Assembly: GCA_009844885.1 (NCBI GenBank)
Contig: VYAQ01000202.1
Coordinates: 1 to 33,033 of the forward strand
Origin: Gemmatimonadota bacterium
GTDB lineage: Bacteria; Gemmatimonadota; Gemmatimonadetes; Longimicrobiales; Gaopeijiaceae
Length of the DNA: 33,033 nucleotides
Direction of reading: 5' to 3'
The notes below the pieces were generated by a model. The model did not search any database, was not told where the DNA came from, and saw nothing but the letters and a program-made list of their open reading frames with translations. Made by a program: the position numbers and the translations under genes. Below, piece after piece: positions 1 to 33,033 of this stretch. The first letter of the stretch is position 1. The number at the start of each line of letters is the position of its first letter.

Positions 1-619
1 CCACCCTTCCCCCGACTTGAACGAAGTAGAAGACCTCGTTCCCGAAGTCCTTTCTCGACTCGGTGTTCTCTTCGCGCCAGCGATACCCCGCCCAGCCGGA
101 CAGGTACAGCGAGCGCGGCCAGAACGAGTGACCCAGTTCGGCCATGACCTCCCAGTCCCGTTGCCCGTCGCCAAGCGGGATGATCTCCGCGTCGACATCG
201 AACTCCCCGAGCGGGATCTTCGTGCCGCCGCGGATCGCAAACGGCAGCGAAGGGTTCAACCACGCAAGCGGCGCTACCCGCAGCCACACACGGGTGTCCC
301 CGAAGCCGGTCGACTCCCGCTGGCCCGCGATGTCGTCGTACCGGAGACGGCTGAACGAGAACTGGGTCCAGAGGTCGACACCGCGAACGAGCCCGACCGC
401 GCTGGTGAGAAACGAGGAGGTTGTGACCGCGTGGCCTTCCGCGAAGAAGGAGCGAAGCTCACCGCCCGTTCCGAAGTGTTCACGCGTGTCCTGGTGGTAT
501 ATCGCCAATGCCAGCCACCCCCTGCCCGGAGCCTCGACCCACTGCGTCGATGCGTCCCGGGCGCCGCCCGCAAGGAGGGCGAGCGCCAGCAGCGTCGGAG
601 CCACCCGCGCGGCGATCAC
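1..619 (-). CDS. Outer-membrane beta-barrel-like protein, 3' end cut by window edge
   Basis: The minus-strand frame is open from a GTG at 619 to the window edge (206 codons, no stop yet). The first residues form a signal peptide (VIAARVAPTLLALALLAGG), followed by alternating hydrophobic/polar strands rich in aromatic residues, such as LWTQFSFSRLRYDD, SLYLSGWAGYRWREE and EVFYFVQVGGRV, with glycine-rich turns. This is the look of a small outer-membrane barrel, perhaps near the 'transporter'/meta-pathway phenol-degradation barrel family; that family assignment is a guess. The GTG overlaps the TGA of the upstream DUF3179 gene (GTGA at 616-619), so the two are probably translated as a coupled pair. 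Opposite-strand frames here lack protein character. The function and true C-terminus are unknown. Confidence 0.72.
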   Translation of the reverse strand, partial: MIAARVAPTLLALALLAGGARDASTQWVEAPGRGWLALAIYHQDTREHFGTGGELRSFFAEGHAVTTSSFLTSAVGLVRGVDLWTQFSFSRLRYDDIAGQRESTGFGDTRVWLRVAPLAWLNPSLPFAIRGGTKIPLGEFDVDAEIIPLGDGQRDWEVMAELGHSFWPRSLYLSGWAGYRWREENTESRKDFGNEVFYFVQVGGRV

Positions 620-1716
620 TCCACTATCAGTTCCGTGTCCGGATGGAACCCGGCCCACGCGAGCCAGAACGCGACGTAGGCCTCGGGTATGATGGCGAGG
701 CGTCCGCCCTCGAGAGGTCCCGATACCGCCTGACCGGCCACGCTCCAGGTCGAACCCGTCTCGTTGTCCACGATCGCGTCGTTCTCGATACGGAAGGTCA
801 GCCGCTGCTCTCCGACCACCGGCCGCACCGCGACGGCCGCAAACCGGTTCGTGTCCCACAGCACCGCCGCCGGGGCCCCCGCATAGTCGAATTCGTGGAC
901 CCAGGCCTGGCCGCGGGCCTCCATCGCGTGGAATGGAAACGCGATTGCGCCGCTGCCAACGGTGGCCGGCAACCCCAGAACCCGCTCCTTCGGCAGACGC
1001 CGGGTGTCTTCGCGCGGAATCGGGAATCCGAGGTAGTTCGGGTTGTCCGGGTTCTCGTATGTGTTCCCGTAGGGGTTGACGCTGTAGCCGTCGGCGTCCA
1101 GGGGTTCCACGCCCACGACCGTAGAGCCCGTGAACAGGTCCAGCCACCCGCCCCAGGTCATCTCCACCACGGGATGGCGGGTCAGCGCCTGGCCCATCCG
1201 GGATCCGCACGCGGCGGCTCCGCGCATCTGTGGCCACAGCGAGTCGTCCGTATTGCGGTCGTACATGATCAGGTTGGCCTGAAACAGCAGTCCGGAAACC
1301 CCGAATTCAGCTCCGTCCACCGATGACCGGTCAAAGGCCAGCGCCGATCCCGTCAAGGGGCAATAGGTGACCGCGACCTGTTCTGAGCCGCGAGACAGGT
1401 TCACGATTTCGTGGCGGTACATGATATTGTGCGGTATGGCGAGCCACTCGCCGTCCAGAAAAACCCCGATCACCCGCGCGTCGCTACTCAGGTACGTGGT
1501 CGCCCTCTGGTCCTCGACCGGCACGAACACCGGGTCCGTGAGAGCCGGGATGCCGTCGCGGCCGACTCCTCCGTCGGCGAGGTAGAGCGGATTGAGATCA
1601 CCGCACGCCAGATCTTCGGGGACGACGCCAATCCGCACGTCACCCTGGCAAGCCGCCACCGAGGTGACGAATGCAACGGTCGCGACCGTGCCGTAACCAT
1701 ATTGAATGCGCGACAT
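616..1716 (-). CDS. DUF3179 domain-containing lipoprotein
   Basis: A 366-aa protein. The N-terminus is hydrophobic and ends in VAAC (Cys23), a lipobox-like site, so I infer an exported lipoprotein. The body carries the hallmark DUF3179 block VTYCPLTGSALAFDR (Cys119), followed by GVSGLLFQANLIMYDR and DDSLWPQ. DUF3179 proteins have no established biochemical function. The ATG at 1716 is preceded by a strong Shine-Dalgarno (AGGGAGGT, read on the minus strand at 1721-1728), which decides this start over a much longer open frame extending to 2277. That extension would run antisense through the ABC ATPase gene. The gene is divergent from that ATPase and overlaps the downstream barrel gene by four bases. 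Confidence 0.88.
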   Translation of the reverse strand: MSRIQYGYGTVATVAFVTSVAACQGDVRIGVVPEDLACGDLNPLYLADGGVGRDGIPALTDPVFVPVEDQRATTYLSSDARVIGVFLDGEWLAIPHNIMYRHEIVNLSRGSEQVAVTYCPLTGSALAFDRSSVDGAEFGVSGLLFQANLIMYDRNTDDSLWPQMRGAAACGSRMGQALTRHPVVEMTWGGWLDLFTGSTVVGVEPLDADGYSVNPYGNTYENPDNPNYLGFPIPREDTRRLPKERVLGLPATVGSGAIAFPFHAMEARGQAWVHEFDYAGAPAAVLWDTNRFAAVAVRPVVGEQRLTFRIENDAIVDNETGSTWSVAGQAVSGPLEGGRLAIIPEAYVAFWLAWAGFHPDTELIVE

Positions 1717-1740
1717 CGCAACCTCCCTGGACCGGAGCCC
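1717..1740. promoter_or_regulatory. 24-base divergent junction between two start codons
   Basis: Only 24 bases separate the minus-strand ATG (1716) from the plus-strand ATG (1741). They hold the minus-strand Shine-Dalgarno (1721-1728) and a weak plus-strand GGAG (1734-1737). There is no room for a promoter, so the promoters of both genes must lie inside the opposite gene's 5' coding region, or one start is wrong. Confidence 0.6.
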
Positions 1741-3468
1741 ATGCCAACAGGAACGGAAGAAGACCTTCGACGGACCCTGCGCCGCATCGATGGACGCAGC
1801 TACCCCGCGTACCGGGATCTCAGGGGCAACTGGCACCTTCCCCCATACACTCTCGCGGTTCGCCGGGTCCAAGGCGACCCCTTCGCGGCTCCCAGCAACC
1901 TCGCGGTCATCCTGGATCCCTCCACGGCGGACTTCGAGCCGGCTGCGTTTTTCTCGCCATCCAGGCGGGTTGGCCTTTCCTGCCTCCTGGCGCGCACGTT
2001 CGCGGCCGCGGCCAGACGCACGCGCGGCAAGCGGGCGGGCAGCGGCAAGAGCGGCGAAATCGGCATGGCCGATCCGGGGCAGGTGGTCCTCGCCAACACG
2101 GCCGTCATCGTCGGCGACGACGGCTCGATCGAGGCACGTTTCACGGTCGGGCTTCCCGCCGCGGGGCGTCGCGTCCTTGGCCGCACCGCGGAGCGTCTCC
2201 TGCTCGACACCGTGCCCGCGCTGGTCGAACGCTCCCTCGTCGCCCGCGCCCATACACCCGCCGAAATCACGCGCCACGTGGAGGCCAACGAGGACGCCGA
2301 CTTCCTGCGCGGCCAGCTCGATGCGCGCGGCCTCGTTGCGTTTCTCGCCGACGGCTCCCTGCTACCGCGGCGAAGCGGCGTCGAGGACCGCCCCCTTCCC
2401 CGCGACCGCGCCGCGCGCTTCGAGTCCCCGCCCAGCCTGCGCGTCACCCTGGAGCGCCCCAACGGCCCTCCCGTCACCGGAATGGGGATACCGCGCGGCG
2501 TGACGCTGCTCGTGGGCGGCGGCTACCACGGCAAGTCCACCGTCCTGGACGCGGTCGCCCTGGGCGCCTACAACCACCAACCGGGCGACGGGCGCGAACT
2601 CGTCGTCACCGACCCCACCGCCATGAGGGTCCAGGCCGAGGACGGCCGTTCGGTCGCGGGCGTCGACATCTCGCCTTTCATCGGCAGACTGCCGGGCGGC
2701 CAGGACACCACCGCCTTCTCCACCCCGAACGCCTCCGGCTCGACCAGTCAGGCCGCGGCCACTATCGAGGCCCTGGAAGCCGGCTCGCGGCTCCTGCTGA
2801 TCGACGAGGACACGGCCGCCACCAACTTCATGATCCGGGACCGGCGCATGCAGGCGCTGGTGAAGAACGAAGACGAGCCCATCACGCCGTTCATCGATCG
2901 CGTGCGGGCCCTTTATGAGAATACGGGCACCAGCACCGTTCTCGTCATCGGCGGTTCGGGAGACTACCTGGATGTGGCCGACCGCGTACTCGCCATGATC
3001 CGCTACCGGCCGCACGACGTGTCCACGGCTGCGCGGGACGTTGCCGCCGCGCATCCCACCGGCCGCCTGGCCTCCCGCGGCGGCGGCGCGTGGCCCGCGC
3101 GCCATCGTGTCCCGGATCCCCGCTCTGTGAATCCCCGCCGGGGACGCAGACAGCAGTACATCAAGGTCCGGGATCGTCGCACCGTGCAATTCGGCACCAG
3201 CCGCATCGACCTCGCCGGAGTGCGTCAGATCGTCTCCCGCTCCCAGACCCGGGCGATTGCGCTCGCACTCGGAAAAGCGCGAAAGTTCATGGGCGAAGGA
3301 ATAGCTGTAGAGGACATCCTGGATTCGCTCGCCGAATCGCTCGATCGCCAAGGGCTCGACGCCCTGGACGCGAGCCGGCGCGGAGACCTCGCAGCGCCCC
3401 GCATACAGGACATCGCGGCCGCCTTGGCTCGACTGCGGACCCTTACCCTGATTGGAGAAGGAAAGTGA
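1741..3468 (+). CDS. ABC-class ATPase (PF09818-type predicted ATPase)
   Basis: A 575-aa cytosolic protein. The N-terminus (LRRTLRRIDGRSYPAYRDLRG, then VQGDPFAAPS) matches the start of the 'predicted ATPase of the ABC class' family, supporting the ATG at 1741. The nucleotide-binding core has a Walker A GGGYHGKST (Lys265) and a Walker B LLLIDEDTAATNFMIRD (Asp355-Glu356). Further conserved-looking stretches are STVLVIGGSGDYLDVADRV and SQTRAIALALGKA near the C-terminus. No transmembrane segment is visible, so this is not a transporter. The cellular role of the family is not established, and a nucleic-acid function is only a guess. Its TGA overlaps the GTG of the M16 peptidase gene (GTGA, 3465-3468), implying co-expression with a secreted protease, which is an odd pairing. 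Confidence 0.9.
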   Translation: MPTGTEEDLRRTLRRIDGRSYPAYRDLRGNWHLPPYTLAVRRVQGDPFAAPSNLAVILDPSTADFEPAAFFSPSRRVGLSCLLARTFAAAARRTRGKRAGSGKSGEIGMADPGQVVLANTAVIVGDDGSIEARFTVGLPAAGRRVLGRTAERLLLDTVPALVERSLVARAHTPAEITRHVEANEDADFLRGQLDARGLVAFLADGSLLPRRSGVEDRPLPRDRAARFESPPSLRVTLERPNGPPVTGMGIPRGVTLLVGGGYHGKSTVLDAVALGAYNHQPGDGRELVVTDPTAMRVQAEDGRSVAGVDISPFIGRLPGGQDTTAFSTPNASGSTSQAAATIEALEAGSRLLLIDEDTAATNFMIRDRRMQALVKNEDEPITPFIDRVRALYENTGTSTVLVIGGSGDYLDVADRVLAMIRYRPHDVSTAARDVAAAHPTGRLASRGGGAWPARHRVPDPRSVNPRRGRRQQYIKVRDRRTVQFGTSRIDLAGVRQIVSRSQTRAIALALGKARKFMGEGIAVEDILDSLAESLDRQGLDALDASRRGDLAAPRIQDIAAALARLRTLTLIGEGK

Positions 3469-6284
3469 ACCTTTCGAAGTGCCAACCTCACCGTCCAAGC
3501 ACGCAGCTCCTCCCGTCACATTCCGCCAGCGCCGCCACGCGCGGACGCGTGTCCGTCCAGGCGCTCCTGCTGGCCCTGGCCGTCCTCGTCCCGGCAACCG
3601 CCTCCGCGCAGGAGCCGGAACTGGTCGCCAGCGTCGAGGGCATCACCGAGTACCGCCTCGACAACGGCCTCAGGGTCCTCCTGTTCCCGGACCAGAGCGC
3701 ACCCCAGACGACCGTCAACATCACCTATTTCGTCGGCTCCCGTCACGAGGGCTACGGCGAGACGGGGATGGCCCACCTCCTTGAGCACATGGTCTTCAAG
3801 GGCACGCCCAACCACCCGGACATCCCCCAGGAGCTGAGCGAACGGGGTGCGCTGCCGAACGGCACGACCTGGCTCGACCGCACGAACTACTTCGAGACCT
3901 TCCCGGCAACGTCCGACAACCTCGAGTGGGCGCTCGACCTGGAGGCGGACCGAATGGTGAACTCGTTCATCGCCGCCGAGGATCTCGAGTCGGAGATGAC
4001 GGTGGTGCGCAACGAATGGGAATCCGGCGAGAACAGTCCGTTCGGGGTGCTCTCCAAGCGCATGAACTCGATCGCGTACCTGTGGCACAACTACGGGAAT
4101 TCGACCATCGGCGCGCGGGCCGACGTGGAAAACGTGCCGATCGAGCGCCTGCAGGCCTTCTACCGCAAGTACTACCAGCCCGACAATGCGCAACTCGTCG
4201 TCGCAGGGCAGTTCGACACAGACGAGGCGCTCGCGCTGGTGGTCGAGAAGTTCGGCGCCATCCCGCGTCCCGACCGGACGGGCGACTTGCGCATCTACCC
4301 CACATATACCGCCGAGCCCGTGCAGGACGGAGAGCGAATGGTGACGCTCCGCCGCACCGGTGACACGAAGCTGGTCTCGCACCTGTACCACGTCCCCGCC
4401 GGCTACCACGGGGACTTTGCGGCGGTCGACCTGCTGGCGTGGGTGCTCGGCAATCAGCCCTCGGGCCGACTCTACCAGGCGCTCGTCGAATCCGGACTCG
4501 CCGCTTCGGTCAGCGCCGGCGCCGGTCAGCGGCGTGAACCCGGAACCCTGACGACTCTTGCGGTGGTGCGCGACGAAGACTCGGAGCAGGACGTGGCATC
4601 GGCGATGGCCGACGCGATCCAGGAGGTGCTTACGCGCCCCGTCACGGGCGAAGAAGTGGAGCGTGCGCGGGCCGCGCGGTTGTCCTCCATCGACCGCCTC
4701 TTCAACGATTCCCGCGCCATCGCTCTCCAGATGAGCGAGTGGGGAGCCATGGGCGACTGGCGTCTCTTCTTCGTCCATCGGGATCGTCTGCGCGAAGTCT
4801 CCGCCGAGGACGTCCAGCGCGTCGCGGTCAGCTATCTCAAGCCGTCGAACCGCACCGTCGGCTTCTTCATCCCGGACGACGACCCCGACCGCGCGGAGAT
4901 TCCCGTGGCGCCCGATGTGGCTTCCCTCGTGGAAGGCTACACGGGCGACGAGGCGGTGGCCGAGGGCGAGGCCTTCGATCCTTCGCCCGCCAACATCGAC
5001 CGTCGCACCATGTCCAGCGAGTTCGCGAGCGGCATGGAAATCGCCCTGCTCCCCAAGGACACCCGCGGTGAGACCGTCGTGGCTTCGGTGTCCCTCAGGT
5101 TCGGGAACGAGGAGGCGCTCACGGGCCGCGGGTCCGCCGGGTCACTCGCCGGCTCGATGCTGATGCGCGGGACCGTGAACCGCACGCGCCAGGAAATCCA
5201 GGACGAGATGAACCGGCTTCAGGCGCAGGTGTCGGTCGGGGGCGGCGGCACGAACGCGTCGGGCCGCGTGCAGGCCACGCGCGAGAACTTCCCTGACGCC
5301 CTGCGGCTGCTCACGGAGATCCTGCGCGAACCCTCGTTCCCCGAGGACGAGTTCGAGACCCTGAAGGAGCAGCAGCTCGCGGCGCTGGAGAGCCAGAGGT
5401 CCGAGCCACAGTTCCAGGCAATAATTGCGATGCAGCGGCACATGAATCCCCGCGAGCCCGGTCATCCCCAGTACACGCCCACGGCGGAAGAATCGATCGC
5501 GCAGATCGAGGCGCTGACCCTGGACGATGTCAGGGACTTCTACGAGACGTTCTACGGCACCGGAGCCGCGACCATGTCCATCGTCGGCGACTTCGACGAC
5601 GCCGAGGCCCTGCGGATCGTCGAGGAGAGGCTGGGCGACTGGGCGGCGCCGGTGACGTTCGCTCGCATCGACCAGGGATTCGAGGAGATCACCCCCGAGG
5701 ACTTCCAGATCGAGACACCGGACAAGGCCAACGCGTTTTTCGTTGCCGCGCAGGTCCTCCCCATGACCGACGACCACGAGGACGTGGCCGCGCTCACCAT
5801 GGCAAACTACCTGCTCGGCGGCGGGTTCCTGAATTCGCGGCTCGCGACACGGATCCGCCAGGAGGAAGGGCTGAGCTACGGCGTGGGTTCACAGCTGGCG
5901 TTCCACCCCATCGACGACGTCGGCCAGTTCATCGCCTTCGCAATCTATGCTCCCGAAAACAGGGACAAGGTCGAAGCCGCGTTCCGCGACGAAGTCCGCA
6001 AGATGCTGGAAGAGGGCTTCACCGCGGACGAGGTGGAAGCCGGCATCAACGGCTACCTCGAGAACGCGAATCTCATGCGCGCCCAGGATCAGATCCTGGC
6101 CAATGTTCTCAGCAACAACCTCTACTTCGACCGCACCATGGCGTGGCAGGCGGAGCAGGAGGAAGCAATTCGTTCGCTGACCGCCGAACAGATCAACGCC
6201 GCCGCGCGCCGCTGGATCGACCCGGAGAAGATGACCTTCGTGAAGGCGGGTGACTTCGCCAATGCCGCGAGAGTGATCCCGTGA
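3465..6284 (+). CDS. Secreted M16 family zinc peptidase, two-domain (insulinase/pitrilysin type)
   Basis: A 939-aa protein starting at GTG 3465, preceded by GGAGAAGG (3454-3461). The N-terminus has a basic stretch, a hydrophobic core (LLLALAVLVPATA) and a cleavage-like ASAQE near residue 49, so it should be periplasmic. The first M16 half has the inverted zinc motif HLLEH (His104, Glu107, His108) with the third ligand Glu184 in VRNEWE, exactly 76 residues after His108. The second half (about residues 530-939) has SLAGSMLMRGT where HxxEH would sit, so it is non-catalytic, but it keeps the RIRQEEGLSYGVGS block that supplies the substrate-binding Arg/Tyr pair in this family. The order active half then inactive half is standard for single-chain M16 enzymes. 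Substrates are probably unfolded peptides; the physiological target is unknown. Confidence 0.93.
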   Translation: MNLSKCQPHRPSTQLLPSHSASAATRGRVSVQALLLALAVLVPATASAQEPELVASVEGITEYRLDNGLRVLLFPDQSAPQTTVNITYFVGSRHEGYGETGMAHLLEHMVFKGTPNHPDIPQELSERGALPNGTTWLDRTNYFETFPATSDNLEWALDLEADRMVNSFIAAEDLESEMTVVRNEWESGENSPFGVLSKRMNSIAYLWHNYGNSTIGARADVENVPIERLQAFYRKYYQPDNAQLVVAGQFDTDEALALVVEKFGAIPRPDRTGDLRIYPTYTAEPVQDGERMVTLRRTGDTKLVSHLYHVPAGYHGDFAAVDLLAWVLGNQPSGRLYQALVESGLAASVSAGAGQRREPGTLTTLAVVRDEDSEQDVASAMADAIQEVLTRPVTGEEVERARAARLSSIDRLFNDSRAIALQMSEWGAMGDWRLFFVHRDRLREVSAEDVQRVAVSYLKPSNRTVGFFIPDDDPDRAEIPVAPDVASLVEGYTGDEAVAEGEAFDPSPANIDRRTMSSEFASGMEIALLPKDTRGETVVASVSLRFGNEEALTGRGSAGSLAGSMLMRGTVNRTRQEIQDEMNRLQAQVSVGGGGTNASGRVQATRENFPDALRLLTEILREPSFPEDEFETLKEQQLAALESQRSEPQFQAIIAMQRHMNPREPGHPQYTPTAEESIAQIEALTLDDVRDFYETFYGTGAATMSIVGDFDDAEALRIVEERLGDWAAPVTFARIDQGFEEITPEDFQIETPDKANAFFVAAQVLPMTDDHEDVAALTMANYLLGGGFLNSRLATRIRQEEGLSYGVGSQLAFHPIDDVGQFIAFAIYAPENRDKVEAAFRDEVRKMLEEGFTADEVEAGINGYLENANLMRAQDQILANVLSNNLYFDRTMAWQAEQEEAIRSLTAEQINAAARRWIDPEKMTFVKAGDFANAARVIP

Positions 6285-6300
6285 CCCTGGTCGCTGGCTG

Positions 6301-6486
6301 CTAGTGCAGGTGGCCGGCCTCTTCAAGCAACTCGCGAAGCCTGGCTTCCCTGTCCGGGAGCGCCGTCCGGGCAATGGCGCGCGCCAGTCTGATCCGCTCC
6401 TCCTTGTTCACCTTGTCCAGCACTGAAATCGGAGTTCCATAGCGCAGCAGAATGCGCTTGGCATCGATCGCTACCGAGTCTTCCAC
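6301..6486 (-). CDS. Small conserved-looking helical protein, 61 aa
   Basis: A 61-residue protein reading (M)EDSVAIDAKRILLRYGT at its start and ending LRELLEEAGHLH. It is charged, predicted helical, and has no signal peptide or cysteines. The frame stays open to a GTG at 6552, but a strong AGGAGG (minus strand, 6498-6493) sits six bases before GTG 6486 and three before GTG 6489. I therefore place the start at 6486 or 6489 and treat the cysteine-rich upstream stretch as untranslated. It is convergent with the M16 gene (16 bases between stops) and divergent from the DtxR-type regulator. I do not recognise a family. The alternative is a spurious frame, but the good ribosome site and natural composition argue for a gene. 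Confidence 0.55.
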   Translation of the reverse strand: MEDSVAIDAKRILLRYGTPISVLDKVNKEERIRLARAIARTALPDREARLRELLEEAGHLH

Positions 6487-6492
6487 CACAAT

Positions 6493-6498
6493 CCTCCT
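6493..6498 (-). promoter_or_regulatory. Strong Shine-Dalgarno AGGAGG for the 61-aa protein
   Basis: Read on the minus strand this is TCAGGAGGATTGTGGTGG. The perfect AGGAGG is followed by two in-frame GTG codons at spacings of 3 and 6 bases. It is one of the best ribosome sites in the window, and it decides the start of the small gene below it. Confidence 0.6.
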
Positions 6499-6555
6499 GA
6501 CGGGACAACAACAGCCGGCACAGCGTACGAAGTATCGCCGTTTCAAGGACACGTG

Positions 6556-6573
6556 CCAACGGGTTCCTGTTGG
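6556..6573. promoter_or_regulatory. 18-bp palindrome, candidate DtxR/MntR-type operator
   Basis: CCAACGGG-TT-CCTGTTGG is an 8+2+8 inverted repeat with one mismatched pair (16 of 18 positions symmetric). It lies 46 bases before the ATG of the metalloregulator, in the intergenic region it shares with the divergent 61-aa gene. DtxR/MntR-family repressors bind palindromes of this size, and autoregulation is common in the family. The sequence does not obviously match the published MntR or DtxR consensus, so the assignment rests on position, size and symmetry. Confidence 0.45.
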
Positions 6574-6619
6574 TGCTTCTCGCTGTCCGGCGAGCGCCCG
6601 GACCCATTATCTTCCCGCC

Positions 6620-7300
6620 ATGACATTCTCCGTCCTGTCACGCTCCGTCGAAGACTATCTGAAGGCGGTCTATTCCCTGAACGAACGCGGCAAGGCGGCC
6701 GGAACGAGCGAGTTGGCGCGGGCACTGGAGATTCAGCCCGCGTCCGTCAGCGGCATGATCCGGCGCCTGGCTGAAGACGGGCTTCTCGAGCACGAGCCGT
6801 ACCGCGGCGTCCACCTCACCCCGCAAGGTCACCGCGAAGCGCTCAAGATCCTGAGGCGGCACCGGATCATCGAGACATTTCTGGTGCAGCGCCTCGGCTA
6901 CCCCTGGGACGATGTCCACGACGAGGCTGAGCGTCTGGAGCACGCCGCATCCGAGACCCTGATCGACCGCATGGCGGACGCGCTCGGCAACCCGGCGACC
7001 GACCCGCACGGCGCGCCCATACCCACGCGGGACGGCGAAATCGATCCCACTCCAAGCCGCTCCCTCGACGAGGTCCTGCCGGGCACTCGCGTCCTGGTCC
7101 GGTCGGTGCCGGACAACAATCGCGAGCGCCTGCGCTACTGCAAGTCAGTCGGCCTGGTCCCGGGGGCGCAAGTTGCGGTAACGGACGCCATCGCCGACGG
7201 CGATTCCGTAGCCGTGGTTGTGGGTGCAGGGACCGAGCCCGTGTGGATCGAGGGGACGGTCGCGCGGCGCGTCACGGTCTCGGAGTCGTCACAGCCCTGA
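6620..7300 (+). CDS. DtxR/MntR family metal-dependent transcriptional regulator
   Basis: A 226-aa protein. Residues 1-70 form a winged helix-turn-helix (SRSVEDYLKAVYSL, then GTSELARALEIQPASVSGMIRRL and YRGVHLTPQG). Residues about 75-120 form the metal-binding dimerisation domain (RRHRIIETFLVQRLGY; DEAERLEHAAS). A C-terminal FeoA/SH3-like domain (about 155-222; GTRVLVRSVPD, GLVPGAQVAV) is present as in DtxR but absent from short MntR proteins. Aligning to Bacillus MntR, Asp12 matches Asp8, His81 matches His77, and Glu104, Glu107 and His108 match Glu99, Glu102 and His103, but Lys15 replaces Glu11. Asp rather than Met at the first position is more MntR-like, suggesting Mn(II), though Fe(II) is possible. 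The ATG at 6620 fits the family start. It is followed after 7 bases by a PLP-enzyme gene, probably co-transcribed. Confidence 0.9.
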   Translation: MTFSVLSRSVEDYLKAVYSLNERGKAAGTSELARALEIQPASVSGMIRRLAEDGLLEHEPYRGVHLTPQGHREALKILRRHRIIETFLVQRLGYPWDDVHDEAERLEHAASETLIDRMADALGNPATDPHGAPIPTRDGEIDPTPSRSLDEVLPGTRVLVRSVPDNNRERLRYCKSVGLVPGAQVAVTDAIADGDSVAVVVGAGTEPVWIEGTVARRVTVSESSQP

Positions 7301-7307
7301 CGGAATC

Positions 7308-8288
7308 GTGCTGACCCGTCTGGACGCAGTCCCGCGCACCAAGCTCGCCAGCGTCCCCACACCACTGATCGCCGTCCCGTCCCTCGCCGCGCACCTGGAC
7401 ACGGGGGCGCGCATCTTCGTCAAGGCCGACGACCGTACAGGGCTGGGACTGGGTGGCAACAAGGTCCGCAAGCTGGAGTACGAGCTGGCGCCCGAGCGGC
7501 TTGCCGGTGTGACGGAACTTGTCACGGCGGGAGGGCCGCACTCCAATCATTGCCGCGTCGTGGCGGCCGCGGCTGCCCAGCTCGGACTTCGGTGCACGCT
7601 GGTGATCAACGGCGAGGCCGAGGACCCTGCGCGCGGGAACGCCCACCTTCACCGGCTCCTGGGAGCGCGCATCGTGACCGTTCCGGAGCGTGACGACCGC
7701 GATCCGGCAATGGAGGAGGAGGCCCGTCGCGTCGGCGCGGCCGGAGGCAGGGCGCTGGTGGTCCCCGTGGGCGCATCGACCCCGCGCGGCGCGCTGGGCT
7801 ACGTGCACGCGGCGGCGGAGATGCACCGGCAACTCGACTCGCGGACCCGAGTCTGGATCTTTGTGAGCACCTCTTCGGGGGGCACGCTCGGTGGCCTGAT
7901 TCTCGGGTGCGCTCTACTGGACTGGCCCGTGCGCCTGGTGGGGGTGAGCGCGGACGAACCCGCCGCGCTGACGAAGGACAAGGCGGTCGGCCTGGCGCTG
8001 GACGCTGCCCGCCTGCTGGGCCATGAGGGACTGGCCGACAGCGTTCGCGCGCTGTCCGACAGCGTCGTGACGACGGACGCGTTCGTCGGGGAAGGATACG
8101 GTGCGGCAACGCCCGCCGGCGACGAGGCCGCGCGCGTCTTCGGTGCCCGCACGGGTCTGATTCTCGACCCGGTCTACACCGCCAAGGCCGCGGCCGCGAT
8201 GATTGCCTGGCTCAGACGAGGGCGCATTCCCGCCTCCGACCGGGTCATATTCGTCCACACCGGGGGACATCCGGCCCTGTTTCGCTGA
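7308..8288 (+). CDS. PLP-dependent D-cysteine desulfhydrase / ACC deaminase family protein
   Basis: A 326-aa fold-type II PLP enzyme from GTG 7308, close to the roughly 330-aa family length. The N-terminus (RTKLASVPTPLIAVPSL) and GLGLGGNKVRKLEYEL, where Lys52 should bind PLP, are family signatures. AGGPHSNHCRVVAAAAAQLG forms the cofactor/substrate loop and STSSGGTLGGLILG matches the phosphate-binding loop. The C-terminal LILDPVYTAKAAAAMI and FVHTGGHPALF are also typical. Members convert D-cysteine to pyruvate, H2S and ammonia, or open 1-aminocyclopropane-1-carboxylate, and sequence alone does not separate these. The gene follows the metalloregulator by 7 bases with no good ribosome site, so translation is probably coupled. 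Regulation by metal status is inferred from that context. Confidence 0.88.
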   Translation: MLTRLDAVPRTKLASVPTPLIAVPSLAAHLDTGARIFVKADDRTGLGLGGNKVRKLEYELAPERLAGVTELVTAGGPHSNHCRVVAAAAAQLGLRCTLVINGEAEDPARGNAHLHRLLGARIVTVPERDDRDPAMEEEARRVGAAGGRALVVPVGASTPRGALGYVHAAAEMHRQLDSRTRVWIFVSTSSGGTLGGLILGCALLDWPVRLVGVSADEPAALTKDKAVGLALDAARLLGHEGLADSVRALSDSVVTTDAFVGEGYGAATPAGDEAARVFGARTGLILDPVYTAKAAAAMIAWLRRGRIPASDRVIFVHTGGHPALFR

Positions 8289-8306
8289 CTCGCCCGGGAG
8301 CCCTGT

Positions 8307-9620
8307 CTACGACGGCTCCAGCCCCAACAGCCGCACCACGCGAACGGACTGCACGTCCATTTCGTCGGATTCGATGTACGCCATCAACCCGCCGGGCCCG
8401 AATCCGTCGGGGATCCGGAGCCCGTCGGCGGCCAGAGTACCCATGTAGTGCCCATCCGAGGTCAGGATGTCGGTCGGCCCGTCGCCGTCGCCCCCGGCTC
8501 CCGTGCGCGCAATCCAGATGCGATTCTGGCGATCGACCGCCATTTCGGCGATCACCGGAATCTCCTCCGCGAACACCATCGACTCGACCTGCGCGAGCAT
8601 CATCTCCCTCATCTGCTGCTGAAAGCCTTCGTCCATGGCAATCGACCCCGCGGGTCCCACCATGCGCATGCGGGGACCTCCTTCCGACTCACTGAACGCC
8701 TCCCGGCGGCGCGTCCGTTCCGCTTCCATGACGGCGTCCGTCACGGCCTCGGGCGCGATGGGGCGCCCCACGCTTCCGGTCACCGTCCCGTCCGGGCCGA
8801 TCAGCTTGACCTCGTACGCGGTGGAGTCCGCCACCACCACGCGCCCGTCGGAGAGCACGCCGACGTGAAGCCCCGGATCGAAGGCACGCATCCTGCTGAA
8901 ACGCATTTCCACCGTGGTCCGTCCCTGCTCGTCGCTCCCCGCCACCTCGTCGTCCGCCTCGGTAGGCGGAAGGTTCCAGGCACGGTAGAGGACCGTCTTT
9001 GGGGATCCGTCGAGCGAGAACAGGTCGATGGGGCGCCGATGGTCCTCCTCCTCGCCGTCGCCCTCCGGCTCCTCGCCGGGTGCGCCCGTTCGGAACGTGG
9101 GACCGCCGGCCGACACCAGACGCCCGTCCGGCAGGGGAAGGAGCATCGACCCGGGCCCGCCGCGCGAGAGGTCGACCGGCACGCTGCGGACGAACTCGCC
9201 CCGCCCGTCGAAGATCTCGAAGGCGCCGGGCAGACTGAAGTCCCAGACCACGAGGCTGCCGTCATCGAGAGCCGCCGCCGCCGTGGGGCTGCTGAACTCC
9301 CCCGGGCCCTCGCCCTGCGATCCGACCGTGCGCACGTGGTTGCCGTCGGGACCGATCACTACCACGCGGCGAGCGCCCTCGTCGACGACGTGGAGGTTAC
9401 CCTCGGAATCGAAGATGGTCGCGGCGATGGTGCCGAAGTTCTCCCAGTCCTCCCCGGCAAGGGCGCCAGCGGTAAAGACCTCCTCGGTCGGCGCGACGAG
9501 TGGGATATCGACGGCGGCGTCCCCGGTGTCGGGTCCCGATTCGGCACAGGCGAGGGGGGCCAGGCACAGTACCGCGAGGACCGGGAGGGTTCGTTGCGTC
9601 AGGGGCAGAAAGTCGTGCAT
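8307..9620 (-). CDS. Exported 6-bladed beta-propeller (NHL-like) protein, probable lipoprotein
   Basis: A 437-aa protein. The N-terminus MHDFLPLTQRTLPVLAVLCLAPLACAES is a signal sequence with Cys in a near-lipobox setting (PLAC); ordinary cleavage is also possible. Repeated blade motifs follow, such as ATIFDSEGNLHVVDEGARRVVVIGPDG, VRTVGSQGEGPGEFSSP, GVLSDGRVVVADSTAYEVKLIGPDG and MAVDRQNRIWIARTG. The phrase 'GxGPGEF' is typical of 6-bladed propeller proteins that are numerous in Gemmatimonadota and Bacteroidota. An acidic insertion (EEPEGDGEEED) and a Met/Gln-rich helix (FQQQMREMMLAQVESM) interrupt the propeller. I prefer ATG 9620 over an upstream GTG at 9656, which lacks a signal peptide. The gene is convergent with the PLP enzyme (18 bases) and divergent from the S9 peptidase. 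Function unknown. Confidence 0.85.
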   Translation of the reverse strand: MHDFLPLTQRTLPVLAVLCLAPLACAESGPDTGDAAVDIPLVAPTEEVFTAGALAGEDWENFGTIAATIFDSEGNLHVVDEGARRVVVIGPDGNHVRTVGSQGEGPGEFSSPTAAAALDDGSLVVWDFSLPGAFEIFDGRGEFVRSVPVDLSRGGPGSMLLPLPDGRLVSAGGPTFRTGAPGEEPEGDGEEEDHRRPIDLFSLDGSPKTVLYRAWNLPPTEADDEVAGSDEQGRTTVEMRFSRMRAFDPGLHVGVLSDGRVVVADSTAYEVKLIGPDGTVTGSVGRPIAPEAVTDAVMEAERTRRREAFSESEGGPRMRMVGPAGSIAMDEGFQQQMREMMLAQVESMVFAEEIPVIAEMAVDRQNRIWIARTGAGGDGDGPTDILTSDGHYMGTLAADGLRIPDGFGPGGLMAYIESDEMDVQSVRVVRLLGLEPS

Positions 9621-9793
9621 CGAGCGTAAACCCTTCGTTGGAGGACAGTCCGGCACTCAGACAATTAGACGTTCGCGGCAACACGATCGTTGCACCGCGC
9701 CGGACGGCTTTCCACAACCGGCACCGGCGCATACCTTGATCTTCCCGAAAAAGGCCAACCGAACAGCCGTACGCCACACCGTAGGAGGAATCC
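9621..9793. promoter_or_regulatory. Divergent intergenic region between propeller and S9 peptidase genes
   Basis: At 173 bases this is the longest non-coding stretch in the window and must hold promoters for both flanking genes. On the minus strand a -10-like TCTAAT lies at 9669-9664, about 45 bases from ATG 9620, without a convincing -35. On the plus strand I see no clear promoter hexamers, but GGAGG (9784-9788) is a good ribosome site for the S9 gene. No large repeat or hairpin was seen. Confidence 0.4.
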
Positions 9794-11827
9794 ATGGCCA
9801 AATCCACCCCACCAGGACTGCTGCTCCTCGCCCTCATCCCCCTCGCGCTGCCGGCGGGTCTGTCCGCCCAGAACGAACCCGACGGCACGCTCAAGCTCGA
9901 GACCTATCTCGACTGGGAATGGGTGGCCGACCCGCGGATCTCGCCGGACGGCAGCCAGATCATCTACACGCAGAGCTGGGTGGACAAGCAGAACGACCGC
10001 CGCAGTTCGTCGATCTACATCATGGACGCCGACGGGGAAAGGAGGCGCCGGCTGGTCGAGGACGGATCCTCTCCGAGGTGGTCGCCTTCCGGTGACCGGA
10101 TCCTGTTTACCGCGGAGGGCGATCCCGAGGGGACACAGATCTTCGTGCGCTACATGGACGCGGAAGGGGCCATCACGCAGGTCACCCATCTCGAGAACGG
10201 CCCCGGCAACGTCGAGTGGTCCCCCGACGGCACGCAGATCGCCTTCACGATGTCCGTGGATTCGGATCATCCCTGGCCGATCAGCCTGCCCGGGCGGCCT
10301 GACGGCGCCAACTGGACCGAGGGGCCGAAGGTGGTCGACCGGCTCGTCTACCGGCGTGACCGGCGCGGTTACATCGACGAGGGTTACTCGCACCTCTTCG
10401 TTGTGCCGGCCGACGGCGGCACGGCCCGCCAGCTCACCGACGGCGACTGGAATCACAACGGGGTTGCGTGGACACCCGACGGCGCGGAAATCCTCTTTAC
10501 CTCGCTCCGTGTCGAGGACGCCGAACACGAATGGCGCCAGTCCGACATCTACTCGGTCGCGGTGGCCAGCGGCGAGATCACCCGCCTGACGGACCGCTCG
10601 GGTCCCGACGGTTCACCCGTGCCCTCGCCGGACGGCAGCATGATCGTCTACACCGGCAACGACCTGACCACCGACACCTACATCACGCGCAAGATCCATG
10701 TCATGAACCGCGACGGTTCGAACTCGCGGATGATCAGCGACGGGTTCGACCGGCAGGCGTCCGGCATGATCTGGGCCGCAGACAACAGCGGCGTCTACAT
10801 GACCGTGAGGAGCGAGGGAACCAGCAACCTCTACTTCGCATCCGTGGACGGAGGCGTCAGCCAGGTCACGGAAGGCAACCACATGCTGAGCGTCGCGTCG
10901 ATCGGGGCGGGGATGGCCGTGGGGACGCTGTCCGACTATCACCGGACCGGTGACGTGATCGCCTTCGCCCTGAACAACCCGGACGAAGTCACCCAGTTGA
11001 CCGACGTGAACTCGGACATCCTGGCGGGCGTGACGCTGGGCGACGTGGAGGAAGTGTGGTACAAGTCGGTCGAGGACTACGACATCCATGGGTGGATCAT
11101 CAAGCCGCCCGACTTCGACCCGTCGAAGCAGTACCCGCTCATCCTCGCGATCCACGGTGGACCGCACGGCATGTACAACGTGGGCTTCAACTTCGGCTGG
11201 CAGAACCACGCCGCCAACGGGTACGTGGTGCTCTACACCAACCCCCGGGGCTCGTCAGGCTACGGCAGCGCCTTCGGCAACTCGATCAAGAACGCCTACC
11301 CCGGCAAGGATTTCGATGACCTGATGGCCGGCGTGGATCTGGTTATCGACCGGGGCTACATCGATGAGCAGAACATGTTCGTGTACGGCTGTTCCGGCGG
11401 TGGCGTGCTGACCTCGTGGGTCGTCGGCCACACGGACCGCTTCGCGGCGGCCTCGGCGAACTGTCCGGTTACGAACTGGCTGTCTTTCGTCGGCACCACC
11501 GACGGCGCCAGCTGGTACCGCAACTTCGAGCACTTCCCCTGGGACGATCCCTCCGAGCACCTGCGCCGTTCCCCGCTGATGTACGTGGGCAACGTCACGA
11601 CCCCTACCATGCTCATGACCGGCGAGGGTGACCTGCGGACCCCGATGCCCCAGACCGAGGAATACTACCAGGCGCTGCGGGTCCTGAAGGTCCCGACCGC
11701 GATGGTTCGCTTCAAGAACGAGTGGCACGGTACCAGCTCGACGCCCTCAAACTTCCTGCGCACCCACATCTACCTGCGTGAGTGGTTCGAAAAGCATCGG
11801 AGGGGAGGGAGTGTAACGGACGAGTAG
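9794..11827 (+). CDS. Secreted S9 family prolyl oligopeptidase-type serine peptidase
   Basis: A 677-aa protein starting at ATG 9794 with GGAGG six bases upstream. Residues 1-25 form a signal peptide (GLLLLALIPLALPAGLSAQ). Residues about 40-400 are a TolB/WD40-like propeller with repeated motifs such as ISPDGSQIIYTQSW, WSPDGTQIAFTMS and WTPDGAEILFTSL. The C-terminal alpha/beta-hydrolase domain has the oxyanion region AIHGGPHGMYN, the nucleophile Ser534 in YGCSGGG, the acid Asp613 in GEGDLRTP and the base His645 in NEWHGTSS. The triad is complete, but the nucleophile elbow is GCSGGG rather than the usual GGSYGG. Such enzymes trim short peptides (acylaminoacyl- or dipeptidyl-peptidase like), and a periplasmic location is inferred. 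It is convergent with the 134-aa gene, 12 bases apart. Confidence 0.93.
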   Translation: MAKSTPPGLLLLALIPLALPAGLSAQNEPDGTLKLETYLDWEWVADPRISPDGSQIIYTQSWVDKQNDRRSSSIYIMDADGERRRRLVEDGSSPRWSPSGDRILFTAEGDPEGTQIFVRYMDAEGAITQVTHLENGPGNVEWSPDGTQIAFTMSVDSDHPWPISLPGRPDGANWTEGPKVVDRLVYRRDRRGYIDEGYSHLFVVPADGGTARQLTDGDWNHNGVAWTPDGAEILFTSLRVEDAEHEWRQSDIYSVAVASGEITRLTDRSGPDGSPVPSPDGSMIVYTGNDLTTDTYITRKIHVMNRDGSNSRMISDGFDRQASGMIWAADNSGVYMTVRSEGTSNLYFASVDGGVSQVTEGNHMLSVASIGAGMAVGTLSDYHRTGDVIAFALNNPDEVTQLTDVNSDILAGVTLGDVEEVWYKSVEDYDIHGWIIKPPDFDPSKQYPLILAIHGGPHGMYNVGFNFGWQNHAANGYVVLYTNPRGSSGYGSAFGNSIKNAYPGKDFDDLMAGVDLVIDRGYIDEQNMFVYGCSGGGVLTSWVVGHTDRFAAASANCPVTNWLSFVGTTDGASWYRNFEHFPWDDPSEHLRRSPLMYVGNVTTPTMLMTGEGDLRTPMPQTEEYYQALRVLKVPTAMVRFKNEWHGTSSTPSNFLRTHIYLREWFEKHRRGGSVTDE

Positions 11828-11839
11828 CCGCCACGCCGC

Positions 11840-12244
11840 CTATCGGGCGCCGTAGATCCCCACCTTGAGGGGTGGGTCGACCCACCAGTGGAAATGGAAG
11901 CGGTTCTCGCCTTCGACGATTACCGCCTCACGCCGTTCCCGGGTCTTGGGCCAGTCCTCGCGCCCGTTGTGGACGACGAGGACCTGCCCCGGTTGCAGGC
12001 GTTCGACCCACTGCGCCAGTGCGCGCTCAAGGTTGCGCAAGAGGTCTCTTTCCGCGTGCCGCTGCACCTCGGCGTCGGCGTCTGCTCCGATTTCGCCGGT
12101 CTCCAGCGCCTCGTAGCGCGCATCGAAGTCGGCCGCGGGGACCGAAAACGCACGGTCGCGCATGAAGCCGATCTCGTTGATCGCCGTCGGATTGAAATTG
12201 GTCTCGACGCTGTGGTAGGCGTTGCCGTATCTCCTCAGAATCAT
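11840..12244 (-). CDS. Conserved hypothetical protein, 134 aa, coupled to a DEAD-box helicase
   Basis: A cytosolic 134-residue protein without signal peptide or membrane segment. It starts MILRRYGNAYHSVETNFNPT, has an acidic helical middle (EIGADADAEVQRHAERDLLRNLERAL) and ends with beta-like, conserved-looking segments (PGQVLVVHNGREDWPKTRERRE; VIVEGENRFHFHWWVDPPLKVGIY). I do not recognise a named domain. The composition is clearly protein-like, and I have the impression that similar short proteins recur in Gemmatimonadota. Its ATG overlaps the TGA of the helicase gene (ATGA, 12241-12244), so it is translated with the helicase. A role in the same RNA process is an inference from that coupling. 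Confidence 0.8.
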   Translation of the reverse strand: MILRRYGNAYHSVETNFNPTAINEIGFMRDRAFSVPAADFDARYEALETGEIGADADAEVQRHAERDLLRNLERALAQWVERLQPGQVLVVHNGREDWPKTRERREAVIVEGENRFHFHWWVDPPLKVGIYGAR

Positions 12245-13512
12245 CGTTTCCGTCCTGGGGTGTCGTGGCTCAGAAGCGCGGCCAGTTCGTCGGGTTCCAG
12301 ACGCTTGCCAGCCTGGCTGCCCATGCCGCGTCCCGACCGGGAGCGCTTGCGCACAGGCTCCCGCCGCTCCAACACCGCGCCGCCGGCAAAGTCGTAGTCG
12401 GGGTGGTGTACCTTGTCGAGCCGGCGTTCCAGCTGGTGTTCCAGCGTACGGAAGGCGCCGAGGTCCGCCGCCGTGACGAAGGTGACGGCCTCGCCGGTCG
12501 CGCCCGCCCTGCCCGTACGGCCGGTACGGTGCACATAGTCGCCGGGGTCCAGCGGGACATCGTAGTTCACGACGTGCGAGATCCCCTCGATATCGAGGCC
12601 GCGCTGTGCGATGTCGGTGGCGACCAGAACCCGGACCTCGCCTGCCGTGAAACGGTCGATCGCGCGGGTGCGATGGCGCATGTGCCGGTCCGAGTGGATC
12701 ACGTCGGAAGAGATGCGCGCACTGTCGAGCCGCGACTTGAGGGTATCCGCGCCGATCTTCGTCCGGGTGAAGACGAGCACCTGTTCCCAGCCGGGCTGAC
12801 CGAGCAGATGAATCAGAAGGCTCGGCTTCATGTCGGGGCGAACCGAATACGCGATCTCCGAAATGCCCTGTGCCAGCGTACCCGATGGGGTCACCTCGAC
12901 CCAGGCGGGATCCCGGGTCATGCGCAGCGCCAGGTCGTGGACCGCGTTCGGCATCGTAGCCGAGAAAAGCAGGGTCTGCGGCCGCTTGCCCAGACCCCGC
13001 ACCACCTCCTCGATCTGGGGACGGAATCCCATGTCGAGCATCCGGTCGGCCTCGTCCAGAATCAGGAACCGCACGCTCTTCAGCTTCGCCGTGCCGCGAT
13101 TCTGCAGATCGATCAGCCGGCCGGGTGTGGCGACGATGACCTCGTCTCCGCGCTTGAAGGCATCCACCTGGGGCCCGTACGCGACCCCGCCGCACACCAC
13201 GGTCGAGCGTATGCCCGTGCCCAGCGCCAGAGCGTCGGTGTCGTCGCGGACCTGCTGCGCCAGCTCCCGCGTGGGACACAGGACCAGCACCTGAAGTCCC
13301 CCTCCCTCGGCCAGCCGCTCCAGCGCGGGGAGCATGAACGCGCCGGTCTTGCCTGTGCCGGTGCGGGCGATGCCGACGACGTCCCGGCCGCTCATGACCA
13401 GGGGGATCGCCTGCCGCTGGATGGAGGTCGGCTGCGTCCACCCCTGAGCTTCTACCGCGGCCAGGCGCGTTTCAGAAAGGCCGAAGCCCGAGAATTCCGT
13501 TGGTTCGGTCAA
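12241..13512 (-). CDS. DEAD-box RNA helicase, RhlE-like
   Basis: A 423-aa protein if it starts at TTG 13512 (M/LTEPTEFSGFGLSETRLAA), which aligns with the usual helicase N-terminus. A longer frame reaches 13899 but would run antisense through the phosphatase gene and across the 26-bp repeat. TTG 13599 with GAAGGT upstream is a second candidate. All helicase motifs are intact: Q motif GWTQPTSIQ, motif I ARTGTGKTG (about 49-57), Ia PTRELA, Ib TPGR, II DEAD (153-156), III SAT (184-186), V ATDIAQRGLDI and VI HRTGRTGRAG. The C-terminus is short and basic (VRKRSRSGRGMGSQAGKR). It should be an ATP-dependent RNA unwinding enzyme acting in the cytosol, for example in ribosome assembly or RNA decay. 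It is coupled to the 134-aa gene. Confidence 0.92.
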   Translation of the reverse strand: MTEPTEFSGFGLSETRLAAVEAQGWTQPTSIQRQAIPLVMSGRDVVGIARTGTGKTGAFMLPALERLAEGGGLQVLVLCPTRELAQQVRDDTDALALGTGIRSTVVCGGVAYGPQVDAFKRGDEVIVATPGRLIDLQNRGTAKLKSVRFLILDEADRMLDMGFRPQIEEVVRGLGKRPQTLLFSATMPNAVHDLALRMTRDPAWVEVTPSGTLAQGISEIAYSVRPDMKPSLLIHLLGQPGWEQVLVFTRTKIGADTLKSRLDSARISSDVIHSDRHMRHRTRAIDRFTAGEVRVLVATDIAQRGLDIEGISHVVNYDVPLDPGDYVHRTGRTGRAGATGEAVTFVTAADLGAFRTLEHQLERRLDKVHHPDYDFAGGAVLERREPVRKRSRSGRGMGSQAGKRLEPDELAALLSHDTPGRKR

Positions 13513-13535
13513 ATGCTGTTTCTTGGTGGAGGGAT

Positions 13536-13596
13536 CCGCGCCATGCGCTCCGGTCCCCGACTGGAAAGAACCGCGCCGTGCGCTTCGGTCCCCGAC
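13536..13596. repeat. 26-bp direct repeat, period 35, in the helicase/phosphatase divergent region
   Basis: Two copies, 13536-13561 and 13571-13596, share 24 of 26 bases. Both begin CCGCGCC and end CGGTCCCCGAC, with differences only at 13543/13578 (A/G) and 13550/13585 (C/T). They are separated by nine unique bases. The copies fill most of the 103-base gap between the helicase TTG (13512) and the phosphatase ATG (13616). They could be a duplicated operator or a small tandem duplication. Their presence argues that this stretch is regulatory rather than the N-terminus of the helicase. Confidence 0.7.
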
Positions 13597-13615
13597 CAAT
13601 GTAATACCTTCAGGA

Positions 13616-14164
13616 ATGTCCGACTCCAAGACCTCCGTCCTCTTCGTCTGCCTCGGGAACATCTGCCGCTCACCGCTGGCCGAGGGGATCTTCAGCCACC
13701 AGGCGGCGCTCCGCGGGCTGGCCGACCGATTCGAGGTCGATTCGGCCGGCACCGGGGCCTGGCACACGGGCGAGCCTCCCGACTCCCGTTCCATCGCCGT
13801 CGCGGCATCGCACGGTGTGCGCCTGACCGGGACCGCCCGCCAGGCTGTCATGGACGACTTCGGACGATTCGATGTGATCGTGGCCATGGACAGGAGCAAT
13901 CAGCGCTCGCTGGAGCGGCTGCGGGACGGCGGGACGCGGTGGGACCGCGGGCGTCGGCGTTACGGCCGTGGCAGCGGCGCAGCGCCACATGGCGGCCGGA
14001 ACCGGGCCCGCATTGTCATGATGCGCGACTACGACCCGAGCGGCAGCGATCCCGACGTGCCCGACCCCTACTACGGGGGGCCGGGTGGCTTCGAACAGGT
14101 CTACCGCATCCTGGAGCGGGCCTGTCGCGCGCTGCTCGAGGAACTGGCCAGGCCGGATCGCTGA
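13616..14164 (+). CDS. Low-molecular-weight protein tyrosine phosphatase family
   Basis: A 182-aa cytosolic phosphatase. The P-loop CLGNICRS (Cys12 nucleophile, Arg18) sits at the N-terminus as in all LMW-PTPs, and the general-acid segment appears as DPDVPDPYYGG, with Asp followed by Pro-Tyr. There is an arginine/glycine-rich insertion (about residues 100-127, RDGGTRWDRGRRRYGRG onward) that makes it longer than the usual 150-160 aa. ATG 13616 has only AGGA immediately before it, with a TAATAC -10-like element at 13602-13607, so a very short leader is possible. Next comes a fructosamine-kinase homologue four bases after the stop. In humans LMW-PTP-A acts on protein-bound ribulosamine-5-phosphate, so the neighbour suggests a deglycation role rather than signalling. 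Arsenate reductase activity is a less likely alternative. Confidence 0.88.
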   Translation: MSDSKTSVLFVCLGNICRSPLAEGIFSHQAALRGLADRFEVDSAGTGAWHTGEPPDSRSIAVAASHGVRLTGTARQAVMDDFGRFDVIVAMDRSNQRSLERLRDGGTRWDRGRRRYGRGSGAAPHGGRNRARIVMMRDYDPSGSDPDVPDPYYGGPGGFEQVYRILERACRALLEELARPDR

Positions 14165-14168
14165 GGGT

Positions 14169-15110
14169 GTGGCGCGAGTGGTCGAGGCCGTACTCGAAAG
14201 CGCCTGTCGCGCCGCGGGTCTGGACCGGTCGTCGGTGGAGTCCGTGCGGCCCATCGGCGGAGGATGCATCAACAATGCGCTGAAGATGTGTACAGCCGGA
14301 GGCAGTTTCTGCCTCAAGTGGAATGCCGGTGCCGGTAGAGACTTCTTCCGGATGGAGGCGGAGGGGCTGTCCGCGCTGGCCGACTCGGGCGCCGTCGAGG
14401 TCCCGCGTGTCATCGCGGTCGGCGGCGACGGGGACGAAGCCCCCTGGCTGCTTCTGGAGTGGATCGAGGAGGCCAGGGCGACCGGAGACACGTGGGCGCA
14501 ACTGGGGCATCGCCTGGCGAGACTGCACCGCACGCGCCAAGGCCGGTCGATTCCTGTCGGGCATGCACCCGGGTTCGGCTGGCACGGCGACAACGTCATC
14601 GGATCGCTGCCCCAGCCAAACCGATGGACGGACGATTGGGCGGAATTCTGGACCGAACTGCGCATCCTGCCGCTTGCACGGGAGCTGGGTGGCGACGGAA
14701 CCCTGTCGCGGAGCCGACTCGCGCTGGTGGAACGGGCCGCGGCCCGGATGAGCGACCTGCTTGCCCCCGCGGCCACCGCCGACGGGCCCTCATTGCTGCA
14801 CGGCGACCTCTGGTCGGGCAACGTCCTGTTCGGCCGGAGGCAGACGGTGCCGGACGCGGACCCCCTGCCGTTCCTGATCGACCCGGCTGTCTACGTCGGC
14901 CACCGCGAGGTGGACCTCGCCATGTGCCGGCTCTTCGGCGGCTTCCCCGCGCGATTCCGGAATGCCTACGAAGCCGTGTGGCCGCTGCTACCGGATCACG
15001 AGCGTCGCCTGCCGGCCTACCAGCTCTATCCGCTCCTCGTTCACGCGCGTCTTTTCGGAGGCGGGTACGCGGCGGCGGTCGCGAGGGCTGCCCAGGCTGT
15101 GCTCGGCTAG
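14169..15110 (+). CDS. Fructosamine/ribulosamine-3-kinase family protein
   Basis: A 313-aa kinase of the fructosamine kinase family, close to the family's usual 290-310 aa. The P-loop GGGCINNALKM contains Cys33, which corresponds to the redox-sensitive P-loop cysteine of this family. FCLKWNAG provides the ATP-binding Lys, and EAEGLSALAD is the conserved C-helix-like segment. GFGWHGDNVIG, the catalytic loop HGDLWSGNVLF (Asp213) and LIDPAVYVGHREVDLAMCRLFGGF are family signatures. It should phosphorylate O3 of sugar adducts on lysines, which then fall off spontaneously; bacterial members often prefer ribulosamines. GTG 14169 lies four bases after the phosphatase stop (GTG 14178 is an alternative), so the two are one operon. 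The TAG stop is shared antisense with the O-methyltransferase gene. Confidence 0.92.
   Translation: MARVVEAVLESACRAAGLDRSSVESVRPIGGGCINNALKMCTAGGSFCLKWNAGAGRDFFRMEAEGLSALADSGAVEVPRVIAVGGDGDEAPWLLLEWIEEARATGDTWAQLGHRLARLHRTRQGRSIPVGHAPGFGWHGDNVIGSLPQPNRWTDDWAEFWTELRILPLARELGGDGTLSRSRLALVERAAARMSDLLAPAATADGPSLLHGDLWSGNVLFGRRQTVPDADPLPFLIDPAVYVGHREVDLAMCRLFGGFPARFRNAYEAVWPLLPDHERRLPAYQLYPLLVHARLFGGGYAAAVARAAQAVLG
15107..15110. other. Palindromic CTAG carrying the stop codons of two convergent genes
   Basis: The four bases CTAG contain the TAG stop of the kinase (15108-15110, plus strand) and the TAG stop of the O-methyltransferase (15109-15107, minus strand). The two coding sequences therefore overlap tail-to-tail by four bases, and no intrinsic terminator can lie between them. 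Confidence 0.85.
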
Positions 15111-15808
15111 CGCCGCACTGCGAGCAGCAGGCCGTCTCCGACGGGCAGGATCGTGGCGTCGAACCGGGTGTCCGCCGAGACGACTCGGTTGAAGCGGTCC
15201 AGTTGCGCCGCCAGTTCGTCGGAATCGGGATCCAGCACCCGGCCAGCCCAAAACGCGTTGTCGGCCATGAGCAACCCACCGGGCCGGAGCAGCCCCGCGG
15301 CCATTTCCAGGTAGGTGGTGTAGCGCTCCTTGTCAGCGTCCAGGAAGACCACATCGAACGAACCGTCGGGTCCCAGCCCGGACATCACCGCAACCGCGTC
15401 CCCGACGCGTATGTCGACGCGGTCGCTCAGGCCCGCCGCCTCGACCGATTCGCGCGCGACCGCGGCGTGGTCGGCGTTGATCTCGATCGTGATCAGTTCG
15501 CCGTGCGAAGGGAGCGCCCGTGCGATCCAGACCGCCGAATACCCCGCCAGGGTGCCCACCTCCAGGACGCGGCGCGCGCCGGCCGCCCTGACCAGCACAT
15601 GGACGGCGCGCGCGGTGGCGGGCGGAAGCTGGATCCGGGGCATCCCGGCCTCGTCCGCGCGGCGGCGTATCTCGCGCAGCACGGCATCCTCGCCAGAAAA
15701 GTGGCGCTGGACGTACAGATCGAGCGCGTCGTGATCCAGTTCCGAGGGGTCCGGCGCGCCCGACGGAACGCGGTCCTCCACCCCGTCGTGACCGTCGCGA
15801 CCGCTCAC
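15107..15808 (-). CDS. Class I SAM-dependent O-methyltransferase (CCoAOMT-like, Methyltransf_3)
   Basis: A 233-aa methyltransferase. Residues 60-70 hold LPPATARAVHVL, a family helix. The SAM-binding motif I is VLEVGTLAGYSAVWIARALP (83-100), with an acidic strand end ITIEIN (about 106-111). VVFLDADKERYTTY (about 153-166) and MADNAFWAGRVLDP (about 181-194) provide the metal-binding Asp and Asp-Asn of the cation-dependent caffeoyl-CoA/catechol O-methyltransferase group. The substrate in bacteria of this type is unknown, with small catechol-like metabolites the usual assumption. The first 40 residues are poorly conserved in character, so a later start is possible. GTG 15808 overlaps the aminotransferase stop (GTGA), which favours it. 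Confidence 0.9.
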   Translation of the reverse strand: MSGRDGHDGVEDRVPSGAPDPSELDHDALDLYVQRHFSGEDAVLREIRRRADEAGMPRIQLPPATARAVHVLVRAAGARRVLEVGTLAGYSAVWIARALPSHGELITIEINADHAAVARESVEAAGLSDRVDIRVGDAVAVMSGLGPDGSFDVVFLDADKERYTTYLEMAAGLLRPGGLLMADNAFWAGRVLDPDSDELAAQLDRFNRVVSADTRFDATILPVGDGLLLAVRR

Positions 15809-16995
15809 GCCCGCGCCAGCACCCGCGCCATGCGCCGCACGCCCTCCTCGATCTCCTCGTCCGAAGACGCCGTGCTCATGCGTGCGTACCGCGCGTCCCC
15901 GAACGCCTCGCCCGGCACGATCGCCACGCCCGCCTCCTCCAGGACGCGCGTGCACACGTCACCGGCGCACGTCACCTCGTCGTCGAAGAGCCCGTCCACT
16001 CGGAAGTACAGGTAGAACGCGCCTCCGGGGCGGATATACGAACACCCGGGAAGGAGTTCGTCGAAGAGGCGCGCCACCAGGTCCCGGCGGCGGCGAAACG
16101 CGGCGACCATGCGGTCCCGGTCGCGCGCTCCCTCTTCACCCCGCGTCAGGCCCTTCAGCGCGGCGATCTGCGAAGGGGTCGCCGCGTTCAGCGACACATG
16201 GCTCTGCAGCGCCGACATCCTGGCCGCCAGCTCGCGGGTCGTGTACGAGAAGCCCACCCGCCACCCCGTCATGGCAAAGGCCTTCGACATGCCGTTCGTC
16301 ACCACCAGGTCGCCCACCCGGTCCGGGTCGAGGTCGAGCGCGCCCGGCGCCTTGACCCCCTCGCCGTAGTAGATCTCCTGGTAGATCTCGTCGGAGATCA
16401 GGGTAATGCCGCGCGCACCCGCCCACTCCGCGATCGCGGCCAGCTCGGCCTTCGAGTAGACGGCCCCGGTCGGGTTCGAGGGCGACGACAGGATCAGCCC
16501 CCTCGCGTTGGCGGTGGCGGCCGCTTCCAGGTCGTCGGGCGTGAGCAGGAAGTCGCGTTTCTCGCTCCCCATCACCGGCACCGAGTCGGCTCTGGCCAGG
16601 GTGACCATCTCGGGGTAAGAGGTCCAGTACGGCGATCCGATGAGCACGTCGTCGCCCGGCCCGAACAGGCAGAAGCACGCATTGAAGAGCGACTGTTTCG
16701 CCCCCGCCGAAACCACCACGCGTGCCGGGTCGGCCGGATAGTCCGTCCCGGCGGTCATGTACTCGGCCGCGGCCGCGCGCAGCTCCGGAAGCCCCGCCGC
16801 CGGAGTGTACCGCGTGCGTCCCTGGCGAATACCCTCGATCCCCGCCCCCGCGACCGGCTCCGGCGTGTCGAAGTCGGGCTCCCCCGCGCTCAGGTTGATG
16901 ATGTCCCGCCCCTCGGCCGCCAGCTTCTTCGCCAGGGTGCTCACGGCAACGGTGGCCGAGGGCCGCAGCTTCGCGATGTTTTCGGAGTAGGTCAT
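15805..16995 (-). CDS. Pyridoxal-phosphate aspartate/aromatic aminotransferase, class I (AAT Ib-like)
   Basis: A 396-aa fold-type I aminotransferase of normal length. INLSAGEPDFDTPEPV near the N-terminus, YTPAAGLPELRAA, SPYWTSYPEMV, SSPSNPTGAVYS, and ISDEIYQEIYY are standard. The PLP lysine is Lys238 in NGMSKAFAMTGWRVGF, and the C-terminal YARMSTASSDEEIEEG carries the substrate-carboxylate Arg. It should exchange amino groups between aspartate (or a related amino acid, possibly prephenate) and 2-oxoglutarate in the cytosol. ATG 16995 matches the family start (MTYSENIAKLRPSATV) but has no visible Shine-Dalgarno, so leaderless or short-leader translation is possible. It is divergent from the DsbA-fold gene over 101 bases and coupled to the methyltransferase downstream. 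Confidence 0.93.
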   Translation of the reverse strand: MTYSENIAKLRPSATVAVSTLAKKLAAEGRDIINLSAGEPDFDTPEPVAGAGIEGIRQGRTRYTPAAGLPELRAAAAEYMTAGTDYPADPARVVVSAGAKQSLFNACFCLFGPGDDVLIGSPYWTSYPEMVTLARADSVPVMGSEKRDFLLTPDDLEAAATANARGLILSSPSNPTGAVYSKAELAAIAEWAGARGITLISDEIYQEIYYGEGVKAPGALDLDPDRVGDLVVTNGMSKAFAMTGWRVGFSYTTRELAARMSALQSHVSLNAATPSQIAALKGLTRGEEGARDRDRMVAAFRRRRDLVARLFDELLPGCSYIRPGGAFYLYFRVDGLFDDEVTCAGDVCTRVLEEAGVAIVPGEAFGDARYARMSTASSDEEIEEGVRRMARVLARA

Positions 16996-17096
16996 GGGTT
17001 AGTCTTATGGTGATGAAGTCCCGCCCGCGCACGTCCGACAATCGGTACAGCCCGGTGCCTTGGCAACCCCGCACCCGCTGACCCCCGACCTGTCAC

Positions 17097-17699
17097 ATGG
17101 CCACCCCGACGCCCGTCTTTTTCTTCGACTTCACGGATCCCGGATCGTACCTCGCCAGCCATCTGCTGGACGAAACGGGCGTCGCCGACCGTTGCGAGTG
17201 GCACGCCTTCGAGCTGCGGCCTCCTCCCCGGTCACTGGTCGATCCGGCGGACCCCGATTGGCGATCCTACCATGCCCTGACCGCCGCCAGCGCGAGAGAG
17301 CGGGGCCTCCCGATGAACGCGCCGAGCTTCGTTCCCTGGACCCACAAGGCCCACGAACTCACGGAGTTCGCGCGGGGAGAGGACTGTTACCACGCGGTGC
17401 GCCGAGCCCTGTTCGAAGCCCACTTTGTCGCCCGAAGGGACATTGGGCGGATAGATTTGCTGGTCGAGATCGCGGCCGCGGCCGGACTGGACCGTTCCGG
17501 AGCCAAGGCGGCGCTCGATGTGGATCGCTTTGCCGCGACCGTGCGGCGGCACCGGGAACTTGCGAAGAACCGGAACGTGGCGGAGGTTCCGGCCGTCGTG
17601 CACGGAACGCGGCGCATCGAGGGATTGAAGTCGGCCGCGCGGGTGTCGGAGTGGACGCGCTGGGTCGGGGTCGAACTGTTTGCAGACAAAGAGGAGTGA
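17097..17699 (+). CDS. DsbA-fold oxidoreductase-like protein lacking the CxxC motif (HCCA isomerase/FrnE-like)
   Basis: A 200-aa protein of the DsbA/2-hydroxychromene-2-carboxylate isomerase superfamily. The N-terminal strand FFFDFTDPGSYLASHLL corresponds to the DFxSPYSYLA segment of glutathione-dependent relatives, with no Cys pair. The helical insertion follows (AHELTEFARGEDCYHAVRRALFEAHF; RRDIGRIDLLVEIAAAAGLD). The thioredoxin cis-proline segment is VAEVPAVVHGTRRIEG (Pro165). There is no signal peptide, so it is cytosolic. Without a CxxC it should not form disulfides; a glutathione-dependent isomerase or transferase role is possible but unproven. ATG 17097 fits the fold's start. It is followed by two genes on the same strand at 10-base and overlapping spacing, suggesting an operon. 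Confidence 0.8.
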   Translation: MATPTPVFFFDFTDPGSYLASHLLDETGVADRCEWHAFELRPPPRSLVDPADPDWRSYHALTAASARERGLPMNAPSFVPWTHKAHELTEFARGEDCYHAVRRALFEAHFVARRDIGRIDLLVEIAAAAGLDRSGAKAALDVDRFAATVRRHRELAKNRNVAEVPAVVHGTRRIEGLKSAARVSEWTRWVGVELFADKEE

Positions 17700-17709
17700 C
17701 GGCAAGGAA

Positions 17710-18021
17710 ATGGCCGGATACGAGCGCAAGACGGCACTGCCGCCGGCGGACGTGCTGCAGAAGGCCGAGGAATGGCTGCCCGCCTACATCGGCCTGAAGC
17801 GGTCGAAGCACACATCCCATGGGGCCACGTACACCGGCGACGAGGGCACGGTCGTCCTGAGCGCGCACCGGCACGGCCCCTTCACCGAGGTGACGGCCCG
17901 CACCGACCGGTTGCGTACGTCGCGCATGGATTACGAGATCCAGCGCTTTCTGAACTGCTTGCCGTACGAATACGGCGACGCGGGCGGTCCCGGGTCGGGC
18001 GACCCGGACACGGTACAGTGA
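17710..18021 (+). CDS. Conserved hypothetical protein, 103 aa
   Basis: A cytosolic 103-residue protein. The first part is basic and helical (YERKTALPPADVLQKAEEWLPAYIGL), followed by strand-like, charged segments (SKHTSHGATYTGDEGTVVLSAH; GPFTEVTARTDRLRT) and a helix (MDYEIQRFLNCLPYEYG). The tail is glycine-rich. I do not recognise a domain. AAGGAA lies just before ATG 17710, with GAGGAG further upstream. It follows the DsbA-fold gene by 10 bases, and its TGA overlaps a GTG (GTGA, 18018-18021) of the degenerate DEAD-box gene. That overlap suggests co-translation and perhaps a shared RNA-related job. Confidence 0.75.
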   Translation: MAGYERKTALPPADVLQKAEEWLPAYIGLKRSKHTSHGATYTGDEGTVVLSAHRHGPFTEVTARTDRLRTSRMDYEIQRFLNCLPYEYGDAGGPGSGDPDTVQ

Positions 18022-19784
18022 CCGAGGCCGTCCCGCGCGCACCGGCAGCGGGGCAAGCGCCGGACCACCAGGCACCCATGGCCGACCCCGCCTCCTTCGA
18101 CGAACTGCCGCTCGGCCCCGAGACCGTGGCTGCGCTCGCGGCCGAGGGGATCGAGACGCCGACGCCATTCCAGGCTGCGGCCATCCCCGTCATCGCCCGT
18201 GGCAACGATCTGCTCGGCCGGGCGGGTCCCGGGAGCGGCACGATGGTGGCCTACGCCGCCCCCCTGAGCGAACGCCTCGAAGCGGGTGCGGGCTCCCCCT
18301 CCTGCCTCGTTCTTTGCACGGGCCAGCGTCAGGCCACCGAACTCGCGCGCTCGCTCGCAGGCCTGTGCGAGGCGGCCGGCGCACGCGCGGCGGCACTCAC
18401 CCACCGGTGGAATCTCCCCGAGCGGGCCGATTTCCTCGTGGTGCCCGCCGACCGCTTCCCGGCCGTGTACGATGGCACGGTTGCACTGAAACACCTTCGG
18501 GCTGTCGTGTTCCACGACGGCGACGGGGTCGTCGCCAGCGTCGCGGCCGATCACCTGGAGGCCTTTCTCGGGGGCCTGCCCGGCGACTGCCAGCGCATCG
18601 TGTGCGGCTTGCCGTTCGGCCCCGCGCTGCACTCGCTGGCAAAACGGTTTACGCGGCGCGCCGTCAGCGTACCTCCCGGTCCACGGCCCGGCACGACGGT
18701 CGGTCGCGACGCAGGCAGCACGAAACATCGCACTCGGGGGCGGAGACGCCACGCCGCGACCGGCGACCAAGCGCGCACGCTGCAAGTGGTGGTGACCGCC
18801 GGCGACCGCGCCGAGGCCGCGCTGGACCAGACGGCCGAATTGCTTCAGGATCCGGTGCGCCACGTCCTGGTTTTCACGACTTCGGCCGATCACGCGGCAG
18901 ACCTGGGCGATTTCCTCGCCACCCACGGGTACCAGCCCGGACCGCCGGGCGACGAGTCCGTACCCGTGTGGATCTCGCCCGGCGAGGACGCAGCCGGGCG
19001 GGCAGCGCTGGACGCTGCAACCGATCCCGCCGCCATCGCGACCCTGTCGGCCCTGGTGCCCCCCGGCGCCGAAGTCGCGACGATCCGTCACGGCGCCGGC
19101 GGTCCGGCCCGAGTGCTGGCGGAGATTCGCGAGCTGACGCACCTGAAGGGCGTGGCCGCCGAAGCGGGCTTCACCCTCAAACGGTTGCGCCCGGCCCGCC
19201 CGCAACGCGTCTCCGCGACGCTGGACCAGCTGGCCGACGACCTTCATGGAGCGGCGCGGGCCCCGGAGATCGCGCCCTACTATCTGCTCGTGGAGTCGCT
19301 GCTGGACCGCTTTTCGGCCGCCGAAATGGCCGCCGCCGCCCTTCTGTTGCTCGACCGCAAGACGCCGAAGAAGGACGCTGCCGCCGTGGGCGCAGGCAGC
19401 GCGGCCGCGCCGGAGAGCTGGGTCAGGCTGTTCGTGTCGGCGGGCCAGCGCGACGAGGTCGGACCGCGCGAACTGCTCGGGGCCCTGACGAACCAATCCG
19501 GCGTTCCGGGCAACAGGGTCGGCAGGATCGATGTGCGCGAAAGCCATTCCCTGATCGAGGTGAGGGAAGGCGATGCGAAGAAGGTGATCTCGGCGCTCAA
19601 CGGCACCACGCTGGCCGGGCGCAGCCTGCGCGTGGACTACGACCGGGCGAAGGACAGGCGGCCGGCCGGCGGAGGCCGCCCGCCTGGGAGGGATCGGCGC
19701 CCGGTCAGGCCGCCATTTCGTCCCGGCGGCGCCGGAACATCCGGTAAAGGAGGTAGCCGGCCGCGACGAAGAGACCGATCTTGA
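18018..19784 (+). CDS. DEAD-box-like protein with degenerate catalytic motifs and a DbpA-type RNA-binding domain (pseudo-helicase)
   Basis: A 588-aa protein from GTG 18018; ATG 18078 (MADPASFDELPL) is an equally reasonable start, giving 568 aa. The architecture is that of CsdA/DbpA: Q-motif region SFDELPLGPETVAAL with ETPTPFQ (Gln52), two RecA-like lobes, a helical dimerisation-like segment (about 400-445), a DbpA RNA-binding domain (about 465-545; SWVRLFVSAGQRDEVGPREL, NRVGRIDVRESHSLIEV, GRSLRVDYDRAK) and an Arg/Gly-rich tail. The catalytic motifs are gone: motif I reads RAGPGSGT (68-75, no Lys), DEAD reads HDGD (166-169), SAT reads GLP, and motif VI reads IRHGAGGPAR. The frame is uninterrupted over its whole length, so it is not a fresh pseudogene. 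I infer an RNA-binding scaffold or regulator that does not hydrolyse ATP. It overlaps the small membrane-protein gene tail-to-tail by 80 bases. Confidence 0.85.
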   Translation: MTEAVPRAPAAGQAPDHQAPMADPASFDELPLGPETVAALAAEGIETPTPFQAAAIPVIARGNDLLGRAGPGSGTMVAYAAPLSERLEAGAGSPSCLVLCTGQRQATELARSLAGLCEAAGARAAALTHRWNLPERADFLVVPADRFPAVYDGTVALKHLRAVVFHDGDGVVASVAADHLEAFLGGLPGDCQRIVCGLPFGPALHSLAKRFTRRAVSVPPGPRPGTTVGRDAGSTKHRTRGRRRHAATGDQARTLQVVVTAGDRAEAALDQTAELLQDPVRHVLVFTTSADHAADLGDFLATHGYQPGPPGDESVPVWISPGEDAAGRAALDAATDPAAIATLSALVPPGAEVATIRHGAGGPARVLAEIRELTHLKGVAAEAGFTLKRLRPARPQRVSATLDQLADDLHGAARAPEIAPYYLLVESLLDRFSAAEMAAAALLLLDRKTPKKDAAAVGAGSAAAPESWVRLFVSAGQRDEVGPRELLGALTNQSGVPGNRVGRIDVRESHSLIEVREGDAKKVISALNGTTLAGRSLRVDYDRAKDRRPAGGGRPPGRDRRPVRPPFRPGGAGTSGKGGSRPRRRDRS

Positions 19785-19911
19785 AGGCCAGGGCCATGAA
19801 TCCGAACAACATCCCGAGCAGGGGAATCGCGGCCGCCACCAGCAGCTTCAACAACACGACACTTACGGCTCCCGTGACCGCGACCGCGCCCAAAGTCCTC
19901 ACCATCTGCAT
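19705..19911 (-). CDS. Small membrane protein, 68 aa
   Basis: A 68-residue protein with an N-terminal hydrophobic stretch (AVAVTGAVSVVLLKLLVAAAIPLLG), a second (MLFGFMALAFKIGLFVAAGYLLY) and a basic C-terminus (RMFRRRRDEMAA), consistent with two transmembrane helices and a cytosolic tail. AAGGAG (minus strand, 19925-19920) lies eight bases before ATG 19911, a good ribosome site. The last 80 bases are antisense to the Arg/Gly-rich tail of the pseudo-helicase gene. No family is recognised. The hydrophobic pattern and the ribosome site make a spurious frame unlikely. Confidence 0.72.
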   Translation of the reverse strand: MQMVRTLGAVAVTGAVSVVLLKLLVAAAIPLLGMLFGFMALAFKIGLFVAAGYLLYRMFRRRRDEMAA

Positions 19912-19957
19912 TTATTGATCTCCTTTATTGCCGGGGCTATCCGGGCTGTGCGTCTCC

Positions 19958-22375
19958 CTACCCCCTGAAGCGGTAGGAAAGTTTCACGAAGACCCCCTCC
20001 GCCTCGGGACGGAAGTCACGGAAGCGGAACGCTGCCAGGTCCTCCATGAGCCGTGTGTATCCGATGAAAAAGACCGTCCCCGGGGTTGGCTCGTAGCTCA
20101 GCAGCGTCTCGACTGAGAAGTCGTTGGACTCCGACCCCCCCAGCGTACGGCACGATGTGCTCGAACAGTAGGAGACTTCGCTCCCGGCGGCCGGAGTCAT
20201 CAGGATGCCCCTCTTCTGACTGCCGTACTCCACGATGGTTCTGAAGAAGAGGGCCCGGTTGAACTGATACTGGGCCCGGAATCTCGGAATCGTAGCGCTC
20301 GAGTAGAGCGAACCGTCGCGCTGTCGGTACAGGCTGGAATGGCGGACCCCGAGCTCCGAACTGAAACTCGTCGTAAGGAAGAGGTCCAGGCTGGCGTCGG
20401 CGGACCAGGAATCGGCGATGTCGACGGGCGTATCGGTGATGAAGTCGAAGAGCGGAGTCTCCGAGCGGGTCACCCGGATGTTGGATCGGATCTTGTCAAA
20501 GGGACTGACCCAGATGAAAACGGTCCCCGAGTTGAGGCCCTGGAAGAAGGACTGGTCGGGAACGAAGGGTGTCGACCGTCCGTCGGGCGACATCGCGAAC
20601 AAGCCCTGATAGTCCGTCGCGTTGAACTGGAAGTAGGACCGGGAGTAGTTCCCGAAGATCGTGATGTTGTTGCGGAACGAGACGCTTCCACCCAACCGTA
20701 CCCGCCGCTCCTCGGCCCATCCGCGCTGCCAGAAGGCATCGTGGTCCCAGAATCCCTCCGTCTCGATGCTTGGACCCCAGCGCTCGATCAGGTCGCCGGG
20801 CTGGCCGCGGAAGTTGTAGCTGATCGACGACCGCAGCTGCGTGGTGCCGGTGCGCCGGATGAAGCCGCTGCCCGCCAGGAAATCGTCGCTGACGTTCAAC
20901 ATGCTCGCGTCGAACTGCAGGTTGCGGCCCGACCGGCCGAACTGCCCGGAGACGAGGGAGCCGCCCAGCCTTTCCGGGGTTCCTTCCGCCGTGCGGCTGC
21001 CCGCCGCCAGCAGCGAAATGGTGTAGCGGTCCCGGAACTGGAACCTTCCGTCGATTCCCAACAGCCGGTTGTAGCGGTCACCCTCGTAGGTCCGGTCGGT
21101 ATACACCATTCCGATGTTGGAAGTGGTGCCGAGATCCCGTCGGACACGCAGCATGTTGACGACGGGATTGGCCTGAGTTCCGGAACCGTCCGGGTTGGCG
21201 ACATCGTCCACGGCGCTGAGCAGTCCGGCGTTGAAGCTGCCGATCTTGCCCTGCACCTTGGCACCGGCCACCGGATTTACGATCGACCGGGTGTACACCA
21301 GCTGTTGAGGCAGCCGGAAGATCTCTGTCCCTTCGAGGAAGAAGGGCCGCATCTCGCGGAGGTATAGAGCGAAGCGCTCATTGACGGCGATCTGTCCGGC
21401 GTCGGCTTCGACCTGTGAGAAGTCCGGGTTGTACGTTCCGTCCAGGGTCAGGTTGGAGGTGATTCCGTAGGTGACGTTCAGACCGAAATCGCCGTCGATT
21501 CCACCGCGCTGGAGTCCCCCGGAGTCGCCGTCGTAGACCCCCTGCCTGGAAAAGGTCTGCACCGGGTTGACCTCCAGAAACAAACCCCGATCCAGGCCGC
21601 GCAATCCGGTGAGCCGGCCGAACTGCTCCATCTTGTTGGCCACGTTGGCCGTGACCGGTGCCCACGACTCCGAGTAGCCGTTGCGCGCGATACGGCGCTC
21701 GACCTGCAGTCCCCAATCCTGGACCTCGTCCTCCCGGAACCTGATGCTCTTGAGCGGAACCCTCACCTCGACCGCGTAGCCCCAGTCGAAGACCTGCCCC
21801 TCCGAATCCCAGACGAAATCGGGATTCCAGTCGATGGGAGCTCCCCAGCGGCGCTCCCTCCTGCCGCCGCCGCCAACAACCCACAAGCCATCCTGCTGCA
21901 CGCCCAGGGGATTGACCATGATCACGTAGCCCCGCCGCCGGTCGTTGAAGGTGTCCACGATGAAGCGCACATAGTCGTCGGAAAAGCCGTACGAATCGCG
22001 GTCGCCAAGCGTGGCCCGGACGCCACCTTCAACGTCGTCGTAGGCCTTGACGGCGAAGTAGATCGCGTCGTCCGTCAGCAGCACGCGCGCTTCCGTGCGC
22101 TGGGTTGCGGGCACGCCCTCAACCGGGTCGAACTGGGTAAAGCCCGTGAGAAGCGCGGCGCTCTCCCAGACGGCCTCATCGATCTCGCCGTCGATGTCGA
22201 TCGGGGCGTCTGCCACCCAGGGGCTCGGTACGTCCAACTGCCCCGCGCTGCCGTCGTAGATGATTGCGTCGCGCGGGTCGCCCCCGCCACCATCGGCCGA
22301 GCCGGCCTGGCGCAGGGCTGCTTCCTGCCCGGCTGCGGCCGTTGCAAGGGTCATTGTCGTAAGTAGTGCTATCAT
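19958..22375 (-). CDS. DUF5916 outer-membrane protein with N-terminal CBM9-like domain
   Basis: An 805-aa protein. Residues 1-16 act as a short signal peptide (MIALLTTMTLATAAAG). Residues about 55-215 resemble the carbohydrate-binding family 9-like beta-sandwich: IDIDGEIDEAVWESA, AIYFAVKAYD, RFIVDTFNDRRRGYVIMVNPLG, WGYAVEVRVPLKSIRF. The remainder is DUF5916, recognisable from LTLDGTYNPDFSQVEADAGQIAVN, RPFFLEGTEIF and many alternating strands ending in EGVFVKLSYRFRG, a typical barrel end. The protein should sit in the outer membrane; whether it binds glycans or moves a substrate is not known. ATG 22375 has no strong ribosome site and there is no better upstream start in frame. It is divergent from the zinc-ribbon gene. 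Confidence 0.9.
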   Translation of the reverse strand: MIALLTTMTLATAAAGQEAALRQAGSADGGGGDPRDAIIYDGSAGQLDVPSPWVADAPIDIDGEIDEAVWESAALLTGFTQFDPVEGVPATQRTEARVLLTDDAIYFAVKAYDDVEGGVRATLGDRDSYGFSDDYVRFIVDTFNDRRRGYVIMVNPLGVQQDGLWVVGGGGRRERRWGAPIDWNPDFVWDSEGQVFDWGYAVEVRVPLKSIRFREDEVQDWGLQVERRIARNGYSESWAPVTANVANKMEQFGRLTGLRGLDRGLFLEVNPVQTFSRQGVYDGDSGGLQRGGIDGDFGLNVTYGITSNLTLDGTYNPDFSQVEADAGQIAVNERFALYLREMRPFFLEGTEIFRLPQQLVYTRSIVNPVAGAKVQGKIGSFNAGLLSAVDDVANPDGSGTQANPVVNMLRVRRDLGTTSNIGMVYTDRTYEGDRYNRLLGIDGRFQFRDRYTISLLAAGSRTAEGTPERLGGSLVSGQFGRSGRNLQFDASMLNVSDDFLAGSGFIRRTGTTQLRSSISYNFRGQPGDLIERWGPSIETEGFWDHDAFWQRGWAEERRVRLGGSVSFRNNITIFGNYSRSYFQFNATDYQGLFAMSPDGRSTPFVPDQSFFQGLNSGTVFIWVSPFDKIRSNIRVTRSETPLFDFITDTPVDIADSWSADASLDLFLTTSFSSELGVRHSSLYRQRDGSLYSSATIPRFRAQYQFNRALFFRTIVEYGSQKRGILMTPAAGSEVSYCSSTSCRTLGGSESNDFSVETLLSYEPTPGTVFFIGYTRLMEDLAAFRFRDFRPEAEGVFVKLSYRFRG

Positions 22376-22499
22376 CGAATGCGTAATCTTCCGTTGGGAA
22401 CCGGTCGTCCCGGTGTCGGGGCGTGGAGGTGACGAGTGCGCAAACGCAGGGTCGCGCCGCCAGACTCATGAGACACTCCGGGCGACGATACCGTTGAAC

Positions 22500-22700
22500 A
22501 TGAAACCATTTCACGAGCGGGAAAAGCGGGCGCTGCTTCGGAGCGTTGCCGACGGGGTGGAGAATCCGGTGTGTCCCCGTTGCGGCGGGCGCTGTTCGGT
22601 GATCCGCACCCGGACGCGGGCGGACGTCTCCTACGTCCGCGACAGGGTCGTGATCCGGTGTTCCGGGTGCATGCGGACCCTGGCTCTGGAGGCCGGGTAG
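22500..22700 (+). CDS. Zinc-ribbon miniprotein, 66 aa
   Basis: A 66-residue cytosolic protein. A basic N-terminal helix (MKPFHEREKRALLRSVADGV) precedes two Cys pairs, CPRCGG (Cys25, Cys28) and CSGC (Cys54, Cys57), spaced as in a four-Cys zinc ribbon, with strand segments SVIRTRTRADVSYVRDRVVIRC between them. Zinc ribbons of this size often bind nucleic acid or protein partners; no specific function is claimed. ATG 22500 has no clear Shine-Dalgarno. It is divergent from the DUF5916 gene across 124 bases and lies 84 bases upstream of a barrel gene on the same strand. It is short, but the Cys pattern makes it convincing. Confidence 0.7.
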   Translation: MKPFHEREKRALLRSVADGVENPVCPRCGGRCSVIRTRTRADVSYVRDRVVIRCSGCMRTLALEAG

Positions 22701-22731
22701 CTGGAAGCGTGTGGTGATTGACGGCCGGGGT

Positions 22732-22758
22732 CGGAGGTCGCCACAGTTGACGCCTCCG
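22732..22758. promoter_or_regulatory. Imperfect inverted repeat between zinc-ribbon and PorV-like genes
   Basis: CGGAGGT (22732-22738) faces GCCTCCG (22752-22758) across 13 bases, giving six Watson-Crick pairs plus a G-T pair. No U-tract follows, so it is a poor intrinsic terminator. It could be an operator or a leader hairpin for the downstream barrel gene, whose ATG is 26 bases away. It may equally be chance in a GC-rich sequence. Confidence 0.25.
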
Positions 22759-22784
22759 ATTCTCGAAACACGGAGCCAGTCGCA

Positions 22785-23744
22785 ATGGCGTGTCACGACC
22801 GTCGAGTCGTTCTCTCTGCAGCTATTCTCGTCCTCGCCATGCTTGCGTCCCGGAATGAGCCCCTGCGGGCCCAGGACGCGAACGGCGCGGATCCGGTCCC
22901 GGGCCCACTCATCCTCGAGCTGTCCTCGAGCACCCGGGCCATGGCCCTCGGCGGGGCGTTCTGGGCCGGGACGGGAGCGAACGCGGTCTTTCATCACCCG
23001 GGCCTGATCGCGGGCGAGGGGTTCGGCGGTTCCCGGACGATGATCGGCGGGGCCGCACACCTCGCGCTGAGCGGCAGCCGGGCCTGGTTGGGGGGCAGCA
23101 TCGCGGCCGGCGTTTCCTTCCTTGAGTACGGGACCTCCGCCGAATCGCCGCTGGCGCTTCCCCGCGACGCGGCCGTCCTGATCGGGGGCGGCCACATGTC
23201 CGCATCCGAGTACGTGGCGGCGCTGGGGTTCGCCGATGAGCTGTTCAGCGTGGACATCGGGGTCGCGGCCAAGCTGGTCGGCCAGCGCCTGGGCGGGCTG
23301 GGCGGCAACACGGTGGCGGTCGATCTCGGCGCGGCCAGGTCGGTCGGGCGTGTGGTCACGGCCCTTACCGTGCAGAACCTGGGGCGGGGGCTGAAGCTGG
23401 GCCGTCACGAGGTGCCGTTGGCGCGGCGCGTGGTGGTCGGCGCCGGAACGGCCGGGCGGGCTCCGGTGGGGCCGCTCGACATTGGCGGCGCGGTCCAGAT
23501 CGCGCGCGACGGCGACGGGGACATCGTGCCGGGCGGTGGACTGGAGGTCGCGTGGTGGCCCGTTCAGCGCCGGGTGTTCATCGTGCGGATCGGGGCGGTC
23601 CGGGTGGTGGAGGGAGACGGCTCACCGCTCACGTTCGGATTCGGGTTCGAAGGTGACCGCATCCGCATCGACTACGCGCATCGCGAGTACCGCCACGACG
23701 ATCTCGGCGCGTCGTCGCACAGCATCGGGATCGCGTTCAGGTAG
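22785..23744 (+). CDS. PorV/UPF0164-like outer-membrane beta-barrel protein
   Basis: A 319-aa protein from ATG 22785, with GGAG nine bases upstream. The signal peptide covers residues 1-30 (VVLSAAILVLAMLASR onward, cleavage near RAQ). Immediately after it, SSSTRAMALGGAFWAGTGANAVFHHPGLIAG (read as two blocks) is a clear variant of the 'GARALGMGGAF...NPAGLA' start of PorV/FadL-related barrels. The rest alternates glycine-rich strands (GVSFLEYGTS, VAALGFADELFSVDIGVAAKL, GGLEVAWWPVQRRVFIVRIG), ending with SHSIGIAFR, a normal barrel terminus. It is probably an outer-membrane protein; a type IX secretion role is known for PorV itself but there is no supporting context here. Its last eight bases overlap the convergent metzincin gene. 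Confidence 0.82.
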   Translation: MACHDRRVVLSAAILVLAMLASRNEPLRAQDANGADPVPGPLILELSSSTRAMALGGAFWAGTGANAVFHHPGLIAGEGFGGSRTMIGGAAHLALSGSRAWLGGSIAAGVSFLEYGTSAESPLALPRDAAVLIGGGHMSASEYVAALGFADELFSVDIGVAAKLVGQRLGGLGGNTVAVDLGAARSVGRVVTALTVQNLGRGLKLGRHEVPLARRVVVGAGTAGRAPVGPLDIGGAVQIARDGDGDIVPGGGLEVAWWPVQRRVFIVRIGAVRVVEGDGSPLTFGFGFEGDRIRIDYAHREYRHDDLGASSHSIGIAFR

Positions 23745-26259
23745 AAGGGCGCCGCCAGACCGGGATGTCGGGGATGCCCCGGCTGGTTTGCACCTCGATT
23801 CCCGGCGTACGCAGCAGCGGCGCCACCGCACCTGCCTTCGTAGGCTCACCGGGCAGCAGATGGCGCAGAATGCCGCGAATCCGGCCCGTCCGGGAATCCC
23901 GCAGGATGGTCACCGGACGATCGGTATCCCGGTCGATGGCGGTCGTGCCTCCCGGACCCGAAAGCCGAATGCGCGCAAGATTCGCGTCCCACCCGGACTC
24001 CGCCGGGATCATGAAGGCGAAGCTGGAGCTGCCGTCGGCATCGGCCACTTTCCGCATGTCGAAGCTCAGCGAGAACAGCTGCTCGCCCGCCGAGCTTCGC
24101 CCGCTGATCTCGTACGCTCCCCCGGATTCCGGCAGGGCAGCCGGCCCATCGACGACGAACGCCGGCTCGAGATACGGTTGGCCCGAGTCGCTGACGCCTC
24201 CCCAAAGCAGGACCGACCTGGTTGGCGGGCCAGCCGGGGCCGGACTCGGTCCCTCGTCCGCCAGTCGATACCGCACTGCGTTGGTGAAGTGATAGTCGCT
24301 GACCCAGTCATAGTTGCAATAGGACATGAGGTCGCCCGTGCCAGGTGGTACGAGGACTCCCCCGAAGCGGAAGTCGTACCCCCACGCCCCGATCGAACCA
24401 CCGGAGTGCGGAAACGCGTTGTCCGGGTTACCCGCTCTGCAACCGGGCGGATGCTGCAGACCCATGTTGTGACCCAGTTCGTGAGCGATGACGAACTCCG
24501 ACCGTGCCCCACGATCGACCACCGAGAAGGTCGAACGGCCATCCTGATACGCTCTCCCGTGGTGGTCCGCGACTCGTCCGGTCATCGTCCCCAGGTAGTG
24601 GCCGGTACCCGCCTCCATAACCCGAATCAGTTCCGTTTCCCCCAGTACTCGCTCGGAAACGCTGCTTGAGATCACCACCGGGTCGTGCAGCACAACCTCC
24701 ATGTCACCCACAGGCAGAAGCGTTCGTGTCTTCCCCAGCAGCACGTGATTCAAAGGGTCGTCCGCCATTGCCTGCGTGATCGCGAGCACCGATGAGTCCG
24801 GCGCCACGTCCAGCAGGAATGGAATCAACGTCAGGCGGAAGACCGGCATGGCCCGAATGTCCACGTTCATGCGGCCATTCTCCGGGATTCGCTTCGTGAC
24901 ACCCAGCCCGGGGTCCAGCGTCCCCTCCGGATCGATCTCGATCACGACCTCCAGGCCCGGCTGCACGAGCATGCCATCGATCTCGGCATTGGCGCTCTTC
25001 GACAACAACGCCTCGGCAACGGTCGTTGGAATCGGTGTGTCGCTGCCTGGTATCTCCACTACATGCGCGGTGCCGTCCACGAGGTGGAAGGTGGCGCGCA
25101 CGGGCGGAATGCCGGCGTCCGTGGCGCGGTTCGCCAAGGGAAACACACGCAGCAGGGCGGGGTCGCCGGCAACGAGCGGGACAGGGAAGCTGCGCGACTG
25201 CACGGCTTGCGTCAGGTAGGCCAGCCTCGCTTCCACGTCGCATCGTCGGATCCAGGCCTTGTCCAGGCGGTCCAGCCATTCCAGCAGATCGGGGTGGGGA
25301 GGGACGCACAGCCCGGTATCGGTCGCAGTGAATACCTGCAGCGCCCGAAGCTCGCCGAAGCTGTCCGGAATCGGCCCGGACAGGTTCGGGTTCTCGCTCA
25401 AGGCCAGTTCCTTCAGGAAGGTCACTTTGCCCATATCCGGCGGGATCTCGCCGGTCAGCGCGTTGTTCTGCAGGTAGAGCCCGACGACACGGTGATAGAT
25501 GTCCACCTCGACGCCGTCCCAAAGCGCGAGGGGCTCGTCGCTGAGCCAGTTGGCGTCGCGCCTCCAGCCGGGCCCCCCGGTTGCCGCATGGAGCGCCCTC
25601 AAGGCCGCCGGATCCGGATTCACAACCGCAATCGCCGCAGTCCCCGATGTTCCTCCACCGGCGGCGGTGATCGTGGCTGTGCCCTCCAACTCTCCCTGGA
25701 TGCGCACCGAGTCCGAAAGTGAGCTGAGGAACGATGGTGGCATGACCCGCGCCACTGACGCGTTGCTCGACGTCCACTTGAAATCAACACCCTCCACCAC
25801 TTCGCCGTTCGCGTCTCTGCCGGTTGCGGCAAGCCACAGCACCTCGGTCGGCGCGACCGTGTCGGCTGATGGGGACACCGTGATGGATGCCAGGGATGGG
25901 AATACGGAAACGCTGAAGCTCTGCTGCGCCGACGCCCCGCCCGGGTCGCGTGCCGTGACCGAGACCGTCGCGGCTCCCTCCGCGACCCCGGAAAGGATGA
26001 CCGAGTTGCCGGACACGGCCGCCACCGCCACGCCCGCGTCCGAAGTTTCCACCGCGTAGGTCAGTACGTCCCCGTCCGGGTCGCTGAAGTATTTCGAGAC
26101 ATCGAGTGTATCGGCTGCGCCGATGTGCACACTCTGGTCGGGGATGGTACCCACTGCGGCCGGCGCGTGGTTGACTGCCTCGGACGGCTCAACTGCGGCC
26201 TCTGCGCACGCGCCTGCCAAAGCCGCGCCGACAACCAGAAAGACCGTCTGTTTCAGCAT
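23737..26259 (-). CDS. Large secreted metzincin-like metallopeptidase lipoprotein with Ig-like and leucine-rich-repeat domains
   Basis: An 840-aa protein. The N-terminus MLKQTVFLVVGAALAGAC is a signal with a near-lipobox Cys18. Residues about 35-120 are cadherin/Ig-like (FSDPDGDVLTYAVETSD, SVTARDPGG), about 122-213 a second Ig-like (BIG2-type) domain (SITVSPSADTV, GTATITAAGGG), and about 255-320 plant-type leucine-rich repeats (LYLQNNALTGEIPPDMG, LALSENPNLSGPIPDSFGEL). The catalytic domain has HELGHNMGLQH (His593, Glu594, His597, His603), the metzincin zinc signature HExxHxxGxxH, and a Met-turn-like DLMSYC (Met645). The enzyme should act outside the inner membrane on protein or glycoprotein. 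Family M66 is a candidate, but I cannot fix the family. The C-terminus is a beta-rich domain. It lies 30 bases upstream of nothing obvious; the hydrolase gene precedes it on the same strand. Confidence 0.87.
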   Translation of the reverse strand: MLKQTVFLVVGAALAGACAEAAVEPSEAVNHAPAAVGTIPDQSVHIGAADTLDVSKYFSDPDGDVLTYAVETSDAGVAVAAVSGNSVILSGVAEGAATVSVTARDPGGASAQQSFSVSVFPSLASITVSPSADTVAPTEVLWLAATGRDANGEVVEGVDFKWTSSNASVARVMPPSFLSSLSDSVRIQGELEGTATITAAGGGTSGTAAIAVVNPDPAALRALHAATGGPGWRRDANWLSDEPLALWDGVEVDIYHRVVGLYLQNNALTGEIPPDMGKVTFLKELALSENPNLSGPIPDSFGELRALQVFTATDTGLCVPPHPDLLEWLDRLDKAWIRRCDVEARLAYLTQAVQSRSFPVPLVAGDPALLRVFPLANRATDAGIPPVRATFHLVDGTAHVVEIPGSDTPIPTTVAEALLSKSANAEIDGMLVQPGLEVVIEIDPEGTLDPGLGVTKRIPENGRMNVDIRAMPVFRLTLIPFLLDVAPDSSVLAITQAMADDPLNHVLLGKTRTLLPVGDMEVVLHDPVVISSSVSERVLGETELIRVMEAGTGHYLGTMTGRVADHHGRAYQDGRSTFSVVDRGARSEFVIAHELGHNMGLQHPPGCRAGNPDNAFPHSGGSIGAWGYDFRFGGVLVPPGTGDLMSYCNYDWVSDYHFTNAVRYRLADEGPSPAPAGPPTRSVLLWGGVSDSGQPYLEPAFVVDGPAALPESGGAYEISGRSSAGEQLFSLSFDMRKVADADGSSSFAFMIPAESGWDANLARIRLSGPGGTTAIDRDTDRPVTILRDSRTGRIRGILRHLLPGEPTKAGAVAPLLRTPGIEVQTSRGIPDIPVWRRPST

Positions 26260-26289
26260 CGCGGCCTGGTATCAAGGGAACCAGGGCAC

Positions 26290-28290
26290 TCACCGCCGCG
26301 GCACGCGCGCCGCCCGGAATCCCTGGTGGAGCTGCGCCAACCCCACGTCATCTACCACCACTGTGCCTGCGTCGGTTCCGTCGAAGACCAGCGCCACCGC
26401 GCGGAGAGCAGCCGGGTTGAAGGCCGGGTTGCCGGCCACAAAGTCGCCCAGCGGGATGGAAAAGTGCTGCAGCACCAGCTCCCAGGGGTTGCCGAAGCGG
26501 TCGCCTTCCAGGTCGCTGCGCCGCAGGACGCGGATCGTGAGCGGTCTGCGCAACGGGCCGTAGTCGGTGAGGCTCACCCGCGCGGTGTCGCCGTCCGCGT
26601 CGATCGCCGCGATGGTCAGCTGCAGAGGCGGTTTCTCCTCGTCGCCGCCGCGGTCGCCGCGACGGTCCCGGTCGGCCTCGGCGGCAGCGCGGTCTCGGTC
26701 GCCCTCATCCCCCTGCTCCTCCTCCGCCTCGTCGGCGTCGGGATGCCTGCGGGGTCCCGGCTCGTCATCGAGGCCACCCACGTGCATCTCGAGGGTGGTT
26801 TCGGCCCCGATGGCCCACTCCTGCGCCAGTCCGGCGGGCAGCGCAATGGTGAAAGCGGACGGAGGCGCGGGGTCGTCGGAGCCGCGGTAGCTGTTGTTCC
26901 AGCCGAGCCACAGCGCCTGGTTGAGCTGGGACGAAGAGGTTGTCGGGCGGTTGCTCGAGCGGAGTTCCAGGCGGCCCTCGCGCCAGGTGCTGAAGTCGGC
27001 GCCGTGAAGGGTCACCCCGGGGGCCGAACCGGTCGTCACGTCGATATCCTCTTCGAAGTCGGCCAGCGGCCGGAACGACGAATCCATGAACCGCGTGATG
27101 TACATGGTCTTCGGCAGCCAGCCGCCCGCCACGCGGTGGTCGCGGAAGAGCGGCCGGTAGCGGTCGTCGCCCTTCAGCGTGATGTCCAGGAACGCCGAGA
27201 CGAAGACGCGCCCGAACTCGCGCTGGTCCTCGGGCGCGAGCAGCCCCCGCAGTTCGAGGATGCGGGCGCTCCGCGGACCGTTGTCGTGCGCGCCCCAGAC
27301 GGTGTTCCACTGCCCGTGGTTGGCCCGGTAGACGTATACGGCCGATTTGAACATGTCGCTGTCCCGCCCGGGCGTGAACCGCACGCGGTTGAAGAGGCGC
27401 AGCCCATGAAAGCTCGTCACGTCGCCGTCGTGTGAGCCGTGAAAGACCAGGTAGTTGATGTCGCTGAGCGGGGCCCGCTGGTCGGCGGGCAGGTACTGGC
27501 CGTCCACGGGGGCGATCGAGATCACCGACTTGATGTCGAAGCCGAAGTCGAATTCGAGCGAGGCGTCGTCCGGGTAGCGGGTCAGGCGGTTGAAGGCGGC
27601 CGCGAGGGCCACCGCCTCACCGCCGCGGGAGTGCCCGATGAGCGCGATGTTGCCCATGTCGACCCGGCCGTGGAAGGGCCCGTCCGGGTCCTCGTTGAAG
27701 CGCCGCCAGGCCTGCAGGTGCTTGAGCAGCAGCCAGCCGCGTCCGTCGTTCTCCTGGCGGATCCCGCCGTTGATGAAGTTCATGTCCACCGACGCCAGGA
27801 TATGGCCGCGGCTGGCCAGGAGCTCGCCGAGCCAGTCGTACCCGGGGTCTGAGAAGTCGCGCATGTTGTGGTTGCCGTGCACGACCAGGACGAGCGGGTG
27901 CGGGCCGGGGTCGTCGGGGTACCAGACGCGCGCGTTGATCGGGAAGCTGTCGGGCGAGAACCCCCAGTAGCTGTTCCGCGATTCCGCGGAGGCACCGAGG
28001 CTCACGAGCGTCGAGGCGTCCACGGTCTCGGTCACGATCGCCACCGAGTCGCGGTACTCGAGGCGGTTTTTGTCCGTGCCGCTCCCGTAGTAGAGGGTGA
28101 GGACGCCGTGGGGGCCGGGAAGCGCGGGGTTGGGGTGGTCGAGGTGGTGGCCGGAAAGCACGGTGGCCGCGTCCGAAGGGGTGAGCTCGAGCGAACCGGC
28201 ACAGGCGGTCACGAGCGCAATTGCGATCGCGGCGGGCGCGGCCAGCGTAACGGCGCGGGGCCTCCCGGGGGGATGTCTCATGCGGGGCAT
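26290..28290 (-). CDS. Alpha/beta-hydrolase lipoprotein with acidic low-complexity insertion
   Basis: A 666-aa protein starting at ATG 28290 (MPRMRHPPG) or ATG 28281. The signal AAPAAIAIALVTAC ends in a lipobox (VTAC). The hydrolase domain contains PHPLVLVVHGNHNMRDFS (oxyanion strand), the nucleophile elbow GHSRGGEA (Ser221), and YLVFHGSHDGDVTSF (likely acid). The region resembles chlorophyllase/PET-hydrolase-type folds; the substrate is unknown. A jelly-roll-like C-terminal part is interrupted near residues 505-560 by a highly charged stretch (DEAEEEQGDEGDRDR and following), and ends with LQHFSIPLGDFVAGN and VVVDDVGLAQLHQG. It is upstream of, and 30 bases from, the metzincin gene on the same strand, so the two secreted hydrolases may be one unit. 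It is divergent from the permease over 79 bases with no clear promoter seen. Confidence 0.85.
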   Translation of the reverse strand: MPRMRHPPGRPRAVTLAAPAAIAIALVTACAGSLELTPSDAATVLSGHHLDHPNPALPGPHGVLTLYYGSGTDKNRLEYRDSVAIVTETVDASTLVSLGASAESRNSYWGFSPDSFPINARVWYPDDPGPHPLVLVVHGNHNMRDFSDPGYDWLGELLASRGHILASVDMNFINGGIRQENDGRGWLLLKHLQAWRRFNEDPDGPFHGRVDMGNIALIGHSRGGEAVALAAAFNRLTRYPDDASLEFDFGFDIKSVISIAPVDGQYLPADQRAPLSDINYLVFHGSHDGDVTSFHGLRLFNRVRFTPGRDSDMFKSAVYVYRANHGQWNTVWGAHDNGPRSARILELRGLLAPEDQREFGRVFVSAFLDITLKGDDRYRPLFRDHRVAGGWLPKTMYITRFMDSSFRPLADFEEDIDVTTGSAPGVTLHGADFSTWREGRLELRSSNRPTTSSSQLNQALWLGWNNSYRGSDDPAPPSAFTIALPAGLAQEWAIGAETTLEMHVGGLDDEPGPRRHPDADEAEEEQGDEGDRDRAAAEADRDRRGDRGGDEEKPPLQLTIAAIDADGDTARVSLTDYGPLRRPLTIRVLRRSDLEGDRFGNPWELVLQHFSIPLGDFVAGNPAFNPAALRAVALVFDGTDAGTVVVDDVGLAQLHQGFRAARVPRR

Positions 28291-28369
28291 ACTCGGGGAG
28301 ATTCGCCCGCGGAGCAAGCGCCCGGCTATCGTATGGGAGGCGACCACCCACCACCGACAACCGGGAGCC

Positions 28370-30499
28370 ATGGCGACACTCAAGCGCGAACTCGGTCTCT
28401 TCGACGTGTACGCGATCGCGACCGGCGCGACCCTCAGTTCCGGTTTCTTTCTGTTGCCCGGACTCGCTGCGGCGCAGGCCGGGAGCGCCATCCCCTTCGC
28501 ATACCTGCTGGCGGGTCTCGTGCTCCTTCCGGGCATCCTCAGCATGGCGGAGCTGTCGACCGCAATGCCCCGGGCCGGCGGCATCTACTACTTCCTCGAC
28601 CGGAGCATGGGTCAGCGGGTGGGCGCGATCGGCGGCTTCGGCACCTGGACGACCCTGACGCTCAAGTCCGCTTTCGCGCTGGTGGGCCTCGGCGCCTATC
28701 TGCAGGTCTACTTCCCCGAGGCACCCGCCGGGCCGATCGCGTTCGCCTTCGCGGCGGGCTTCGCCGCGGTCAATCTCTTCGGCGCCAAGGCGACAAGCGC
28801 GGTGCAGCGTGTAATGACCGTGGTTCTGCTGGCCATGCTCGGCTGGCTGATCGGGGCCGGCGTCACGGCCGTGGACCCCGGGGCCTTCGACGGCGCCTTC
28901 GACCTGGGCACCTCGCCGTTCTTCGCCACCGTGGGACTGGTGATCGTGTCCTACATGGGGCTTACCCACGTGGCCTCGGTCTCGGAAGAGGTGAAGAACC
29001 CGGACCGCAACCTCGCGCTGGGCATGCTGCTGGCGTTCGCGACCGTGCTGCTCGTCTATGTGCTGGGCACCTGGGCCATGGTGGGGGCGGTCGGCGTGGA
29101 CGCGCTATCCGTGGGCGAGGGCGACCTGGCGCCCGCGGCGTCCATGGCCAGAGTGGTCGCGGGCCCGACCGGCGAGGCCGTCATGACCGTGGCAGCCATC
29201 CTGGCCTTCACCTCGGTGGGCAACGCCGGTGTCCTGTCCGCGAGCCGCTACCCGCTGGCCATGAGCCGCGATCACGTGCTGCCGGCCGCGCTCCGCCGCA
29301 TCAGCCGCTGGGGCACGCCCTGGGTAGCCGTCCTTGCGACGGTGGGGCTGATCGTCCTGTGGCTGTCGCTCTTCGACCCGTCCGGTATCGCGAAGCTCGC
29401 GAGCGCCTTCCAGCTCATCATGTTCGCGCTGGCGTGCCTCGCCGTGATCGTCATGCGCGAAAGCGGCCTCGCGCCCTACGACCCGGGCTTCCGCGCCCCC
29501 TTCTACCCGTGGGTTCAGATCGTGGGCATCGTCATCCCGCTCCCGCTGATCGTCCAGATGGGCTGGATGGCCACCCTGCTCAGCGTCGTGTTCGTCGCCT
29601 TCGGCATCCTCTGGTACGGCATCTACGCTCGCGACCACGTCCGCCGCGAGGGCGCGATCTACCACGTCTTCGAGCGGCTGGGTCAGCAGCGCAACCAGGG
29701 GCTGGAGCGCGAGCTGCGCCAGATCCTGAAGGAGAAGGGCGTGCGCGACGCCGACCCCTTCGAGAGGCTCATCGCGTCTTCGGATGTTCTGGATTACGAG
29801 GGCGCAGTTCCCTTCTCACGGCTGGTGGACCGCGCGTCACAGGCGCTCTCGCAACAGCTGGGGGTGAGTACCGCCGTTCTTGCGCAGGGACTGCTCGAAG
29901 GCGTGGGCACCGGCCTCACACCGATGTCCCAGGGCGTCGTCCTGCCGCACCTGCACCTCGACTCCATCCCGGGGCCGCGCATGGTGCTCGCCCGCGTTCG
30001 CGGCGGGATCGAGATCGACACCGGCGAGCCCGACGTGGCCCCGGCCGAAGACGAAGCCATCCAGGCCGCGTTCTTCCTCGCGAGCCCCGCGGCCGACCAC
30101 GGCCGCCATCTGCGCATCCTGGCCCAGATCGCGGGCCGCGTGGACGACGAGAGCTTCCTGACCGAGTGGCTCGAGGCCGAGGACAACCTGGAGCTGCGCG
30201 AGGTCATGCTGCGCGACGAACGCATGCTCGTCGTCGAGGTGATGCCGGAAGGGGCGAGCAGCACGCTGGCCGGCATGACCATAGCGGACATGGCGCTGCC
30301 CGAGAGCACGCTCGCCGCGATGATCCGGCGGCGCGGACAGCTCGTCGTGCCCCACGACGACACCGTTGTTGAACAGGGTGACCGCTTGACGATCCTCGGC
30401 TCTCCCCGCGACATCATCGACCTGCGGCACCGCTACGACGTGCACGCGACCACCGCGCCGCGCTGGTGGCGAGCCCGAAGACAAGGCCGCACACAATGA
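28370..30499 (+). CDS. APC-superfamily permease fused to PTS EIIA-like and TrkA-C (RCK-C) domains
   Basis: A 709-aa inner-membrane protein from ATG 28370 (GGGAG three bases upstream). Residues 1-430 are an APC-type transporter with about twelve membrane segments: LGLFDVYAIATGATLSSGFF (unwound TM1 with the glycine motif), LSMAELSTAMPRAGGIYYF and SVSEEVKNPDRNL are family signatures. Residues about 470-610 look like a PTS EIIA type-2 (fructose/mannitol or PtsN-like) domain, with VVLPHLHLD placing His527 at the position of the phosphorylated His. Residues about 620-695 are a TrkA-C domain (MTIADMALPESTLAAMIRR, DTVVEQGDRLTILGS), which binds ligands such as nucleotides or cyclic dinucleotides in other transporters. 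Transport of an amino acid or cation gated by phosphorylation or ligand is inferred. It is coupled to the DUF72 gene (ATGA overlap). Confidence 0.9.
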   Translation: MATLKRELGLFDVYAIATGATLSSGFFLLPGLAAAQAGSAIPFAYLLAGLVLLPGILSMAELSTAMPRAGGIYYFLDRSMGQRVGAIGGFGTWTTLTLKSAFALVGLGAYLQVYFPEAPAGPIAFAFAAGFAAVNLFGAKATSAVQRVMTVVLLAMLGWLIGAGVTAVDPGAFDGAFDLGTSPFFATVGLVIVSYMGLTHVASVSEEVKNPDRNLALGMLLAFATVLLVYVLGTWAMVGAVGVDALSVGEGDLAPAASMARVVAGPTGEAVMTVAAILAFTSVGNAGVLSASRYPLAMSRDHVLPAALRRISRWGTPWVAVLATVGLIVLWLSLFDPSGIAKLASAFQLIMFALACLAVIVMRESGLAPYDPGFRAPFYPWVQIVGIVIPLPLIVQMGWMATLLSVVFVAFGILWYGIYARDHVRREGAIYHVFERLGQQRNQGLERELRQILKEKGVRDADPFERLIASSDVLDYEGAVPFSRLVDRASQALSQQLGVSTAVLAQGLLEGVGTGLTPMSQGVVLPHLHLDSIPGPRMVLARVRGGIEIDTGEPDVAPAEDEAIQAAFFLASPAADHGRHLRILAQIAGRVDDESFLTEWLEAEDNLELREVMLRDERMLVVEVMPEGASSTLAGMTIADMALPESTLAAMIRRRGQLVVPHDDTVVEQGDRLTILGSPRDIIDLRHRYDVHATTAPRWWRARRQGRTQ

Positions 30500-31224
30500 G
30501 ACTCTGGACCGGCACCAGCGGCTTCTCCTACAAGGAATGGAAGGGACCCTTCTACCCCGAGAAGCTGCCGGCCAACAAGATGCTGGCCTACTACTCGCGC
30601 CGGCTGAGCAGCGTCGAGATCAACAACACCTTCTACCGCCTGCCCCGCGCCGAGCTGCTCGACAAGTGGGCCGCGCAGGTACCCGACGAATTCGCTTTCG
30701 TCCTGAAGGCGAGCCGAAGGATCACCCACATGAAGCGCCTCAAGGATGCGGGCGATCCCCTGGAATACCTGGTCACGACCGCGGTCGGAGCGTTGGGACC
30801 CCGCCTCGGCCCGATCCTCTTCCAGCTGCCCCCGTACCTGCGCGCCGACGTCGAGCGCCTCAGCGACTTCCTGGCGCTCCTCTCGGAAGGGGTGGGAGCG
30901 CCCGAGGGCTTCCGCGCCGCCTTCGAGTTCCGGCACGCCAGCTGGTTCACCGACGAGGTCTACCAGGCGCTGGCCGATCATGGCGCCGCGCTCGTCACGG
31001 CCGACACCGGCGAGGGCGAAGCCCCCGTCGTGGCGACCACCTCGTACGGGTACGCGCGCTTGCGGCGTCCGGGCTACACCGAAAGCGAGCTCCGCGATTG
31101 GGCGGAGGCACTGCGGCAGCCCGCCTGGAGCGACGTCTTCGTCTTCTTCAAGCACGAGGACGCGGGCGCGGGACCGAGGATGGCGGCGGGCTTCCGAGAC
31201 CTGTGGCAGCCCCGCAGCGCTTGA
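30496..31224 (+). CDS. DUF72 (YecE-like) protein
   Basis: A 242-aa cytosolic protein of the DUF72 TIM-barrel family, normal length. The signature N-terminus RLWTGTSGFSYKEWKGPFYP and the block SSVEINNTFYRLP are present, followed by FAFVLKASRRITHMKRL, GPILFQLPPYL, FRAAFEFRHASWF and YGYARLRRPGY, all expected positions. No reaction has been established for the family; an iron-sulfur or nucleic-acid link has been proposed for some members. ATG 30496 overlaps the TGA of the permease gene (ATGA), which fits both the family start and coupling. A functional tie to the permease is suggested only by this overlap. Confidence 0.92.
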   Translation: MRLWTGTSGFSYKEWKGPFYPEKLPANKMLAYYSRRLSSVEINNTFYRLPRAELLDKWAAQVPDEFAFVLKASRRITHMKRLKDAGDPLEYLVTTAVGALGPRLGPILFQLPPYLRADVERLSDFLALLSEGVGAPEGFRAAFEFRHASWFTDEVYQALADHGAALVTADTGEGEAPVVATTSYGYARLRRPGYTESELRDWAEALRQPAWSDVFVFFKHEDAGAGPRMAAGFRDLWQPRSA

Positions 31225-31250
31225 CACGCCCGGAACCCGGGACCGAACAT
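31221..31250 (+). promoter_or_regulatory. Candidate sigma-70-type promoter upstream of msrPQ
   Basis: TTGACA at 31221-31226 is a perfect -35 hexamer and includes the stop codon of the DUF72 gene. Eighteen bases downstream GAACAT (31245-31250) is a weak -10 (three of six matches). A small CCCGG-AAC-CCGGG hairpin lies in the spacer. The 88-base gap before the msrP start makes an independent promoter reasonable, but the -10 is poor. Confidence 0.3.
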
Positions 31251-31312
31251 CCACCTGCGGTGTATCCCAATCCCGTGCAGGAACGCCCGCCAGCCCAGCA
31301 GGAGCCACTACG

Positions 31313-32242
31313 ATGATCATCAGGATCCGGAAGAACAGCGACGTCCCGTCCTCCGAGATCACGCCGGAGCAGGCCTACATCAACCGCCGCAAGTTCCTCG
31401 GGACTTCGGCCGGAATCGGCGCCGCGACGTTCCTGGGTGCGGGCAAGGCCCACGCCGCCCCCCAGGACGACGAGCCCAACACCTGGGAAGAGATCACCAG
31501 CTACAACAACTTCTACGAGTTCGGGACCGGCAAGGAGGATCCTGCGAAGAACGCCCCCGACCGCCTCATCACGGATCCGTGGACGGTGAAGGTGGACGGG
31601 CTTTGCAACAACCCCGCCGACTATCACCTGGAGGACTTCATCAAGCCCTCCACGATCGAGGACCGCACCTATCGGCTGCGCTGCGTCGAGGCGTGGTCGA
31701 TGGTGGTGCCGTGGCGGGGCTTTCCGCTCGCCGACGTGATCAGCCGGGCCGAGCCCACCGCTGCCGCGAAGTACGTCGCCTTCGAGACGCTGTGGGACCC
31801 GGAGCAGATGCCCGAGCGCAACTGGCGTCCCCGGATCGACTGGCCCTACCGCGAGGGGCTGCGCCTGGACGAGGCCATGCACCCTCTTTCCCTCCTCGTC
31901 ACCGGCCTCTACGGCAAGGACCTGCCCGCCCAGAACGGGGCACCGCTCCGGCTGGCCGTGCCCTGGAAGTACGGGTTCAAGAGCATCAAGTCGATCGTGC
32001 GCATCAGCTTCACCGAGGATCAGCCGCCCACGACCTGGGCCACGCAGACCCCGCGCGAATACGGCTTCTACTCCAACGTGAACCCCGAAGTCGACCACCC
32101 CCGCTGGAGCCAGAAGACGGAGAGGCGGATCGACAGCAGCAGGCTGTTCGGGTCCCGCCGCATCGACACGCAGTTCCTGAACGGCTACGCCGACGAGGTG
32201 GCGCACCTGTACGAAGGGATGGACCTCCGGAAGAACTTCTGA
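31313..32242 (+). CDS. msrP: Protein-methionine-sulfoxide reductase catalytic subunit MsrP
   Basis: A 309-aa molybdopterin enzyme (formerly YedY). The Tat signal has NRRKFLG (Arg25-Arg26) followed by a mild hydrophobic stretch and cleavage near AHA (residue 48), so it is exported folded to the periplasm. YRLRCVEAWSMVVPWRGFPL carries the molybdenum ligand Cys124. YVAFETLWDP, NWRPRIDWPYREGLRLDEA, GLYGKDLPAQNGAPLRLAVPWKYGFKSIKSIV and the C-terminal SRRIDTQFLNGYADEVAHLYEGMDLRKNF (read in blocks) are all conserved MsrP features. It reduces methionine sulfoxide in periplasmic proteins using electrons from MsrQ. ATG 31313 has AGGAG nine bases upstream. The msrQ gene follows after two bases. Confidence 0.96.
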   Translation: MIIRIRKNSDVPSSEITPEQAYINRRKFLGTSAGIGAATFLGAGKAHAAPQDDEPNTWEEITSYNNFYEFGTGKEDPAKNAPDRLITDPWTVKVDGLCNNPADYHLEDFIKPSTIEDRTYRLRCVEAWSMVVPWRGFPLADVISRAEPTAAAKYVAFETLWDPEQMPERNWRPRIDWPYREGLRLDEAMHPLSLLVTGLYGKDLPAQNGAPLRLAVPWKYGFKSIKSIVRISFTEDQPPTTWATQTPREYGFYSNVNPEVDHPRWSQKTERRIDSSRLFGSRRIDTQFLNGYADEVAHLYEGMDLRKNF

Positions 32243-32244
32243 CG

Positions 32245-32850
32245 GTGGAGGCGAAGCGCGCCAATCCGAAGCGCCGGATCCTCCTCGCCAGGATCGCCAT
32301 CTGGGTGGTCGGCCTGGCGCCGCCCGTCTGGCTCACGACCGCCCTCTTCCGCCGCACGCTCGGGATCAACCCGGTCGAGACGATCATCCTTGTCGAGGGG
32401 CGCTGGACGCTGGTCTTTCTGCTCGCGACGCTGGCCGTGACGCCCATCCGCCGCCTGACCGGCTGGAACCGGATCGTCCAGCTGCGGCGCCTGCTGGGGC
32501 TGTTCGCGTTCTTCCACGCATGCGTACACTTCCTGGCGTACGTGGGGATCAACCACCTCTTCGAGCTGTCGATCATCGTCGAGGACGTGCTGGAGCGCCG
32601 CTACATCACGGCGGGCTTCACGGCGCTGGTGCTGCTGGTCCCCCTCGCGGTCACCTCGACGAAGGGATGGATCCGGCGCCTGGGCAAACGCTGGCAGCGG
32701 CTGCACCGTCTATCTTACGTTGCGGCATCGCTGGGCGTCCTCCACTTCTATTGGAAGGTCAAGGCGGACACCTTCTGGCCGCTGGTGGCGGCGGTGACGC
32801 TGGCAGGGCTGTTCGCGGTCCGGTTGGCGTACAGGAAGAAGAGACGTTGA
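32245..32850 (+). CDS. msrQ: Heme-binding membrane subunit MsrQ of the methionine-sulfoxide repair system
   Basis: A 201-aa membrane protein with about six helices (IAIWVVGLAPPVWLTTALF, WTLVFLLATLAVTPI, LLGLFAFFHACVHFLAYVG, GFTALVLLVPLAVTS, VAASLGVLHFYW, LVAAVTLAGLFAVRLAY). Heme-ligand histidines appear at the expected spots: His91 and His95, His154 in QRLHRLSYVA and His167 in LHFYW. The ferric-reductase-like fold and length match MsrQ, and RWQRLHRLSY with TSTKGWIRRLGKRW is diagnostic. It carries electrons from the quinone pool or a flavin reductase to MsrP across the inner membrane. GTG 32245 starts two bases after the msrP stop. Its TGA overlaps a TTG that opens the last gene. Confidence 0.95.
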   Translation: MEAKRANPKRRILLARIAIWVVGLAPPVWLTTALFRRTLGINPVETIILVEGRWTLVFLLATLAVTPIRRLTGWNRIVQLRRLLGLFAFFHACVHFLAYVGINHLFELSIIVEDVLERRYITAGFTALVLLVPLAVTSTKGWIRRLGKRWQRLHRLSYVAASLGVLHFYWKVKADTFWPLVAAVTLAGLFAVRLAYRKKRR

Positions 32851-33033
32851 AACGAGGAAGCGCGAAGTTGGCACGTTCGACATGGCCCGGGCGGGCGCGT
32901 TCGAGGCGGACCGCCGCCGTGCTCTTCGGCGGGCTGGTTGCGGGCGGGATCCTGACCGGGCCTCCGGCCCCGCCGGGACGCGACGTATCCACCGAGCCGC
33001 AACTCGCCGCGCCCTCCCCGGCGATCCTCTCCC
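32847..33033 (+). CDS. Exported protein of unknown function, 5' part only (runs off window)
   Basis: The frame opens at TTG 32847, overlapping the msrQ stop (TTGA, 32847-32850), and stays open to the window edge (62 codons). It begins with a very basic stretch (LKRGSAKLARSTWPGRARSRR), a hydrophobic core (TAAVLFGGLVAGGILTG) and then proline-rich sequence (PPAPPGRDVSTEPQLAAPSP). This is a signal peptide, with Arg-Arg directly before the core as in Tat signals. A purine-rich GGAAGAAGAG lies upstream of the TTG. An overlapping ATG at 32882 gives an arginine-rich translation without features, so I reject it. Co-transcription with msrPQ suggests an envelope protein linked to redox or repair, which cannot be judged without the rest of the gene. 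Confidence 0.5.
   Translation, partial: MKRGSAKLARSTWPGRARSRRTAAVLFGGLVAGGILTGPPAPPGRDVSTEPQLAAPSPAILS

Follow-up and report, generated by a model that had tools for sequence, protein, structure and literature searches.

The DNA analysed here is a 33,033-nucleotide stretch of a Gemmatimonadota genome (the window), and the gene of interest, a relative of the DbpA-type DEAD-box helicases that we refer to as the pseudohelicase, lies in an open frame on its plus strand (18018-19784). The frame is uninterrupted throughout, in agreement with an earlier note on this DNA. The same note had placed the start of the protein at GTG 18018, which would give a product of 588 aa. However, in two close relatives (genomes G017 and G001) the GTG that overlaps the stop codon of the upstream gene runs into a TGA and is not in frame with a conserved ATG, whose equivalent here is at 18078. 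The GTG was therefore ruled out, and the gene is likely to extend from ATG 18078 to 19784 (568 aa); residue numbers are counted from 18018 throughout.

The pseudohelicase gene is directly preceded by a 103-aa frame on the same strand (17710-18021), named upORF here, and its last 80 bases overlap a minus-strand ORF (19705-19911). This convergent overlap with the 3' tail involves a predicted membrane protein of 68 aa that is 95-100% identical in close relatives. The upORF product has no match in Pfam or PHROG; its predicted fold (beta-alpha-beta4-alpha) gives weak structural matches to Aha1/KA1/BamC-like proteins, none of them at E<=0.001 in Foldseek. Members of the upORF family, of about 100 aa, are widespread in Gemmatimonadota. 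About 4.5 kb upstream of the pseudohelicase, a minus-strand gene (12241-13512) encodes an RhlE-like DEAD-box helicase, and between this gene and the aminotransferase gene lie a fructosamine kinase (14085-15110, plus strand; Pfam E=8.6e-75) and an O-methyltransferase (15107-15955, minus strand; Pfam E=2.6e-47). The RhlE-like helicase had been put forward as a direct comparison for the pseudohelicase. It is indeed intact, but it has no DbpA RNA-binding domain (RBD) and is thus the wrong paralogue to serve as sole comparison; the proper comparison is with the intact DbpA-RBD helicases of the order, which we used instead.

Architecture of the encoded protein

The protein consists of two RecA-like lobes (18096-18671, residues 27-218, and 18774-19190, residues 253-391), a helical segment at the place of the DeaD/Hera dimerisation domain (19203-19361, residues 396-448), a DbpA-type RBD (19419-19640, residues 468-541) with VDYDR next to it (539-543), and a disordered, poorly conserved basic tail rich in Arg, Gly and Pro (19650-19784), all on the plus strand. 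With active DEAD-box helicases it has in common the Q motif (PTPFQ, residues 48-52) and the two lobes, and it lacks their motif I (AxTGxGKT), motif II (DEAD) and motif VI (HRxGRxGR). The earlier note had described every ATPase and helicase motif as altered and the Q motif as kept, and the strings are exactly those it gave. Motif I reads RAGPGSGT (68-75), its GPGSGT being without Lys, motif II reads HDGD (166-169) and motif III GLP (197-199, within CGLPFG), and motifs Ia and Ib are unrecognisable. In lobe 2, motif V is gone and motif VI has become IRHGAGGPAR (356-365), of the form RH-GxGGPA. In Pfam, the RBD (PF03880) is found above the cut-off at residues 470-539 (E=1.9e-21), the DEAD domain gives a marginal match at residues 49-194 (E=2.3e-6), and Helicase_C has no match in the protein. 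The score of the NCBIfam DbpA equivalog is not reached (91.4 bits against 524 bits).

An AlphaFold2 model computed from 46 homologues and orthologues (mean pLDDT 83.8) contains two RecA-like lobes, helices at 396-448 and an RRM-like fold at 468-541. The pLDDT is mostly above 90 in the lobes and the RBD, near 70 for the helices, and low for residues 219-252, 449-466 and the tail; the orientation of the lobes and the geometry of the pocket are unreliable because the pTM of the model is 0.68. By fold, the PDB entry that ranks first is 7pli, E. coli DbpA (E=4.3e-22), and CshA and Hera come next, with low whole-chain TM-scores that are plausibly explained by a different orientation of the domains; the top PDB match by sequence is Hera. 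The Q motif, the two lobes and the RBD are retained, as the earlier note had claimed. Its dimerisation-like helices are present in the model, but the DeaD dimerisation domain (PF25399) stays below the cut-off (E=0.047, 14.2 bits against 23), and the basic tail is weakly constrained.

A single clade with eroded helicase motifs

Full-length homologues with 64-88% identity occur in 21 of the 22 other genomes of the same genus, and homologues at roughly 31-44% identity in other genera of the family and order. Our survey covered 297 sampled genomes, all from the phylum Gemmatimonadota. Scores that the pseudohelicase clade alone attains were found in nearly all genomes of the three families of the order (Longimicrobiales) and in most of those of family f9, one further f9 genome having a partial frame only; family f7 holds more degenerate relatives. 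RBD helicases fetched from families f4 and f5 are intact, and several f1 and f3 genomes encode both an intact paralogue and the pseudohelicase. A search for viral relatives gave one match only, with intact DEAD motifs. In the window genus, 22 of 23 genomes have one DbpA-RBD gene each in the PF03880 search; since this gene is the pseudohelicase, no RBD-bearing active DbpA was seen in them, and a DbpA-domain match in a genome may not mean that a DbpA helicase is present.

In a phylogenetic tree (IQ-TREE, LG+C20, 98 rows and 500 columns, with RhlE-type proteins as the outgroup), the 73 pseudohelicases form one clade (support 100/100) with a long stem branch (1.23 changes per column). Its sister group consists of 15 intact DbpA-RBD helicases (92/76), and the branches inside it track the genome families, of which there are five in the class (f1, f2, f3, f9 and f7). 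The clade arose once and is vertically distributed. Three proteins from families f6/f4 (L139, L140 and L141, of genomes G278, G212 and G241) were left out of the tree; they keep the DbpA RBD and have a core so eroded that the P-loop is unrecognisable, and are possibly further-degenerated or independent cases.

Each motif is present in 15 of 15 intact relatives. In the clade, motifs VI and Ib are lost without exception (HRxGRxGR 0/73, TPGR 0/73), DExD, SAT and ARGLD are each left in one of the 73 members and PTRE in two. The Lys-Thr/Ser of the P-loop is lost in 63 members, the Lys being absent from every one in f1, f2 and f7, and GxGK[ST] is kept in ten (8/8 of f3 and 2/3 of f9). The Q-motif Gln is present in 62/73, the Q motif being lost in f7, and both P-loop glycines in 73/73. 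The only DExD of the clade, in an f7 protein (L115, genome G165), reads DEAD and occurs together with loss of the P-loop Lys, so that motifs were not lost in the same sequence in all lineages. Since the RNA-backbone motifs Ia, Ib and V have also disappeared, it is probable, judged by the established functions of these motifs, that the core no longer hydrolyses ATP and no longer clamps duplexes in the canonical way.

Nucleotide binding may persist in f3 and in part of f9, where GxGK[ST] is still there, and one could imagine a core that acts as a nucleotide-regulated, non-hydrolysing switch, binding nucleotide through the Q motif and the Gly-rich loop and changing shape. The frequency of the Q-motif Gln, the universal P-loop glycines and the GxGK[ST] of f3 and two f9 members would suit such a switch, which we nonetheless consider improbable given that the Walker A Lys is gone in f1, f2 and f7, the last of which has no Q motif either, and that no member has the motif VI arginines and only one the Walker B Glu. 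An active helicase with non-canonical catalytic residues is far less probable still. The two-lobe fold is kept, and HDGD, the form of motif II in the window genus and two sister genera, retains acidic residues; however, motif II reads DGAS in f3 and DQAS or DDVR, among others, elsewhere, and no replacement Lys or Arg stands out, R61 being the only one in those columns of the lobes that are conserved across the clade.

Selection on the core and the RNA-binding domain

Selection was estimated from pairwise NG86 omega values in 13 within-genus pairs, which are pairwise counts and not a tree-based likelihood test. Omega was 0.14-0.27 for the whole gene. Lobe 1 gave 0.08-0.25, lobe 2 gave 0.13-0.44 and the RBD 0-0.20, with at most 0.11 in 12 of the 13 pairs. 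The tail, with omega of 0.3-1.3, is under weak constraint, and both it and the disordered linker (219-252) evolve fast, at values much above the rest of the gene. In the close pairs of the window, omega was 0.16-0.22 for the pseudohelicase, 0.06-0.08 for its RBD and 0.07-0.11 for the intact RhlE-like neighbour. H166-D167-G168-D169 is invariant in all 24 close members (22 from the genus and two proteins from sister genera), in which the codons of both Asp residues vary synonymously between GAC and GAT and other Gly codons vary freely. The earlier note had suggested a test for purifying selection on the RBD and on the altered motif positions, and the low omega and the invariant HDGD in the aligned homologues show it for both.

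The distribution of conservation along the protein is inverted: the clade is best conserved in the RBD (mean identity between families 50%, against 25-29% for the lobes), whereas its intact relatives are best conserved in the core (68-70% for the lobes, against 56% for the RBD). Positions that are invariant in the intact group are kept by less than half of the clade in 90 of 124 cases in the lobes and in two of nine cases in the RBD.

The many altered motifs and the fast evolution of the linker and tail could suggest a pseudogene in decay, or an error of sequencing or assembly. The earlier note had named orthologues with intact motifs in related genomes, together with relaxed selection on this copy, as signs of decay, and both were looked for; all 73 members lack motifs VI and Ib, selection is purifying, full-length open orthologues occur in independent assemblies across the order, and the new motif residues are invariant. 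Decay is thus refuted by the orthologues, the omega values and the tree, and we give this explanation almost no weight. The window gene is, from its sequence, close to certain to be a conserved pseudohelicase, and its near-universal presence in the sampled relatives of the order, together with its maintenance by selection, makes it probably a working factor.

RNA binding, possible targets and precedents

DbpA and YxiN are bacterial DEAD-box helicases whose RBD binds hairpin 92 of the 23S rRNA. The pseudohelicase resembles them in its RecA1-RecA2-RBD order, the family of its RBD, their position as its sister group and its best fold match; it differs from them by the loss of the ATPase and unwinding motifs, by its additional dimerisation-like helices and conserved VDYDR end, and by the displacement of conservation from the core to the RBD. 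Hera of Thermus and DeaD/CsdA have the core, dimerisation segment, RBD and basic tail in the same order, but Hera and DeaD are active dimeric ATPases, whereas for the pseudohelicase dimerisation is no more than suggested.

The RBD of the window protein is closest to DbpA-type domains and likely binds RNA. The RBDs of YxiN and Hera share three main-chain contacts to guanine, which in YxiN involve I436, G437 and I439 (PMC3695512); mapped by hand, these residues align with V501, G502 and I504, and G502 is invariant in the 46-member alignment. YxiN Lys427, which contacts a base, corresponds to N492 in the window protein and to Gly in E. coli DbpA, so that the RBD may or may not be specific for hairpin 92. 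The 23S rRNA or the pre-50S particle is probably the target, and is our favoured guess.

We propose that an ancestral Gemmatimonadota DbpA-type helicase was duplicated, and that one of the duplicates ceased to hydrolyse ATP and to clamp RNA duplexes. This copy would have retained its RBD together with the scaffold of two lobes and the dimerisation-like helices, and has been inherited vertically ever since. Its RBD would probably dock onto structured RNA in the pre-50S particle, by homology hairpin 92 of the 23S rRNA or a G-containing single strand close to it, while the inert core would be a scaffold for protein or RNP contacts that holds or protects the maturing region or keeps an active helicase out. 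The pseudohelicase would thus likely be a non-enzymatic RNA-binding factor that works through its RBD. We regard the whole reading, that of a DbpA-descended, ATP-independent factor with an inert-core scaffold and an RBD probably on 23S rRNA or pre-50S, as moderately probable; within it, we infer the absence of ATPase activity, the RNA target, the link to the ribosome and the scaffold role. A more tentative extension, to which we would give somewhat less than even chances, is that the pseudohelicase is a class-wide, ATP-independent factor for 50S assembly around the peptidyl-transferase centre, which functionally replaces DbpA in the window genus and is a bacterial counterpart of Utp25. If so, the f3 and two f9 proteins with an intact P-loop, the f1 and f2 proteins without one and the f7 proteins that have no Q motif would record a stepwise loss of the ATPase.

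Pseudoenzymes have been much studied among kinases and hardly among RNA helicases. Our literature search, which was thin on subscription journals, found no paper on a bacterial DEAD-box pseudohelicase or on this family, and gave two precedents, Utp25 (eukaryotic, DEAD-box) and PriA (bacterial, DNA). Utp25/Def is a pseudohelicase of the eukaryotic small-subunit processome, with a DEAD-box fold and vestigial motifs kept by selection (PMC9539457), and the same combination of a helicase fold with vestigial motifs and retention by selection was found here. It differs in being eukaryotic, in acting in small-subunit biogenesis and in having a disordered N-terminal accessory region and no described DbpA RBD (PMC9539457); the two presumably arose independently. 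PriA of Deinococcus radiodurans is also reported to keep a bacterial helicase fold without helicase activity, but is a DNA replication-restart protein and not a DEAD-box RNA protein (PMC4504706). The family described here is bacterial and of single origin; it includes graded intermediates, has an RBD of a known kind and shares some of its genomes with intact paralogues. It allows a direct test of what a DEAD-box protein does after evolution has removed ATP hydrolysis, and of whether RBD-guided binding alone helps ribosome assembly.

The neighbourhood of the gene bears on another explanation, in which the pseudohelicase acts on non-ribosomal RNAs as a post-transcriptional regulator or RNA chaperone, perhaps with the nearby RhlE-like helicase and the upORF protein. 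The RhlE gene is a conserved neighbour a few kb away throughout f1, and the order AspAT (minus), DsbA, upORF and pseudohelicase (all plus) is kept across most of f1 and f2, where upORF adjoins the pseudohelicase in most members. Moreover, the Hera RBD, which is of the same kind, was judged not to be specifically linked to ribosome biogenesis (PMC3695512), and the pseudohelicase gene is missing from some genomes. However, RhlE was not found near the f2 and f3 loci and lies on the opposite strand, upORF also occurs without the pseudohelicase, and the RBD is nearest to DbpA-type domains, so that we consider a non-ribosomal target unlikely, and retain 23S rRNA or pre-50S as the favoured one.

The upORF protein is better conserved than the pseudohelicase (omega 0-0.13). 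Its gene is found without the pseudohelicase in f4/f5 genomes and in genomes G011 and G137, which rules out an obligate pair and indicates that the two are only loosely linked. In G137 (locus L156, below 4054) the AspAT-DsbA-upORF block is intact with no trace of the pseudohelicase after it, and in G011 (locus L161) the pseudohelicase is absent and upORF is retained. The pseudohelicase is therefore dispensable in some lineages and not universally essential, and these two genomes, with a clean absence beside an intact upORF, are useful natural knock-outs.
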